From Bacteroidales bacterium (GTDB taxonomy: Bacteria > Bacteroidota > Bacteroidia > Bacteroidales > Muribaculaceae): 64,000 bases of DNA. The position numbers were made by a program, and so were the translations under genes. Below, one piece after another: positions 1 through 64,000 of this stretch. Location: NCBI GenBank assembly GCA_014800685.1, contig JAAVFQ010000021.1:1-64000 (forward strand). The letters run 5' to 3'. The first letter of the stretch is position 1; every line of letters starts with the position of its first letter. The notes beneath the pieces were generated by a model that saw only the letters and a program-made list of their open reading frames with translations, searched no databases and was not told the origin of the DNA.

Positions 1-174
1 TACATTCTTTATGTGCTTAAAGTCGCACACCATACCGTCTGCGTTTAGCCGTTTAGCCTTACAGTACACTGTTATTATCCAGTTGTGTCCGTGCAGCTGG
101 CTACAGGGGCTTTCGTAGCTTAATTGCAGCTTATGGCAGGCTGCAATTTCCAGTCTTTTAGATACGTAAAACAT
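1..174 (-). CDS. queD: QueD / 6-carboxy-tetrahydropterin synthase-like protein (partial, truncated by window edge)
   Basis: Own translation from ATG at 174: MFYVSKRLEIAACHKLQLSYESPCSQLHGHNWIITVYCKAKRLNADGMVCDFKHIKNV... contains the PTPS/QueD Zn-His and Cys signature (AACHKL..., CSQLHGH) and GMVCDF. Missing from the ORF track because it is short. Confidence 0.82.
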   Translation of the reverse strand, partial: MFYVSKRLEIAACHKLQLSYESPCSQLHGHNWIITVYCKAKRLNADGMVCDFKHIKNV

Positions 175-191
175 AATGCTGTATAAGTTAT

Positions 192-476
192 TTATACCCA
201 AACTATCGCATTATCCCGAATGAAATAATGCGCCTTATTGGGGCAGTTACCGTTAAGAATACTGGGCGATAATGTTACTTTTGTGCCACTGCTGATAAGC
301 TCCCAGCCGTGCTTATTGCCAAAGGGCGTTACGGACTGACAACCGCACCCACAGGCGCATAAGTGAACAGCTGTACCGAACTGGCGTGATACGTATAGCA
401 CGCCCTGCTTCATTTGTGCTTCCTGTGGAATGTAATCCACATATTCCACCCTGTGTAAATGTGTCAGCCGTTTCAT
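192..476 (-). CDS. DUF6527-like small protein with Cys-rich motif (HLCACGCG)
   Basis: 94 aa; VEYVDYIPQ...GVLYVSRQFGTAVHLCACGCG...LSPSILNGNCPNKAHYFIRDNAIVWV resembles DUF6527 proteins. Confidence 0.65.
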   Translation of the reverse strand: MKRLTHLHRVEYVDYIPQEAQMKQGVLYVSRQFGTAVHLCACGCGCQSVTPFGNKHGWELISSGTKVTLSPSILNGNCPNKAHYFIRDNAIVWV

Positions 477-1060
477 TATTCAATGCCTATAAATTTGTGC
501 CACTGCATACCCAGTCGCCATTCGGGGTGTTCCTGCACCAGTGCAATGCAGTGGGCGATGTTGTCTTTGTTGGGTTGCTCTCCGTCAAAGCAGGGCGAAA
601 GGTAGTAGTGTTCCGCGTGTTTGTGGGGAACAGGTATCGGGTCGCCAGCCTTTACCACATAGCGAAGCTCGTTTATGTGGTCGGGGGCTATCTTGGCAGT
701 CTTGGGGCTGCATACCACGTAATCCACACCAGCAGGCACAGGGAGCAGTCCGTTTGTTTCTATGCTCACGTAATAGCCAGCCTGCTTAAGTGCTTCCAGC
801 AGGTGTTCATCCAGCTGTAATGTAGGTTCGCCACCACACAGGCTTACGCTGGCACAGGCTTCTCCCACACGCTTGCACTCGGCTATAATTTCGTGTGCGT
901 CCATAAGCTGGTATCTGCTTTCGTGGTCGGTGTCGCAAAAGCTGCAATGCAGGTTACAGCCACTAAAGCGGATAAACACCTGTGGCGTGCCAACACGTGC
1001 GCCCTCGCCCTGTATGCTGTAGAAAATACGGTTAATTCGGTAGGTCTTTTCAGTATTCAT
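476..1060 (-). CDS. queE: 7-carboxy-7-deazaguanine synthase-like radical SAM protein
   Basis: NRIFYSIQGEGARVGTPQVFIRFSGCNLHCSFCDTDHES: QueE N-terminus with CX3CX2C cluster motif; SLCGGEPTLQ. Confidence 0.88.
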   Translation of the reverse strand: MNTEKTYRINRIFYSIQGEGARVGTPQVFIRFSGCNLHCSFCDTDHESRYQLMDAHEIIAECKRVGEACASVSLCGGEPTLQLDEHLLEALKQAGYYVSIETNGLLPVPAGVDYVVCSPKTAKIAPDHINELRYVVKAGDPIPVPHKHAEHYYLSPCFDGEQPNKDNIAHCIALVQEHPEWRLGMQWHKFIGIE

Positions 1061-1078
1061 ATTGTTGTTTGTTAAGTG

Positions 1079-1894
1079 TTACATATTTTCCCTGCACCAG
1101 CGTTGATACAGCACCCACTGGTCAAAGTTGTTTTGGGCTGCTGCCATTGTTACCAGCTTCTTGCCCTGTGGTGCTTTGGTCTTGCCCATTACGCCTGTGC
1201 GAGGGTCAAAGTGGTACACAAAGCCGCCCAAATTGCCTGCCAGCCACGCTGTGCTATCACAGCTGTAGAACCTGTGGCGATGTTGCAGCCATACACTAAT
1301 CGCTGTTAAGCCCAGTCCGTGTACCTTGCAGCCGTGTTCTGCTGCCACGTCCAAAAACCAGCCCAGCTGCGCGTATTTGTGCTGCTTAAACCAGCTTGTC
1401 GTTTTGGTAGCACCGCCCAGCGATAAGGCGGCATAAGGGTATTCTTTGCAAATGTCTATCCACGCCTGTTTGCCCCTACAGGTGTGCCAGCACGGTATCG
1501 GCTGCATACCTGTGCGCTGTTCCATACGCCTGCGCAATGCAAGTGCTTCGTCCACACTTGCCACCCAGTCAATATCCATTTCCACAAAGTTTTTAATGCC
1601 GTTAGCCAGTACCCAGTCGCAATACTCGTCCGTGTAGCGTTCCCAGTTTACGGCATACTTATCGTCCTGCATAAATGTGAAAGCTCCGCTATCTATTAGC
1701 AGGTTGCAGGCGTTGCTGTTTTGGATAATAGGGTATTTCTTATTCTTGCGTGCATAGTAGAAACTTTGCAGCAGGTTTATGCGCTTGTGGTCGTTGTACA
1801 ACCTGTCGGGCTGCTGGTAGTGCGTAAGCTCCACATCGGGGCTTAAGTGCATCATGCGTATGTAGTCAAACTCGCCAGCTAAATACAGTTCCAT
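1079..1894 (-). CDS. tRNA-guanine-transglycosylase-like / DpdA-like DNA deazaguanine transglycosylase
   Basis: 271 aa; LLIDSGAFTFMQ (TGT DSGGFQ-like), EMDIDWV, LGGATKT, KVHGLGLTAI, YSCDSTAWL, the pattern seen in TGT-fold phage DpdA proteins. Confidence 0.72.
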   Translation of the reverse strand: MELYLAGEFDYIRMMHLSPDVELTHYQQPDRLYNDHKRINLLQSFYYARKNKKYPIIQNSNACNLLIDSGAFTFMQDDKYAVNWERYTDEYCDWVLANGIKNFVEMDIDWVASVDEALALRRRMEQRTGMQPIPCWHTCRGKQAWIDICKEYPYAALSLGGATKTTSWFKQHKYAQLGWFLDVAAEHGCKVHGLGLTAISVWLQHRHRFYSCDSTAWLAGNLGGFVYHFDPRTGVMGKTKAPQGKKLVTMAAAQNNFDQWVLYQRWCRENM

Positions 1895-1903
1895 AGCGTT
1901 ATG

Positions 1904-2557
1904 TTATTTAACCTTTACACCTGTGTAACTTGCCACAGCAGCTTCTACCACTTGCCGTATTTCGTCCAGCTCCGCTTCCAGTTCATCGGGAACGCTTACC
2001 AGCACGTGCAGCCCTTTGGCTTTGTCCTTTTGCTCTGCATCGGTAAAGAAGCTGTCAATGTCCGTGTCGGTATTGTGCCAAATGTCCATACCCCATTCAG
2101 CAAGCAGGTTGTTATCCCACTTGTTTGCCAGCTCGTCAAATTCCCATTTACCAAAGCCCACGTTATCCTTTATCACAAATTCGGCTTTCTCGGCTTCGGT
2201 TAGGTCGGAAACCAGCTGCACCCTTACCAGTGGGCGTTTTTGCCACTTTTCCCAGTATTCCAGCAGCTCCTGCTGTTCAAAGCTGGTAAGGCGTTTGTAC
2301 TTTGTCTGCTGCTCCAGCTTTTGCACAATTTCCTGCTTACCCAGCTGCTGTATGATTAGCAAAGCGCGTGTGCGCATATTGCCACCATACACCACGTGCG
2401 TTTCAGCGTCTGCCACCACTGGGCGTATTGCCAGCATTTTAGGGAACACCAAAATGCTCTGCACCAACAGCTCCAGCTTGTCGGGTGTTATTTCTCGCGG
2501 ATTATCAGCATTTAGTACAATGTCTGTAACCAGCATATTTTTGTAGTCGTTAGCCAT
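1904..2557 (-). CDS. ParB-like nuclease domain protein
   Basis: MANDYKNMLVTDIVLNADNPREITPDKLELLVQSI...PVVADAETHVVYGGNMRTRALL; internal ATG at 2557 preferred over 2626. Confidence 0.7.
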   Translation of the reverse strand: MANDYKNMLVTDIVLNADNPREITPDKLELLVQSILVFPKMLAIRPVVADAETHVVYGGNMRTRALLIIQQLGKQEIVQKLEQQTKYKRLTSFEQQELLEYWEKWQKRPLVRVQLVSDLTEAEKAEFVIKDNVGFGKWEFDELANKWDNNLLAEWGMDIWHNTDTDIDSFFTDAEQKDKAKGLHVLVSVPDELEAELDEIRQVVEAAVASYTGVKVK

Positions 2558-2662
2558 ATTGCGTACATAAAATTTGCGTACAAAGTTAAGGCACAAAGCG
2601 TGTATATACATCACGCCTTGTGCCAAACTTTTGAAAGTAACACAAACTTTGTGGATTTTGTG

Positions 2663-3001
2663 CTATTTAGCCCACAACTCCTGCTTGCATACCTGCATAA
2701 ATTCATCTACGCTGTGGCAAACATAGTAAGAATGCCCCAGTGCCTTTACGTGCTTTTCAAACTCCACCTGTTTAGGCGTTTGTTTGCCTTTGGGTGTTTT
2801 CATTTCAACGTAAATGTGCTTGTCTTTGGCTACAATAACCAAATCAGCCACGCCAGCCATTGCTCCTTCTGCCTTTAGCTTTGCAGCCACTACAGCATTA
2901 CGTTGTCCACCGTTTGGCACTGCATAGATAAGCAGGTTGGGAAACTGGTAACGGAAATAATTTATACAAGCAACCTGTATGTTATGCTCTATTTCTCGCA
3001 T
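2663..3001 (-). CDS. VRR-NUC domain nuclease
   Basis: EHNIQVACINYFRYQFPNLLIYAVPNGGQRN...GVADLVIVAKDKHIYVEMKTPKGKQTPKQVEF is typical VRR-NUC. Confidence 0.88.
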   Translation of the reverse strand: MREIEHNIQVACINYFRYQFPNLLIYAVPNGGQRNAVVAAKLKAEGAMAGVADLVIVAKDKHIYVEMKTPKGKQTPKQVEFEKHVKALGHSYYVCHSVDEFMQVCKQELWAK

Positions 3002-3021
3002 TTTTGTGCTTATTACAGGTT

Positions 3022-3429
3022 TTAATACGGCAATTCATCAGCATTAGCCCCTGGGCTGTATGCGCCAGCGTACTGCTGTTGCTGTGGTGCTTCGCCATTT
3101 TTAAGCAGCACAATGTTATCAGCTATTATTTCCGTCACATAGCGTTTCTGCTGTTGCTGGTTTTCATACTGGCGATAACGTATTTTGCCCTCTATGTAAA
3201 CCTGCGAGCCTTGTTGCAGGAAACGTTCAACAATGGAAGCCAGCCCAGCCCACGCGACAATGCTGTGCCACTCGGTGCGAGCTTCTACCTGTTGCCCATT
3301 TTGCGCTGTGTAAGCAGGCTCGGTGGTAGCCAGTGAAAACTGTGCAACCTTTGTACCGTTTGGCAGCGTTTTTACATCGGGGGCTTTACCCACGTTGCCT
3401 ATTAGGGTTGCTCTATTCAAACTGCCCAT
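3022..3429 (-). CDS. ssb: Single-stranded DNA-binding protein
   Basis: MGSLNRATLIGNVGKAPDVKTLPNGTKVAQFSLATTE...GSQVYIEGKIRYRQYENQQ; acidic tail. Confidence 0.93.
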   Translation of the reverse strand: MGSLNRATLIGNVGKAPDVKTLPNGTKVAQFSLATTEPAYTAQNGQQVEARTEWHSIVAWAGLASIVERFLQQGSQVYIEGKIRYRQYENQQQQKRYVTEIIADNIVLLKNGEAPQQQQYAGAYSPGANADELPY

Positions 3430-3599
3430 ATTATTGCTCTTTTTTGTAGGTTTTATTTTATGTCAGCAGGCTTTTGTCCTGCTAACTGCTATTACTTATA
3501 TTATTAGTATTATATATAATATATACACACATTACTGCTATAACATAGTTACTGTTATAGGGGTGTGCGTATAGGCGTAATGCCGAATACTGGCACGCA

Positions 3600-3920
3600 T
3601 TAGCCGTATGGCGAGCGCACGCAAAAGCTACGTATGCGCATCCAGTACGGACGTGGTTTTGCGCACTGGCTATCCGTAAACGTTTTGCCGAATTGCGCCA
3701 GCCGCGACCTGCCGAACTGGGCAAGCTCGCGCTTAAACTCTGCTACACCATCGTAATCTACTCGGCAAAACTGCGCTTGGCATTTTTCCAGCTGCTGTAT
3801 CGTATCTTCGGCTACACGTGCAAGCTCGGCAAGCTGTTCTACGCTGTTTGCCATTTTCTCTATTTCGTTTACCGTGCAGCCCAAAGCAGCTGCCAGTTTT
3901 TCCAGTGCGTTATTATTCAT
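3600..3920 (-). CDS. Hypothetical protein
   Basis: In operon; internal ATG at 3920 overlaps the end of the GNAT gene. Confidence 0.5.
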   Translation of the reverse strand: MNNNALEKLAAALGCTVNEIEKMANSVEQLAELARVAEDTIQQLEKCQAQFCRVDYDGVAEFKRELAQFGRSRLAQFGKTFTDSQCAKPRPYWMRIRSFCVRSPYG

Positions 3921-4266
3921 TTTGCAGCCGTTTTTCAAGTAGGTAGTAATCGCCCTCCGTGTGTAAGGTGCGTTCCAAATAGCCCCTGCGTTTATACCAG
4001 CGTAAAACCTCCACAGGCGTATCCTGTTTTTTCCATTCCAGCATTACGCTTTTGTGTCCGTGCTGTGCTGCCATTTTTTCGGCTACAGTTAGCAATTCGG
4101 CGGCTTTGCCTTGCCGCCTGTAGGCTGGGTCAACCCATAGCCCATAAATCCACGCTGTGCCGCCCCATTCCTGTTGCTGGTCGTACATTTCTACCTGCAC
4201 CGAGCCTTTGCGGTCTGCAATCAGCAGGCGTGTAAATTCGTGCCACTTTTGTCTGTGAATTATCAT
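3913..4266 (-). CDS. GNAT family N-acetyltransferase
   Basis: IYGLWVDPAYRRQGKAAELLTVAEKMAAQHGHKSVML...VLRWYKRRGYLE. Confidence 0.82.
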   Translation of the reverse strand: MIIHRQKWHEFTRLLIADRKGSVQVEMYDQQQEWGGTAWIYGLWVDPAYRRQGKAAELLTVAEKMAAQHGHKSVMLEWKKQDTPVEVLRWYKRRGYLERTLHTEGDYYLLEKRLQNE

Positions 4267-4269
4267 AAT

Positions 4270-4566
4270 CTAAAATAATGTTGGTTGCATTTTTACTTTT
4301 ATGAAGCAGTCGGAGTAATACGTTATGGCAGACAACTCTATTTTGCCACCGATAACCTGTTGCTCATATTCCAAAAGCCCACAATTAGCACACTGGTAAT
4401 GCCCCTCAAGGAAATTGTTACCTGTGCTGTGTGGTGCTTTTTTCGCATTATGGCTTTTGCATTTAGGACAGGTAAAGCGATATTCAAAATCATCTTCTTT
4501 GTATATGCTTTTTGCCACAAATGGCTTCCAGCTTATAATTTTGCCCAGCGTATTATTATTGCTCAT
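4270..4566 (-). CDS. Zinc-ribbon small protein
   Basis: FTCPKCKSHN...YQCANCGLLEYE (CxxC...CxxC). Confidence 0.6.
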   Translation of the reverse strand: MSNNNTLGKIISWKPFVAKSIYKEDDFEYRFTCPKCKSHNAKKAPHSTGNNFLEGHYQCANCGLLEYEQQVIGGKIELSAITYYSDCFIKVKMQPTLF

Positions 4567-4876
4567 ATACATTCACGCTGTAATCCATTGCAGACCAGCC
4601 ACCGTGTGCTTCTATGTGCTTTATGCGCATATCAAGGAAAAACGGAGGTATTTCCAGTGGTTTATTGCTTCAATGGTTGTTATATTCAAATGTGGCTAAA
4701 GCATCATCGCCTAACCAGTTTTTGGGGTTGATGTACACCTTGCCCCATTCCTGCCTGCTGTTTACAAACTCAACAAACTGGGCAATGGTGCATTGCTTAC
4801 ATTCAACATTGTAATGGCTCATGCAGTCCCCATAAGGACCACCTGTGCAAACAAACTTAAATAAATTCTTATCCAT
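4556..4876 (-). pseudogene. Hypothetical ORF interrupted by a single in-frame TGA at 4670-4672
   Basis: Upstream 68 aa (MDKNLFKFVCTGG...ATFEYNNH*) continues in frame after TGA as SNKPLEIPPFFLDMRIKHIEAHGGWSAMDYSVNVYEQ* and ends overlapping the next gene start. Confidence 0.55.
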
Positions 4877-4887
4877 TGTTTTACGGT

Positions 4888-5076
4888 TTAGTTACTTGGG
4901 AATAATGGTGGGTTCTTTTGCTCCCACACAATGCGCTCCACACGCTCAATTTCGGCGTCAATAACCTTTTCAATTTCCTTGCTGCGTTGCAGGTCGCACG
5001 GTCTGCGTGTTTTGAAATACTCCTTTTGGGCTGCACGCATACGCTTTACTGTTTCGTAAAATTCCTTACTGTTCAT
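4888..5076 (-). CDS. Hypothetical protein
   Basis: 62 aa, tightly packed in operon; overlaps the upstream gene end. Confidence 0.5.
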   Translation of the reverse strand: MNSKEFYETVKRMRAAQKEYFKTRRPCDLQRSKEIEKVIDAEIERVERIVWEQKNPPLFPSN

Positions 5077-5341
5077 AGCCTGCTATTTGTTTGGTTATGC
5101 TTGCCACCATACCCTCCAGCTGCGCTTTATACAGTGCGTCAATTTCTTCCTGCGTGCGTATGCCGCTGGCTGTTTCCACCCAGTCCACCTTTACGCCCTG
5201 TTCGCCCAGTGTTACGGCATTGACCTTAACATTAAACTTTATTTCGTACTGCTTTATAAGGCTGGCAATACCATACTCCAGCGCACCTTTGGCACAGTTC
5301 TTTATTTTGCCAGTGGTAATTCTTATTTTGTTATTTCCCAT
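5066..5341 (-). CDS. Hypothetical protein
   Basis: 91 aa in operon, overlapping neighbours. Confidence 0.55.
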   Translation of the reverse strand: MGNNKIRITTGKIKNCAKGALEYGIASLIKQYEIKFNVKVNAVTLGEQGVKVDWVETASGIRTQEEIDALYKAQLEGMVASITKQIAGYEQ

Positions 5342-5741
5342 TACTGTTGTCGATTATGTCGTTAATTCGTTGTAATATCCGCGCATAACGCTCACTGCGT
5401 GTGCTTTTAATCTTTTTGTTACGCACATACTTGTCGCGTTTACGCTTTACCCACTTAAGGTTCGGCAAAGCCAAATTTTCATAATTGCCGTCAATTACAT
5501 AGGCTTTCATACCAGCAGGCTTTTCGCACACAAAGGCAGTGAGTATTATGTCAGCCACTACGACCAGCACATAATCATCGCCCCTGCGAAGTGTTACCCT
5601 GCGCATACCATAGCCCGACACAAAGCGTAAATCTACGCCTGCGCCTGTTTTACGCACTCTGCCGTAATTGCTGCATTCATAGCCAGTGTAGCCCTTTACT
5701 GGTCGCCACACCTCGCTATCCATACCCACTTGCTCCTGCAT
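5331..5741 (-). CDS. NUMOD4-motif protein (degenerate HNH-endonuclease relative)
   Basis: EVWRPVKGYTGYECSNYGRVRK (NUMOD4); DGNYENLALPNLKWV resembles an HNH C-terminus but the His-rich catalytic block is absent. Confidence 0.6.
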   Translation of the reverse strand: MQEQVGMDSEVWRPVKGYTGYECSNYGRVRKTGAGVDLRFVSGYGMRRVTLRRGDDYVLVVVADIILTAFVCEKPAGMKAYVIDGNYENLALPNLKWVKRKRDKYVRNKKIKSTRSERYARILQRINDIIDNSNGK

Positions 5742-5747
5742 ACGCTG

Positions 5748-6341
5748 TTAATATTTTTTGTTGTGTTTATAAGGTCTGCCTGTGTTATATTCCATTTTGA
5801 GCAGCACGTGCCACCACAGGTCAATATCGTATAGTGCAGCAAGCAGTTCAACGCTTACAATGCCTGAAACAATGCGCTGCTCGGCTGTTAGGTCACCGCG
5901 TGTTATAGTGTGTATAACCTGCCACACATTTTCGGTAAATGCTTGGCTGTTGTTGATACAGCCCACAACTACACTCACGTTGTACAGCCTGCATTTTCGG
6001 GCTTCCGCTAAATCCAGCAGGCGTATAACGGTATCTGCCAGTTCGTCAGCTACAGTGTCCTTTATATAGCTGTTAAATGCTGCATTAAATTCGTACCGCC
6101 ACTGTTCGGGGTCGGCTTCTCGGTCTGCTTCATTCTGCCAGTCTGCCAGTGTTATTTCAAAACTTTCCTTTTCGGCATTGCTGCCTTTACGGTCAGCTTC
6201 AACGGCTTCTGCCAGTTCGCTAATTACCAGTGTTAAGTAATGGTAATCGCTTAACCTGTTTTCCCACCAGCCGTGCCGTACAGCATTGGTATGTATAAGC
6301 ATTGCCAGCAGGTTAAGGTCGGGGCGTTTATTTTTATTCAT
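5748..6341 (-). CDS. MazG-like nucleotide pyrophosphohydrolase-type protein
   Basis: HYLTLVISELAEAVEADRKG...VADELADTVIRLLDLAE (ExxE...ExxD pattern of all-alpha NTP-PPases). Confidence 0.72.
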   Translation of the reverse strand: MNKNKRPDLNLLAMLIHTNAVRHGWWENRLSDYHYLTLVISELAEAVEADRKGSNAEKESFEITLADWQNEADREADPEQWRYEFNAAFNSYIKDTVADELADTVIRLLDLAEARKCRLYNVSVVVGCINNSQAFTENVWQVIHTITRGDLTAEQRIVSGIVSVELLAALYDIDLWWHVLLKMEYNTGRPYKHNKKY

Positions 6342-6352
6342 ATCGTTAGGGG

Positions 6353-6916
6353 TTATTTTGCTGCTTCCAGCATTTTGTAATACTTATTATCGCCCAGCTC
6401 GCCCTGCATTGCCAGTATAGCCTGTATGTGGCGCAATCGGGCTGGTGTTAATTCAATATCGGGGGCTTCTTCGTCATCATCACGCTGCGCAAACAGGTTG
6501 TGCTTGTTTACATACGCTTCCACGATGTTTTTCTGCATTGCCTGCAAATCCTTAAGGAAATTGGCTTTGTGCCATTCAAACAGGCTGCACAGCTCGGCAT
6601 ATTGCAGTGGCGTTAAATCAACTGCAATCGTGCTGCGTGAACGCTGCCTGTATTTCAATTCACGGCTGTTAGTTACCACGCCATGACAATGCACAAACAG
6701 CGTAAGCATATAGCTGTACCTGCCTATTTCAAATTCATAGCGTTTTACCTGTTCCTCGCACAGTATTTCCTCCAGCGTAATGCCATACTTTGCGCACAGG
6801 CTTTCAATGGCACGCTTTGCATTTTCCGCTTCGCCTTTGTAGCCCTTTTCAGCGAGGGCTTGCAGCTTCAGCAGCTTGTTTTTGATACTTTCGTATTGGT
6901 TGCTGTTTTTATCCAT
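6353..6916 (-). CDS. DUF2786-like protein
   Basis: YESIKNKLLKLQALAEKGYKGEAENAKRAIESLCAKYGITLEEIL. Confidence 0.65.
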   Translation of the reverse strand: MDKNSNQYESIKNKLLKLQALAEKGYKGEAENAKRAIESLCAKYGITLEEILCEEQVKRYEFEIGRYSYMLTLFVHCHGVVTNSRELKYRQRSRSTIAVDLTPLQYAELCSLFEWHKANFLKDLQAMQKNIVEAYVNKHNLFAQRDDDEEAPDIELTPARLRHIQAILAMQGELGDNKYYKMLEAAK

Positions 6917-6979
6917 ATTGCTTAAAAATTGAATTTCTTATTTTAAGGCTGATTTTAGAGCGTTTTCGGTGCTTGGTGA

Positions 6980-7042
6980 TTACTTGCTTGAATTGTCTAC
7001 CAAACGCGAACACAGCGCACGCCAGCCGCCAAATTTGGGCAT
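6980..7042 (-). CDS. Possible 20-aa small ORF coupled to the upstream ATPase gene
   Basis: MPKFGGWRALCSRLVDNSSK*; its ATG overlaps the upstream TAA (TAATG). Confidence 0.25.
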   Translation of the reverse strand: MPKFGGWRALCSRLVDNSSK

Positions 7043-7767
7043 TATCGCCTGCTCCCTCCAGTCAGCGTTATTACGTTATAGGTTTTGAAACGGTCTACCA
7101 GTCGCCCAAAGCCGTCTGCAAACTTTTCTTCCAGCTGCTTTATGGTTAGGTTAGTCGTTAGGTGGGCTGTATGCCCCTGCTGCGTCCATATTTCGTTTCG
7201 TGCGTGCAGAAACTCGTTTGTAAGCAGCTGCGTGTCCATACCGAAATACGTTTTACTTTGCACGCCTATGTCGTTAAGGCATATATTGAATGGCTTTGGC
7301 TGGAAGCCTGTACTGTTTTCCTCGTTGTAAGTGTAGCGGTCTAAATTGTTGTGTATGGTGTAGTAGTTTACCATTTGCGTTACCGACATACAGTGAAAGA
7401 AGCGAGGGTTATTGGTGTAGCGCAAATATTCACTCATTACCTGCATAAGCAGCGTTTTGCCAGTACCTACAGGACCCATAATAAGCAGGTTTTTGTGTAG
7501 CTTGTATTTGGCTTCGGGGAAAACATCCTCTGCCAGTTCCGAGCCATTGAAATAGTAAAGTAGAAAGCGAAGCACCTTTTTGTTATGCTCGTCAATAACA
7601 AACTTTCTGCGTTGTGGCAGCAGTATTTTGTTGGCAATGGTAACTACCAGCTGGGCGTGCTGGTTAGATACCGTTTCATCGTCCAACAGTTTGCACTGCT
7701 GCTGCGCCCTGCGTGCATCATTGCACACGCGCTGTAATACTTTGTCCAAAGTTACTGGTTCTTCCAT
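7042..7767 (-). CDS. DnaC-like AAA+ ATPase (helicase loader)
   Basis: NLLIMGPVGTGKTLLMQVM (Walker A), FNICLNDIGVQSK, HLTTNLTIKQLEEKFADGFGRLVDRF. Confidence 0.8.
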   Translation of the reverse strand: MEEPVTLDKVLQRVCNDARRAQQQCKLLDDETVSNQHAQLVVTIANKILLPQRRKFVIDEHNKKVLRFLLYYFNGSELAEDVFPEAKYKLHKNLLIMGPVGTGKTLLMQVMSEYLRYTNNPRFFHCMSVTQMVNYYTIHNNLDRYTYNEENSTGFQPKPFNICLNDIGVQSKTYFGMDTQLLTNEFLHARNEIWTQQGHTAHLTTNLTIKQLEEKFADGFGRLVDRFKTYNVITLTGGSRR

Positions 7768-7788
7768 ATTGCTTGTAAAGTGTGTATG

Positions 7789-8700
7789 TTAGCAGTCCAC
7801 ACCGCCAAAGCTACCGCCATATTCGTTTTCGCTTGGGGGCTGCTGTGTCGGTTGCTGTGCTGTGCTGGCTGCACCTGTAGCCGTTTCAACGGTTTCAAAT
7901 TCGGTTTCCCAGCGCGATTGATTTATCCACGTTTGCAAATGCGCCCACTGTGGTACAAATTGCCCAGCTGCCTGCATTTTTTCGCGCCACGCAATTTCGC
8001 GCTCCAGTGCTGGCATTAGTGTGGGGATTATTTCGCGCCAGTTGTCGTTTTTCTTTTTGAAATTGTCCAGCTCAACCTTTAATCCGCGCTTTGTGCCTTT
8101 GTAGGCTTTGCGGAACAAATCAAACTGGGCTTCAAGCTCGGCTGTACCTGCCTGCGAGCTTGGCTCGCTTACCTGTTTATCCTTTCTTTTTTTATTTTTT
8201 TCTTTAATATTATTATTCTTTATTTCTTTATTTATTTGATTGTCCACATTTTGCTCCACATCTAATGTGGGGCTGGGTGTGGTGCAAGCCTGCATTTTAC
8301 CTGTTTTGTCGTTCTGCTCCACATCTTGCTCCACATTTTGTTCCACATCTTGCTCCACATTAGATGTGGTGTGAGTATGGTTAAAAGTCTGATATTTACT
8401 ATATTTGCAGATATAAATATCAAGCCCTTTATTAGTGGATTTTATGGTAATTTCGCCTGTGCTTTGCAGCTTTTTTATACGGTCGGTAACAGTGTTTATG
8501 TGCATACCTGTTTCCTGTGCCAGCATTGCATAACTGGTGTGAAGCTCGCCTACACGCTGCACCTTGCCGCGAAATTTGTAATTGGGCAGATAGTTCGCCA
8601 TGCACAGCAGGTGTATGAACAGGCTTAAGGTGTAGGGGTCGTTATGCCACTCCCACAGCCTTATTTGCCTATGTAGTTTCAAATAGCCTTCGTCTATCAT
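7789..8700 (-). CDS. Phage replication initiator / DnaD-like winged-helix protein
   Basis: YLKLHRQIRLWEWHNDPYTLSLFIHLL...HINTVTDRIKKLQSTGEI; C-terminal QWAHLQTWINQSRWE; VEQ repeats encode the iterons. Confidence 0.75.
   Translation of the reverse strand: MIDEGYLKLHRQIRLWEWHNDPYTLSLFIHLLCMANYLPNYKFRGKVQRVGELHTSYAMLAQETGMHINTVTDRIKKLQSTGEITIKSTNKGLDIYICKYSKYQTFNHTHTTSNVEQDVEQNVEQDVEQNDKTGKMQACTTPSPTLDVEQNVDNQINKEIKNNNIKEKNKKRKDKQVSEPSSQAGTAELEAQFDLFRKAYKGTKRGLKVELDNFKKKNDNWREIIPTLMPALEREIAWREKMQAAGQFVPQWAHLQTWINQSRWETEFETVETATGAASTAQQPTQQPPSENEYGGSFGGVDC
8180..8370. promoter_or_regulatory. Putative replication origin: iteron array plus AT-rich unwinding region inside the initiator gene
   Basis: Repeated TGCTCCACATYT units (8314-8360), an inverted pair of palindromes CCACATCTAATGTGG (8256-8270) and CCACATTAGATGTGG (8355-8369), flanked by an A/T-only-like tract at about 8181-8240. 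Confidence 0.6.
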
Positions 8701-8766
8701 CGCTCTGCTGGTGTTAAGCCACCCTGCCAGCATTGCTGCCAGCAGGGGGCGTGTTTATAAGTCGGG

Positions 8767-9054
8767 TTATACCACCGCCAGTTTTGCCGTTTCGGTTACA
8801 AAATCCTTTGCAGGCTTAAAGCTGGGTTTCATGTGTGCTGCCACACGCACGCTTTCGCCAGTGCCGATGTTACGCGCCACGCGAGCTTTGCAGGCTTTGG
8901 GCTTAAATGTGCCAAAGCCACGTAAGGTTACTTCTTCGCCACGCTCCACAGCTTCGCGGATTTGGCACATTGTTGCGTTGATTGTCTGCTCAACGTTGGC
9001 AGTTGTGCCGCCAGTCATTTCTGCGACTGCCTGCACCAGTTCTTGCTTTGTCAT
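8767..9054 (-). CDS. HU family DNA-binding protein
   Basis: MTKQELVQAVAEMTGGTTANVEQTINA...VTLRGFGTFKPKACKARVARNIGTGESV. Confidence 0.92.
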   Translation of the reverse strand: MTKQELVQAVAEMTGGTTANVEQTINATMCQIREAVERGEEVTLRGFGTFKPKACKARVARNIGTGESVRVAAHMKPSFKPAKDFVTETAKLAVV

Positions 9055-9488
9055 TTTTCGTTATCGTTTTGGGGTTCGTATTTAATGTATTCCAGTATCG
9101 GGGTCTGCTTTATGCACACGGCTTCATAGTCAGCCATTGTGCCTTTCATATTGTCTGCCACAGCCTGCATTGCTTCGGTAAGGGTGTCAGCCTGCACCAG
9201 CATACGATTTTTCGTGCGCTTTTCAGCACCGCTACGCTCGTCCAGCGTTATAAATTCCAGCTGGGCTTCAAACCAGTAGTCGCCCTTGTCGTTGCCCCAT
9301 ACCTCGGCATACTTTACGCGCTTTATGTCGGTTACGGTAAACTCACCGCTTATGTATGGCTTCACGTATTCGGTAGTGCGTGCTTCGGCTTCGGTAAAAC
9401 TCAATGCGTCCACCACGTACACATCGGTCGTTGGCTTGACACAGCCGTTTTCCTGTATTTTGTCGTACTTTACTTTTACTTGGTACAT
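9051..9488 (-). CDS. DUF4494-like protein
   Basis: MYQVKVKYDKIQENGCVKPTTDVYVVDALSFTEAEAR; internal ATG at 9488; 4-bp overlap with HU gene. Confidence 0.7.
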   Translation of the reverse strand: MYQVKVKYDKIQENGCVKPTTDVYVVDALSFTEAEARTTEYVKPYISGEFTVTDIKRVKYAEVWGNDKGDYWFEAQLEFITLDERSGAEKRTKNRMLVQADTLTEAMQAVADNMKGTMADYEAVCIKQTPILEYIKYEPQNDNEK

Positions 9489-9490
9489 TG

Positions 9491-9994
9491 TCAGTCCATT
9501 TTTGGGGTTATACCATAGCACTGGCAGCAAAGCTCAAAGAACTTTTCGCCCACAAAAGCAGCCTTTTCATCGCTGTTAAGGCACAGGGGGAAACCACAAT
9601 ACGCAACCGTAATCGCACCGCGATTATTCGTAATCGCACAGCGGACACCCGCATACTCCGCATAATTCGCAACAGCAGCAGCGAGCAGCTGGTGTATGCC
9701 TTTACGCTTACATTCAGCTTCGCCCATTTCGTCCATTTCCTGCTTGCTATAAAGCACAAATACAGGATAGTAGCCCCAGCCGTCCTTGTCGTACCAGCCC
9801 TTATTTTCGTTAATGGCTTCGCAAATTACAAGCAGCTGCTGCACAGCGTTAGCCATACGCATATACTGGGGGCGGTCGCCAACCTCCTTAAATTCTCTTG
9901 GCTTAATACCCAGCACCTCACAGGCTTTTTCGTAGCTGGTTATTTCGCGCCAGTCAAACGCGAATATTTCTTTGCCGTGCAGCTTTTCAAGCAC
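9491..9994 (-). CDS. Hypothetical protein (GTG start or longer N-terminus)
   Basis: Operon context; frame stays open upstream (KLTVNKSDLLAAYRAGNADQKA). Confidence 0.6.
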   Translation of the reverse strand: MLEKLHGKEIFAFDWREITSYEKACEVLGIKPREFKEVGDRPQYMRMANAVQQLLVICEAINENKGWYDKDGWGYYPVFVLYSKQEMDEMGEAECKRKGIHQLLAAAVANYAEYAGVRCAITNNRGAITVAYCGFPLCLNSDEKAAFVGEKFFELCCQCYGITPKMD

Positions 9995-10095
9995 AGCCTT
10001 TTGGTCTGCATTGCCAGCGCGATATGCTGCCAGCAGGTCACTTTTGTTTACTGTTAATTTTTTCCATTTGTATAATATTTGTTGTTAGTTAAATC

Positions 10096-10230
10096 TTATA
10101 ATGCTATCTGCATAAGGCGTATTTTGTTAGCCACCCTTAAGCTCTTGTGCTGTTGTGGCTGTAGTGCCGTTATTTGGGCTTGCAGTGCTTCCTCAATAAC
10201 TTTGGCATTGGCTTCCGTTATACGCCTCAT
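10096..10230 (-). CDS. Small hypothetical protein (44 aa)
   Basis: MRRITEANAKVIEEALQAQITALQPQQHKSLRVANKIRLMQIAL*; ATGA overlap with the MBL gene; missing from the ORF track. Confidence 0.5.
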   Translation of the reverse strand: MRRITEANAKVIEEALQAQITALQPQQHKSLRVANKIRLMQIAL

Positions 10231-10958
10231 AACACACTTGCATTTAGCTGTAGCACCATACCTGCTTTCGCGGCATATACTGGCTTGCCTATGGCTTCGC
10301 GCACCTGCTGTACAAATTGGGCTTCATTGCTGTTGCCGTCAGAAAGGTGTATAAGCACCACCTTGTGCAGGGCTGAACGGTCGCTGGCAAGCAAATAACT
10401 TATGGTGTTGGATAACTCAAAATGGCTGGTTAAAAGCCTGTCGCGCATACCGCCCGACACTCTGCCAGCCGCTATGTTGGCTTCCAGTATTTCATCGCTG
10501 TAATTAGCTTCCAGCAGGTAGTGATTTACACCCTTAAACCTATACTGGCAGGCGAAAGTGTCCGTAATAAACACCACCTTTCCACACTCGCTGTGCTGTA
10601 TCACATAGCCTACACAGGGAACATCGTGCTGTACTGCAAAAGGCGTTACCACAAAGCCGCCCAGCTTGTAGGCGTTACCCAGTGTTATAGCCGTTGCGTT
10701 TCGGGTAATTCCTTTTGCTTCCAGTACGTCTGCCAGTGCCAGCACGCGAATACCGCTGTCGGCATACTCCTTTGCATAGCGCGAATGGTCGTTATGGCTG
10801 TGGGTTACAATGCAGCCACGCACCTTTTGCAGGTCAAAGCCCAGTGCTTTTTTTGTTTCTATAAGTTTTGTGCCTGCTTCAATGCACAGGGCTTCATTTG
10901 TGCCGTTAAGCACATAGCCGTTACCCTTGCTGCTGCTTCCTATTACCACCAGTTCCAT
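10227..10958 (-). CDS. MBL-fold metallo-hydrolase
   Basis: VTHSHNDHSRYAKEY (HxHxDH), VFITDT, LLEANYSD. Confidence 0.85.
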   Translation of the reverse strand: MELVVIGSSSKGNGYVLNGTNEALCIEAGTKLIETKKALGFDLQKVRGCIVTHSHNDHSRYAKEYADSGIRVLALADVLEAKGITRNATAITLGNAYKLGGFVVTPFAVQHDVPCVGYVIQHSECGKVVFITDTFACQYRFKGVNHYLLEANYSDEILEANIAAGRVSGGMRDRLLTSHFELSNTISYLLASDRSALHKVVLIHLSDGNSNEAQFVQQVREAIGKPVYAAKAGMVLQLNASVL

Positions 10959-10970
10959 TGCGCTACAGGT

Positions 10971-11954
10971 TTAGAGTGGGCATTTACGACCAGTACCGCT
11001 GCCAGCAGGTGTATGTTCGGCAAACAGGTTTCCTGCGTTAGATGCTTCGGGCTGCTGTGCCACTGGCTCAACTACAGTAGCTTCGGGCTGCAATACCTCG
11101 CCTGTTTCCGCGTCCACAATGGTTGCGCTTTCGGTCATATCTTCGTAATCCACCGTTTCGGGTTGCTTGGGCTGCTGTGCCGCGTTACGCTGCATAGCTG
11201 CTGTGTCGGGTTCGTCTGCATCCTCAACGGCTGCGCCCAGTGCAATTTTGCAGGCTCGGCTTATTGCCGTTTTCTTGCACATTTGGTCGGTAAAGTTGGT
11301 GTGCGCACCGCTGTTGCCTTTGGCTGCACCCTGCTGCCAGCTTTTGCGTACCTGCTCCATAGTCATTACCTCAATCCAGCGGTCATCGTTTTTGGTTACG
11401 ACTACTGCATACACGCCCAGTATGTTTTGCAGGTTGATGTTTTCCAGCTTGGTTTCGTGCTTTACAAGCTGGTAGCGACCCAGTTCATCAACTGTGTACT
11501 CAAAAACATCGCCCTTGTAAACCACCTGCGCGTTTACATCCTTTAGCTCGGTGTCGCGCTTGGCACGCATTAGCTTGCCCCTGTAGTCCTCCCAAAATGT
11601 CAGCTGGTCGCCAGCGACAATAAAGTAGCACTGCTTTTTGGCTACTGACAAGCCTTTGATTACCATTTCCAGCAGGGCGTTGCAAATGCTGTGCTGGGTG
11701 CATACCTCCAGTGCAGGGCGACCGTTACGGTCTTTTACGGTTTGCAGGTTGAGCCACGCCATTTTAAGAGCATTGCCAGCTGTATAGCCGCTTGGCAGTA
11801 CCAGCTCGCCTGCCTGCTCCAGTTCCGTTACTCGCGCCAAAACATTGTCGCCTATGTTCTTTTGCAGCGCAACCATTGCCGTTGTCTGCTGGGCTGCTGG
11901 CTTTTGAGCCGCGCCCTGTGCCTGCTGTACAGGCTGCTGTGTTGTTGTTCCCAT
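10971..11954 (-). CDS. recT: RecT family recombinase
   Basis: NALLEMVIKGLSVAKKQCYFIVAGDQLTFWEDYRGKLMRAKRD...KKTAISRACKIALG. Confidence 0.85.
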   Translation of the reverse strand: MGTTTQQPVQQAQGAAQKPAAQQTTAMVALQKNIGDNVLARVTELEQAGELVLPSGYTAGNALKMAWLNLQTVKDRNGRPALEVCTQHSICNALLEMVIKGLSVAKKQCYFIVAGDQLTFWEDYRGKLMRAKRDTELKDVNAQVVYKGDVFEYTVDELGRYQLVKHETKLENINLQNILGVYAVVVTKNDDRWIEVMTMEQVRKSWQQGAAKGNSGAHTNFTDQMCKKTAISRACKIALGAAVEDADEPDTAAMQRNAAQQPKQPETVDYEDMTESATIVDAETGEVLQPEATVVEPVAQQPEASNAGNLFAEHTPAGSGTGRKCPL

Positions 11955-11982
11955 ATTGCTTTTTGTGGGGTTAAAAATGTTA

Positions 11983-14034
11983 TTATTCGGGTATTACCTG
12001 TAATTCGTTGTCTGTGCTAACAATAAGGTCAATGCGCTGGCTGTGCATAGGAAGCACCTCGTTTATGCTTTCTGCGTTGTCAATAAAGCACGGTGCATAA
12101 ATACCCCTGTGTCGGCATATAGCATTGATAATGTCAAGCCCAGCGTTAATTCGGTCGGCATTGTTAAGGTCGCTGTATGGTACGCCAGCCACCGTGCATT
12201 CGCACATAGGTTTCAGTGCGCCATTTATACGGTGGTCAAACATCGTAAAGGTTACGAAGCTAAACAGGGCATTTACTTTGGTTTCCAGTTCCTCAATGGT
12301 AAACTGTAGCAGCTGCTCGGCTGCAAAATCCTGCCCCTCCAGCTGGGTGAGCTGTATGTTAAGCTGCTGTTCCTGCTGCTCCAGCTCATTTATACGCTTT
12401 TGCTTTTTGGTTATGGTTTGCCCCACCTGTTGCAGCGCATTAAGTTTGTTGAGCTTTTCCTGTAGCTGCTGCTGGTCTGCCTGCAAGCTCTGCACGGCTT
12501 CCTGTGTATTATTTTCGCCAGCCTGTAAGGGCATACTATCCAGCTGTGCCTGTAGGCTGGGGATTGTTTCGTTTTTGAGTTGCTGGTAGGCTTTATCCTC
12601 TGCAAGTCTGCTTTCCACCGACTGCACGCCACTTAAGTAATCACGGAAACCGCTTACAGCAGCTTTGGCTTCCTTAAGTTTGGGCATATCCTGTTCCAGC
12701 TGCGACACTGCCTGCTGTGCCTGTACCAGCTGGCTATTGAGCTGTGTTTCACGCTGCTTTAGCTGCTGGGCTTCGCGTTCCATACTGTCCAGCTTGCGTG
12801 CTTTGTCGGCATTAAAGTTGGCTTCCAGCTTTGCTTTAAGCGCGTCCACATCTTCGGCTTCCAGCTGTCGCTTGCAGGTAGGACAAATAAACTGGTCGGG
12901 GTCAAACACAATGCTGCTTTCGTCCAGTTCCACCCACCGTGCCTTAAATGCTTCCTTTTCAGCCGCCAGCTGTTGCAGCTGGGCTTGTACGTTCTGCACG
13001 GTGCTGTTATTACGTGCCAGCGAATTTTCAGCATTTGTTAATGCTGTGCTGGCTGCTTCGTAGGCTCGCTGCTGCTCGTTTGCCAGCTGGCGAGCCTTGA
13101 TGTTGGCTTCATTGTATGCCTGCTGGTGTGCCATTCGCATACGCTCCAGCTCGTCCTGCTGTTTGGCTATCTGCTCGCGTACCTGTTTGCGTGCCGCCTG
13201 CTGTTTCGCCAGCTCCGCTTCCTGTGCCTTGCTGTGGTCGGCTATGGTTTCGGCTATAGCTTCGGCAATGCGCTTAAAGGCAGCTTCGGTAGCCTTGATG
13301 TCGCCCTCAACCTTTGCCCAGTCCACAGGCTCGGCTGGCGTAAGGCTGGCAATATCGTTTTGCTGCTCGCTTATGCGCACTGGTATGCGCTCCAGTTCGG
13401 CTTTTATTTCTTTCATTTGGTAGCTTAAGTGCTGGCGGAATTTTTCAATGTCCTGCTCGCCCATGATTTGCAGCAGGGCTTCAAATTCGCGTTTACCTTT
13501 GGCTACGCTGGCAGGGCTTACTTCGCCCACCATTTCCGTAAGTATGCTGCGCTGCTGGTCTGCTTTAAGCCCGACAAAGTAAGTGGGGCTGGTTATTGCC
13601 ATAAACAGGCTTTCGCTGCACAGGCTGTTAATGTAGTCCGTAAAGTCGCGCTGGGTGTACAGCTGTCCGTTTATGGTGTATGTGGTTGTGTGTCCAGTAA
13701 GCACCTTTTGAGCCACGCCACGAGGTTTTGTCCATTTTTCGGTGTATGTACGTGTAATGGCTGTTTCGTTGCCGTCCACCATAAGCACAGCTGTTACGCT
13801 ATGCTCCAGTTCGGGTATTACATTGCCGTCCTTATCCTTGCACTTAATGCCAAAGTCGGCTTTACCCTCCGTGTTTTTGCCGAATAAGCACCAGCGGAAT
13901 GCATCGGCAATGGTTGTTTTCCCTTTACGGTTTCTGCCGTAAATCTTTGTTACAGTGGGGCTGAAATCCACTACAAGCTCGCCCAGTACGCCCTTAAAAT
14001 TGCGTATGATTAGCTGTTTGAGTATTATTTCCAT
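11983..14034 (-). CDS. SbcC/Rad50-like SMC-family ATPase with Zn-hook
   Basis: IRNFKG...KIYGRNRKGKTTIADAFRWCLFG (Walker A), coiled coils around FICPTCKRQLEAED, C-terminal PCFIDNAESIN. Confidence 0.82.
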   Translation of the reverse strand: MEIILKQLIIRNFKGVLGELVVDFSPTVTKIYGRNRKGKTTIADAFRWCLFGKNTEGKADFGIKCKDKDGNVIPELEHSVTAVLMVDGNETAITRTYTEKWTKPRGVAQKVLTGHTTTYTINGQLYTQRDFTDYINSLCSESLFMAITSPTYFVGLKADQQRSILTEMVGEVSPASVAKGKREFEALLQIMGEQDIEKFRQHLSYQMKEIKAELERIPVRISEQQNDIASLTPAEPVDWAKVEGDIKATEAAFKRIAEAIAETIADHSKAQEAELAKQQAARKQVREQIAKQQDELERMRMAHQQAYNEANIKARQLANEQQRAYEAASTALTNAENSLARNNSTVQNVQAQLQQLAAEKEAFKARWVELDESSIVFDPDQFICPTCKRQLEAEDVDALKAKLEANFNADKARKLDSMEREAQQLKQRETQLNSQLVQAQQAVSQLEQDMPKLKEAKAAVSGFRDYLSGVQSVESRLAEDKAYQQLKNETIPSLQAQLDSMPLQAGENNTQEAVQSLQADQQQLQEKLNKLNALQQVGQTITKKQKRINELEQQEQQLNIQLTQLEGQDFAAEQLLQFTIEELETKVNALFSFVTFTMFDHRINGALKPMCECTVAGVPYSDLNNADRINAGLDIINAICRHRGIYAPCFIDNAESINEVLPMHSQRIDLIVSTDNELQVIPE

Positions 14035-14039
14035 ATTGC

Positions 14040-14372
14040 TTATAAGTTTGTGTCCTTAAAGATGTCGTTACGCACTGCATCTTCTGCCAGCAATACCTGT
14101 AGCAGCTGTGCCTTGCTGTAGTAAAGTGGGCTGTTTTGGTGGTGTCCTTTTCGCACTGGGATTACTGCTCCCTCGCGCACCTGTTTTTCCAACCACGCTT
14201 CGCCGTGTTCCCACCTGCCGCCAAATCGCGTATCGTGTGCCTTAAGGAAAGCATACGCTTTTCGCTGGCTTAACAGGTCGCTGGCAGGTTCAAGCATTGC
14301 AAAAGCCTGTGCTGCGCCACACTGCGCCACGCCCTCTAAAAATGTGCGTATTTTGTAAGTTTCGTTTTCCAT
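14040..14372 (-). CDS. Hypothetical protein, possible DNA-binding
   Basis: Operon context; ATG at 14372. Confidence 0.5.
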   Translation of the reverse strand: MENETYKIRTFLEGVAQCGAAQAFAMLEPASDLLSQRKAYAFLKAHDTRFGGRWEHGEAWLEKQVREGAVIPVRKGHHQNSPLYYSKAQLLQVLLAEDAVRNDIFKDTNL

Positions 14373-14385
14373 ACGGTTAATGTTG

Positions 14386-14715
14386 TTACCACGCAAATAC
14401 TGATGTATATGTCATAATGGCAAACAGTACAGCCAAAAGCGCGAATAATGCAGCTACTGCGTACCACTGGCGTTTAATCCAGCTTGCACGTTGCAACTGG
14501 TAGGCGTATTCTTCCACGCCCAGCAGCAGTGCTTCATATTCCCTTACTGGCATATTGTAGTAGGCGTTAATGATGTGTCCGTCAATAAGCACCAGTATTT
14601 CGCCATTTTTGATGTTGGATTTTACCTCCACGCGGTCAGTAAAAGTGTGGTGCATAATGTTGTTTGCTGTGTCAAACTGGGTGTCCCAGCTGTATATCGG
14701 TTGCTTTGTCACCAT
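14386..14715 (-). CDS. Small membrane protein
   Basis: C-terminal hydrophobic helix WYAVAALFALLAVLFAIMTYTSVFAW; ATG at 14715 in the AAGCAATATG context. Confidence 0.5.
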   Translation of the reverse strand: MVTKQPIYSWDTQFDTANNIMHHTFTDRVEVKSNIKNGEILVLIDGHIINAYYNMPVREYEALLLGVEEYAYQLQRASWIKRQWYAVAALFALLAVLFAIMTYTSVFAW

Positions 14716-14728
14716 ATTGCTTAATATT

Positions 14729-15286
14729 TTACTTGTTGCCAAATAGGTTATTTACTGCTGCATAGCGGTTAAATTCTGCCATACTGTGTACACCCAGCTT
14801 GCGGAAGCTGGCTTTACGGTGGTTTGCTACAGTGTTTATGCTTATGTACAGGCGTTCTGCTATTTGTTCATCGCTTACACCGTCATAGCACAGGCGCATT
14901 ATTTCCAGCTGGCGTTCACTTAATTTGCTGTCAAACTGTGGCTGGCACAGTATTTTGTCGTATTTGCATTCCCCACGCAAAGGACAGCTGACAAACTCAA
15001 AGTGAAAATTACCGTTGCCGTCCACATCAATTTCGTTGTCATATACACCGAAATTGCATTTAATGAACCTGCGCACAGCCAAATAATCCCTGTAGCTTTT
15101 ATTGGGTAATGTTTTGCTGTACTGTTCCATAAGGGCTTCATACGCCTGTGGGTAATACTCGCGTATTGCGCTTAATATTGCCTGTATAAAGTCGTAATCG
15201 GTTTCCTTAAGCTGGCGTTCAGCTTCGCCTATTACACGCAATGTAACTTCGCCCTCGGGGGTGGTGTAAAATTCTATTGGTCGCAT
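14729..15286 (-). CDS. LuxR-type helix-turn-helix regulator
   Basis: LSERQLEIMRLCYDGVSDEQIAERLYISINTVANHRKASFRKLGVHSMAE. Confidence 0.85.
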   Translation of the reverse strand: MRPIEFYTTPEGEVTLRVIGEAERQLKETDYDFIQAILSAIREYYPQAYEALMEQYSKTLPNKSYRDYLAVRRFIKCNFGVYDNEIDVDGNGNFHFEFVSCPLRGECKYDKILCQPQFDSKLSERQLEIMRLCYDGVSDEQIAERLYISINTVANHRKASFRKLGVHSMAEFNRYAAVNNLFGNK

Positions 15287-15543
15287 AATGGTGTGGGGAA
15301 TAACTGTTCTTCACTGTAGCCCAGTCGCTCGGCTATTAGCTTGCGTTTCAGTGCATCGGGTCGCTGTGTACCCTGTATCCACATTCGCACGGTTTGCTGG
15401 CTGCACATACATAGCTGGGCTATTTCTTCCACAAAAGCCTGCTTGGGGGCTTTGGGTGGTTCGGGTAATGCTCTGTACACATCGCCAAAGGTCGGGCAAT
15501 AGTCCGTACAGGTCATTTTTTCAACTTTTTTGCTGTTTGCCAT
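15274..15543 (-). CDS. Cro/XRE-like HTH protein
   Basis: VEEIAQLCMCSQQTVRMWIQGTQRPDALKRKLIAERLG. Confidence 0.65.
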   Translation of the reverse strand: MANSKKVEKMTCTDYCPTFGDVYRALPEPPKAPKQAFVEEIAQLCMCSQQTVRMWIQGTQRPDALKRKLIAERLGYSEEQLFPTPLCDQ

Positions 15544-15618
15544 ACTGTTTTTGATTTATTTGATGTATCTTTGCAGTGTTATAAGCTGTGAACGGGGCGT
15601 TATCAACTATTAACGCTG

Positions 15619-15650
15619 CAAATCTACAGCAAATTTTGATAAGTACCAAA
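15619..15650 (-). promoter_or_regulatory. Bacteroidetes-type promoter for the leftward early operon
   Basis: Minus strand TTTG (15650-15647) - 20 bp - TAGATTTG (15626-15619), matching the TTTG-N19/21-TAnnTTTG consensus. Confidence 0.6.
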
Positions 15651-15725
15651 TATTTTATCACAATTTTTTGTGTATAGTATCGCCAAAAACGATGTAATAA
15701 ACCATAAAATAACGCATAACACTCT

Positions 15726-16247
15726 ATGAATGAGCTGGATAAAATGCGCATCGCGCTAAAAAAATTTTTTGCTGACAAAAACCTGTCGCAAACCAAAATT
15801 GCCGAAATTGTAGGCACATCACAGCAAACAGTCAGTGGGCTGTTGTCAAACCGTAATTTTGGCAAACGTACTGCACAAAAGTGGAGTGAGGCGTTTGGAC
15901 TTAACCCTGCATGGCTTATTACAGGAGAGGGCGAAATGCTGTTAGCCGACAAGGAGCGCAAAGCAACAGCTGCCGAAATTGAGCCAGTAACACAGCTGCC
16001 ACACACACCTATTACATCAAAAACGATTGTAGAGTTAGGCGTAAATGCTGTGGCTACGCAAATACTGGAACTGGTGCAGAATGGCGAGCTATATACGAAA
16101 AAGCAAGTGGCAAAGTTGGAGGATAAAATCAGCCAGCAGGAAAAAATAATTAACGAACTTAACCGCGAAATCGGCTCACTACGCGCACAGCTTAACCAGT
16201 GTAATGTTACTGCACCTGCCGAACAGTCAAAACATACCGAACAATGA
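15726..16247 (+). CDS. Phage CI-like XRE repressor
   Basis: FFADKNLSQTKIAEIVGTSQQTVSGLLSNRNFGKRTAQKWSEAFGLNPAWLITGEGEML; divergent from the early operon. Confidence 0.82.
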   Translation: MNELDKMRIALKKFFADKNLSQTKIAEIVGTSQQTVSGLLSNRNFGKRTAQKWSEAFGLNPAWLITGEGEMLLADKERKATAAEIEPVTQLPHTPITSKTIVELGVNAVATQILELVQNGELYTKKQVAKLEDKISQQEKIINELNREIGSLRAQLNQCNVTAPAEQSKHTEQ

Positions 16248-16483
16248 ATGCAATATATACAAAAGCAATAGAAGCCCTGCTGGGGGTTATTAAGCAGCAG
16301 GCACAAAAAATGCCTGTAACAGGCGAAAACCTGCAACAGGCATTACTTGATGTTGAAATAGCTTTAGACCGTGCCAGCACGGAAGCTGCACCAGCTGGCA
16401 GGATAGCAGAGCTGCTGAACCTGCGAGGACAATTATTGTCGGTTGAAAAACTTACCTATTATGCCCAGCCCTGCCAGTATTGA
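16244..16483 (+). CDS. Hypothetical protein
   Basis: 79 aa; ATGA overlap with the repressor. Confidence 0.5.
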   Translation: MNAIYTKAIEALLGVIKQQAQKMPVTGENLQQALLDVEIALDRASTEAAPAGRIAELLNLRGQLLSVEKLTYYAQPCQY

Positions 16484-16796
16484 AATAAACAGGGGAATAA
16501 AGGAGCGTTTCTATAAAGCTATTGTGGCACTGATAGAGCGCAAAGCCCTTAAGGGTCGGCAAACATATTGCCGCCTGTATGATATAGACAAGCGTAATTT
16601 TTATGCACAGGAAAAAGACCTACAGGAAGCAAAGCTAAAGTTATACTGGCTTGTGCCGCTGGTTACGGAATATGGTATTAGCGCACACTGGCTGCTTACT
16701 GGCACAGGCAGAATGTTTGAACCCATAGCACAGCGAAAGCAGCGAGAAAGTGCCTACGATAAAGAAACAGGGTTGCCCACTACTGGGGAACCGTAA
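16461..16796 (+). CDS. HTH-like/hypothetical protein downstream of the repressor
   Basis: LYDIDKRNFYAQEKDLQEAKLKLYWLVPLVTEYGISAHWLLTGTGRMF resembles a phage repressor N-terminal region. Confidence 0.6.
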   Translation: MPSPASIEINRGIKERFYKAIVALIERKALKGRQTYCRLYDIDKRNFYAQEKDLQEAKLKLYWLVPLVTEYGISAHWLLTGTGRMFEPIAQRKQRESAYDKETGLPTTGEP

Positions 16797-18045
16797 AGCC
16801 TACCAGCTCCAGCACCCTTTTATTTGCTGCGTCCTGCTGGCTGTAATCCCTATCAATGTAAATGTCCGTTACGCGCATTTGCTCGTCCACGTGGTTTAAT
16901 GCTTCGTGTATTGTAGCTTTATCCACAGCTGCCTTATTTCGTGCCAGTGTCGCCCACGTATGCCGTGCTGCATAAAACTCCAAATCATCAACCTTAACGC
17001 TGTCCATTGCGCCTATAACTTTCAAGCCGCGATTTATATTTGCGTTCATTGTGTGGTAGCTGTTATATCGCCTGTGAAAGTTAAACACTCTTTCGCCTGT
17101 CGGGTCTAAATACTTTTCCACAAGCGGACGCACGCACGGCTCAACCTTAATGCTTATTTTGGCTTCGTCAGCACGCCTGCTGCGTGTTTTGGTACGTTTG
17201 TAGGTTATACGCTCTCCGTCATATTCCACAGCATTATATAAATCTACGCTGTTCATACCTATAAGCCCAAAGGAAAGCAGGAACACATCGCGTGCAGTGG
17301 TTACTCTGCTATCCACCGTTCTGCCGTCAGGCACGCGCATAATGGCTTGCAGCTGCTCAACTGTAATGCTGCGTTTGCGTGTTAAAGGCTGTTTGGGTAC
17401 TTTGAACCGCTTGAAAGGGCTTAAGGGTATGCGAATAATACCTGCGTCCTCGTCATTGTATCGCTCCTTTGCCTTGTTGTGCAGTATGCGTACTGCACCC
17501 AAATAGGAGCTGGGGGCGCGTTCACCCTTAACCCTGTTTGGACGTGCTGGCTCGTTTACAATAAATGCGTGAAATTCCTCCAGCAGCTTAACTGTAATTT
17601 CGCTTATGTCCAAATGGTCGCGCTTAAGAAACCTTTTAAGGGCTACCAGTGCCGACCTGTAATAAAGTGCAGTGCCGACCCTGCCAGCAGCCTTTGTTTC
17701 CTCAACCACATCTTCGCCAAACCGTATAAAGTCCAGCCTAAATACTCCGTGCTGCTTTTCATAGCTGCGTATGTATGCGCACACCTCGTCCACTGTCATT
17801 ACCTGCGCCCTTACTGGTGGTATGGTAGCTGCTATTTGTTGGTACTGCTCAACCTCTTTTTTTAGCTGGTCGTTAATGGCTGCGTTTTTAATCTTTAGAC
17901 CGCGTGTAAGGTCTTTGGCAGTAACGAACACGTTTGTTGCCACGTGCCGCTTCTGCCTGTTGTGGGTAATTCTAATCTTTACATTGTAAGTGCCGTCCTC
18001 TTTTTTGTGGTGGGCGTACACTACAGCCTTAAATGTTGTTGCCAT
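16780..18045 (-). CDS. int: Tyrosine recombinase / phage integrase
   Basis: Arm-binding N-terminus; SAM-like core; C-terminal YAARHTWATLARNKAAVDKATIHEALNHVDEQMRVTDIYI. Confidence 0.92.
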   Translation of the reverse strand: MATTFKAVVYAHHKKEDGTYNVKIRITHNRQKRHVATNVFVTAKDLTRGLKIKNAAINDQLKKEVEQYQQIAATIPPVRAQVMTVDEVCAYIRSYEKQHGVFRLDFIRFGEDVVEETKAAGRVGTALYYRSALVALKRFLKRDHLDISEITVKLLEEFHAFIVNEPARPNRVKGERAPSSYLGAVRILHNKAKERYNDEDAGIIRIPLSPFKRFKVPKQPLTRKRSITVEQLQAIMRVPDGRTVDSRVTTARDVFLLSFGLIGMNSVDLYNAVEYDGERITYKRTKTRSRRADEAKISIKVEPCVRPLVEKYLDPTGERVFNFHRRYNSYHTMNANINRGLKVIGAMDSVKVDDLEFYAARHTWATLARNKAAVDKATIHEALNHVDEQMRVTDIYIDRDYSQQDAANKRVLELVGFTVPQ

Positions 18046-18154
18046 AATATGCCTTGTTACTGCGAATAAACAATGCCTGTGGCTGGTGTTCTACTGTGGA
18101 ACATTTGAGCCACATTTTGCCGCAAAGTTAGCTACAGGGGCATATAAGTGCAGC

Positions 18155-18193
18155 AAAAAGGGTTACTAACTTTTGAAAGTAGTAACCCTTTTT
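18155..18193. terminator. Bidirectional hairpin terminator between integrase and tRNA-Arg
   Basis: AAAAAGGGTTACTA...TAGTAACCCTTTTT, 14-bp perfect stem. Confidence 0.75.
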
Positions 18194-18194
18194 G

Positions 18195-18266
18195 TACTCC
18201 CGAAGGGAATCGAACCCTTATCAAAAGAACCGGAATCTTTCATTCTATCCATTGAACTACAGGAGC
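18195..18266 (-). tRNA. tRNA-Arg (anticodon CCG)
   Basis: GCTCCTGTAGTTCAATGGATAGAATGAAAGATTCCGGTTCTTTTGATAAGGGTTCGATTCCCTTCGGGAGTA folds into a full cloverleaf. Confidence 0.88.
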
Positions 18267-18337
18267 TTACATATTTTATATTTTTATCGGCTCTCTTGCC
18301 GATTTTGTGGGCTGGTGCATTTTTGTTATTTTTGTAC

Positions 18338-18382
18338 ACGAGCACCGGAATCTTCTATTTTATCCATTAAACTACGGGTGCC
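18338..18382 (-). pseudogene. 5' half of a second tRNA-Arg(CCG), broken at the anticodon loop
   Basis: GCACCCGTAGTTTAATGGATAAAATAGAAGATTCCGGT then unrelated sequence; no 3' anticodon stem, T-arm or acceptor. Confidence 0.7.
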
Positions 18383-18712
18383 TCTTGGCCGGTCTGCCCT
18401 CAGTTTCCTTTCGGGCTACCTTTTCCACTTGCAAAATTACTATTTTTATTTGACTTCAACCCTATTTTTTATAAAAAAATCTCACCTCTTCTCTTTATCT
18501 CCTGACTATAAGACACATACACCAACACCTTCCCATCAGCCACATCCGTATTCTCCCTCACCGATTCCCTCTCCATCTTTCCGCGACGCTCCCGGAGTAA
18601 ATTCCATACACATTCCTTGCCACTTAATGCTTGACTTTCACGATTTTTTGTTAACTTTGCAAGTATTGAAACCTAATTTACTCATATTTTAATTTCTGAA
18701 TTTTCTTACGCT

Positions 18713-19381
18713 ATGAATGTAAGAATAGAAGATGGATGGAAAGAGCTCCTCAGCGACGTGTTCTCTTCAAAGCAGTTTGAGCAGCTTGCTGAGAGGGTAA
18801 AATCAGAATATGCCTCTATGCCGCAGAGGATTTATCCTCCCGCTTCGCTCATCTTCAATGCCTTTGACCTATGCCCGCTATCCAAGACACGCGTGGTAAT
18901 TGTAGGCCAAGATCCTTATCATGGCCCCGGCCAAGCCAATGGGCTCGCGTTTTCGGTTAATCCGGGCATACCTCTCCCTCCCTCTCTTCTGAATATTTTC
19001 AAGGAGGTAACCGCCGACACAGGTGCCGAAATGCCTGCCGACGGCGACCTCTCACGATGGGCACGGCAGGGGGTGCTTCTCCTAAACTCATCTCTAACGG
19101 TCAGGGAGCATGCCCCCAAGTCTCACGCCTCTATCGGGTGGAGCGAATTTACTGATGTCGTAATCCGTCGGCTGGCTGAGGCTCGTGAGCACCTCGTTTT
19201 TCTCCTGTGGGGCGCCGACGCCATCAGAAAGGGGAGCGCCATAGATCCCTCTCGCCATCTCGTGCTTACCTCCCCCCACCCCTCCCCACTCTCGGCTCAC
19301 AGAGGTTTTTTCGGCAATCATCACTTCTCGCAGACCAATGACTTTCTGAGAGCTAACGGTCTCGACCCTATTATATGGTGA
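18713..19381 (+). CDS. ung: Uracil-DNA glycosylase
   Basis: VVIVGQDPYHGPGQANGLAFSV...LTSPHPSPLSAHRGFFG. Confidence 0.96.
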   Translation: MNVRIEDGWKELLSDVFSSKQFEQLAERVKSEYASMPQRIYPPASLIFNAFDLCPLSKTRVVIVGQDPYHGPGQANGLAFSVNPGIPLPPSLLNIFKEVTADTGAEMPADGDLSRWARQGVLLLNSSLTVREHAPKSHASIGWSEFTDVVIRRLAEAREHLVFLLWGADAIRKGSAIDPSRHLVLTSPHPSPLSAHRGFFGNHHFSQTNDFLRANGLDPIIW

Positions 19382-19466
19382 TTGTGCTCGGACTCTTTCT
19401 CCTTAGTTTAACCTTTATGTAAGTATTGAAAATTAATTTATACTATATTCGCGCTAATTTTTTAAG

Positions 19467-19585
19467 TAAGTGAGAAAAACTAATGTACATATAAAACGAA
19501 GTAATTTTGGAGATAATTTCGCGGCGAAACGAAGGAAGATATAAGAATATCTGACTGAGTGACAACGCGAAATTAGCCCAAAAGG
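19467..19585. repeat. Structured intergenic repeat copy 1
   Basis: GTGAGAAAAACTAAT...AACGAAGTAATTTTGGAGATAATTTCGCG...CGCGAAATTA with nested AGATAT-AAGA-ATATCT; partial copy at 21373-21420. Confidence 0.5.
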
Positions 19586-19705
19586 GCAAGTTTTATTGTA
19601 CAAGAGTTTTCATCTCATATATCGTTTAATTTTGAAGATAGTATAAAAGATTTTTCAACTCATATTATCGTTTAATTTTGAAGACTTACTTATAACCTAC
19701 CCTAT

Positions 19706-20098
19706 ATGACTATTCAGGAAAGAAAAGAAATAATGCTGAAAGCGCGCGCAGAAGGCTATAACTGCGCCCAGTCTCTCCTTCTCGCTTTTGAAGATCGCCT
19801 CCCTCTGCAGCGCGATGAACTGGCAGCTCTCGCCGCTTCGCTCGGAGCAGGACTCGGTTGCGGTGAAATATGCGGCGTCGCCAATGCCATGTCTATTGCC
19901 AAAGGGCTATCCCTCAAGGCCTCCACGCCCGATATGAAGGTGCAGACCATGAAGGAGGGAGCCGCTCTCGCCCGCCGCTTTGAAGAACTCAACGGCGCTC
20001 TCAGATGCGCTGACCTGAAGGGCGTCCCCGGTAAAAAGACTTGCAACGAGCTCATTGCTGACGGCGTAGAAATCCTTGATGCCGCTCTCCCTCTATGA
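19706..20098 (+). CDS. C_GCAxxG_C_C family protein
   Basis: AEGYNCAQSLLLAF...GAGLGCGEICGVANAMSIAKG...CNELIADG. Confidence 0.82.
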   Translation: MTIQERKEIMLKARAEGYNCAQSLLLAFEDRLPLQRDELAALAASLGAGLGCGEICGVANAMSIAKGLSLKASTPDMKVQTMKEGAALARRFEELNGALRCADLKGVPGKKTCNELIADGVEILDAALPL

Positions 20099-21339
20099 GT
20101 CGCCTCCTTAAGCTTTTTCTCGCGGCGCTCTGCCTCTCTGCCGTTGCCCCGATATCTGCCGCCGACCCGTTGAAAACTGAAATTTTCAACGATGCTTTCC
20201 GCACTCTTAAGGTGCAGAAAGATGAGGATTTCTTCGCCCTGCCTGTGATTAGACTTGGCTCTGACGATGTCCTCACTTTCTCTTTTGACGAAATGGGCGA
20301 TGACTATTCCCTCCTCGAATATAGGCTCGTGCACTGCAACGCCGACTGGAAGCCATCCTCGCTCCTCGACTCCGAGATTGTGGCTCGTTTCAATTCTGCA
20401 AAGGTGGAAGACTATGCCTTCTCTTCCAACACCTATATCCATTTCGTCAACTATCGCATTTCTATCCCTAACGACGACATTTCTCCTCTCGTCTCCGGCA
20501 ATTATATCCTCCAGGTTTTCCCGGAGAATAATCCTGACGAAGTCTTGCTGCAGGCGCGGTTTGCCGTTTCGGAGGAGAGCATCGGCGTCAGTGGGCGCGC
20601 CTCATCTCATACCGACCGCGGCTCTGCCGGCCCTTTTCAGCAACTCTCTTTCACTCTCTCTGCCCCTAAACTCGACATCAGAGACCCCTTCTCCGAACTA
20701 ATCGTTGTGGCTGCACAAAATGAAGCCCCGGAATCCATCCGCTACATTCGCGCTCCTCTTCGGGCCTCCAATCATGAAATAGTATACGAGCATCTCCCTG
20801 ACCTCATATTCCCTGCCGGCAACGAGTTCAGAAGATTTGAATCTGTGAGGGTTGACTATCCGGGTATGCACATCGACTCCATCACATTCGCTGAACCGGC
20901 CTATCACGTCTGGCTCGCTCCTGACTTCCCACGCGCCGACTCGGAATATCTCTACGACTCTACTCAGCACGGCAGATTCCTTGTGCGGGAGCATAACGCT
21001 ACTGACTCCGACCTCGCCGCAGACTATCTCGTCACTCACTTCTCTCTCAAGGCTCCATACGTTAAGGATAGGGACATTTTCGTGCAAGGAGAGTTTTCCG
21101 CCTTCTCTCTCGATAAGGCCTATAAGATGTATTACGACTTTGAAGACAGGGCTTACCATCTCAGTCTGCCGCTAAAGCAGGGCTCATACAACTATCGCTA
21201 CTTCTCTCCTCAGGCACCATCTGCCATTGAAGGCGACAAGCATGAGACAAGCAACGAATATTCCGTGCGAGTATATTACCGCACTCCGGGCGCAAGAGCA
21301 GACCGCCTTATCGCCACTGCTCAGTTCATTTCTCAATGA
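20095..21339 (+). CDS. DUF5103-like secreted protein
   Basis: Signal peptide; DEMGDDYSLLEYRLVHCNADWKPSSL...SSNTYIHFVNYRISIPNDDI...SGNYILQVF. Confidence 0.78.
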   Translation: MSRLLKLFLAALCLSAVAPISAADPLKTEIFNDAFRTLKVQKDEDFFALPVIRLGSDDVLTFSFDEMGDDYSLLEYRLVHCNADWKPSSLLDSEIVARFNSAKVEDYAFSSNTYIHFVNYRISIPNDDISPLVSGNYILQVFPENNPDEVLLQARFAVSEESIGVSGRASSHTDRGSAGPFQQLSFTLSAPKLDIRDPFSELIVVAAQNEAPESIRYIRAPLRASNHEIVYEHLPDLIFPAGNEFRRFESVRVDYPGMHIDSITFAEPAYHVWLAPDFPRADSEYLYDSTQHGRFLVREHNATDSDLAADYLVTHFSLKAPYVKDRDIFVQGEFSAFSLDKAYKMYYDFEDRAYHLSLPLKQGSYNYRYFSPQAPSAIEGDKHETSNEYSVRVYYRTPGARADRLIATAQFISQ

Positions 21340-21372
21340 CGCTTCGCGAGCAGTGTAATTTAATTTACGAAT

Positions 21373-21420
21373 GAGTGAGAAAAATTAATAAGAACGAAGT
21401 GATTTTGGAGATATTTTTCG
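21373..21420. repeat. Structured intergenic repeat copy 2 (truncated)
   Basis: AGTGAGAAAAATTAATAAGAACGAAGTGATTTTGGAGATA matches the 5' part of copy 1. Confidence 0.45.
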
Positions 21421-21446
21421 ACCTTACTTAATAAATAGATTTCGGC

Positions 21447-22040
21447 ATGATACAGATAAAAGACACTATAGTCTCCCTTGACCTCATAGAAGAATTCTTC
21501 TGCTGCGACATTGATGCCTGCCACGGCGACTGCTGTGTGGAGGGAGATGCCGGCGCGCCACTCTCCGAGAAGGAATTGGAAACGATTAAGCATATCCTTC
21601 CCCAAGTCAAAGACTTCCTCTCTCCCGCCGGATTAAACGTTATCAATGAAGAGGGTCCCGCATATCTCGACCCCGACGGCGACCTGGTGACAGCTCTTAT
21701 TGACGGGGCTGCATGCGCTTTTACCGGATTTGGCCCCGACGGCAGATGCTATTGCGCTCTCGAAAAGGCTTGCGAGGCCGGATGCTCTGACTTCCGTAAG
21801 CCCGCTTCCTGCGCCCTTTATCCCGTCAGAATTAAGAAATATCCCTCCTTCACTGCCGTCAATCTCCATAAATGGAAAATCTGCAAACCGGCTTTCGCCC
21901 TCGGTCGCAAACTTAACCTCCGGGCTTATCAGTTCCTTCAGGGCCCTCTCACCGACTTCTTCGGCAAAGAATGGTATGACGAGCTCTGTCTGACTGCCGA
22001 CGAATATCTGAAAGCTAAAGAGGCCGGGATGCTACCTTGA
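21447..22040 (+). CDS. DUF3109 family protein
   Basis: FFCCDIDACHGDCCVEGDAGAPL...RCYCALEKACEAG...KPASCALYPVRIK. Confidence 0.82.
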   Translation: MIQIKDTIVSLDLIEEFFCCDIDACHGDCCVEGDAGAPLSEKELETIKHILPQVKDFLSPAGLNVINEEGPAYLDPDGDLVTALIDGAACAFTGFGPDGRCYCALEKACEAGCSDFRKPASCALYPVRIKKYPSFTAVNLHKWKICKPAFALGRKLNLRAYQFLQGPLTDFFGKEWYDELCLTADEYLKAKEAGMLP

Positions 22041-22055
22041 TTCTTTTCCATACCT

Positions 22056-23489
22056 ATGATTGAGATTTTCAACTTCTGGATTCTTGCCATAATTCTTATC
22101 GCTTACGTCGTCCTTGTCGGGTCGGCATGCATCGTCGTGCTTTCGGAAAACAGGTCGCCCATACGCTCTCTCGCTTGGGTAATCGCACTGATATTCCTCC
22201 CTGGCATCGGCCTCATTTTCTATCTCTTCTTCGGACGCTCTCTTAAATCATTAAACCTTTTATATCGACACCACAAACGACGCATTCTCCAGAATAAACA
22301 CCGGAAGGTCGGCTCGCTCGACGACATTGGACTCTCCCAGCATCATAAGCAACTCGTAAAACTCGCCTTCTCCCTCACCCATTCCCCGGTCACCATTCAT
22401 AACAAGATGTCTATCTTCACCAATGGGGCCAACAAGTTCCGCTCTCTCCTTATCGACCTCTCCAACGCCCGGTCTTCTATCCTGCTCCAGTACTACATTT
22501 TTCAGGATGATGAAATCGGCTCTCGCATTGCCGATATCCTCTGCGAAAAGGCCCGGGATGGCGTCGACGTGAAGGTCATTTATGACCACGTCGGCTCCTT
22601 CTCTTCTTCCTCAGCTTTCTTCCGGCGAATGAAAGACGCCGGCGTCGATGTACAGCCTTTCTTCAGAGTCACCTTCCCGCAGCTCGCCAATAGAATCAAC
22701 TGGCGGAACCATCGCAAAATCGTCATTATTGACTCCGAGATAGGATATATCGGGGGCATGAACATCGCCGACAGATACACTAACGATAATTCAAAACACA
22801 ACGACTGGAGAGACACTCATTTCAGACTCGAAGGAGAAATTGTCCAGTCGCTGATATACTCTTTCGCTCTTGACTATAACTTCCTGAAAAAGAAACTCAC
22901 CGAATTTCGATATGCCCCCTCCGCGCCCCTGCCCGAAGCCACTCTCCCTCTACAACTCGTCACCGGCGGTCCCGCAGCCAAATGGGATAATCTCTCGCTA
23001 TGCTTCCTAAAGGCTATCGCCTCTGCGAAAAAACTCATCTACATTCAGACTCCATATTTCCTCCCTACAGACGCCCTCCTTCATGCCCTCGAAGCCGCTG
23101 CCCTCTCGCAAGTGGACGTCAGAATTATGCTCCCCAGAAAATCAGACTCCCGACTCCTACAGCTCGCATCGCTCTCTTACGTCACTCAGTGCATGCGCGC
23201 AGGAATAAAATTCTATCTCTACGACCCGGGAATGCTGCACGCCAAAACGATGATCATTGACGACGACTTCGTCACCGCAGGCTCTACCAACTTCGACTTC
23301 CGATCCCTCGAAAACAACTTTGAGGCCAACCTTCTGATATTCTCTCCAGTAGCAAACGCTACAATGAAGGACATTTTCTTCCGCGACGCTGCAAAATGCA
23401 CTAAGCTCAATTTCTCAAACTGGAAAAACCGACCCAGACTCCAGCGCACCCTCGAATCCTTCGTCAGACTCCTCGCCCCGATTCTCTGA
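22056..23489 (+). CDS. cls: Cardiolipin synthase (phospholipase D family)
   Basis: Two HKD motifs: NHRKIVIIDSEIGYIGG and LHAKTMIIDDDFVTAGSTNFD; N-terminal TM helices. Confidence 0.92.
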   Translation: MIEIFNFWILAIILIAYVVLVGSACIVVLSENRSPIRSLAWVIALIFLPGIGLIFYLFFGRSLKSLNLLYRHHKRRILQNKHRKVGSLDDIGLSQHHKQLVKLAFSLTHSPVTIHNKMSIFTNGANKFRSLLIDLSNARSSILLQYYIFQDDEIGSRIADILCEKARDGVDVKVIYDHVGSFSSSSAFFRRMKDAGVDVQPFFRVTFPQLANRINWRNHRKIVIIDSEIGYIGGMNIADRYTNDNSKHNDWRDTHFRLEGEIVQSLIYSFALDYNFLKKKLTEFRYAPSAPLPEATLPLQLVTGGPAAKWDNLSLCFLKAIASAKKLIYIQTPYFLPTDALLHALEAAALSQVDVRIMLPRKSDSRLLQLASLSYVTQCMRAGIKFYLYDPGMLHAKTMIIDDDFVTAGSTNFDFRSLENNFEANLLIFSPVANATMKDIFFRDAAKCTKLNFSNWKNRPRLQRTLESFVRLLAPIL

Positions 23490-23510
23490 TTCTGAAGTAA
23501 TTTAGTTATA

Positions 23511-24566
23511 ATGATTGACTCAAAAAAACTTCGCAAAAAATTCCTCGATGCGACTCTCGGCTCTCTCCGGGCTGCTGACTATGCCATTACCGCTATGGCT
23601 CCTCACCGAATGCCCGTCCCCGACATCACTACTCCCATCGACATCGCAATCCCGGTCATCCCTAAAGACCTCCCTGTCCTACCACTTTGCGTCGAAGGCA
23701 TTCGGCGCAATATCCCACACCCAATCCGAGAAATATATCTCATAGCACCCTCCAATCCCGACATCCTTAAAGCTGCTCACACCCTCCGGCTCAAATTCAT
23801 CGACGAAACAACCATCCTCCCGGGGGCCCCCCAAGATATCCCCGTTTCCCGTCCCGACAGAGCTAACCGAAAAGGATGGATATTCCAGCAATTCCTGAAA
23901 CTATCAGCCAAAATAGGCACCGCCGACTACACTCTTTTCATCGATGCCGACCATATTCTCCTGCGTCCTCACACTTTCCTGACCCCTGACGAACGCACCA
24001 TCCTTTACACATCCAAAGAATTCTATCTACCATACTACGACAACATCCGTCGACTCACCGGCTCATGCCCCTTCGCCAGACACTCCTTCATCTCCCATAA
24101 AATGCTCTTTCACAAACCCACTCTCCGCCAACTCCAGAAATCGCTCTCACAGCACAACAATACCGACTGGAAAAACGCCATTCTCAACAGCATCGACTGG
24201 GACTATCCCTCTCCATTCTCCGAATTTGAACTCTACGGCCGATTCCTCCCCTCAAGCCGCAAAGCCACTCATCCCTGGCTTCAGAAAGCGCTGACCACAC
24301 TCCCCCACCCCTTCTCCACACTCACCCACGAACAGCTTGACGCCACCCACGAACAGCTTGACGCCAGCCCCGAACAGCTTGACGCCAGCCCCGAACAGCT
24401 TGACGTCACCCCCGCCGACAACAGCAAATCCACGTCAACCCACCCCTCGACCGCTGACATCTACGAAGCGCTTGCCAAAGCCTACCCCCGACACCTATCC
24501 GTCACACTCCCCGCATATCTCCGTTCCCCCCACAAATCTCAACCGAAAACTCACCAAGCCCCATAA
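23511..24566 (+). CDS. DUF6492-like / glycosyltransferase-like protein with C-terminal heptad repeat
   Basis: DIAIPVIPKDLPVLPLCVEGIRRNI...LFIDADHILL; THEQLDA repeats. Confidence 0.65.
   Translation: MIDSKKLRKKFLDATLGSLRAADYAITAMAPHRMPVPDITTPIDIAIPVIPKDLPVLPLCVEGIRRNIPHPIREIYLIAPSNPDILKAAHTLRLKFIDETTILPGAPQDIPVSRPDRANRKGWIFQQFLKLSAKIGTADYTLFIDADHILLRPHTFLTPDERTILYTSKEFYLPYYDNIRRLTGSCPFARHSFISHKMLFHKPTLRQLQKSLSQHNNTDWKNAILNSIDWDYPSPFSEFELYGRFLPSSRKATHPWLQKALTTLPHPFSTLTHEQLDATHEQLDASPEQLDASPEQLDVTPADNSKSTSTHPSTADIYEALAKAYPRHLSVTLPAYLRSPHKSQPKTHQAP
24324..24407 (+). repeat. Four 21-bp tandem repeats in the DUF6492-like gene
   Basis: (A)CCCACGAACAGCTTGACGCC x2 then AGCCCCGAACAGCTTGACGYC x2; encodes THEQLDA/SPEQLDA. 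Confidence 0.9.
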
Positions 24567-24614
24567 AAAATTCCCCCACTCATTCTTCCGCCATAAGTTG
24601 AACAAATACACAAA

Positions 24615-25742
24615 ATGACAGAAATTGATAAATTCAGACAAATCCTCTCAGAATTTGACTCTACACCTAAAATCAACACCAACCCTACATTCATGGATAT
24701 ATGTCAGTTAGGTGGTGACAAATTTGAAGAACGATGCAGTCAGATCCTAAGATTTTATCTTGACCCGAACGGCCCCCACAATCTAAAATCTCTCTTGCTC
24801 AATTCTTTGCTTGAAGCTGCCCAAAAATCCGACACCTGCTTTTCCCCTGCAAAAACGAAAGTTATCACAGAAGAAATGACTGAGGAAGGTAAATACATTG
24901 ATATTACCGTGATCTCAGACTCCATGGTCATCGCAATTGAAAACAAAATCGGAGCAAGTCTTTACAATCCCCTCGATAATTACGCCCGCCATATCAATCG
25001 AAACTACCCCGATAAAGAAGTGAAAATCTTTATCGTTCTGTCGGCAAAGCGCATTTACGACAGCGCCGAGATTCAAAAAATTAAAGAAAATGATTATATC
25101 TATATAAATTATTCATCATTCTTCACTGCCATCAAACGAAACCTCGGAAACTATGCCCTTGATGCTGACCAAGCATATCTCACATTCCTTCTTGACTTTA
25201 TCCGCACAATCGAAAATAGATTCTACCACCGCAACATGGAACTAAAAAATTTCTTCTACGAGAACCGGAAACACATAGAGAACCTTCTCCATCATTACGA
25301 TAACTTCAAAAATGAGATTCATCAAATCCGCAAAGAACAAATCTCTCAATACAAGACACTAATATGCTCCAAGACTGGCGCGGAATGGTGGATTTATCAA
25401 GGCTGGGATTTAGGAATCTCCTTCAATGACAAAACCCACAGAATAGGAATTGAAAGCTCCTTCAGCAACGGCACTTTTGAGAATCCACTTGGAATGTTTC
25501 ATATATATATTACCGTATGGCGAAAATCTCATTTCTTCACATACGAGCAGCAACTGAAGCAAAAATATCCAAACAGCCACATTGATTATAATGCCATCAA
25601 CGGCACACGCGTATTTCTTCATATAGCAATTCTACCACCAGACAAACCGGAAACAATCATTTCAACACTTGCCGAAACATATAACACCCTCAAATCCATA
25701 GTAGATAAACACAACGCCGCAGAGACAGAAAGCAAGCAATAA
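24615..25742 (+). CDS. PD-(D/E)XK nuclease-like protein
   Basis: GKYIDITVISDSMVIAIENKIGA (D...ExK core), IFIVLSAKR; similar to PDDEXK_4 proteins. Confidence 0.75.
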   Translation: MTEIDKFRQILSEFDSTPKINTNPTFMDICQLGGDKFEERCSQILRFYLDPNGPHNLKSLLLNSLLEAAQKSDTCFSPAKTKVITEEMTEEGKYIDITVISDSMVIAIENKIGASLYNPLDNYARHINRNYPDKEVKIFIVLSAKRIYDSAEIQKIKENDYIYINYSSFFTAIKRNLGNYALDADQAYLTFLLDFIRTIENRFYHRNMELKNFFYENRKHIENLLHHYDNFKNEIHQIRKEQISQYKTLICSKTGAEWWIYQGWDLGISFNDKTHRIGIESSFSNGTFENPLGMFHIYITVWRKSHFFTYEQQLKQKYPNSHIDYNAINGTRVFLHIAILPPDKPETIISTLAETYNTLKSIVDKHNAAETESKQ

Positions 25743-25773
25743 GCATCCCTACCCCTCCGACAACACTTCCTCC

Positions 25774-25814
25774 CCTCTCTCCCTCTCTCCCTCTCTCCCT
25801 CTCTCCCTCTCTCA
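25774..25814. repeat. CCCTCTCT octanucleotide microsatellite (about 5 units)
   Basis: Perfect CCCTCTCT tandem units downstream of the nuclease gene. Confidence 0.85.
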
Positions 25815-26210
25815 TCCCCCCCTTGCTTCCACAACTCCTATAGCATCCACACCTCCCATTACTCCCATACCCCCACACCTCCTATAACTTCCACAACTCT
25901 CCCAATAATTCAATAACTCTCATACCTACGAGATCACACATCGTAGCCATCCGACGGCTCAATCCGGACCTTTCAGGCGATTTACGCCCATACGGATATC
26001 CGTGGGATGCTGTCCAATCACAATCCTGTATTTTCATTCTGATTAAACATAGCAGTTGTTGCCACAAAGTTCGCAATCAAAAATTCTATTCATAAGTCGG
26101 CCTATCTCGGACGGATAATTTTCGAACGAATACCCAAACCACCCACAACTCCCCACAACTAAAATTCAACACTCGCATCCGTCATCAATCCCCAATTCCC
26201 AATAAACTCA

Positions 26211-26245
26211 GAGGGTGAGTCAAAATCAAATTTTGACTCACCCTC
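26211..26245 (-). terminator. Palindromic terminator after rplQ
   Basis: GAGGGTGAGTCAAAATCAAATTTTGACTCACCCTC. Confidence 0.8.
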
Positions 26246-26268
26246 AACTTATCTATGTGTAGTGGATC

Positions 26269-26742
26269 TTACTCTGCCTTTGCTTCTTCTGCAGCAGGAG
26301 CTTCAGCAGCAGGAGCCGCTTTTTTGCTGCGTGAGCGACGAGTTGACTTAGCCTTCTTCTCAGTCTTGCCGGAAAGCATGTTCTCGTTAAAGTCTACGAG
26401 CTCTATAAAACACATTTCGGCATTATCACCCAGACGGTGACCGGTCTTCAGAATGCGAGTGTAACCTCCGGGGCGATCTCCGACCTTCTCAGCTACTGGG
26501 CCGAAAAGTTCCTTGACTGCCTCCTTGTTCTGAAGATAGCTGAATACGAGGCGACGATTCTGCATATCATCCTTCTTCGCACGGGTGATCAGAGGCTCTG
26601 CATACATTCTCAGGGCCTTTGCCTTCGCCAGCGTAGTCGTGATACGCTTGTGAAGAATCAGCGAGATGCACTGGTTCATCAGAAGGGCGTCACGATGTGC
26701 CTTCTTACGGCCAAGGTGGTTGAATTTCTTATTATGTCTCAT
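26269..26742 (-). CDS. rplQ: 50S ribosomal protein L17
   Basis: [42 protein letters not shown]. Confidence 0.97.
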
Positions 26743-26748
26743 CTCTTG

Positions 26749-27747
26749 TTAGTCTTTGTCTAATTTAAAACGTGATATGTCCATCCCGAATGAGAGATTG
26801 TTCTTTGCCAATATCTCATCCAACTCAGTGAGCGACTTCCGACCAAAGTTACGGAATCTGAGCAGGTCATTCTTATTGAAGGCCACAAGCTCGCCAAGTG
26901 TCTCTACTTCTGCGCTCTTGAGGCAATTCAACGCACGAACAGAGAGACCCATGTCTGAAAGCTTGGTCTTCAGAAGTTGACGCATGTGAAGCACTTCTTC
27001 ATCAAACTCATCTCCATCCTCCGTGGTGTCCACCTCCTGAGTAATCTTGTCGTCAGAGAACATCACAAAGTGCTGGATAAGTATCTTCGCTGCCTCCTTC
27101 AGTGCCTCTTTCGGATCTATTGACCCGTCTGTGGTCACTTCTATCGTCAGCTTCTCATAGTCCGTTTTCTGCTCTACACGGAAGTTATCCACCGTGTATT
27201 TCACGTTCTTTATCGGAGTGTAGATAGAGTCAATTGCTATTACGTTCGGGTCTGCACTTCCGATCAGCTCACGATTCTCATCCGCCGGTACCCACCCGCG
27301 GCCATGATTCACCGTAAATTCCATCTGGAAGCTTGAGTCAGGATCCAAATTGCAGATGACCAACTCAGGATTCAGAACCTCAAAACCCGAAAGCACTTTA
27401 CCCAGATCGCCAGCCTTGAACACATCAGTGCCCGATACATTGACTATGGCTTTCTCCTCATCTATGCCCTCTGCAGTCTGCTTGAATCTTACCTGCTTCA
27501 GATTAAGGATTATGTTGGTCACATCCTCCTTGACCCCGGGTATCGTGTCAAGTTCGTGTGCCACTCCATCGATCTTTATGCTATTGATGGCATAGCCCCC
27601 AAGTGAGGACAATAATATGCGACGCAGCGCGTGGCCTACGGTCAATCCATAGCCGGGCTCAAGCGGACGAAACTCGAATTTTCCGAACTTGTCGTCCGAC
27701 TCGAGCATAACCACTTTGTCGGGCTTTTGAAATGCTAATATTGGCAT
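26749..27747 (-). CDS. rpoA: RNA polymerase subunit alpha
   Basis: [25 protein letters not shown]...; alpha-[21 protein letters not shown]. Confidence 0.98.
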
Positions 27748-27761
27748 GGGTTTACTCTTTA

Positions 27762-28367
27762 TTATTTAGAATACAACTCGACGATCAGCTGCTCCTTGAT
27801 ATTCTCGGGAATGTCAGCACGTACGGGGGTGTGAAGGAATTTTCCTCCCTTGATGCTCTCCTCCCACTCTATCCAGGGATACTTGCTGTGGTTGAAACCT
27901 GCGAGGCAGTCTGCTATCACCTCAAGTGACTTAGACTTCTCACGAACAGCTACAACATCGCCGGGCTTTACCTGATAAGACGGAATATTTACCACCTTTC
28001 CGTTTACGGTGATATGCTTGTGAAGCACGATCTGACGCGCTGCAGGACGGCTCGGTGCCAGACCAAGACGATATACAACGTTGTCAAGACGGCTCTCAAG
28101 AAGCTGAAGAAGCACCTCACCGGTAATGCCCTTGGTGCGGGCCGCCTTCTCGAAAAGATTGCGGAACTGACGCTCAAGTACGCCGTAGGTATATTTGGCT
28201 TTCTGCTTCTCCTTCAACTGCATGCCATACTCCGAAGTCTTGCGACGACGATTCTGACCATGCTGTCCGGGCGGATAGTTCTTCTTCGCCAGGACTTTAT
28301 CCTCACCATAGATTGCCTCGCCGAATTTGCGGGCGATTTTTGTTTTCGGACCTGTGTATCTTGCCAT
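27762..28367 (-). CDS. rpsD: 30S ribosomal protein S4
   Basis: [21 protein letters not shown]...[27 protein letters not shown]. Confidence 0.98.
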
Positions 28368-28516
28368 TTTGTCGGTTCTATTTTTAAGTGTGGCCTTACG
28401 TCACTCCTTAGCGCAGCCGCGACTGTCGAGAGAAAAGCTTACTGTGACAGTCTATTCGCATTCAGAGCACGTCTCTGCCGACTTGTTTGTTCTTCTATTC
28501 CTCTTTTACGCTCTGA

Positions 28517-28906
28517 TTATACTCTTCTACGCTTAGGAGGACGACATCCGTTGTGAGGAAGCGGAGTTACGTCTACGATCTCCACTACTTCGATGCCGGC
28601 GCCATGCACCGTACGGATTGCACTCTCACGGCCGTTACCCGGTCCCTTTACGTAAGCCTTTACCTTACGGAGTCCAAGATCATACGCCACTTTAGCGCAA
28701 TCCTGGGCTGCCATCTGCGCTGCGTAGGGCGTGTTCTTCTTTGAACCACGGAAGCCCATCTTGCCGGCGCTTGACCAGGAGATAACCTGACCTTCACTGT
28801 TGGCAAGGCATACGATGATGTTGTTGAAAGATGAGTGTACGTGAAGCTGACCCATTGCGTCAACCTTGACGTTTCTCTTCTTTGCTGCGACTGTCTTTTT
28901 TGCCAT
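28517..28906 (-). CDS. rpsK: 30S ribosomal protein S11
   Basis: [43 protein letters not shown]...[15 protein letters not shown]. Confidence 0.98.
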
Positions 28907-28915
28907 ACTTTAATT

Positions 28916-29296
28916 TTATTTAGTAGCTTTCTTCTTGTTAGCAACTGTCTTCTTGCGTCCTTTACGGGTGCGGGCGTTGTTCTTGGTGCTCTGTCCGCGA
29001 ACGGGAAGTCCGATGCGGTGACGGATGCCACGATAGCAGCCGATGTCCATAAGACGCTTGATGTTGAGCTGAATCTCGCTGCGGAGATCACCCTCTACTT
29101 TATACTCAGACTGAATCACCTCACGAACGGCTGCTGCCTGATCGTCTGTCCAGTCCTTTACCTTGATGTCGCGGTCTACTCCCGCTTTCTCTAATATTGT
29201 TTTGGCGGCGCTACGTCCGATTCCGTATATGTACGTCAAGGAAATCTCCCCGCGCTTATTCTGCGGAAGGTCTACGCCGACGATTCTTACTGCCAT
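28916..29296 (-). CDS. rpsM: 30S ribosomal protein S13
   Basis: [35 protein letters not shown]...[22 protein letters not shown]. Confidence 0.98.
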
Positions 29297-29327
29297 ATAT
29301 TTATATTCGTTTTTGCAAGACCCTTAA

Positions 29328-29444
29328 TTAGCCCTGACGTGTTTTAAATTTCGGATTCTTTTTGTTTATTACGTAAAGTCTGCCCTTACGACGAACTATC
29401 TTGCTGTCCGGCGTACGCTTCTTTAACGATGCTCTAACTTTCAT
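29328..29444 (-). CDS. rpmJ: 50S ribosomal protein L36
   Basis: Own translation: [38 protein letters not shown]. Confidence 0.93.
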
Positions 29445-29460
29445 GTCTTGTATCTTTTTT

Positions 29461-29679
29461 TTATTTATATCTGAACGATATTCTTCCCTTGCTCAAATCG
29501 TAAGGTGACATCTCCACTCTTACTCTGTCGCCCGGAAGAATTTTGATATAGTGCATCCTCATCTTCCCTGAGATATGTGCTGTTATCTCATGCCCATTCT
29601 CAAGTTCTACCTTAAACATTGCGTTTGACAATGCTTCGAGGATTACGCCGTCTTGTTCTATTGCAGCCTGTTTTGCCAT
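29461..29679 (-). CDS. infA: Translation initiation factor IF-1
   Basis: [56 protein letters not shown] at 29679. Confidence 0.97.
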
Positions 29680-29704
29680 GTTCTTTCTTCTGATTTTTGT
29701 GGCA

Positions 29705-30487
29705 TCAGATACTCCGATTGCCAAGCACTTCTTCTATATAACGGAATGTAGTCAACACCTCCGGATCATCTCCATTGATGAGCAGTGTGTGCTCAAAATG
29801 TGCCGAAGGCTTACGATCCTTTGTTCTGCACTGCCAGCCGTCTCGCTCTATGACGATGTTCTTGCTTCCAAGATTGATCATCGGCTCTATGGCAATGCAC
29901 ATACCGTCACGAAGCACGGGGCCAATACCCCTACGCCCGTAATTCGGCACTTCCGGATCCTCGTGCATTGACTGACCTATGCCGTGTCCGCACATTTCGC
30001 GAACTACGCTATAATTGCGGCGTTCGCAATATGTCTGCACTGCATTTCCTATGTCGCCTACGCGTTTTCCGGCTTTCGCTGCCTCTATTCCCTTATAAAG
30101 AGACTCCTTCGTAGTCTTGAGAAGACTCATCACCTCCGGAGCTATCTCCCCTATAGGAAACGTATAGCAACTGTCGCCATGAAAACCATTCAGCTCCACT
30201 ACGCAGTCCGTGCCCACTATGTCGCCCTCCTCAAGCACTCTGTCAGAGGGAAAACCATGCACTACGGTCTCATTTACCTCAATGCACAGTGTGCCCGGAA
30301 ATCCATGATAACCTAAACATGCGGGCGTGCCGCCATTGTCCAGTATATACTCACGGGCTATAGAGTCGAGACGAAGAGTGGTTACTCCGGGACGAGCCCA
30401 TTTGGCCACCTCTCCCAGCGTGCGGCTCACCAGATCGCAGGCCGCCCGCATCTTCTCGATTTCCTCTGCTGTTTTCAGGTATATCAT
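29705..30487 (-). CDS. map: Type I methionyl aminopeptidase
   Basis: [33 protein letters not shown]...[18 protein letters not shown]. Confidence 0.96.
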
Positions 30488-30509
30488 TCCGCCTGTTTAG
30501 AATATATTC

Positions 30510-31847
30510 TTAGAAAGCGCTATTGCCTGTTGTACGCCCCTTGATACGACCATCCTTCATAAGACCATCGTAATGACGCATCAGAAGATGACCTTCGATG
30601 ATGCGGAGCGTGTCAAGAATAACACCTACGAGAATCAGCAGTGAAGTGCCTCCGAAGAAGGAAGCAAAACTGCGGTTAAGACCACATACAGTCGCTATCG
30701 CCGGAAGTATAGCCACAATTCCGAGGAATATAGATCCGGGAAGTGTGATTCTCGACATGATTGAGTCAAGATATTCTATAGTCGGCTTGCCGGGCTTGAT
30801 GCCGGGAATGAAGCCATTGTTGCGCTTCATATCTTCGGCCATCTGAGCCGGACGCACTGTGATTGCTGTGTAGAAATAGGTGAAGGCAACAATCATGATG
30901 AAGTATACAAGGTTATATACCCATCCGTACATATCCGTCATGGCTCCGAAGAAACCACCCGTGCGGGTGCTGAAGCCGGCAAGTGTGACGGGAATGAACA
31001 TGATTGCCTGCGCGAAGATGATAGGCATCACGCCCGCTGCGTTTACCTTCAGAGGGATGTACTGGCGAGCACCGCCATACTGACGATTGCCCACGATTCT
31101 CTTGGCATACTGCACAGGCACCTTGCGCGTTCCCTGCACGAGAAGCACTGCGCCGGCTATGACTGCAAGTAGAATCACTATCTCCACAAGGAAGATCACC
31201 AATCCACCACCGGCTGAATTCATCAGTCGGCCGGTAAACTCCTGAATGAATGCCTCAGGAAGTCGCGCGATAATACCTATAAGGATGATAAATGAAATAC
31301 CGTTTCCGATACCTTTCTGGTCGATTCTCTCACCGAGCCACATGATGAACATAGACCCGGCTGCAAGTACAATAGTCATGAACACGACGGTCCAGAATCC
31401 CATCTCGACATGGCCACCGGCTGCAGAAACCTGATATTTGAGGTTCATAAGATATGCGGGACCCTGAAGCACAAGTATCAGTACTGTCAGATATCTTGTG
31501 TACTGATTTAGCTTCATGCGGCCGCTTTCACCCTCTCTCTGCATCTTCTGGAATGATGGAAGCACCATGCCCAAAAGCTGAATCACGATAGATGCCGTAA
31601 TGTAAGGCATGATACCGAGGGCGAATATCGAGGCCTGTGAGAATGCACCGCCTGAAAACATGTCAAGCAACTGCATCAAGCCGTCGGAAGTGAAATTCTT
31701 TAATGCCAGCAGATCGTCGGGATTAATTCCCGGCAGAACTACGTAGCATCCGAAACGATAGATTATCACCAGCAGCAGCGTGATGCCGATGCGCTTACGG
31801 AGATCCTCTACGCTCCAGATATTTTTGACTGTCTGTGTAAATCCCAT
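30510..31847 (-). CDS. secY: Preprotein translocase subunit SecY
   Basis: GFTQTVKNIWSVEDLRKRIGITLLLVIIYRFGCYVVLPGI. Confidence 0.98.
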   Translation of the reverse strand: MGFTQTVKNIWSVEDLRKRIGITLLLVIIYRFGCYVVLPGINPDDLLALKNFTSDGLMQLLDMFSGGAFSQASIFALGIMPYITASIVIQLLGMVLPSFQKMQREGESGRMKLNQYTRYLTVLILVLQGPAYLMNLKYQVSAAGGHVEMGFWTVVFMTIVLAAGSMFIMWLGERIDQKGIGNGISFIILIGIIARLPEAFIQEFTGRLMNSAGGGLVIFLVEIVILLAVIAGAVLLVQGTRKVPVQYAKRIVGNRQYGGARQYIPLKVNAAGVMPIIFAQAIMFIPVTLAGFSTRTGGFFGAMTDMYGWVYNLVYFIMIVAFTYFYTAITVRPAQMAEDMKRNNGFIPGIKPGKPTIEYLDSIMSRITLPGSIFLGIVAILPAIATVCGLNRSFASFFGGTSLLILVGVILDTLRIIEGHLLMRHYDGLMKDGRIKGRTTGNSAF

Positions 31848-31853
31848 TGTTTA

Positions 31854-32300
31854 TTATTTTTTTACGATGCTGCCACCAGCTGCCGCGATGGCTTCTTCTG
31901 CCTTCTTGGAGAAAGCATCGGCTTCTACTTCTATTGCCTTGGTAAGGGCACCGTTGCCGAGAATCTTGACAAGACATTTCTTGGGCACAAGACCTGCCTC
32001 ACGCAAATCCGCTACTGAAATGCGCGCTACGTTCTTGGCCTGAGCAAGAGCCTCAAGAGTGTCAAGGTTGACAGCCTTATACTCTACTCTGTTGATATTC
32101 TTGAATCCGAATTTGGGGACACGGCGCTGGAGAGGCATCTGACCACCCTCGAAGCCTATCTTGTGCTTATAACCACTGCGTGATTTAGCACCCTTATGAC
32201 CACGGGTTGAGGTGCCACCGTAGCCGGAACCGGGGCCGCGGCCTACGCGCTTATTCTTCTTATTGCTTCCCTCTGCGGGCTTCAAATTATGTAATTCCAT
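31854..32300 (-). CDS. rplO: 50S ribosomal protein L15
   Basis: MELHNLKPAEGSNKKNKRVGRGPGSGYGGTSTRGHKGAKSRSG. Confidence 0.98.
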   Translation of the reverse strand: MELHNLKPAEGSNKKNKRVGRGPGSGYGGTSTRGHKGAKSRSGYKHKIGFEGGQMPLQRRVPKFGFKNINRVEYKAVNLDTLEALAQAKNVARISVADLREAGLVPKKCLVKILGNGALTKAIEVEADAFSKKAEEAIAAAGGSIVKK

Positions 32301-32315
32301 TGTGTCAGTGCTAAT

Positions 32316-32495
32316 TTAAAGTTTGGTAACTTCTACGAGGTGATGCACCGTCTTTACCATGCCAAGTATAGAGGGGGTATCCTCCTTGACTACGGTGTGG
32401 TTCATCTTTCTGAGCCCGAGGGCGTCAAGAGTGCGCTTCTGAACGGCAGGCGCATTGATGCGGCTTTTTATCTGCTTTATCTGAATCTTTGCCAT
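32316..32495 (-). CDS. rpmD: 50S ribosomal protein L30
   Basis: Own translation: MAKIQIKQIKSRINAPAVQKRTLDALGLRKMNHTVVKEDTPSILGMVKTVHHLVEVTKL*. Confidence 0.95.
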   Translation of the reverse strand: MAKIQIKQIKSRINAPAVQKRTLDALGLRKMNHTVVKEDTPSILGMVKTVHHLVEVTKL

Positions 32496-32504
32496 CGTCT
32501 CTGA

Positions 32505-33026
32505 TTATTTACCGTTAAACACTTTATCTACACTCACACCACGGTTCTGAGCCACCTGAGCGGGTGAACGAAGCTCGTCGAGCGCTGCGATTGTGGCCTT
32601 CACCAGGTTGTGAGGATTTGATGAGCCTTTTGACTTTGCGAGCACGTCGGTGATACCTACTGTCTCGAGAACAGCACGCATTGCACCACCGGCTTTTACT
32701 CCGGTACCCTCAGATGCAGGCTTCAGCATGATGCGTGAACCACCAAACTTAGCAGACTGCTCGTGGGGAATAGTGCCCTTATGGATAGGCACACGGATAA
32801 GGTTCTTCTTGGCTGACTCTACGCCTTTGGCGATGGCAGCGGTCACTTCGTTCGCTTTGCCAAGGCCCCAGCCGATTACACCGTCTTCGTTACCTACCAC
32901 TACTATCGCGGCGAAGCTGAAAGTGCGACCGCCCTTGGTCACTTTGGTAACGCGGTTGATGGCTACCAGACGATCCTTAAGTTCGAGGTCGTTGGTCGAT
33001 TTTACTCGGTTATTTCTCTTTGCCAT
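32505..33026 (-). CDS. rpsE: 30S ribosomal protein S5
   Basis: [39 protein letters not shown]. Confidence 0.98.
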
Positions 33027-33034
33027 AATTTCTA

Positions 33035-33376
33035 TTAGAATTTGAGGCCTGCTTTGCGGGCTGCATCTGCCAGTGATTTCACTCTGCCGTGGAAGAGATA
33101 TCCGTTACGGTCGAATACCACTTCTGTAATACCCTTTTCGAGGGCTTTCTTGGCAATTTCTTCGCCTACTTTTGCGGACACCTCAGTCTTGGTGCCACCT
33201 TCAAGGCCCTTGGAGGAAGCGGCGCACAGAGTGCGTCCGGCCAGGTCGTCGATGACCTGTACATAGATTCCCTTATTGCTGCGGAAGACGCTCATACGCG
33301 GACGTTCGGCGGTGCCGGACACTTTGCCGCGGATGCGGGTCTTAATCTTATTTCTTCTTGCTATCTTGGATATCAT
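33035..33376 (-). CDS. rplR: 50S ribosomal protein L18
   Basis: [35 protein letters not shown]. Confidence 0.97.
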
Positions 33377-33392
33377 AATGCGCTTAATTCAA

Positions 33393-33947
33393 TTATTTAG
33401 CATTAGCTGACTTACCCGACTTGCGACGAATAATCTCGCCAACAAACTTCACACCCTTGCCTTTGTAGGGCTCCGGCTTGCGGAGTGAGCGAATCTTGGC
33501 ACATACCTGACCAAGAAGCTGCTTGTCTGCCGACTCAAGGATGATAAGCGGGTTTTTATTACGCTCTGATTTTGCCTCTACCTTTATCTCCTTGGGGAGT
33601 TTGATATAGATGGCATGGGAGTATCCCAGTGAGAGTTCGAGAACCTGACCGGTGGCAGTGGCACGATAGCCGACACCGACGAGTTCCATCTCTTTCTTGT
33701 AGCCTTCGCTCACGCCCACTACCATGTTGTGGATAAGCGCGCGATAGAGACCATGCATAGCGCGATGCTCGCGTGCATCATCAGGACGGGTGACGATGAT
33801 ATGTCCGTCCTCTTCAGCTACATTGATATCCGGATTGATTTCCTGTGACAGTTCGCCCTTGGGGCCCTTTACAGTCACTACATTATCTTTGACCTGTACC
33901 GTTACGCCGGCAGGAATCGCGATGGGTGCTTTACCTATTCTTGACAT
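33393..33947 (-). CDS. rplF: 50S ribosomal protein L6
   Basis: MSRIGKAPIAIPAGVTVQVKDNVVTVKGPKGEL...PEPYKGKGVKF. Confidence 0.98.
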   Translation of the reverse strand: MSRIGKAPIAIPAGVTVQVKDNVVTVKGPKGELSQEINPDINVAEEDGHIIVTRPDDAREHRAMHGLYRALIHNMVVGVSEGYKKEMELVGVGYRATATGQVLELSLGYSHAIYIKLPKEIKVEAKSERNKNPLIILESADKQLLGQVCAKIRSLRKPEPYKGKGVKFVGEIIRRKSGKSANAK

Positions 33948-33962
33948 AATTTTTCCTCCCGA

Positions 33963-34361
33963 TTAGTAAACGTAGCATAATACTTCACCGCCGATCTTAC
34001 GCTCTTTGGCTTCCTTATTGGTCATTACGCCCTGTGAAGTGGACAGGATGGCGATACCGAGACCATTGAGCACGCGGGGCATGTCTTTGTATCCGGTATA
34101 CTGACGAAGACCCGGACGAGACACACGATGAAGATTCTTGATGGCATTCACCTTGTCGATCGGGTCATACTTCAGAGCTATCTTGATGATGCCCTGCGGA
34201 GTCTCACCCTCTTCGAATTTGTAGTTCAGGATATAGCCCTGATCGAAGAGAATTTTGGTGATCTCACGTTTCATTTTTGAAGACGGAATTTCCACCACAC
34301 GGTGTCCCGCGTGGATGGCGTTTCGCAGTCTGGTCAAATAATCTGCTATTGGATCAGTCAT
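33963..34361 (-). CDS. rpsH: 30S ribosomal protein S8
   Basis: MTDPIADYLTRLRNAIHAGHRVVEIPSSKMKREI...GLGIAILSTSQGVMTNKEA. Confidence 0.98.
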   Translation of the reverse strand: MTDPIADYLTRLRNAIHAGHRVVEIPSSKMKREITKILFDQGYILNYKFEEGETPQGIIKIALKYDPIDKVNAIKNLHRVSRPGLRQYTGYKDMPRVLNGLGIAILSTSQGVMTNKEAKERKIGGEVLCYVY

Positions 34362-34595
34362 TGTTTTGTTGTTTAAATTGATTCAGAATTTCTGAACAAT
34401 ATTTAATACTCACTAATTTCTTTTAAGTTTGAATCTCAGTGCTGAATTGCAGGCGATAAAAACCGAAAATTCACACTTTGATTCACCGCACCCGGCACTT
34501 CGCAACAATGGCGATTGGGACACCGAAAAGCATCCAACCACCTGATTTGCTGCACTTTGCCGACATTAAGCAAAGGGCCGACTGCTTTCAGTCAA

Positions 34596-34626
34596 CAAAA
34601 TTAGTAAAAATTTTATTGATTTGCAA
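34596..34626 (-). promoter_or_regulatory. Promoter for the rpsH-secY-rpoA part of the superoperon
   Basis: Minus strand TTGC (34626-34623) -19 bp- TAATTTTG (34603-34596). Confidence 0.6.
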
Positions 34627-34709
34627 GCATTTCAGCCGTTTTTAACATTTCCGCCACCCTCAATTTTCAGGCAGCAGAGATGTCGCTTTGAGTGTCGGGG
34701 ATAAAAATT

Positions 34710-34746
34710 GCATTAGCGTGAACTTCATGAAGAGCCACGCTAATGC
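34710..34746 (-). terminator. Hairpin downstream of rpsN
   Basis: GCATTAGCGTG...CACGCTAATGC, 11-bp stem, inside the superoperon. Confidence 0.65.
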
Positions 34747-34759
34747 TAATATTTCGTTG

Positions 34760-35062
34760 TTACCAACTTGCCTTTTTCACGCCGGGGATAAGACCTGCAG
34801 AGGCCATCTCACGGAACTGGATACGGCTGATGCCAAACTGGCGCATGTATCCTTTGGGGCGACCGGTGATTTCGCAGCGGTTGTGAAGACGTACTTTAGA
34901 GGCGTTGCGGGGCAGCTTCTGAAGTTTGGTCAGAGCCTCATAGTCTATATTGCCGTCAGCATCTGCGAGGGCTGCTTTCTTGAGAGCCTCTTTCTTTGCT
35001 GCATATTTGGCAACCATTCTCTGACGCTTCACTTCGCGCGCTTTCATTGATTCTTTTGCCAT
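34760..35062 (-). CDS. rpsN: 30S ribosomal protein S14
   Basis: [38 protein letters not shown]. Confidence 0.97.
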
Positions 35063-35071
35063 AGTCTGCTT

Positions 35072-35611
35072 TTACTTTTTGAAAGGTAAACCAAATTTCT
35101 TCAACAGAGCGAAGCCCTCTTCGTCGGTCTTTGCTGAGGTGACGAAGGTAATGTTCATACCCTGAAGTTTGGGCACGTTGTCGATGTTGATTTCGGGGAA
35201 TATAATCTGCTCGGTAATGCCGAGAGTGTAGTTGCCACGTCCATCGAGCTTAGAGTTGATACCCTTGAAGTCACGGATACGGGGCAGAGCCACGCGCACG
35301 AGTCTCTCAAGGAACTCATACATCTTATCTCTACGCAGAGTCACCATCGCGCCGATGGGCATCTTCTTACGAAGCTTGAAGTTAGAGATATCCTTTCTGG
35401 AGAGTGTGGGCACTGCTTTCTGGCCGGTGATGGCTGTGAGCTCATTAAGAGCGGTCTCAATAAGCTTCTTATCCTGAGTAGCGGCACCGAGACCCTGATT
35501 GATTACAATCTTCTCGAGTTTGGGAACCTGCATTACGGTAGAGTAGTTGAACTCCTTCTGCAGTTCGGGGACGATCTTTTCCTTGTATTCTTTGCTAAGG
35601 GTTGTTGCCAT
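35072..35611 (-). CDS. rplE: 50S ribosomal protein L5
   Basis: [26 protein letters not shown]. Confidence 0.98.
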
Positions 35612-35931
35612 TACTTAATCTCCTCTCCTGATTTTTTAGAAATACGAACCAATTTGCCTGCCTCGTTGCGCTGACGACCTACACGTGTGGGCTTGCCGGT
35701 CTTCGGGTCGAGCGGATTGAGATTAGAGATATGTACAGGCGCTTCAATTTTCACGATGCCACCCTGGGGATATTTGGCAGTGGGCTTGGTGCTCTTGCTG
35801 ACGATATTCACACCCTCGACGATAGCGCGTGATTTTTTGGGGAATACCTCGAGAACGCGACCGGTCTTGCCTTTATCATCACCGGAGTTCACATATACGG
35901 TATCGCCTTTCTTTATATGCAATTTTGCCAT
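35611..35931 (-). CDS. rplX: 50S ribosomal protein L24
   Basis: [42 protein letters not shown]. Confidence 0.97.
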
Positions 35932-35950
35932 TGATAGTCGAATTTAAGTG

Positions 35951-36316
35951 TTAAAGAACTTCGGGAGCGAGCGAAACGATCTTCATGTTAGAGGCACGGA
36001 GCTCACGGGCTACGGGGCCGAAGATACGTGTGCCGCGCAATTCACCGGCATTATTAAGAAGCACGCATGCGTTATCATCAAAACGGATGTAGCTTCCGTC
36101 GGGACGACGGATTTCCTTTTTGGTGCGCACCACTACAGCCTTGGAGACTGTACCCTTCTTCACGTCTGATGAAGGAATAGTGCTTTTTACTGTCACTACA
36201 ATTACGTCGCCCACAGATGCGTAACGACGTCCTGTTCCGCCAAGCACATGGATGCAGAGAGCCTCTTTTGCACCACTATTGTCGGCTACTGTCAATCTGG
36301 ATTCACTCTGTATCAT
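35951..36316 (-). CDS. rplN: 50S ribosomal protein L14
   Basis: [27 protein letters not shown]. Confidence 0.98.
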
Positions 36317-36318
36317 GA

Positions 36319-36579
36319 TTACTTAACTTTTTCGATGATTTCTACAAGTCTCCATCTCTTGGTCTTGCTCAGAGGACGAGTCTCCATAAGGCGCACGGTG
36401 TCGCCTACTGAACACTCATTATTCTCATCATGAGCGTGATATTTCTTCGTCTTGTTGACGAATTTACCATAGATAGGGTGCTTCTCCTTCCACTTGATTT
36501 CGACAGTGATAGTCTTGTCGCACTTGTTGCTTGAGACAACCCCTATTCTTTCTTTTCTCAAATGTCTTTTCTCTTCCAT
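36319..36579 (-). CDS. rpsQ: 30S ribosomal protein S17
   Basis: [41 protein letters not shown]; internal ATG at 36579 preferred. Confidence 0.96.
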
Positions 36580-36600
36580 TTTTCTCAAATACTTTAGGGA

Positions 36601-36819
36601 TTAGTTTGCAGCAGGAGCTTCAGCCTTGGCGGCGAGTTCCTTCTGACGCAACACAGTCTTCATGCGGGCAATCTCGCGACGATCACGTGTGATCTTAGCG
36701 GGATTATCCACGGGAGAGATCGCGTGCGTTACTTTCAATTCACGATAAGCCTTCTCGGCGGCCTCGATAGAAGCCTTGAGTTCGGGAATGCTTAATTCCT
36801 TGATTTCTTCCTTTTTCAT
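36601..36819 (-). CDS. rpmC: 50S ribosomal protein L29
   Basis: MKKEEIKELSIPELKASIEAAEKAYRELKVTHAISPVDNPAKIT. Confidence 0.95.
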   Translation of the reverse strand: MKKEEIKELSIPELKASIEAAEKAYRELKVTHAISPVDNPAKITRDRREIARMKTVLRQKELAAKAEAPAAN

Positions 36820-36970
36820 GTTAATAATTCGTTATTTTTCCTTTTCCGAAGCTGTCGCCCCGGCAGCCATAGACTACAAGCTGCCCTTCAGCCCAACTAC
36901 CCGCCAAATCGAAAACGCTGGCAGACAGATATTTAGCTTAAAAGCGACTTTATAGTCCACAAACCGGATG

Positions 36971-37001
36971 CAAAATTAATAAAATATTCCAACATACGCA
37001 A
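36971..37001 (-). promoter_or_regulatory. Promoter upstream of rpmC
   Basis: Minus strand TTGC (37001-36998) -19 bp- TAATTTTG (36978-36971). Confidence 0.6.
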
Positions 37002-37260
37002 GGTTTTCAACTTAATTTTCAGCATTTTATTGAAAAATAACATTTTCTACACCTACACACATTGAATCTATTCTGCGTCGGCCTCTGAAAATTGTCATAT
37101 CCTGCATGCCAATCATGAAGTTTCTATCAAACCATCGTTGGAGCACCCGGCTTTTCACTTGATAATTTGTATCCGTCTGAGAAATGCAGTCCTGATTTTT
37201 CAGGACGACATTTTCCGGAATGATACGCTATGCGTTTTATATCACTTATCTTTATAAACC

Positions 37261-37300
37261 TTAGAGGGTGCGTCAAATTTTCATTTGACACACCCTCTAA
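37261..37300 (-). terminator. Palindromic terminator between rplP and rpmC
   Basis: TTAGAGGGTGCGTCAAATTTTCATTTGACACACCCTCTAA. Confidence 0.75.
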
Positions 37301-37320
37301 TATTTTATGCACAGAAGTAA

Positions 37321-37752
37321 TTAAACGTTCTGGTTGGGGTCATAGTCACGGCGCACAACAAACTTCGTGATAACAGGAAGCTTCTGAGCAGCGAGGCGGA
37401 GAGCCTCTTTAGCCACGTCAAAGGGAACACCTTCCACTTCGATAAGGATACGTCCGGGAGTAACAGGCGCCACGAAGCCTTCGGGGTTACCTTTACCTTT
37501 ACCCATTCGCACCTCAGCGGGCTTCTTGGTGATAGGCTTGTCAGGGAAAATACGGATCCAAATCTGACCTTGACGCTGCATGTAGCGCGTAACGGCGATA
37601 CGAGCGGCTTCTATCTGGCGGCCGGTGATCCACTTAGGTTCGAGAGTCTTAATACCGAAAGAACCGAACGCGAGCTGGTTGCCACGCTGGGCCTCGCCCT
37701 TCATGCGGCCCTTTTGCGAGCGGCGATATTTTGTCTTCTTAGGCTGTAACAT
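37321..37752 (-). CDS. rplP: 50S ribosomal protein L16
   Basis: [43 protein letters not shown]. Confidence 0.98.
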
Positions 37753-37766
37753 TTCAGAGCGAAAAA

Positions 37767-38501
37767 TTAACGGTTATTATTCTTTTTGCGGAAACCGCCG
37801 GAACGACGTTCGCCACGGGGGCGATTGTTGTCGCGCTGGCCGTGAGTGGGAGTATAGATAGGAGTAAGCTCCTTCTTGCCATAGACTTCACCACGACAAA
37901 TCCATACCTTCACGCCTACGATGCCGACCTTGGTGAGAGCCTCAACGAGAGCGTAGTCGATATCGGCACGAAGAGTGTGCAGAGGAGTACGACCCTCCTT
38001 GAACATCTCTGAGCGGGCCATTTCGGCGCCGTTGAGACGACCGCTTACCTGAATCTTAACGCCTTCAGCACCTGCACGCATAGTGTTCTGCACGGCCATC
38101 TTGACAGCACGGCGATAAGCCATCTTGCCTTCGATCTGGCGAGCCACGTTGGCAGCTACGATTTCAGCATCAAGCTCGGGACGCTTGATTTCATGAATAT
38201 TGATCTGAACGTCCTTGTCGGTGAGCTTCTTGAGCTGCTCTTTAAGAGCGTCCACATCCTTACCATTCTTACCGATGATAAGACCGGGGCGAGCGGTGCA
38301 GATGGTGACGGTCACCATTTTGAGAGTACGCTCGATAATGATACGAGAAACACTTGCCTTGGCAAGACGGGTGCGGAGATATTTACGGATTTTGTGGTCT
38401 TCGAGAAGAGTCTCACCGTACTTTTTGCCGCCGTACCAGTTTGAATCCCATCCACGGATTACGCCGAGACGGTTTGCTATAGGATTAACTTTCTGTCCCA
38501 T
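37767..38501 (-). CDS. rpsC: 30S ribosomal protein S3
   Basis: [30 protein letters not shown]. Confidence 0.98.
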
Positions 38502-38506
38502 CTTGA

Positions 38507-38911
38507 TTAAGCATTTTCTTTGTTAATAGTATCGACGAAAAGGGTGACATGGTTAGAACGTTTGCGGATTCTATAACCACGGCCCTGGGGCGCGGGGCGG
38601 AGACGCTTGAGCATGGGAGCGCAGTCTACGAAAACGGTAGAGACATAGAGCTCACCGGCCTCAGCCTTGCGTTCATTTTTCTGTTCCCAGTTGGCGATAG
38701 CCGAACGGAGAAGTTTTTCCACCTTAACGGCAGCTTCTTTATTAGAGAATTTGAGGATGCCGAGAGCCTTGAAGACTTCCTGACCGCGTATAAGATCCAC
38801 AACGAGTCTCATTTTTCTGGGAGACGAGGGGACATTGCGGAGTTTAGCGAAGTATTCTGACTTTCTGGCGTCTTTTATGGCGTCAGCAGCCTGTCTTTTT
38901 CTTAAACCCAT
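38507..38911 (-). CDS. rplV: 50S ribosomal protein L22
   Basis: [31 protein letters not shown]. Confidence 0.97.
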
Positions 38912-38954
38912 TGTATTGTAGTCTTTTTAATTCTGGTGTGAAAATCGGGCCTTT

Positions 38955-39224
38955 TTATTTCTTCTTGTTGCCGGCGTGTCCGCGGAATGTGCGGGTGGGG
39001 GCAAACTCGCCAAGTTTATGACCTACCATATTCTCGGTGACATAAACGGGGATAAACTTATTACCGTTATGCACAGCGAAAGTATGACCGACAAAGTCGG
39101 GAGAGATCATAGATGCGCGAGACCATGTTTTGATTACGGCTTTTTTGCCGGATTCCTCCATGGCAGCGACTTTCTTCTCTAACTTGACGCTGATAAAGGG
39201 TCCTTTTTTAAGTGAACGACTCAT
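38955..39224 (-). CDS. rpsS: 30S ribosomal protein S19
   Basis: [19 protein letters not shown]...[19 protein letters not shown]. Confidence 0.98.
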
Positions 39225-39245
39225 AATTGTCTTAGATAATCAAAT

Positions 39246-40130
39246 TTACTTTTTCCTTCTTTCAATGATGTACTTAGAAGAGTGCTTCTTGGGTGAGCGA
39301 GTCTTGAGACCCTTAGCATAAAGGCCGGTACGAGAACGGGGATGACCACCGGACTGACGACCTTCACCACCACCCATGGGGTGATCGACAGGGTTCATAA
39401 CGACACCACGGTTGTGAGGGCGACGGCCGAGCCAGCGAGAGCGTCCGGCTTTACCTGACTGCTCAAGTGAGTGCTCGGAGTTTCCTACGACGCCGACTGT
39501 AGCGCGGCAAGTGAGAAGCACCTTGCGGGTTTCCCCGGAAGGCAATTTGATAATCGCATAGTTACCTTCGCGAGAAGTGAGCTGAGCGAAGGTACCGGCA
39601 GAGCGAGCCATAGAGGCTCCCTGACCGGGACGGAGTTCGATACAATGGATAAGGGTACCGACAGGAATTTTAGCAAGGGGGAGAGCGTTACCGACTTCGG
39701 GAGCTGCGTCCGGACCGCTCTCCACGATCTGGCCTACCTGGAGGCCGTTGGGAGCGATGATGTAAGCCTTAGAACCATCCTTGTAGTAAAGCAGAGCGAT
39801 ACGAGCGGAACGGTTAGGGTCATACTCAATGGTCTTAACGACAGCGGGCACGCCGTCGAAATTGCGCTTGAAGTCGATGAGACGCAATTTTCTCTTATGG
39901 CCGCCCCCACGATAGCGAGTGGAGAGAGCGCCCTGGGTGTTACGACCGCCGGTGGAGCGCTTGCCGACTGTAAGAGACTTTTCTGGTGTGATTTTAGAGA
40001 CTTTTATTTTAGAGCCCTCTTCAGCTTTGCCGTCGAAAGGGTTCTTAGCAGTTGAAATCTCATTCTTGAATACACCAATAATCTTGTGTCTTTGGCCCGG
40101 AGTGGTGGGCTTAAATTTTCTTACTGCCAT
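39246..40130 (-). CDS. rplB: 50S ribosomal protein L2
   Basis: [17 protein letters not shown]...[26 protein letters not shown]. Confidence 0.98.
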
Positions 40131-40136
40131 TTTGGT

Positions 40137-40427
40137 TTAGATGTTGCTGTAATAGTCAATCTTCTGTCCTTCGGCTACAGTTACGTAAGCCTTTTTGAAA
40201 GCGGGTTTCTTGCCGCGGAGCAGGCCTGATTTGGTCCAACGCTGTTTGCGTTTGCCGGCATAGTCAGCGGTGTTCACTTTCACGACGCGCACGTTGTAGA
40301 GTTTCTCTACGATGTCCTTGATCTGGAATTTGTTGGCATCGGGAGAAACGGCGAAGGTGTAGCGGTTCAACTTTTCGCTATAAGCGTTAGCCTTTTCGGT
40401 AACGATAGGTTTGATCTGAATGTCCAT
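40137..40427 (-). CDS. rplW: 50S ribosomal protein L23
   Basis: KPIVTEKANAYSEKLNRYTFAVSPDANKFQIKDIVEKLYNVRVVKVNT. Confidence 0.96.
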   Translation of the reverse strand: MDIQIKPIVTEKANAYSEKLNRYTFAVSPDANKFQIKDIVEKLYNVRVVKVNTADYAGKRKQRWTKSGLLRGKKPAFKKAYVTVAEGQKIDYYSNI

Positions 40428-40440
40428 TTCGTTTTCCGGA

Positions 40441-41073
40441 TTAAAGTTGGTTAATGATAGCTACGCTGTCTTCCGTCAGGATGATTGCGTCATTGTTAAG
40501 CACAGTAAATGCGTTAAGATCGATAGCCTGCTGCATGAGCGCGTTGGGGACATTGCGCACAGAGAGAAGGACTTTCTGATCCACTTCGGGCATAACGAGA
40601 AGGACTTTCTTGTCGGCCACCTTGAATCCCTTGGCCATGTCGATGTAAGCCTTGGTCTTGGGAGCGTCGAAAGTGAAGTTCTCCACTACGAATATAGCCT
40701 TGTCATTTACTTTAGAAGTGAGAGCTGCACGGCGCGCGATAGCTTTCATCTTCTTGTTGAGTTTAGAGCGATAGTCGCGGGGCTTGGGACCGAAGACGGT
40801 ACCACCACCGCGGAGCAGGGGTGAATTGATATCACCGCGACGTGCACCGCCGCCGCCCTTTTGGCGACCGAGTTTGCGGGTAGAACCGGAAACTTCGCTA
40901 CGCTCTTTGCTCTTGTGAGTACCCTGACGCTGATTAGCGAGATACTGCTTCACGTCGAGGTAAACGGTGTGCTCTACGTTACCTTTCTCGAGGTCGCAAG
41001 CGAAGACCTCATCGTTGAGGGTGATTTTGCGACCGGTGTCTTCACCTTTGATGTTGTAAACTGCTACTTCCAT
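40441..41073 (-). CDS. rplD: 50S ribosomal protein L4
   Basis: [37 protein letters not shown]. Confidence 0.98.
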
Positions 41074-41690
41074 TATTTCTCGACTGAAACGATTGAACCT
41101 TTGGCTCCGGGGATAGAGCCCTTAATCATTAACAAATTGTGCTCGGGGAGAACTTTAATGACCTGGAGGTTCTGAACGGTAACACGCTCATTACCCATCT
41201 GGCCGGCCATGCGAAGACCCTTGAACACTTTAGCGGGATACGAGCAGGCACCGATAGAACCGGGGGCGCGGAGACGGTTGTGCTGACCGTGAGTCTTCTG
41301 ACCCACACCGCCGAAACCGTGACGCTTAACTACGCCCTGGAAACCTTTACCTTTGCTGGTACCAACAACATCTACGAAACCACCTTCCTGGAAGAGTTCT
41401 ACAGTGAGAGTATCTCCGAGAGCGGGGACAGTTTCGAAAGATTTGAACTCGGCCAAGTATCTCTGCGGAGTCACACCGGCTTTCTTGAAGTGACCGGCCA
41501 TAGGCTTAGTGGTGTGCTTCTCTTTCTTGTCGATGAAGCCAACCTGAACAGCCTCGTAACCGTCTTTTTCAAGGGTTTTGATCTGAGTGACTACGCAAGG
41601 ACCTACTTCGATAACAGTGCACGGAACATTCTTTCCGTCGGCACTGAAAACGGATGTCATTCCGATTTTCTTTCCTAATAATCCTGGCAT
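41073..41690 (-). CDS. rplC: 50S ribosomal protein L3
   Basis: [32 protein letters not shown]...[17 protein letters not shown]. Confidence 0.98.
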
Positions 41691-41798
41691 TTCTTATTGA
41701 AATTTAAAAAGCGGGAGGGCGAACGGGGGCCGCACGCCCTCCATATTTAATTTGTTAGTTTGTTTGAATTAGAGCGGTCTTTTAAAGACCTGTGTCCT

Positions 41799-42104
41799 TT
41801 AGACTTTGATGGAAACATCAACACCGCTGGGGAGTTCGAGCTTCATCAGAGCGTCTACAGTCTTTGAAGTGGAGCTGTAGATGTCGATGAGACGCTGATA
41901 AGAAGCGAGTTCGAACTGCTCGCGAGACTTCTTGTTGACGAAGGTGGAGCGGTTAACGGTGAAAATGCGCTTATGGGTGGGCAGGGGGATGGGACCGCTG
42001 ACCACGGCGCCGGTTGATTTAACGGTCTTAACGATCTTCTCGGCGGACTTGTCGACGAGGTTGTGGTCGTAAGATTTCAGTTTTATTCTGATTTTTTGGC
42101 TCAT
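41799..42104 (-). CDS. rpsJ: 30S ribosomal protein S10
   Basis: [25 protein letters not shown]. Confidence 0.98.
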
Positions 42105-42119
42105 AACGATTGGTGATGA

Positions 42120-44243
42120 TTATTTAAGTAAATCTACACGACCTTGAACTTCGGAAAGAACGTTCTTGGCGATTGATGATGATACTTCTGCGTAGTGGCT
42201 GAAGGTCATAGTTGAAGTGGCACGACCTGAAGTGATGGTACGGAGCGCAGTCACGTAACCGAACATTTCAGCGAGGGGAGCCTTAGCCTTCACGATGCGG
42301 GCACCTGAACGGCTGGTCTCCATACCTTCTACCTGACCGCGGCGCTTGTTAAGGTCGCCGATTACGTCACCCATAGACTCTTCAGGAGTTACGACCTCTA
42401 TCTTCATGATAGGCTCAAGGAGGACGGGGCCTGCCTTTTCAGAACCCTTCTTGAACGCCTGGATAGCGCAGAGCTCGAATGAGAGCTGGTCAGAGTCGAC
42501 GGGGTGGAAGCTACCATCGAGAAGAGTTACTTTAAGACGCTCAACGGGATAGCCAGCGAGCACGCCATTCTTCATAGCGGTCTGGAAGCCCTTCTGAACA
42601 GAGGGGATATATTCTTTGGGGACGTTACCACCCTTAACCTCGTCGATAAACTGGAGTGTGCCGTCGAAATCCTCATCAGCGGGCTCGATGCGGACAATGA
42701 TGTCAGCGAACTTACCACGACCACCGGTCTGCTTCTTGAAGACTTCACGAAGCTCTACGGGCTGAGTGATAGCCTCCTTGTAAGTAACCTGAGGACGACC
42801 CTGATTACACTCTACCTTAAACTCACGACGGAGACGGTCGATGATGATGTCGAGGTGAAGCTCACCCATACCGGAGATAACGGTCTGGCCGGTCTCTTCG
42901 TTGGTTTCCACACGGAAAGTGGGGTCTTCTTCAGCAAGTTTCTGAAGGCCGACGCCGAGCTTATCGAGGTCTTTCTGAGTTTTGGGTTCAACAGCGATAC
43001 CGATAACGGGATCGGGGAATTCCATAGACTCGAGCACGATGGGAGCATCCTCAGCACAGAGGGTGTCGCCGGTGCGAATGTCCTTGAAGCCCACACCGGC
43101 ACCGATATCTCCACAGCCGATGAATTCTTTAGGATTCTGCTTATTTGAGTGCATCTGGAAGAGGCGAGAGATACGCTCTTTCTTTCCGGAGCGGCTGTTG
43201 AGCACATAGCTTCCGGCAGCCACATCGCCGGAATAAACGCGGAAGAAGCAGAGACGGCCTACATAGGGGTCAGTAGCAATCTTGAATGCGAGGGCACACA
43301 TGGGAGCGTCGCTGCTGGGTTCGCGGGTGAGGATAGTATCGGGATCACCGACAGCGTGACCTTCCACGGCACCTGCATCCTCAGGAGAGGGGAGGTAAGC
43401 GCAGACAGCGTCAAGCAGAGTCTGAACACCCTTATTTTTGAAAGAAGAGCCGCAGATCATGGGGTTGATCTCCATGGCGAGAGTAGCTGTACGGATAGCC
43501 TTACGGATCTCCTCTTCAGTGATAGTAGCGGGATCATCGAAATACTTAGCCATGAGGTCTTCGTCGAATTCGGCGATAGTCTCAAGCATTTTGTCGCGCC
43601 ACTCCTCAGCCTCCTCTACGAGGTTAGCGGGAATTTCTTCAACAGTATATTCAGCACCCATAGTCTCATCATGCCAGAAGATAGCCTTCATGGTGATAAG
43701 GTCTACGACACCCTTGAAAGTTTCCTCAGCGCCGATAGGTATCTGAATGGGGAGGGGGTTGGCACCGAGCACTTCGCGCACCTGGCGAACCACCTCAAAG
43801 AAGTTAGCACCGGAGCGGTCCATCTTATTGACGTAACCGATACGGGGCACGTTATATTTGTCAGCCTGACGCCAAACGGTCTCAGACTGAGGCTCTACGC
43901 CGCCGACGGCGCAGAATGTAGCGACAGCGCCATCAAGGACGCGGAGCGAGCGCTCCACTTCGACAGTAAAGTCGACGTGTCCCGGGGTGTCGATAAGGTT
44001 CATTTTATACTTCTTGCCGTCATAGTTCCAAAAAGTGGTGGTAGCGGCAGAGGTAATAGTGATACCACGCTCCTGCTCCTGCTCCATCCAGTCCATGGTG
44101 GCAGCGCCATCATGCACCTCACCGATTTTGTGAGTCAGACCGGTGTAGAAGAGGATACGCTCGGAAGTAGTGGTCTTACCGGCATCGATGTGAGCCATGA
44201 TACCGATATTGCGAGTAAGTTTAAGATCGTCGTGTTTAGCCAT
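42120..44243 (-). CDS. fusA: Elongation factor G
   Basis: [55 protein letters not shown]. Confidence 0.98.
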
Positions 44244-44256
44244 TTCTCAAGAGTCC

Positions 44257-44733
44257 TTAAAATCTGAAGTGAGCGAAAGCGCGGTTAGCCTCGGCCATGC
44301 GGTGCATATCCTCTTTACGTTTGAAAGCACCACCCTGGTCGTTGTAGGCGTCGACGATTTCAGCTGCGAGTTTGTCAGCCATAGTCTTTCCGCCGCGCTT
44401 GCGAGCGAAGATGATAAGATTTTTCATGGAAATAGATTCCTTGCGGTCAGCACGAATCTCGGTGGGCACCTGGAAAGTGGCGCCACCCACACGGCGAGAC
44501 TTCACCTCCACCTGGGGAGTAACGTTCTCGAGCGCCTTTTTCCAGATTTCGAGAGCGGTTTTCTCCTCGTTGGGGAGTTTGTTTTTTACAGTCTCAAGAG
44601 CCGAATAGAAGATAGTGTAGGCGGTATTCTTTTTACCGTCATACATCAGGTGATTTACGAATTTAGTCACTCTGACGTCATGAAAAACAGGATCCGGAAG
44701 GATCACCCTTTTCTTAGGCTTTGCTTTTCTCAT
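44257..44733 (-). CDS. rpsG: 30S ribosomal protein S7
   Basis: [35 protein letters not shown]; internal ATG at 44733. Confidence 0.97.
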
Positions 44734-44935
44734 TTGAGTTAGTTTAACGTTTTTGTTTTGGCTGCTTCTGGAATCTTCAACCTCTGCGTGGCGCTGAGAA
44801 AGAGCGCGGGAGCGCGGAAGTTTACTCAACCATTGTGTCGGCGGGAGTCAGACTCCACGACATCTTTAGCAATCAGAAAATCAAAAACTTAGTTGATGAT
44901 TTCAGGGGCGAGCCCCATTGTAAGAAAAAGATTTG

Positions 44936-45319
44936 TTACTTTTTAGCCGCTTTAGGACGTTTTGCACCATATTTGGAGCGACGCTGAGTGCGACCCTGCA
45001 CGCCTGCGGTGTCAAGTGTACCGCGAACGATGTGGTAGCGCACACCGGGGAGGTCTTTTACACGACCGCCGCGCACCATAACGATAGAGTGCTCCTGAAG
45101 GTTGTGACCCTCACCGGGGATATAGGAGTTGACCTCCTTACCATTGGTAAGTCTCACACGAGCCACCTTACGCATAGCCGAGTTAGGCTTTTTGGGGGTG
45201 GTGGTATACACTCTGACACAAACGCCACGACGCTGGGGGCAGGAATCAAGAGCAGGAGATTTGCTCTTTTCCTTGAGAGCGACGCGTCCTTTTCTTACTA
45301 ATTGCTGAATAGTAGGCAT
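44936..45319 (-). CDS. rpsL: 30S ribosomal protein S12
   Basis: [57 protein letters not shown]. Confidence 0.98.
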
Positions 45320-45532
45320 TCTTAGTACTTGTTTTTATTTATTTGTGTATGTAAGTTCTTTTCAAGCCGTCAATTTCCGAAACACTCGTCCCCAAAGGAC
45401 ACTCCGGGAGGGAAACCGACATATTTCCAGAGCCAAAATAAAGCTTTAAGCACGCCGAAAAGCAACACCTAAGCGTCTATCAGACAGACACATAGGGGTA
45501 CTTTTCGCCTTACTTTTGCTTTTAAGGCAGTG

Positions 45533-45563
45533 CAAAGTTACTATTTTTTAGGCTGTTATGCAA
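45533..45563 (-). promoter_or_regulatory. Promoter of the str operon (rpsL-rpsG-fusA...)
   Basis: Minus strand TTGC (45563-45560) -19 bp- TAACTTTG (45540-45533). Confidence 0.65.
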
Positions 45564-45659
45564 ATTTTTCCGCATTTTTTTGACATCAGACCGCGAGAAT
45601 TGAGCTTGCGGATGCTCATCCTATCATTATAAACACCTAATCTCAGTAGTAATTTTTTC

Positions 45660-46862
45660 TTATTTGTAGGAGGAGGCTATTTCAAAGATTCGCTCATAGA
45701 TACGTTTGTCGAGGTCGGTGAGGGTTATATCCCGCCTTGACATCACACGTTCCGCTATCTGATAGAACTTCTTAAGGGGCACATCCTTCATGCCGGCCAC
45801 GGGAGAGCCCTCCAGAAAACTTGGAATGAACGTGCGGGGAAATCCCGCCCCATGAATATTGACCCCTACTCCGAGAACAGTCGCGGTGTTAAACATACAA
45901 TTAATTCCGGCCTTAGAGTGGTCGGCCATGATGAGTCCGCAGAATTGCAAATCTGTTCTCATGAAGGAGTGCGTGGGATAATTCCATACACGCACCTTGG
46001 AATAGTCATTTTTGAGATTTGAAGCATTCACGCCTGCACCTATATTACACCACTCCCCTATCACGGCGTTTCCAAGATATCCATCATGCGCCTTATTGGA
46101 ATATGCGAAGAGAACGACATTATCCACTTCGCCACCCACTTTACAGTAGGGACCGAACGTGGAAGCGCCATACACCTTTGCGCCCATCCTCACCTTAGCG
46201 TTATCGCAGACCGCAAGGGGGCCACGCAAGGCTGCGCCCTCCATCACTACGGCGTCACGCCCGATATATACCGGGCCACCGGTGACATTTATGCTACAAC
46301 CGAGAAGAACGGAACCCTCTTCGATAAAAAGCGAGGGGGTGCCATCCTCAAGAAGAGGATCACCAATAAGCGTACAGTGGGGAGGGAGGGGCTGCGATTC
46401 CCGCCCGGCGACCAGACGGACATAGTCGTCACAAATAGCCTCGCCATTCATCAGGAAAACATCAAAGGGGAAACGCACAGCCTTCACATCGCCGCCATAT
46501 TCAATTTCTGAAAATTCCCCTTTTTCGAAATCCTGACGCGCCCCACGCGCAGCAATGACTCTACCCTCCTTCACCAATGCCTGTCCATGACCGAGGCCGG
46601 ACACAGCCTCTACCAGTGAGGGAGTGGGGAGCACGGCGCCCTCCACGAAGATGGAATCGTCATCATACAGAGGGGCAAACTTTTCTCTGAGATACTCTAC
46701 GGGCAATGCCGAATAGCAGCCCGGCATCATCGCTTCCCACTTTTCGCGGATAGTCACTATGCCTACCCGGAAATCGGATACGGGACGAGTGAAAGAGAGT
46801 GGCAGGAGATTATTGTGAGTATCCTCGGCGTCGAAGAGGATGACATTGATGTGCTTGGCCAT
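45660..46862 (-). CDS. GlmU-like putative sugar nucleotidyltransferase
   Basis: MAKHINVILFDAEDTHNNLLPLSFTRPVSDFRVGIVTIREKWE...; left-handed beta-helix C-terminus. Confidence 0.8.
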   Translation of the reverse strand: MAKHINVILFDAEDTHNNLLPLSFTRPVSDFRVGIVTIREKWEAMMPGCYSALPVEYLREKFAPLYDDDSIFVEGAVLPTPSLVEAVSGLGHGQALVKEGRVIAARGARQDFEKGEFSEIEYGGDVKAVRFPFDVFLMNGEAICDDYVRLVAGRESQPLPPHCTLIGDPLLEDGTPSLFIEEGSVLLGCSINVTGGPVYIGRDAVVMEGAALRGPLAVCDNAKVRMGAKVYGASTFGPYCKVGGEVDNVVLFAYSNKAHDGYLGNAVIGEWCNIGAGVNASNLKNDYSKVRVWNYPTHSFMRTDLQFCGLIMADHSKAGINCMFNTATVLGVGVNIHGAGFPRTFIPSFLEGSPVAGMKDVPLKKFYQIAERVMSRRDITLTDLDKRIYERIFEIASSYK

Positions 46863-47093
46863 GACAAAAAAAATGGTTGGGAGAGGAGCAAACATTGCTC
46901 ACTTTTATAAAAACAGTGCAAAATTAATCAAATTCAGCCATAGCTGCAAACGATAAAATCGAAAAAAGGCATACGAGGCGCAAAAAAGAATAAGACAGGG
47001 ATGGCAGGATTGGAAATTTTTTGTTAATTTTGTGCGAAGAGAAGGAGAGAAACACTCCTTAACCCATGCAAACAACAAATCAACAATACAAAC

Positions 47094-48887
47094 ATGAAAA
47101 AGAATTTCGACTACTTAACGGAGCTCCGTAAGGTAATGAAAGATAAAGGGATCGATGCCTGCATCATCACCGGCACCGACCCTCACCAGAGCGAAATCCC
47201 CGCACACCACTGGCGCGGACGCGAATGGCTCACCGGGTTTGAGTCCGGCAACGGCACGAATGGCACCGCCGTCATCCTTCAGGACGAGGCTTACTGCTGG
47301 ACCGATTCCCGCTATTTCATCCAAGCCGAAGAACAGCTCAAAGACACCGGTTTCAAGATGATGAAAGAGGATGGGCCGGAGGCAGTCAACCTCATCGACT
47401 GGGTGACCGAGCACCTCAATGCCGGCCAGACAGTCGGCATTGACGGCATGACCTTCTCCATCTCGCTGGCCCAGCGTCTGGAGCAGGAGCTCAACGACAA
47501 CGGCATCAAGCTTGACGACAATTTCCCCCAGTTTGACTATATCTATAAGGAGCGCCCCTCACGCCCCATGAACAAGCTCTTCGTGCACGATGAAGAGATA
47601 GCCGGCGAAAGCGTAGACAGCAAAGTGAGCCGCGTGCTCGCCGAGGTGAAGAGCGAGCTCGCCAACGCCGTCATGCTCTCGGCTCTTGACGATATAGCAT
47701 GGGTGACAAACGTGCGCACGGCCAACGACATCAGCTTCTCACCCGTCTTTGTTTCCTACCTCTATCTCTCAGACTCACAGCGAGTACTCTTCGTAGACCC
47801 GGAAAAGATGACCGCTGAAGTGGCAGCCCACCTAAAGAAATACAACATCGAGATACGCCCCTATATGAGCGTTCTTGACTTTGTGGCAGAGCTTCCCAAA
47901 GAGACCAGACTACTCATGGATCCGGCCAAAACGTCACGCGGGATGTACGACAAATTAGGATGCACACCCGTCTTCGGCGGCAGCGGCATAGCCAAGCTCA
48001 AGAGCCTGAAGAACGCCACTCAGCTCAAAAACTGGGAGACAGCCATGGAAAAGGATGGCGTGGCTCTCACCCGCTTCTTCATGATGGTAGAGAAAGAGTA
48101 TCCTACCGGCAAGCTCACCGAAGTAGAACTCGGCAAACGACTCCGCGCCTTCCGCCTGGCCGACCCGAGCTGCGTCGATGAGAGCTTCGCTCCTATCCTG
48201 GGATGGAACGCTCACGGCGCAATCGTGCACTATGAAGCCACAGAAGAGACAGATGTCACCATCGAAGGCAACGGCCTGCTCCTCGTAGACTCAGGCGGCC
48301 AGTACACATACGGCACCACAGACATCACGCGCACCGTTGCCCTCGGGGAGCCCACGGCAGAAGAGAAACATGACTTCACCCTCGTCATGAAAGGCCACAT
48401 CGCACTCGCAAAAGCCGTCTTCCCCGAAGGCACCACCGGCCACCAGCTTGACGTTCTGGCCCGCCAGTTTCTTTGGGCCGAAGGGAAAGCCTATTATCAC
48501 GGCACAGGCCACGGCGTAGGATTCTTCATCAACTGCCACGAAGGCCCGCAGAGCATCCGACTAAATGCCAATCCCACCCCCCTTGAACCCGGAATGGTAT
48601 GCAGCGACGAGCCCGGCATTTATTATGAAGGTCGCTTTGGCATCCGCTGCGAGAACCTCATCATCACCGAGCCTGCCCTGCAGACAGAATTCGGCCGATT
48701 CTTCCACTTCAAGAATCTGACCCTCTTCCCCTTCGATCTGAAACTCTTCGAGACCGCCATCATGACAGATGATGAAATCAGCTGGCTCAACAACTATCAC
48801 GAGGAAGTGCGCAACCGCCTCACCCCCCTCCTGACCCCCGAAGAGCAGGAATGGCTTAAAGAGAAAACCCGTCCTCTCTCAAGATAA
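47094..48887 (+). CDS. Aminopeptidase P family (Xaa-Pro aminopeptidase)
   Basis: LLVDSGGQYTYGTTDITRTVALGEPTAEEKHDFTLVMKGHIAL...YYHGTGHGVGFFINCHEGPQ...GMVCSDEPGIYYEGRFGIRCENL. Confidence 0.95.
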   Translation: MKKNFDYLTELRKVMKDKGIDACIITGTDPHQSEIPAHHWRGREWLTGFESGNGTNGTAVILQDEAYCWTDSRYFIQAEEQLKDTGFKMMKEDGPEAVNLIDWVTEHLNAGQTVGIDGMTFSISLAQRLEQELNDNGIKLDDNFPQFDYIYKERPSRPMNKLFVHDEEIAGESVDSKVSRVLAEVKSELANAVMLSALDDIAWVTNVRTANDISFSPVFVSYLYLSDSQRVLFVDPEKMTAEVAAHLKKYNIEIRPYMSVLDFVAELPKETRLLMDPAKTSRGMYDKLGCTPVFGGSGIAKLKSLKNATQLKNWETAMEKDGVALTRFFMMVEKEYPTGKLTEVELGKRLRAFRLADPSCVDESFAPILGWNAHGAIVHYEATEETDVTIEGNGLLLVDSGGQYTYGTTDITRTVALGEPTAEEKHDFTLVMKGHIALAKAVFPEGTTGHQLDVLARQFLWAEGKAYYHGTGHGVGFFINCHEGPQSIRLNANPTPLEPGMVCSDEPGIYYEGRFGIRCENLIITEPALQTEFGRFFHFKNLTLFPFDLKLFETAIMTDDEISWLNNYHEEVRNRLTPLLTPEEQEWLKEKTRPLSR

Positions 48888-48897
48888 GCAGTAAGAC

Positions 48898-48940
48898 GTA
48901 AGCAAGTGAGAATCCCACAGAGGCCTTCTCACTTGCTTAC
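48898..48940 (+). terminator. Hairpin terminator after aminopeptidase P
   Basis: GTAAGCAAGTGAGAA...TTCTCACTTGCTTAC, 15-bp perfect stem. Confidence 0.7.
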
Positions 48941-48968
48941 CTTCATTTCACACAATATAAAATAAGAA

Positions 48969-49511
48969 ATGGCAGTAGTAAGACCTTTACTTGGGTTCAC
49001 CCCCAAAATCGGAAAGAATTGCTTCCTCGCAGAGACAGCGGTAGTGGTAGGAGACGTAGTTATGGGAGACGACTGCAGCGTATGGTATAATGCAGTACTA
49101 CGCGGCGACGTCAACAGCATACGCATCGGCAATCGCGTCAACATCCAGGACGGCAGCGTGCTTCACACCTTATATAAGAAATCCACAATAGAAATAGGCA
49201 ACGACGTCTCCATCGGCCACAACGTGGTCATACACGGGGCCAAAATCCGGGACTATGCCCTGATCGGCATGGGCTCGATAGTAATGGATGATGCCGAAGT
49301 GGGCGAAGGCGCACTGGTAGCAGCAGGCTCAGTGGTGTTAAGCCGCACGAAGATAGGTGCACACGAAATGTGGGCCGGCGCACCGGCAAAATTCGTGAAG
49401 ATGGTAGAGCCGGAAAAGGCCAAAGAGATGAACATCAAGATAGCCAAAAACTATCTCATGTACTCCAAATGGTACGATTTCGGACACGAGCCGGAAGAGG
49501 GCGAGCGCTAA
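48969..49511 (+). CDS. Gamma carbonic anhydrase family protein
   Basis: VVVGDVVMGDDCSVWYNAVLRGDVNSIRIGNRVNIQDGSVLH...IGHNVVIHGAKI. Confidence 0.93.
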   Translation: MAVVRPLLGFTPKIGKNCFLAETAVVVGDVVMGDDCSVWYNAVLRGDVNSIRIGNRVNIQDGSVLHTLYKKSTIEIGNDVSIGHNVVIHGAKIRDYALIGMGSIVMDDAEVGEGALVAAGSVVLSRTKIGAHEMWAGAPAKFVKMVEPEKAKEMNIKIAKNYLMYSKWYDFGHEPEEGER

Positions 49512-49548
49512 AAAATGCAGAATTTTTGTTAAAAACGACGCGAAAATT

Positions 49549-49578
49549 TTGCAATTAGGAGTTTATTATGTAATTTTG
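49549..49578 (+). promoter_or_regulatory. rpsU promoter
   Basis: TTGC (49549-49552) -18 bp- TAATTTTG (49571-49578). Confidence 0.55.
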
Positions 49579-49664
49579 CACCGCTCAAACAGTATAAGCT
49601 CAGAGAGCCGAACTGTCAAAGCGCAACGATAATTAAAGAAATAACAACAAAAAGACAAGAAATA

Positions 49665-49856
49665 ATGATAATTGTACCCGTAAAAGAAGGCGAAAACATT
49701 GAACGCGCACTCAAAAAATTCAAGCGCAAATTCGAGAAAACCGGCGTAATCAAAGAGTTGAGAAGCCGTCAGGCATTCCAGAAGCCGAGCGTGACCAACC
49801 GCAAGAAGATGGCCAAGGCTATCTACGTGCAGCAGCTTCGTCAGGCAGAGCAGTAA
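49665..49856 (+). CDS. rpsU: 30S ribosomal protein S21
   Basis: MIIVPVKEGENIERALKKFKRKFEKTGVIKELRSRQAFQKPS. Confidence 0.95.
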   Translation: MIIVPVKEGENIERALKKFKRKFEKTGVIKELRSRQAFQKPSVTNRKKMAKAIYVQQLRQAEQ

Positions 49857-50113
49857 TCAGCCGATATTGACCGGGCGCCGACTTTCTACAGGCCCCACGC
49901 ACAGACCTTGCCGGGGCATAGCCTCTGCAAGGCTTTTGTGCATGACGGTCGATGTAGGATTGCGGCAGGTGAATGGCTGACAGTATTCATTCACACCCTC
50001 TTCTTGATTCACACCGTCTTCATGCCCTTACGCTCCGCACCCTCTTCATGCCCTTTCGCTCCGACGAATGCGATCTATCCAGCTAATACCAGGTTAATCG
50101 GTTATAGTCGGTT

Positions 50114-50512
50114 GTGGAGGAGATATGTCACCTAAAAGGAAATAGTGAATCTGTATATACAAGAGTGCAGATCCTATCCGGTGGATTCAAAATAAAACCG
50201 GAAGACTTCCACAATGAGTCAGTCTCCCGGAGTCGGGGTACAAGCCATACCTCACAAGAGGCTGGGTCAATTACCGATGCAAAGTTCCAAAAACTCTTCG
50301 GATTAAACAGGAAAACGCCGCAGGAAATCGCTATCGAACGCCACGCTAAGTGAGATGCCGGAGCAATACAGCAGGCATGGAACGCTCGCAGGATTGCAAA
50401 CATCGAAAAGAGTATCAAGACCGGACTCCTCCCCAAAGAGGTTATCAGCGGTCTATCATCTCTGCCACAAAATGAGTTTGATGCTCGGATTGGATCCCTT
50501 ATTGGCATTTAG
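50114..50512 (+). pseudogene. Decayed hypothetical ORF with one in-frame TGA (50351-50353)
   Basis: ...LFGLNRKTPQEIAIERHAK*DAGAIQQAWNARRIANIEKSIKTGLLPKEVISGLSSLPQNEFDARIGSLIGI*; the same frame stays open on both sides of the stop. Confidence 0.45.
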
Positions 50513-50960
50513 CTTCAGTTGCATATACGAGCGGCCTATTATCTGTTTAGCGCTAAATTCGGGTTATCCGATTAAGCTCCCATATCTGAGCTATCGGATA
50601 TCAGTTACACCTCGTATTCGAGCTAACGGTTATCGCTTTTGCTATATATGCGCACTGTAATTGCTGCTATCAGGCCAACAACTGTCTTACAGGCAATTTA
50701 GGATGCACCGGGAAGATTCCGACAGGTTAAAAATGCACAGGCTTCAAAATAATTCTGATAGACAATCCTATTCCCGGAGATGCTTTAAATTAAGGGTGTG
50801 TTTATTTTAAAAGCAAATTAAACATTAGATTAATGTGTTTTTAAATTTGATTTCATCACAAAGGATTTTTTGTGGTAAAATCATTTTAAAGTAATAACAC
50901 TCTAAGCAAGCGAGACATTTGGAGAGTCTCCCCCGAGCTGATTAGCATAAAACTCTATCA

Positions 50961-51899
50961 ATGCCGAAAGAATATCTCATAGAATTTGAAGACTATATGA
51001 GGTTTGAATGTCACTATTCCGACCTCACCATTCAGGCCTATATCAAAGACTGTCAGAGCTTCAAGGCATTCCTCAGCCAGAAGGGGGATTGCGATGGCGA
51101 CTTGGACTGGCTCAGCATAAAGCGAAGCGATGTGCGCGCCTTCATCAAGCGACTGATGACAATGAACCGGGCAGCCACCTCCGTGCGCCGTCATATTCAG
51201 TCGCTCAGAGCATTCTTCAAATTTCTTATGAAGCGAGGTCTGCTGAAGTCCAACCCCGCCAGCGATGTCAGTCTCCCCAAAAAGAACAAGCCGCTCCCTA
51301 AAGTGGTAAGACCCGAAGAGATGGAATCTGTGCTTGACGAGAGTCTTGTGGACACCACAAATCTGGAGTCAGTAAGAGATCATCTCATCATCAACCTCTT
51401 CTACTCGCTCGGTCTGAGGCGCAACGAGATAGTGGTGATGAATGAAGAGGACGTCAATTTGGGCGGAGGACGCCTCAAAGTAAATGGCAAGAGACAGCGC
51501 CAAAGAGTATTGCCACTCCCACCCCCCTTAGCCGATGAGCTCAGGAGCTATCTGAGGCTACTCGCGGCAGAGATTCCGGAACGGACACCCGACTTTACGG
51601 GCGCTCATCCACTCTTCCTCAATAGAAACCGGCGCATCACCGAGGGAGTAGTCCACAGAATAGTGAAGCGGGCGCTTGAGGGCACTACATCAGAAAAGAG
51701 GAGTCCACACGTGCTTCGCCATTCTTTTGCCACGGCGATGCTCAATAACGGCGCCGACCTCAATAGCGTAAAAGAGATGCTCGGACACGCTTCGCTGGCC
51801 ACAACGCAGATATATACGCATCTGACCACTTCAGACCTCATGTCAGCCTATCGCAACGCTCACCCCAGGAGTATGCGAAAAAAGGGGGATGAGACCTGA
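50961..51899 (+). CDS. XerC/XerD-type tyrosine recombinase
   Basis: SPHVLRHSFATAMLNNGADLNSVKEMLGHASLATTQIYTHLT. Confidence 0.93.
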   Translation: MPKEYLIEFEDYMRFECHYSDLTIQAYIKDCQSFKAFLSQKGDCDGDLDWLSIKRSDVRAFIKRLMTMNRAATSVRRHIQSLRAFFKFLMKRGLLKSNPASDVSLPKKNKPLPKVVRPEEMESVLDESLVDTTNLESVRDHLIINLFYSLGLRRNEIVVMNEEDVNLGGGRLKVNGKRQRQRVLPLPPPLADELRSYLRLLAAEIPERTPDFTGAHPLFLNRNRRITEGVVHRIVKRALEGTTSEKRSPHVLRHSFATAMLNNGADLNSVKEMLGHASLATTQIYTHLTTSDLMSAYRNAHPRSMRKKGDET

Positions 51900-52039
51900 A
51901 AAACAGCGTGGACAACATCAAAAAATCACACTTAAATGAGCAAATCCGGCTTTAGATTTGTTAAAGATTAAAGCGAACGTCCCAATCAGGCCTCTCCCGC
52001 AAACGCGCGCTTACTTTTAACCACCTAAAGCACAACATT

Positions 52040-52336
52040 ATGAACACTATCATCAACGCCATCCACTTCGACATCACAGAGAAACTGACAGCCTTTGTCA
52101 ATAAGAAGATCGAGAAATTAGCCCGCCGCTGCGATTTCGTCACCGATGCTGAGATTAATCTCCGCGTGGTAAAGCCTGAAACAGCTCTCAACAAGGAGGC
52201 AGCCATAAAGCTCATCATCCCCGGCACCAACGACCTTTTCGCATCAAAGGTAGCCGACAACTTCGAAGAGGCTGTAGACCTCTGCATAGCCGCTCTTGAG
52301 CCTCAGCTGGAGCGTATCAAAGAGAAAAAACAGTAA
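52040..52336 (+). CDS. hpf: Ribosome hibernation promoting factor (HPF/RaiA)
   Basis: AIHFDITEKLTAFVNKKIEKLARRCDFVTDAEINLRV; rpsU-xer-hpf gene order. Confidence 0.9.
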   Translation: MNTIINAIHFDITEKLTAFVNKKIEKLARRCDFVTDAEINLRVVKPETALNKEAAIKLIIPGTNDLFASKVADNFEEAVDLCIAALEPQLERIKEKKQ

Positions 52337-52755
52337 TGGGACTACTTGACAAAGTCAGACAGTTCGAATTTTCGAAAATATGCGACCCACGTGGCAACCT
52401 CTCTTTCATAGAGGGAGGCTGCCATGTGCCGTTTGCCATTAAGCGGGTTTTCTACATTTATGATGTCCCCGGCGGCGAAACCCGCGGCGGCCATGCCCAT
52501 TATGAAAACACGACTGTGCTCATAGCCCTCTCCGGCTCTTTCGATCTCCACCTCACCGACGGTAAAGAGGAGATTATCATCCCTATGAACCGTTCCAATA
52601 AGGGGGTGCTCATTCCACCGGGAGTCTGGGATTCGATGCATAATTTCACCACCGGCACCGTTTGCCTCGCGCTCTGCTCTCACCACTACGAAGAGGAGGA
52701 CTACATCCGCGATTTCGAAGAGTATCAGGAGTATGTCAAAAGTCTCAAAGCCTGA
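52336..52755 (+). CDS. FdtA/QdtA-like sugar 3,4-ketoisomerase (cupin)
   Basis: KICDPRGNLSFIEGGCHVPFAIKRVFYIYDVPGGETRGGHAHY. Confidence 0.9.
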   Translation: MGLLDKVRQFEFSKICDPRGNLSFIEGGCHVPFAIKRVFYIYDVPGGETRGGHAHYENTTVLIALSGSFDLHLTDGKEEIIIPMNRSNKGVLIPPGVWDSMHNFTTGTVCLALCSHHYEEEDYIRDFEEYQEYVKSLKA

Positions 52756-52805
52756 CTCTCACGGCCATTCACCACGGAAATATTAAAACCTCATTCGCTA
52801 AATCC

Positions 52806-53942
52806 ATGTGCTTCCGAAAGCCTGAATATCCCTTTCTGAGCCTCTCCGACAGCATTGCCGCGCAGAGTCTTCAACTTAAAGAGGCTGCTGCCAGAGTCAT
52901 CGACTCCGGGCGGTATCTTCATGGAGAGGAGACAAGAGCATTCGAACGCGAGCTCGCCACCCTCTGTGAGGCTGACCTGCCTGCTCTCGGAGTGAGCAAC
53001 GGGCTGGACGCTCTGCGCCTGATTTTCAGAAGCTACATCGAAATGGGGCGATTATCTCCGGGAGATGAGGTAATCGTGCCGGGCAATACTTACATCGCCA
53101 CCATTCTTCCCCTCTTGGAATTCGGGCTTAGGCCGACAGCCATCGAGCCTACGCGAGAAGACTACAATCTTGACTTCCGCAAAGCCCTTGAAAAAGTCAG
53201 TTCCCGCACCCGTGCCATTCTCCCCGTACACCTTTACGGCAATCCGGCCTGGGACTCCGAAGTCATGGCAGAAATGCATGACAAGGGGCTGCTGATAATA
53301 GAAGATAACGCTCAAGCCATCATGGCACGGGCACACTCCAAAGGACTAAACGGCACTGACATTACCGGCAACCTCGGCGATGCCGCCGCCTTCAGTTTCT
53401 ACCCCACGAAAAACCTCGGCGCTCTTGGAGACGCCGGCGCCATCCTCTCTCCGGACCAGACTCTGATAGAAACAGCCAAAGCCCTGGCAAATTATGGCAG
53501 TGACCGCCGCTATCACAACGTATATCGGGGATATAACTGCCGCATGGATGAGCTTCAGGCTGCCCTGCTGCGCGTCAGACTCAGACACCTTGATGAGGAG
53601 ACCGGGCTGCGACGACAGACAGCGGAAACCTATTCAGCCCATATCAGCCATAAAGACATCGTCACTCCACAGATATTCTCCGACCGGAAACAGGTGTGGC
53701 ACCAGTATCCCATCCACTCTCCACGGCGCGATGAACTCCGGGAATACCTCAGAAAAGAGGGGGTTGCCACCGACATTCATTACGCCACTCCGCCTCACCG
53801 TCAGCCATGCATGGCTACCTACGATTTCGGGCCTCTTCCTCTGACAGAGGAACTCGCCGACACCGAGCTCTCCCTCCCGATAGCCAATCTTACTCCCCAG
53901 GATGCAATTCAAATAGCAGAAATAATCAATGCCTTCAAATAG
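52806..53942 (+). CDS. DegT/DnrJ/EryC1/StrS aminotransferase
   Basis: GVSNGLDALRLIFRS...PGNTYIATILPLLEFG...HLYGNPAW...AAFSFYPTKNLGALGDAGAI. Confidence 0.94.
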   Translation: MCFRKPEYPFLSLSDSIAAQSLQLKEAAARVIDSGRYLHGEETRAFERELATLCEADLPALGVSNGLDALRLIFRSYIEMGRLSPGDEVIVPGNTYIATILPLLEFGLRPTAIEPTREDYNLDFRKALEKVSSRTRAILPVHLYGNPAWDSEVMAEMHDKGLLIIEDNAQAIMARAHSKGLNGTDITGNLGDAAAFSFYPTKNLGALGDAGAILSPDQTLIETAKALANYGSDRRYHNVYRGYNCRMDELQAALLRVRLRHLDEETGLRRQTAETYSAHISHKDIVTPQIFSDRKQVWHQYPIHSPRRDELREYLRKEGVATDIHYATPPHRQPCMATYDFGPLPLTEELADTELSLPIANLTPQDAIQIAEIINAFK

Positions 53943-54996
53943 AACCACGCGCTCCGGCGCATCACATACCTCCGACAGCAGCCACCGGACCCGCAATATC
54001 ATCATATCTGCAGGCATCGGTGCCGTCATAATAGTCGTTTGCCTGCTTTTCTGCCCCTTTGTCTTCATGAGCGCAAAGGCACAGACTATAGTCCGCATAC
54101 CACGTAATGCTACTCCTGAAATGCTCACCGACACCCTGACGCGACATTTCGATGCCGACTATGCCTCGAAGGTGATGAAAGTCTTCAGCACTTTCGGCGC
54201 CGACCTGAAAGAGCGCCACGGAGCCTATACCATTGAGGAAGGGATGAGTCCGCTGCAAGCCGGCAAGCTGCTTGCAAGAGGACAACAGACTCCCGTAAAG
54301 CTGACCATCAACGGATTTCGCACGCTCGACACTCTCGCCGACCGCATATCCCGTAAGTTTGAATTTTCAAAATCCGACCTTCTCGCTGTCCTCTCCGACT
54401 CAACGCGTCTGGCCCGATATGGTCTCACCCCCGATCAGGCTATCTCCCTATTCATTGACGACACCTACTACGTATATTGGGACGCGACGCCGGCCGACAT
54501 TATCTCAAAAGTAGGACAAAATTATGACCGCGTATGGAACTCCGAGCGCACTGCAAAGGCTAAAGCTCTCGGAATCACCCCCGCCCAGGCCATGATAATC
54601 TGCTCCATTGCAGACGAAGAGACCCAGAAGAGCGATGAGAAAGGGACAATCACCCGCCTTTACCTCAACCGCCTGAAGAAAGGGATGAAACTGCAGGCCG
54701 ACCCGACGGTGAGATATGCGCTCAACGACTTTACTATCAAGCGAGTCACCTCCGCGATGCTCGGCACTGATTCCCCTTACAACACTTACCGGTATGAGGG
54801 CCTCCCTCCCGGCCCTATACGCACCACAAGCGTAAAGACCATTGATGCGCTGCTGGACAGCGAGCCGAATCCCTATTTCTATATGTGCGCCAAAGAAGAC
54901 TTCTCCGGCTATCATAATTTCGCCGAAACTTTTGAGGAGCATAAAGAGAATGCGCGCCGTTATCAGCAAAAGCTTAACGAACTCGGCATCAAATAA
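53929..54996 (+). CDS. mltG: Endolytic murein transglycosylase MltG
   Basis: AMIICSIADEETQKSDEKGTITRLYLNRLKKGMKLQADPTVRYAL...PYNTYRYEGLPPGPI. Confidence 0.93.
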   Translation: MPSNRTTRSGASHTSDSSHRTRNIIISAGIGAVIIVVCLLFCPFVFMSAKAQTIVRIPRNATPEMLTDTLTRHFDADYASKVMKVFSTFGADLKERHGAYTIEEGMSPLQAGKLLARGQQTPVKLTINGFRTLDTLADRISRKFEFSKSDLLAVLSDSTRLARYGLTPDQAISLFIDDTYYVYWDATPADIISKVGQNYDRVWNSERTAKAKALGITPAQAMIICSIADEETQKSDEKGTITRLYLNRLKKGMKLQADPTVRYALNDFTIKRVTSAMLGTDSPYNTYRYEGLPPGPIRTTSVKTIDALLDSEPNPYFYMCAKEDFSGYHNFAETFEEHKENARRYQQKLNELGIK

Positions 54997-55024
54997 TCAT
55001 CAACCTTCACACTCATCTCCACTA

Positions 55025-55237
55025 ATGAAAGAGATAGCACAATTTCCCACCATCGAAGAGGCTTACATCGCCAAAGGAATGCTTGAGTCTTACGGCATAA
55101 GCTGCCGCATAGAGCAAAATGGTCTAAGCTCCGTCTTCCCCGCTCCGGGCGCCTATAACGGCGGAATCACCCTGTATGTGGCAGAAGCTCAGGCCGAAGA
55201 GGCCGCCAATCTGCTGAAAGAGCATGGCGACGACTGA
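55025..55237 (+). CDS. DUF2007-like small protein
   Basis: MKEIAQFPTIEEAYIAKGMLESYGISCRIEQNG...LYVAEAQAEEAANLLKEHG. Confidence 0.75.
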   Translation: MKEIAQFPTIEEAYIAKGMLESYGISCRIEQNGLSSVFPAPGAYNGGITLYVAEAQAEEAANLLKEHGDD

Positions 55238-55335
55238 TTGATTCCCTTTTAGGCATGCAGCCACCCCGCTCTGCATTATTATAGGCCGCACTATAGATAA
55301 GAGAGAATAGAGAGTTTACTCCACAATACACACCG

Positions 55336-56676
55336 ATGCGTTCCCGGTTAGTTTTAAAGCCACTCCGCCAGTTACCCCTCCGGACTCTTTTGCGTCAGGG
55401 AAGGGGCTTTCTCGTGCTTTTATCTTTCCTTCTGCCATTACTGACCAGGGCTGAGAAGACAGATACTATACGGATAATAACTCGTGAGTCTATAAAAATA
55501 ACCTCGGCCCCAGATGAGAACGATGAGCACTTCCCAGACGCCTTTGCCGACAGCATCACTCCCGGATATGAACGTAAGCATACGTCCGGCAAAATTTCAC
55601 ATCATCATACGCCGGACTCCGCCTCGCTGATAACGCTCACCTCCATCACGAGGATAGAGACCAGAAAAGAACCGGAAAAATGGTGGCGAAGACTGATTTC
55701 CAACAAGTTCGACCTTAACGACACCACCATCAGCTATCCCCGTTTCATCGGATTCTGTCTGAACGTATACCGCTGGGCCGACAAGGCATTCAATTCCTAC
55801 GACAATGACTATGTAGTGGGTACCGGCCGGCGCTGGAAAGCATATCTGAAAAATGACAATCTGCTGGACAGCTATGCCATGAATTTTGACCGTAAGATGC
55901 CGATACGCATGATGTCTAATATGACCTCCAACATCGGCCCATATCTTCAGTATATGGCCGTAAGCGTAGGCTATCAGTGGAATATCAATAATCTTTTAAC
56001 CAGCACCCCGATGAACAGGCAGCGACTGGAGTTTGGCTTCAGCTGCGCTCGCTTCAATGCCGAATTTATCTATTGGTCTAACACGGGAGGAAACGTAATC
56101 CGCACCTTCGGCAACTACAATAACGGTCATCTGATATATGCTCCGATTTCGGGGGTGGAAATGGGCTCGTTAGGAATCGATATCTACTATTTTCTCAACA
56201 ACCGCCGCTATTCTCAGATGGCGGCCTACGGATTCGGTAAAATCCAGAAACGCTCGCAGGGCTCTTTCATTTTCGGACTCTCCTACGGCAATCAGAATAT
56301 AAAGCTCGACTTCACCACTCTCCCGGCTTATCTCCTCCCCTATCTCAACATCACTGAAGCCTCCTATCATTTCCACTATAAAAACTATTGCGCCATTGCC
56401 GGGTATGGCTATAACTGGGTGCTTAGCAAGCACTTCCTATATAATATAACGGTTCTTCCCTCCGTCGGACTCAACCATTGCTACGAGGATTCAGTGGAGG
56501 GGGCGGTCAATATCTTCTCCATGAATCTGAAGGGGAAGATGGCAGTCGCCTATAATAAAGGGGATTTCTTCGCCGGTGTCAATACCAATTTCGGGGGACA
56601 CTGGTATCGCACGACGCGCTATTCGCTCTTTAACTCCGCCGGAACCTTCTCAGCCTGCATAGGCTGTCGCTTCTGA
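55336..56676 (+). CDS. DUF4421-like outer-membrane protein
   Basis: Signal region; TRRWKAYLKNDNLLDSYAMNF...MSNMTSNIGPYLQYMAVSVGYQWN; beta-rich C-terminus. Confidence 0.72.
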   Translation: MRSRLVLKPLRQLPLRTLLRQGRGFLVLLSFLLPLLTRAEKTDTIRIITRESIKITSAPDENDEHFPDAFADSITPGYERKHTSGKISHHHTPDSASLITLTSITRIETRKEPEKWWRRLISNKFDLNDTTISYPRFIGFCLNVYRWADKAFNSYDNDYVVGTGRRWKAYLKNDNLLDSYAMNFDRKMPIRMMSNMTSNIGPYLQYMAVSVGYQWNINNLLTSTPMNRQRLEFGFSCARFNAEFIYWSNTGGNVIRTFGNYNNGHLIYAPISGVEMGSLGIDIYYFLNNRRYSQMAAYGFGKIQKRSQGSFIFGLSYGNQNIKLDFTTLPAYLLPYLNITEASYHFHYKNYCAIAGYGYNWVLSKHFLYNITVLPSVGLNHCYEDSVEGAVNIFSMNLKGKMAVAYNKGDFFAGVNTNFGGHWYRTTRYSLFNSAGTFSACIGCRF

Positions 56677-56678
56677 CC

Positions 56679-59600
56679 TCACGTCACCTTAATCCGCCGC
56701 TTTTCATTCACATACCATAGCCACCCTTCCACTTCGCTGAAGAGGCCGGTAGCAGCAAGCGTGTCAAGATAATCCTTCATCTTACGCAGATGAGCCTTGC
56801 GCTCCTTCCCAAATTTATAGTCAATGACCACCGCCTTTCCGTCGCGGATGATTACTCTGTCGGGACGAAGAAGACGATTACCCTTCATCAGCAGCGATCT
56901 CTCGGCGAGCACCCTGACGTCAGGCGCAAACCATTCCGCGGCAAAATCGGCTGAGAGAGCCTCGCTAAGCACCTCACGGTAATGCTCCATGGCCTCGCGG
57001 CCGCAAGCCCCGCTCTGACGCAGTTTGGTCAAGGCCCGGTCAAGGTCTTCCGGCACCCTTATCCATTCCAGCAGACGATGAAGCTGATTCCCCTCGGAAC
57101 GAGGATCTTCATCCTCATCATCATAGACCGTCGAGGGGTCTTCACGATAAGCAAACTTGCGTGTACGAAGATACACGGGATAGGATGTCACCCCTCTTTC
57201 TTCCACTTCCGGCTCCTCACGGTCAGGCTTCAGAAGCCCCTCGGCTATCCGGCGCAGTCTTTCAGCCTCACGGGCTTCTGTTTTCAGGCGCTCAGCCTCA
57301 CGCTCCACGTCGGCTCCCGGAGCAGGCTCGCCCACTTCGAAGACATTCTTTATCTCAGTGGCCATTACCGAGCCCGGCTGAAGATGAAGGGGATCGCCGG
57401 CTACACTCAGCTCCTCTATGAGCGCCTTTATGACGTCACCGATCTTGCCGCTCTCCCCCTTCTCTGACACTTCGGAGAAGATGTAGAGCTCCTTCACCGG
57501 ACGCGTGAGCGCCACGTAGGCTTTATTGAGATTATCCATCGTGGCCGCATCAAGATATGTCTGATATTCATCAAGGTGGAAATACTCATCCTGTCCCTGT
57601 CCGGACTTCTTGTCATAGAGCCCCTTCATCTCCACCATATCCAGTGGAATATATTCCGGCAGAGAATAGGACTCACCGTCCGCTTCAAGGGGCCGTAGAC
57701 TCGGTTTCACCCATCTCCATTCGCTACCGAACTTCTCCTTTGTCATATCGAGATTGACATCCAGACTCGGCACTATAACGAAATCAAAAGCCAGCCCTTT
57801 AGCCTTATGGATAGTCATGACGGAGATTGCATTCATACCCTCAGGCGATGAGAGCGACTTCTTAATCCCCTTGCGTCGCCACCATTGCAAGAAGGAGGCC
57901 GCGTCGGTGGCATATCGTTCGCACTGTTCCGCCACTATATCCTGAAAAGCAGCTATGTAGGCAGCATCGCGCTTACGCAGCTCCTCGCTGACAAAAGCCC
58001 CTATGATGGCTTCTATCAGAGCCGGGAGAGCGCCTGCCTGCACCCAGTCCATAAGAACTTCGCGGGCATCTCGGCCTTGACTCGCATCGGTTCCAAACTC
58101 TCCCACGCCAAAGAATGCCTCTATTCTTTCGGTAGGACTCAGCTCCGGATGACTCATAGAGAAGAAATTAAAGGAGGCTGCGAGGCTATAGATATTATTT
58201 CGGGTCTCTGTCTTAGACTCCGGCTCATCAGCTGCCTTCACCTCTGTTTTATCCCGTCCTGACATCTCAAACTTCTCAAGCATCTCCAGAGTCGTTATGA
58301 TTATGCCAACGGCCTCGGAGGAGGAGATGGCGAGCGATTCGTCGGAAATGAAGCTGAGCCTCTTATTCTCCTCTTCGGGAGTGAGAGAACGATTGTAGGC
58401 CATAAGGGCATTTATCATCCACGAGGCCTGAGTGTTCTTGCTGACGAGTATTCCGATATCACTCATGCGATAGCCTCGGTCCAGAATGTCGCGTATGACG
58501 CTCACTACCTGCATATATCCGGCCGGATAGTCGTCATTTTCCACACGGGACGCGCCGGAGGCCGCTTTTTTGAATTCTGCATCCGTGAGGATGAGTCTCA
58601 CATATCCGGGCCATTCCTCCTTCACATATTTCTGCGCTACATTGGCATAAAGCGATTCAAAACTGCTGTGCAGATGAGGCATCGCATCGAGGCGCCGGGC
58701 TATCTTATGGAAAAGAGTATTGTTAAAGAGTACTATATTTTTGCGGCTGCGGTAGTTGGTATTCTCTTCGGGCACATTTCCGCGCGCAAGAGCATCCGGA
58801 AATTGAGATGGCACCGTGCTCCGTATTATCGAAGGGTCGGCATTGCGAAACCTGTAGATACTCTGCTTGGCGTCGCCGATAATCATATTGTCTTCCCCAC
58901 GAGCCTCCGACTCCCTCAGCAGCGGACTCAGAAGATCCCACTGCAGCCGCGATGTGTCTTGAAACTCATCTATCAGAAAATGATTCAGATGGCTGCCGAG
59001 GCGCTCATATATGAAGGGGGCGTCGTCTTCGCCTATCACCCTTCGCAGCAGCGAATTAGTTTCGCTGAGCTGAACCACATTGTTTGTCTCGTAAAACTCT
59101 GCCGCATTGTGCCTTATCTTCTGAAGCAAACCCAGATAAGGGAGCAGCGGACTATACTGATTCCAGAGAAGATACTCATCGGAATTCATAATAGCCTCCC
59201 GCTCCTTGAGGTGGGAATAAAACTTCATCAGCACCTCGTTGGCTGCCATGCGGTCGGCTTCGGAAATTGCTTTCTTAGAGGCCTGGCTGAAGAAATCCTC
59301 TTTATCCGCGTCGGCCGAATATTTGAAGGAGAAGTCACCGGCGAGAGCTTTCTGCATCCTGCCCAAATGATTCTTATTGAGCTGCCCGGGCCCGGAAATA
59401 GACTCAATTATCGGCACCGACGCACTAACGAAGTCTACAATCTCCTGATTCTTAGCCTCTATCTTCGAATTGAAGAAAGTCTCGTAGGCAGTATAGGTTT
59501 TCTTGAATCTCTCGGCGTCAGTGAAATAGTCATCCAGAGCCGTGCGAATGGTCTTGAAGCTCTCCGACTCCAGATTCATAGCCATCTTCACGAGCGAACG

Positions 59601-60221
59601 ATAAGAGGATGCCTCGCTCTCACGTTTCTGGAAAAGATCGAATCTGCCACTGCGGCTGAGCTGCTTCTCCATAAGATGAGTGAGCCAATAGATCACCTCT
59701 GTGTCAGGCTTGCTATTATTAATGGAACTCAACGTCATGTCGACACCCACGCGCGCCGTCCAGTCGGAATCTATCTCCACCTGATAGCTGTCATTGAGGT
59801 CAGACTCGTAGGCGAAAGTGCGAAGCACTGACTGAAAGAAGGAGTCAATAGTGGAAACGTGAAAGTCAGAATAATTTATCAGCAACTCTCTGAGAGCCAC
59901 GGCAGCGGCATGCCTGACCTCAGCCTCCGAGGCATCGAAGTCGCTCATGAACTCCTTCAGATAAGCCGTTTTAGCCGGATTCTGAATCCTCCCGGCAAGG
60001 TCAGCCAGGCGGTCTACTATGCGCTCTTTCATCTCCGCAGTCGCCTTATTGGTGAAGGTGATGGCAAGTATCCTGCTCACGGCATCGCGGATGGCAGCAT
60101 CCTTGCGGAGCACGCGCCGCCGGCTCCCATCTTCATGGCCCGAGATGAGAAAGCTTATATATCGCATGGCAAGATTATACGTCTTGCCGGAGCCTGCAGA
60201 GGCCTTATAGAGTTCTATCAT
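56679..60221 (-). CDS. UvrD/AddA/RecB-like helicase-nuclease
   Basis: YKASAGSGKTYNLAMRYI, ILAITFTNKATAEMKERI, FLIDEFQDTSRLQWDLL, VMTIHKAKGLAFDFVIVP, C-terminal PDRVIIRDGKAVVIDYKFG nuclease motif. Confidence 0.93.
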   Translation of the reverse strand: MIELYKASAGSGKTYNLAMRYISFLISGHEDGSRRRVLRKDAAIRDAVSRILAITFTNKATAEMKERIVDRLADLAGRIQNPAKTAYLKEFMSDFDASEAEVRHAAAVALRELLINYSDFHVSTIDSFFQSVLRTFAYESDLNDSYQVEIDSDWTARVGVDMTLSSINNSKPDTEVIYWLTHLMEKQLSRSGRFDLFQKRESEASSYRSLVKMAMNLESESFKTIRTALDDYFTDAERFKKTYTAYETFFNSKIEAKNQEIVDFVSASVPIIESISGPGQLNKNHLGRMQKALAGDFSFKYSADADKEDFFSQASKKAISEADRMAANEVLMKFYSHLKEREAIMNSDEYLLWNQYSPLLPYLGLLQKIRHNAAEFYETNNVVQLSETNSLLRRVIGEDDAPFIYERLGSHLNHFLIDEFQDTSRLQWDLLSPLLRESEARGEDNMIIGDAKQSIYRFRNADPSIIRSTVPSQFPDALARGNVPEENTNYRSRKNIVLFNNTLFHKIARRLDAMPHLHSSFESLYANVAQKYVKEEWPGYVRLILTDAEFKKAASGASRVENDDYPAGYMQVVSVIRDILDRGYRMSDIGILVSKNTQASWMINALMAYNRSLTPEEENKRLSFISDESLAISSSEAVGIIITTLEMLEKFEMSGRDKTEVKAADEPESKTETRNNIYSLAASFNFFSMSHPELSPTERIEAFFGVGEFGTDASQGRDAREVLMDWVQAGALPALIEAIIGAFVSEELRKRDAAYIAAFQDIVAEQCERYATDAASFLQWWRRKGIKKSLSSPEGMNAISVMTIHKAKGLAFDFVIVPSLDVNLDMTKEKFGSEWRWVKPSLRPLEADGESYSLPEYIPLDMVEMKGLYDKKSGQGQDEYFHLDEYQTYLDAATMDNLNKAYVALTRPVKELYIFSEVSEKGESGKIGDVIKALIEELSVAGDPLHLQPGSVMATEIKNVFEVGEPAPGADVEREAERLKTEAREAERLRRIAEGLLKPDREEPEVEERGVTSYPVYLRTRKFAYREDPSTVYDDEDEDPRSEGNQLHRLLEWIRVPEDLDRALTKLRQSGACGREAMEHYREVLSEALSADFAAEWFAPDVRVLAERSLLMKGNRLLRPDRVIIRDGKAVVIDYKFGKERKAHLRKMKDYLDTLAATGLFSEVEGWLWYVNEKRRIKVT

Positions 60222-60248
60222 TTTAAGTAAGAAATCTGAATCCTTCTT

Positions 60249-60575
60249 CTACCCCTTCACTCTGTAGCCCATTCCAAGAAGAATCTCCCTGACCTTGGAC
60301 AGACAGTCTCCCTGCAGCAAAATGTCGCCACCACGGCAACTCCCACCTGCTCCCACCTGCCGGCGAAGCTGACGGGCTATCTCTTTCACCTGCTCATCGT
60401 CACAGAGGAAACCCTCTATGAGCGTGGCTGTCTTTCCCTTTCGCTGTTTCTTGTCGATGAGTATATGCAATGGTTCTTTCTGCACTCCGGAGTCCGTTTT
60501 CTCAGATGCTTCAGGAGCCGGAGACCCTTCGGGGAGGTCGCTCTTTATTCCGGCAAGCGCTTCTTTCCAGTCCAT
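60249..60575 (-). CDS. SUI1/YciH-like translation factor
   Basis: RKGKTATLIEGFLCDDEQVKEIARQLRRQVGAGGSCRGGDILLQGD. Confidence 0.88.
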   Translation of the reverse strand: MDWKEALAGIKSDLPEGSPAPEASEKTDSGVQKEPLHILIDKKQRKGKTATLIEGFLCDDEQVKEIARQLRRQVGAGGSCRGGDILLQGDCLSKVREILLGMGYRVKG

Positions 60576-60667
60576 AAAATATATCAGTGTGTGAATTTAT
60601 TACAAACTTACAAAAAAAATCTCACCCATGCAAGCCCGTCTGTCTCGCAGTCCCCAAAAGAAAATAA

Positions 60668-60702
60668 GACTCCGGAACGATCAGTAAGACCATTCCGGAG
60701 TC
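60668..60702 (-). terminator. Terminator downstream of porin gene
   Basis: GACTCCGGAA...TTCCGGAGTC followed on the minus strand by TTATTTTC. Confidence 0.75.
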
Positions 60703-60722
60703 ATATTAATGTTTAGAGACTA

Positions 60723-61898
60723 TCAGAAGATAATCTGCAGACGAGCCATGAAGCCATTGAGCGTACGCGGGCCGGCGAAATCCGTTCCCCATGTGTGCGT
60801 ATAGCTATAATGCAGGCGGGCTATCATATACTTGTTGATATAATAGTTGACAGTGGCTGAAATGTCATTGAGTCGTCCGCCGAATACGAATGCGTTGCTG
60901 TCGGTAAGCGTCGTGTAGTTATAGTCAAGCACGAGCTCGAGGTTGCCGGGACGCGGAGTGGCGAGACCACCGCCAAACTTGTCATATTCGTATGACTGGC
61001 CTATGAGAAGTCCACGTAGCGTGCAGTAAGCACCCTGCCCCTTGTAAGGGTTAAGTTTGGCAATCGCCACATCGGGCTGACGGCGGTTGACCTGCATGAA
61101 ATAATACTGAGCCTCAAGCGCCACGGGGCCGTAGTTGAGAAGCAATTCGGGAGTGAATTTCCAGAGGTTCTTCGCATTTCCCACAGTAGCGTCGATAGCA
61201 GTCACCTGAGCCACGCGAGTGGGGAAATTGCTCTTGAACTGGAACGAATTGTGATCAGTCTGGCTGTCATTGACATTCTGAGGGGTAGCGAAACCGCCGC
61301 TGAAGCCTATCTGAACCACCTTGCCGGGCTCGCAGATCGGATGAGCCACTAAACGGCTGCGGAAGCCATATCCCTCCTTGGTGAACTGGTCGGGAGCAAG
61401 CACTACGCTCGTAGCCTTAGGCTCGGCATGAAGACTCGCCGTAGCAAGAAACTTATCGTTGGCATACTCATACATCAGACCGATCTGGCGGGAATCGTTG
61501 AAGACGGCGTTGCTGATAGGCTCCTCCATCGTGGGCTTCATGGACGAGCTGGTGGCACTCTGAAGACCATACTGATGAATGAATGATCCCAGACGGAGGA
61601 AACTGTTGTCATTGAGGTCATACTGGAAATAGAGGTCCTTGAGGCCGACCTTGTTATAGGCAAAGCCGACGTCGATCTTCGCGCTCCATTTGCCATATTT
61701 CATCTTGACTCCGAGGCGAGCGTCCGGAATGGCCACGCCATCGGCAAAGAGTTCCTTCTGCGGACTCGCATAGAGAGCGCCATCGAGGAGAATGCGACCC
61801 GTAGGCTTGACTTCAAACCTAGGCTCCGAGGCCTCTTCGGCACATAATATGGGGGCAGCACACAGCATCAAAGCTGCGAGTGTGATGGATTTTTTCAT
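60723..61898 (-). CDS. Porin (phosphate-selective porin O/P-like)
   Basis: Signal peptide; FEVKPTGRILLDGALY...VAIPDARLGVKMKYGKWSAKIDVGFAYNKVGLKDLYFQY; terminal F. Confidence 0.8.
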   Translation of the reverse strand: MKKSITLAALMLCAAPILCAEEASEPRFEVKPTGRILLDGALYASPQKELFADGVAIPDARLGVKMKYGKWSAKIDVGFAYNKVGLKDLYFQYDLNDNSFLRLGSFIHQYGLQSATSSSMKPTMEEPISNAVFNDSRQIGLMYEYANDKFLATASLHAEPKATSVVLAPDQFTKEGYGFRSRLVAHPICEPGKVVQIGFSGGFATPQNVNDSQTDHNSFQFKSNFPTRVAQVTAIDATVGNAKNLWKFTPELLLNYGPVALEAQYYFMQVNRRQPDVAIAKLNPYKGQGAYCTLRGLLIGQSYEYDKFGGGLATPRPGNLELVLDYNYTTLTDSNAFVFGGRLNDISATVNYYINKYMIARLHYSYTHTWGTDFAGPRTLNGFMARLQIIF

Positions 61899-61987
61899 AG
61901 GTAAGTTAGTTAGTGGATTGTGGATTGTAGTTAATGGATAGTGGATAGAGAATAGGGAATCGAAGGAAGATGGATTCCGGGTGCCTC

Positions 61988-62785
61988 TTATTTCTTGGCG
62001 CTCTTCTTGCCGGGCTTCACCTTACCCTCTTTCTGGAGCTTAGCAAACTCCTTCTTTGCCTTTTCAAGCTGCTTGCAGAATGCCTCATCTGCGTGAAGAG
62101 CAGCCACTGCGGCGGAACCAACCACACGGCCGGCATCCACATCGCTCTGGAAATGATAGCCACAGATGACACGGCTGTCACCCATCTGATAGCCACGCTC
62201 CATGATCTCATCTATGCGGTCGGGATTGATTTCTGAAAGCACGAGCGCCGTAGCCCAGCCGATAGAGGTGTGGCCGGAGGGATAAGAGCCATTGGTGCTC
62301 AGCTCGGCCTGCTGCTCGGGATTGCAGGTATCCTCGCCGAAGAAGGCAAACGGACGCTGGCGGTTGTAGTAATCCTTTGCATCGCGGGTGGCAAGGTCGC
62401 CTGCATCCTCACGCATGCCGAGCACCAGAGTATAGATCTCAGGAGTGCCGTCGGCAGTGATATCTATGCCGAACGCCTCTGAGAATGCCCGGGGCACGCC
62501 GTCGCCATTTACCCTTGCATCCTGAAATGCCTGCTCGCCTCGCTCAGTCTTGCGAAGAGATTTTCCCCAGTCGTAGCGAGCCTTATCATAGAGGAATTGC
62601 ACGGACTCGGCAGCCGGAGGGGGAGGAAGAAGCTCAAAACTATTGGCTGTCTCGCCTGCCTCGAGGAAATAAACTTCCGGATTGGTGCGGTGGTCTTTAA
62701 TTTTCTGCGGTGTGGACTGTGCGAACGCACCGAATGCAAATACGCCGGAGAGAGCAAGCGCCAGAATAGCATGGGGTCTTTTCAT
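61988..62785 (-). CDS. Class A nonspecific acid phosphatase (PAP2 superfamily)
   Basis: KDYYNRQRPF...GSYPSGHTSIGWATALVL...GDSRVICGYHFQSDVDAGR. Confidence 0.92.
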   Translation of the reverse strand: MKRPHAILALALSGVFAFGAFAQSTPQKIKDHRTNPEVYFLEAGETANSFELLPPPPAAESVQFLYDKARYDWGKSLRKTERGEQAFQDARVNGDGVPRAFSEAFGIDITADGTPEIYTLVLGMREDAGDLATRDAKDYYNRQRPFAFFGEDTCNPEQQAELSTNGSYPSGHTSIGWATALVLSEINPDRIDEIMERGYQMGDSRVICGYHFQSDVDAGRVVGSAAVAALHADEAFCKQLEKAKKEFAKLQKEGKVKPGKKSAKK

Positions 62786-62907
62786 AGTGACAAAAGTTTC
62801 AAATTATTAAAACTCCTTAACACTCGCTGTTTCATTAGAGTTCGCTTTTATGCTGTAAAACATAAAAAAATTTTTAACCCCACGGGATATTTCCGTGCAT
62901 TCCCGGC

Positions 62908-63999
62908 TCAATAGCTACCGAGAATAGCCTCAAGACCCTCTATATCCTCAGCGCGATTAATCAGTTCGCCCTGGGGAGAGTAGATGAAGAATGTAGGCAC
63001 TTCGCTCACATTATAGTCGCGGAGTGTCTTTCCGTCGGAGGCCGCGCTTGCATAGACAGAAGTCCAGGGAAGATTCACAGCGCCATCCTTCCAGGCATAG
63101 CGGTCACCATCCACGTTGACATGATATATGGAAACATTGCCCCCACGGCGGTCATAAAGCTCTCGCAGACGCACATTTATGCCCGGAGTGTTGGCATCCT
63201 TCTGGCTCGTGAAAACCACAATACCGGGACGGCCCGCCCTCAAGGTCTCAGACAGCCGATGATTCTTACCGTCCGGACCGGGTAAGTCTATCTCTATCAC
63301 TTTTAGCTCATTGGCATTCACAACCATCTTGCGTCCCATCTCCTTGTTACGACGTTTCATCCCCTCAAGAGCCATCTGTTCCAGAACGGAGGTTCGCGGG
63401 TCATCAGGACGAAACTCCTTAAATATAGTCGCCACAGCGGAATAATATTTAACGTCTGAAGTGTCGCGGGGGTCAAAAAGCAGATTCCCATTCACGCTCT
63501 TGGTGAGCACATAATAACCCAGAAGATTTCCACGACTATCCTTAATATACTTATTGAAGACATTTTTCTTGAATAGGGCCACACTGTCGGCAACCGTCAC
63601 GGGAAGCCTGAGCAAAGCCTTATCAAACTCCTCAAACTTCCGTGCCTGCTCCGAGCCACTGAGCGAATACTCTCTGCCGAAGCCTCCCAGGCTGCTCTCT
63701 ACACGGATGTGTTCAGTGGAATCCACTGGGAAATAGATGTACTTGCCATCAAGCACCAGACGATATATTTCCGGCACTCCCGCGCTTGCAACATCAATTT
63801 TAAACTTGCCATCTCCACCGGTGCGTGTTGAGTCAATGGGCTGCCACACGCCGTTATAGTCAGCGCGTTCCACTACAAGCGAAGCATCATCAGCACCCTC
63901 TATCACACCCTCAAGGCGGAAATTATTCTTATCATTGCACGCTGCCAGCAGACAGAAAGCCATAGCCATCACCGGCGCGAATATTTTTACATAACGCAT
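62908..63999 (-). CDS. DUF4369-like / thioredoxin-like lipoprotein
   Basis: Lipobox LLAAC; DNKNNFRLEGVIEGADDASLVVERADYNGVW; C-terminal YNVSEVPTFFIYSPQGEL. Confidence 0.82.
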   Translation of the reverse strand: MRYVKIFAPVMAMAFCLLAACNDKNNFRLEGVIEGADDASLVVERADYNGVWQPIDSTRTGGDGKFKIDVASAGVPEIYRLVLDGKYIYFPVDSTEHIRVESSLGGFGREYSLSGSEQARKFEEFDKALLRLPVTVADSVALFKKNVFNKYIKDSRGNLLGYYVLTKSVNGNLLFDPRDTSDVKYYSAVATIFKEFRPDDPRTSVLEQMALEGMKRRNKEMGRKMVVNANELKVIEIDLPGPDGKNHRLSETLRAGRPGIVVFTSQKDANTPGINVRLRELYDRRGGNVSIYHVNVDGDRYAWKDGAVNLPWTSVYASAASDGKTLRDYNVSEVPTFFIYSPQGELINRAEDIEGLEAILGSY

Positions 64000-64000
64000 A

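What the first reader, a model, noticed from the sequence alone, without database searches (positions are those of the whole stretch)
1..1894. Phage-borne 7-deazaguanine DNA-modification cassette: queD - DUF6527 - queE - DpdA-like TGT
Seen directly: adjacent minus-strand genes encode a QueD-like protein (AACHKL...CSQLHGH...GMVCDF, absent from the supplied ORF track), a QueE-like radical-SAM protein (FSGCNLHCSFCD) and a 271-aa TGT-fold protein with DSGAF and CDSTAW blocks. Established: phage DpdA proteins with preQ0-pathway genes replace guanine in DNA with deazaguanines and block host restriction. Inference: this element modifies its own DNA. The size and divergence of the TGT-like protein in a Bacteroidales element may mark a distinct DpdA subfamily. 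QueC and FolE should lie just left of the window or be supplied by the host.
Basis: partly seen in the sequence, partly recalled or inferred. Interest (0 to 1): 0.85.

Follow-up and report, generated by a model that had tools for sequence, protein, structure and literature searches.

The report
QueC-less phage DNA-base-swapping gene cassette
A virus lodged in the chromosome of a gut Muribaculaceae bacterium carries genes that make a modified guanine and swap it into DNA, probably to hide from host defences, and it lacks one standard enzyme while its swapping enzyme has a rebuilt recognition loop, so it may install an unusual, carboxylated base.

Summary
Window 1-1894, the left edge of the contig, holds a minus-strand queD (cut), DUF6527, queE and a 271-aa DpdA. 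The predicted DpdA fold matches the crystal structure of the DNA preQ0 insertase best (7UI4), and the protein is homologous to the tested phage 9g enzyme. It lies in a prophage integrated at tRNA-Arg in a Muribaculaceae genome.
Three sibling prophages complete the cassette: ParB-like, dpdA, queE, queD, folE, then terminase. QueC is absent from all four. DUF6527 is not part of the system: two siblings lack it, and only 1 of 83 viral DUF6527 loci has que/dpd genes.
The unexpected part is a rewritten DpdA loop. It corresponds to the base-specificity loop of tRNA-guanine transglycosylase: AIGGxxxxE becomes SLGGATKTTSW. Non-canonical loops occur in 19 of 21 QueC-less cassettes and 3 of 72 with QueC. 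The link recurs on the tree but is not significant after correction, and distant DpdAs break it.
Best reading: DNA 7-deazaguanine modification (about 0.9), with 7-carboxy-7-deazaguanine or a derivative inserted instead of preQ0 (about 0.5). The main rival is preQ0 made with host QueC.

The parts
1..174 (-). queD (6-carboxytetrahydropterin synthase), 5' 58 codons only; cut by the contig end (listed as ORF 1-201 with a TTG start)
   Evidence: PF01242 3e-15; full 117-aa orthologues in L002, L161, L162
192..476 (-). DUF6527 protein, 94 aa, inserted between queE and queD; judged a bystander
   Evidence: PF20137 8e-19; absent from siblings L161/L162, where queE and queD nearly touch; 1 of 83 viral DUF6527 loci has que/dpd genes
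476..1060 (-). queE (7-carboxy-7-deazaguanine synthase, radical SAM)
   Evidence: TIGR04508 2.5e-41, phrog_2076 1.8e-33
1079..1894 (-). dpdA, DNA-guanine transglycosylase, 271 aa; D68, H192 and D213 conserved
   Evidence: phrog_887 1.7e-35; 9g DpdA 3e-9; alignment A1; Foldseek top hit 7UI4
1391..1423 (-). variant base-pocket loop of DpdA (residues 158-168, SLGGATKTTSW) in place of the GGxxxxE loop
   Evidence: compared with TGT Leu231/Glu235 (PMC3660597) and the host TGT motif AIGGLAVGE
1904..2626 (-). ParB-like protein paired with DpdA (likely start ATG at 2611)
   Evidence: phrog_620 1.8e-9; a ParB-like gene directly upstream in 111 of 119 dpdA loci
16780..18045 (-). tyrosine integrase of the prophage
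   Evidence: PF13102 1.5e-9, PF17293 8.8e-7
18194..18266 (-). tRNA-Arg (CCG), likely attachment site; homology to the sibling phage contig ends at 18269

Best explanation
This is a temperate-phage cassette for replacing guanine in DNA with a 7-deazaguanine. FolE (seen in siblings), QueD and QueE turn GTP into 7-carboxy-7-deazaguanine (CDG). DpdA, helped by the ParB-like protein encoded just upstream, swaps that base for guanine in DNA, which should block restriction enzymes. The phage has no QueC, and the DpdA loop that reads the 7-substituent is rewritten (GGxxxxE to SLGGATKTTSW), so the base is most likely CDG or a close derivative and not preQ0. DUF6527 is a separate inserted gene. Shown here: gene content, homology, fold, loop change, absence of QueC. 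Inferred: DNA modification (about 0.9), CDG as the base (about 0.5), protection.
For: DpdA homology and fold. Complete cassette in L002, L161 and L162, all without QueC. Across 93 distinct cassettes with QueD, QueE and FolE, the non-canonical loop is in 19 of 21 without QueC and 3 of 72 with it (earlier set of 82, Fisher 8e-9). Residues that separate the two groups cluster in one loop: Glu in 60/65 canonical, Trp in 17/20 variants. In TGT the matching Glu235 and the Leu231/Ala232 peptide set base recognition (PMC3660597). Loci fetched only by a methyltransferase-like gene that replaces QueC all carry the variant loop when their DpdA is of the near clade. Muribaculaceae phages with QueC keep the canonical loop although their hosts have a chromosomal QueC too.
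Against: The tree-corrected test has only 7 independent contrasts: about 4.3 concordant, 0 opposed, 2.7 tied, median p 0.125; an earlier set gave 4:1:2, p 0.375. L082, L150 and L003 have variant loops with a QueC-like gene; L059 and L132 are QueC-less with the canonical loop. QueC-less cassettes with distant DpdAs (L212-L214, L216-L218) keep GG. The host supplies QueC. The loop's role is inferred from TGT, whose sequence is too distant to align fully. folE is not seen in the window, and the only folE in its assembly is the host's.
Confidence: 0.55

Rival explanations
1. Same cassette, but the phage relies on host QueC: phage FolE, QueD and QueE boost CDG, host QueC turns it into preQ0, and DpdA inserts preQ0.
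For: Host G000 has queC, queD, queE, folE and tgt. L059 and L132 lack QueC but keep the canonical loop. Host participation was proposed for other phages (PMC6884629).
Against: The DpdA base loop is rewritten and loses the Glu kept in QueC-bearing cassettes. Related phages in hosts with a chromosomal QueC still carry their own QueC.
Confidence: 0.33
2. DUF6527 takes the place of QueC and further processes CDG.
For: It lies inside the queC-less operon and its start overlaps the queE stop region in the window.
Against: Two sibling cassettes lack both QueC and DUF6527. Only 1 of 83 viral DUF6527 loci has que/dpd genes. In Bacteroidales chromosomes it mostly follows a ThiF or DUF6791-ThiF gene (three confirmed DUF6791-ThiF and two ThiF-JAB by Pfam, others similar by eye).
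Confidence: 0.04
3. The genes raise queuosine in host tRNA and do not modify DNA.
For: Phages with preQ0 genes but no DpdA were proposed to do this (PMC6884629).
Against: A DpdA of the DNA-inserting fold is present, with a ParB-like partner in 111 of 119 loci; the host already has its own TGT.
Confidence: 0.04
4. The cassette is decaying or inactive in this prophage.
For: A sister locus shows an in-frame DpdA-FolE deletion fusion (L297); QueC may simply have been lost.
Against: All visible frames are open, catalytic residues are kept, and the siblings retain the same core gene set at 73-94% protein identity.
Confidence: 0.04

Closest known systems
Phage DpdA/preQ0 cassettes (Enterobacteria phage 9g, CAjan; Hutinet et al. 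2019, PMC6884629)
   Same: Homologous DpdA with QueD, QueE and FolE in a phage; DpdA is essential for modification in CAjan and protects DNA.
   Different: No QueC or Gat-QueC; shorter DpdA without the C-terminal extension; ParB-like partner upstream; rewritten pocket loop.
Mycobacterium phage Bipper cassette (L030)
   Same: ParB-like, DpdA, QueD, QueE, FolE next to the terminase and no QueC; the 2019 authors noted it could carry CDG (PMC6884629).
   Different: DpdA only 29% identical, loop GKLLGNSQ; extra gp4 protein in the QueC position; different host phylum.
Bacterial DpdA, PDB 7UI4 (DNA preQ0 insertase)
   Same: Best structural match of the window protein (E 1.1e-4); DxGAF, GGMV, H-LG and DST motifs align.
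   Different: 413-436 aa against 271; 16% identity; keeps GG in the loop.
QueC-bearing Muribaculaceae phage cassettes (L294, L295, L296)
   Same: Same host family, same placement before terminase, about 37-42% DpdA identity.
   Different: Carry QueC and a GG loop (GGIVTKE in L294 and L295; GGLMTDG and GGVATGD in the tandem pair of L296).

Membership tests
Phage DpdA (DNA-guanine transglycosylase) | Sequence homology to an experimentally tested phage DpdA | tested here: met
   26.4% identity to 9g DpdA, E 3e-9; phrog_887; 22 of 59 relatives match NCBIfam DpdA NF041059, though the window protein itself does not
Phage DpdA (DNA-guanine transglycosylase) | TGT/DpdA barrel fold with catalytic Asp motifs | tested here: met
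   Model pLDDT 84; top PDB hit 7UI4; D68 and D213 invariant in A1
Phage DpdA (DNA-guanine transglycosylase) | Conserved His that DpdA2 lacks (position 196 in PMC6884629) | tested here: met
   H192 in the VHGLG motif, invariant in A1 including 9g; that it is the same His is inferred
Phage DpdA (DNA-guanine transglycosylase) | Inserts 7-deazaguanine into DNA | not testable with these tools
   Needs mass spectrometry or nanopore data
preQ0-type phage cassette (group 2 of PMC6884629) | Phage encodes FolE, QueD, QueE and QueC | tested here: not met
   QueC absent from the window siblings and the 41-kb contig; the other three present in siblings
preQ0-type phage cassette (group 2 of PMC6884629) | Canonical GGxxxxE pocket loop seen in QueC-bearing relatives | tested here: not met
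   SLGGATKTTSW in the window
DpdA2 (Vibrio phage nt-1 type) | Lacks the conserved His and is not found with 9g DpdA | tested here: not met
   His present; window DpdA matches 9g DpdA
DUF6527 as a member of deazaguanine cassettes | Recurs with que/dpd genes | tested here: not met
   1 of 83 viral loci, and that one is the sibling contig; absent in L161 and L162
DpdA3 / DpdA4 subfamilies (recalled from Cui et al. 2023) | Sequence placement in those subfamilies | not tested
   Paper not held

The most novel reading that the evidence does not exclude
QueC-less cassettes form a recurring class in which the DpdA pocket loop has been rebuilt (Glu to Trp, extra Ser-x-Ser/Gly-Gly) to insert CDG or CDG tailored by a slot enzyme: none in the window type, a methyltransferase-like protein in 26 IMG/VR loci, a gp4-like protein in Bipper relatives. 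Some of the resulting DNA bases would be undescribed, for example a methyl ester.
Probability: 0.4. Interest if true: 0.8.

Novelty: new variant of a known kind. Interest (0 to 1): 0.6.

Why it matters
It gives a sequence-level hint of which 7-deazaguanine a DpdA inserts, something now settled only by mass spectrometry, and it predicts which uncultured phages carry unusual DNA bases. It also adds a temperate Bacteroidota phage lineage to the deazaguanine-modifying viruses.

Tried and rejected
DUF6527 as a QueC substitute: rejected by the siblings and the co-occurrence count. Its model is confident (pLDDT 94.6), but no PDB fold matches (best E 0.63). QueC elsewhere on the viral contig: none. 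Rest of the prophage in the assembly: no terminase found. The idea that variant-loop DpdAs with QueC have a broken QueC was dropped, because a zinc-motif-less QueC clade is also common in canonical cassettes (19 of 72). Aligning DpdA to host TGT by profile failed outside the DSGxF motif. Cui et al. 2023 and the 2024 review could not be read; DpdL searches returned unrelated papers.

Full report
Observation. The window starts at base 1 of contig G000:C21. Reading right to left on the minus strand, the genes are a ParB-like protein (1904-2626), a TGT-like protein (1079-1894), QueE (476-1060), DUF6527 (192-476) and the first 58 codons of QueD (1-174). The TGT-like protein matches phrog_887 (1.7e-35) and phage 9g DpdA (26% identity, 3e-9). 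Its AlphaFold model (pLDDT 84) has PDB 7UI4, the DNA preQ0 insertase DpdA, as best match (E 1.1e-4, probability 1.0), and a profile of 12 DpdAs finds only that entry in the PDB by sequence, weakly (E 0.5).

Setting. Replication genes (SSB, DnaC-like, DnaD-like) follow to the right, then a tyrosine integrase (16780-18045) and tRNA-Arg (18194-18266). Homology to the sibling viral contig ends at 18269, so the tRNA is the likely attachment site and the rest is host chromosome. Sibling prophages with 93-94% identical DpdA are in two Muribaculaceae genomes. The remainder of the prophage is not in this assembly: no terminase was found, and the only folE is the host's.

The complete cassette. L002 (IMG/VR, 92% DpdA identity), L161 (94%) and L162 (93%) show ParB-like, dpdA, queE, queD and folE, then terminase. 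None has queC; the 41-kb IMG/VR contig has none either. The host has queC, queD and queE together on contig C1, folE on C15 and its own TGT.

DUF6527. In L161 and L162 the queE stop and the queD start are 1-3 bases apart, so DUF6527 is an insertion in the window and L002, or a deletion in the others. Of 83 viral DUF6527 loci (some fetched twice) only the L002 contig has que/dpd genes. In Bacteroidales chromosomes it follows DUF6791-ThiF or ThiF-JAB genes, the context of ubiquitin-like conjugation operons. I treat it as unrelated to base synthesis. A counter-defence role against such operons is possible but untested.

Relatives. A scan with 12 DpdAs returned at least 439 viral relatives. Most sit in ParB-like, dpdA, queC, queD, queE, folE cassettes. 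The ParB-like gene is directly upstream in 111 of 119 dpdA loci with enough sequence. From memory, bacterial dpd clusters pair DpdA with a ParB-like DpdB; I did not test that homology.

The loop. QueC-bearing cassettes have DpdA with Y-x-Y-V-A-I-G-G-I-V-T-K-E, which has the same spacing as the host TGT motif AIGGLAVGE. In TGT this loop includes Leu231/Ala232, whose peptide flips between guanine and preQ1, and Glu235, which stabilises either state (PMC3660597). The window and siblings have SLGGATKTTSW instead. In a comparison of 65 canonical and 20 variant proteins, separating columns cluster here: Glu in 60/65 against Trp in 17/20. The groups were themselves defined by the GG spacing, so part of this clustering is expected. 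Over 93 distinct cassettes with QueD, QueE and FolE, the loop is non-canonical in 19 of 21 without QueC and 3 of 72 with QueC (Fisher 8e-9 on an earlier set of 82). These counts are not independent. On a tree built without the loop columns, seven contrasts on well-supported branches give about 4.3 in the same direction, none opposed and 2.7 tied, median p 0.125 (an earlier set gave 4:1:2, p 0.375). The link therefore recurs but is not established.

An independent handle. A methyltransferase-like gene in the QueC position (L067, L090, L138) was used alone as a query. It fetched 26 loci, nearly all QueC-less deazaguanine cassettes, and every near-clade DpdA among them has the S-x-S-G...W loop. 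Six QueC-less loci with more distant DpdAs (L212, L213, L214, L216, L217, L218) keep GG, so the rule does not extend across the whole DpdA family.

Mechanism. Shown: gene content, homology, fold, loop change and absence of QueC. Established by others: FolE, QueD and QueE make CDG, and QueC converts CDG to preQ0 (PMC13329287); DpdA is needed for modification in CAjan, and the bases protect against restriction (PMC6884629). Inferred: this DpdA uses CDG or a derivative. The 2019 authors raised CDG for the QueC-less phage Bipper (PMC6884629). I recall that Cui et al. 2023 detected dCDG in phage DNA, but could not read that paper here. The main rival, preQ0 through host QueC, is alive. Against it, Muribaculaceae phages in hosts that also have a chromosomal QueC carry their own QueC with a GG loop.

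Verdict. A real DpdA-type DNA-modification cassette, in a QueC-less variant with a rebuilt recognition loop. It is a new variant of a known kind; DUF6527 should be dropped from the description.

Noticed in passing
L067:6740-7309, L090:1379-1948, L138:2216-2782, L193-L217: A roughly 190-aa methyltransferase-like protein (weak Methyltransf_23 match) takes the QueC position in 26 IMG/VR loci, nearly all deazaguanine cassettes; it could methylate CDG.
   Followed up: partly
L047:1765-2142, L218:2136-2522, L030:2047-2472: A 121-141 aa family with no clear Pfam match, seen here only in QueC-less cassettes: Bipper-cluster mycobacteriophages and two IMG/VR contigs.
   Followed up: partly
L004:6748-7182, L008:947-1192, L040, L069, L094, L107, L181: DUF6884 (YaaA-like) gene directly after dpdA in several cassettes, often before queC.
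   Followed up: no
L297:4946-5611: In-frame fusion of the DpdA N-terminal half to the FolE C-terminal half between ParB-like and terminase genes in a Muribaculaceae genome, a deletion remnant of a cassette.
   Followed up: no
L043, L118, L163, L168 and L296: Tandem pairs of divergent dpdA genes in one cassette.
   Followed up: no
L298-L308: Cellular DUF6527 in Bacteroidales follows DUF6791-ThiF or ThiF-JAB genes; in L298 a HamA gene is adjacent, suggesting a defence island. Phage copies could be counter-defence.
   Followed up: partly
QueC of L102, L092, L075, L100, L066 and others (19 cassettes): A phage QueC clade lacks the CxxCxxC zinc motif and the VPxRN motif yet sits in ordinary cassettes.
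   Followed up: partly
window 11983-14034: A 683-aa SMC/RecF-like AAA ATPase gene (PF13476) on the minus strand within the prophage.
   Followed up: no
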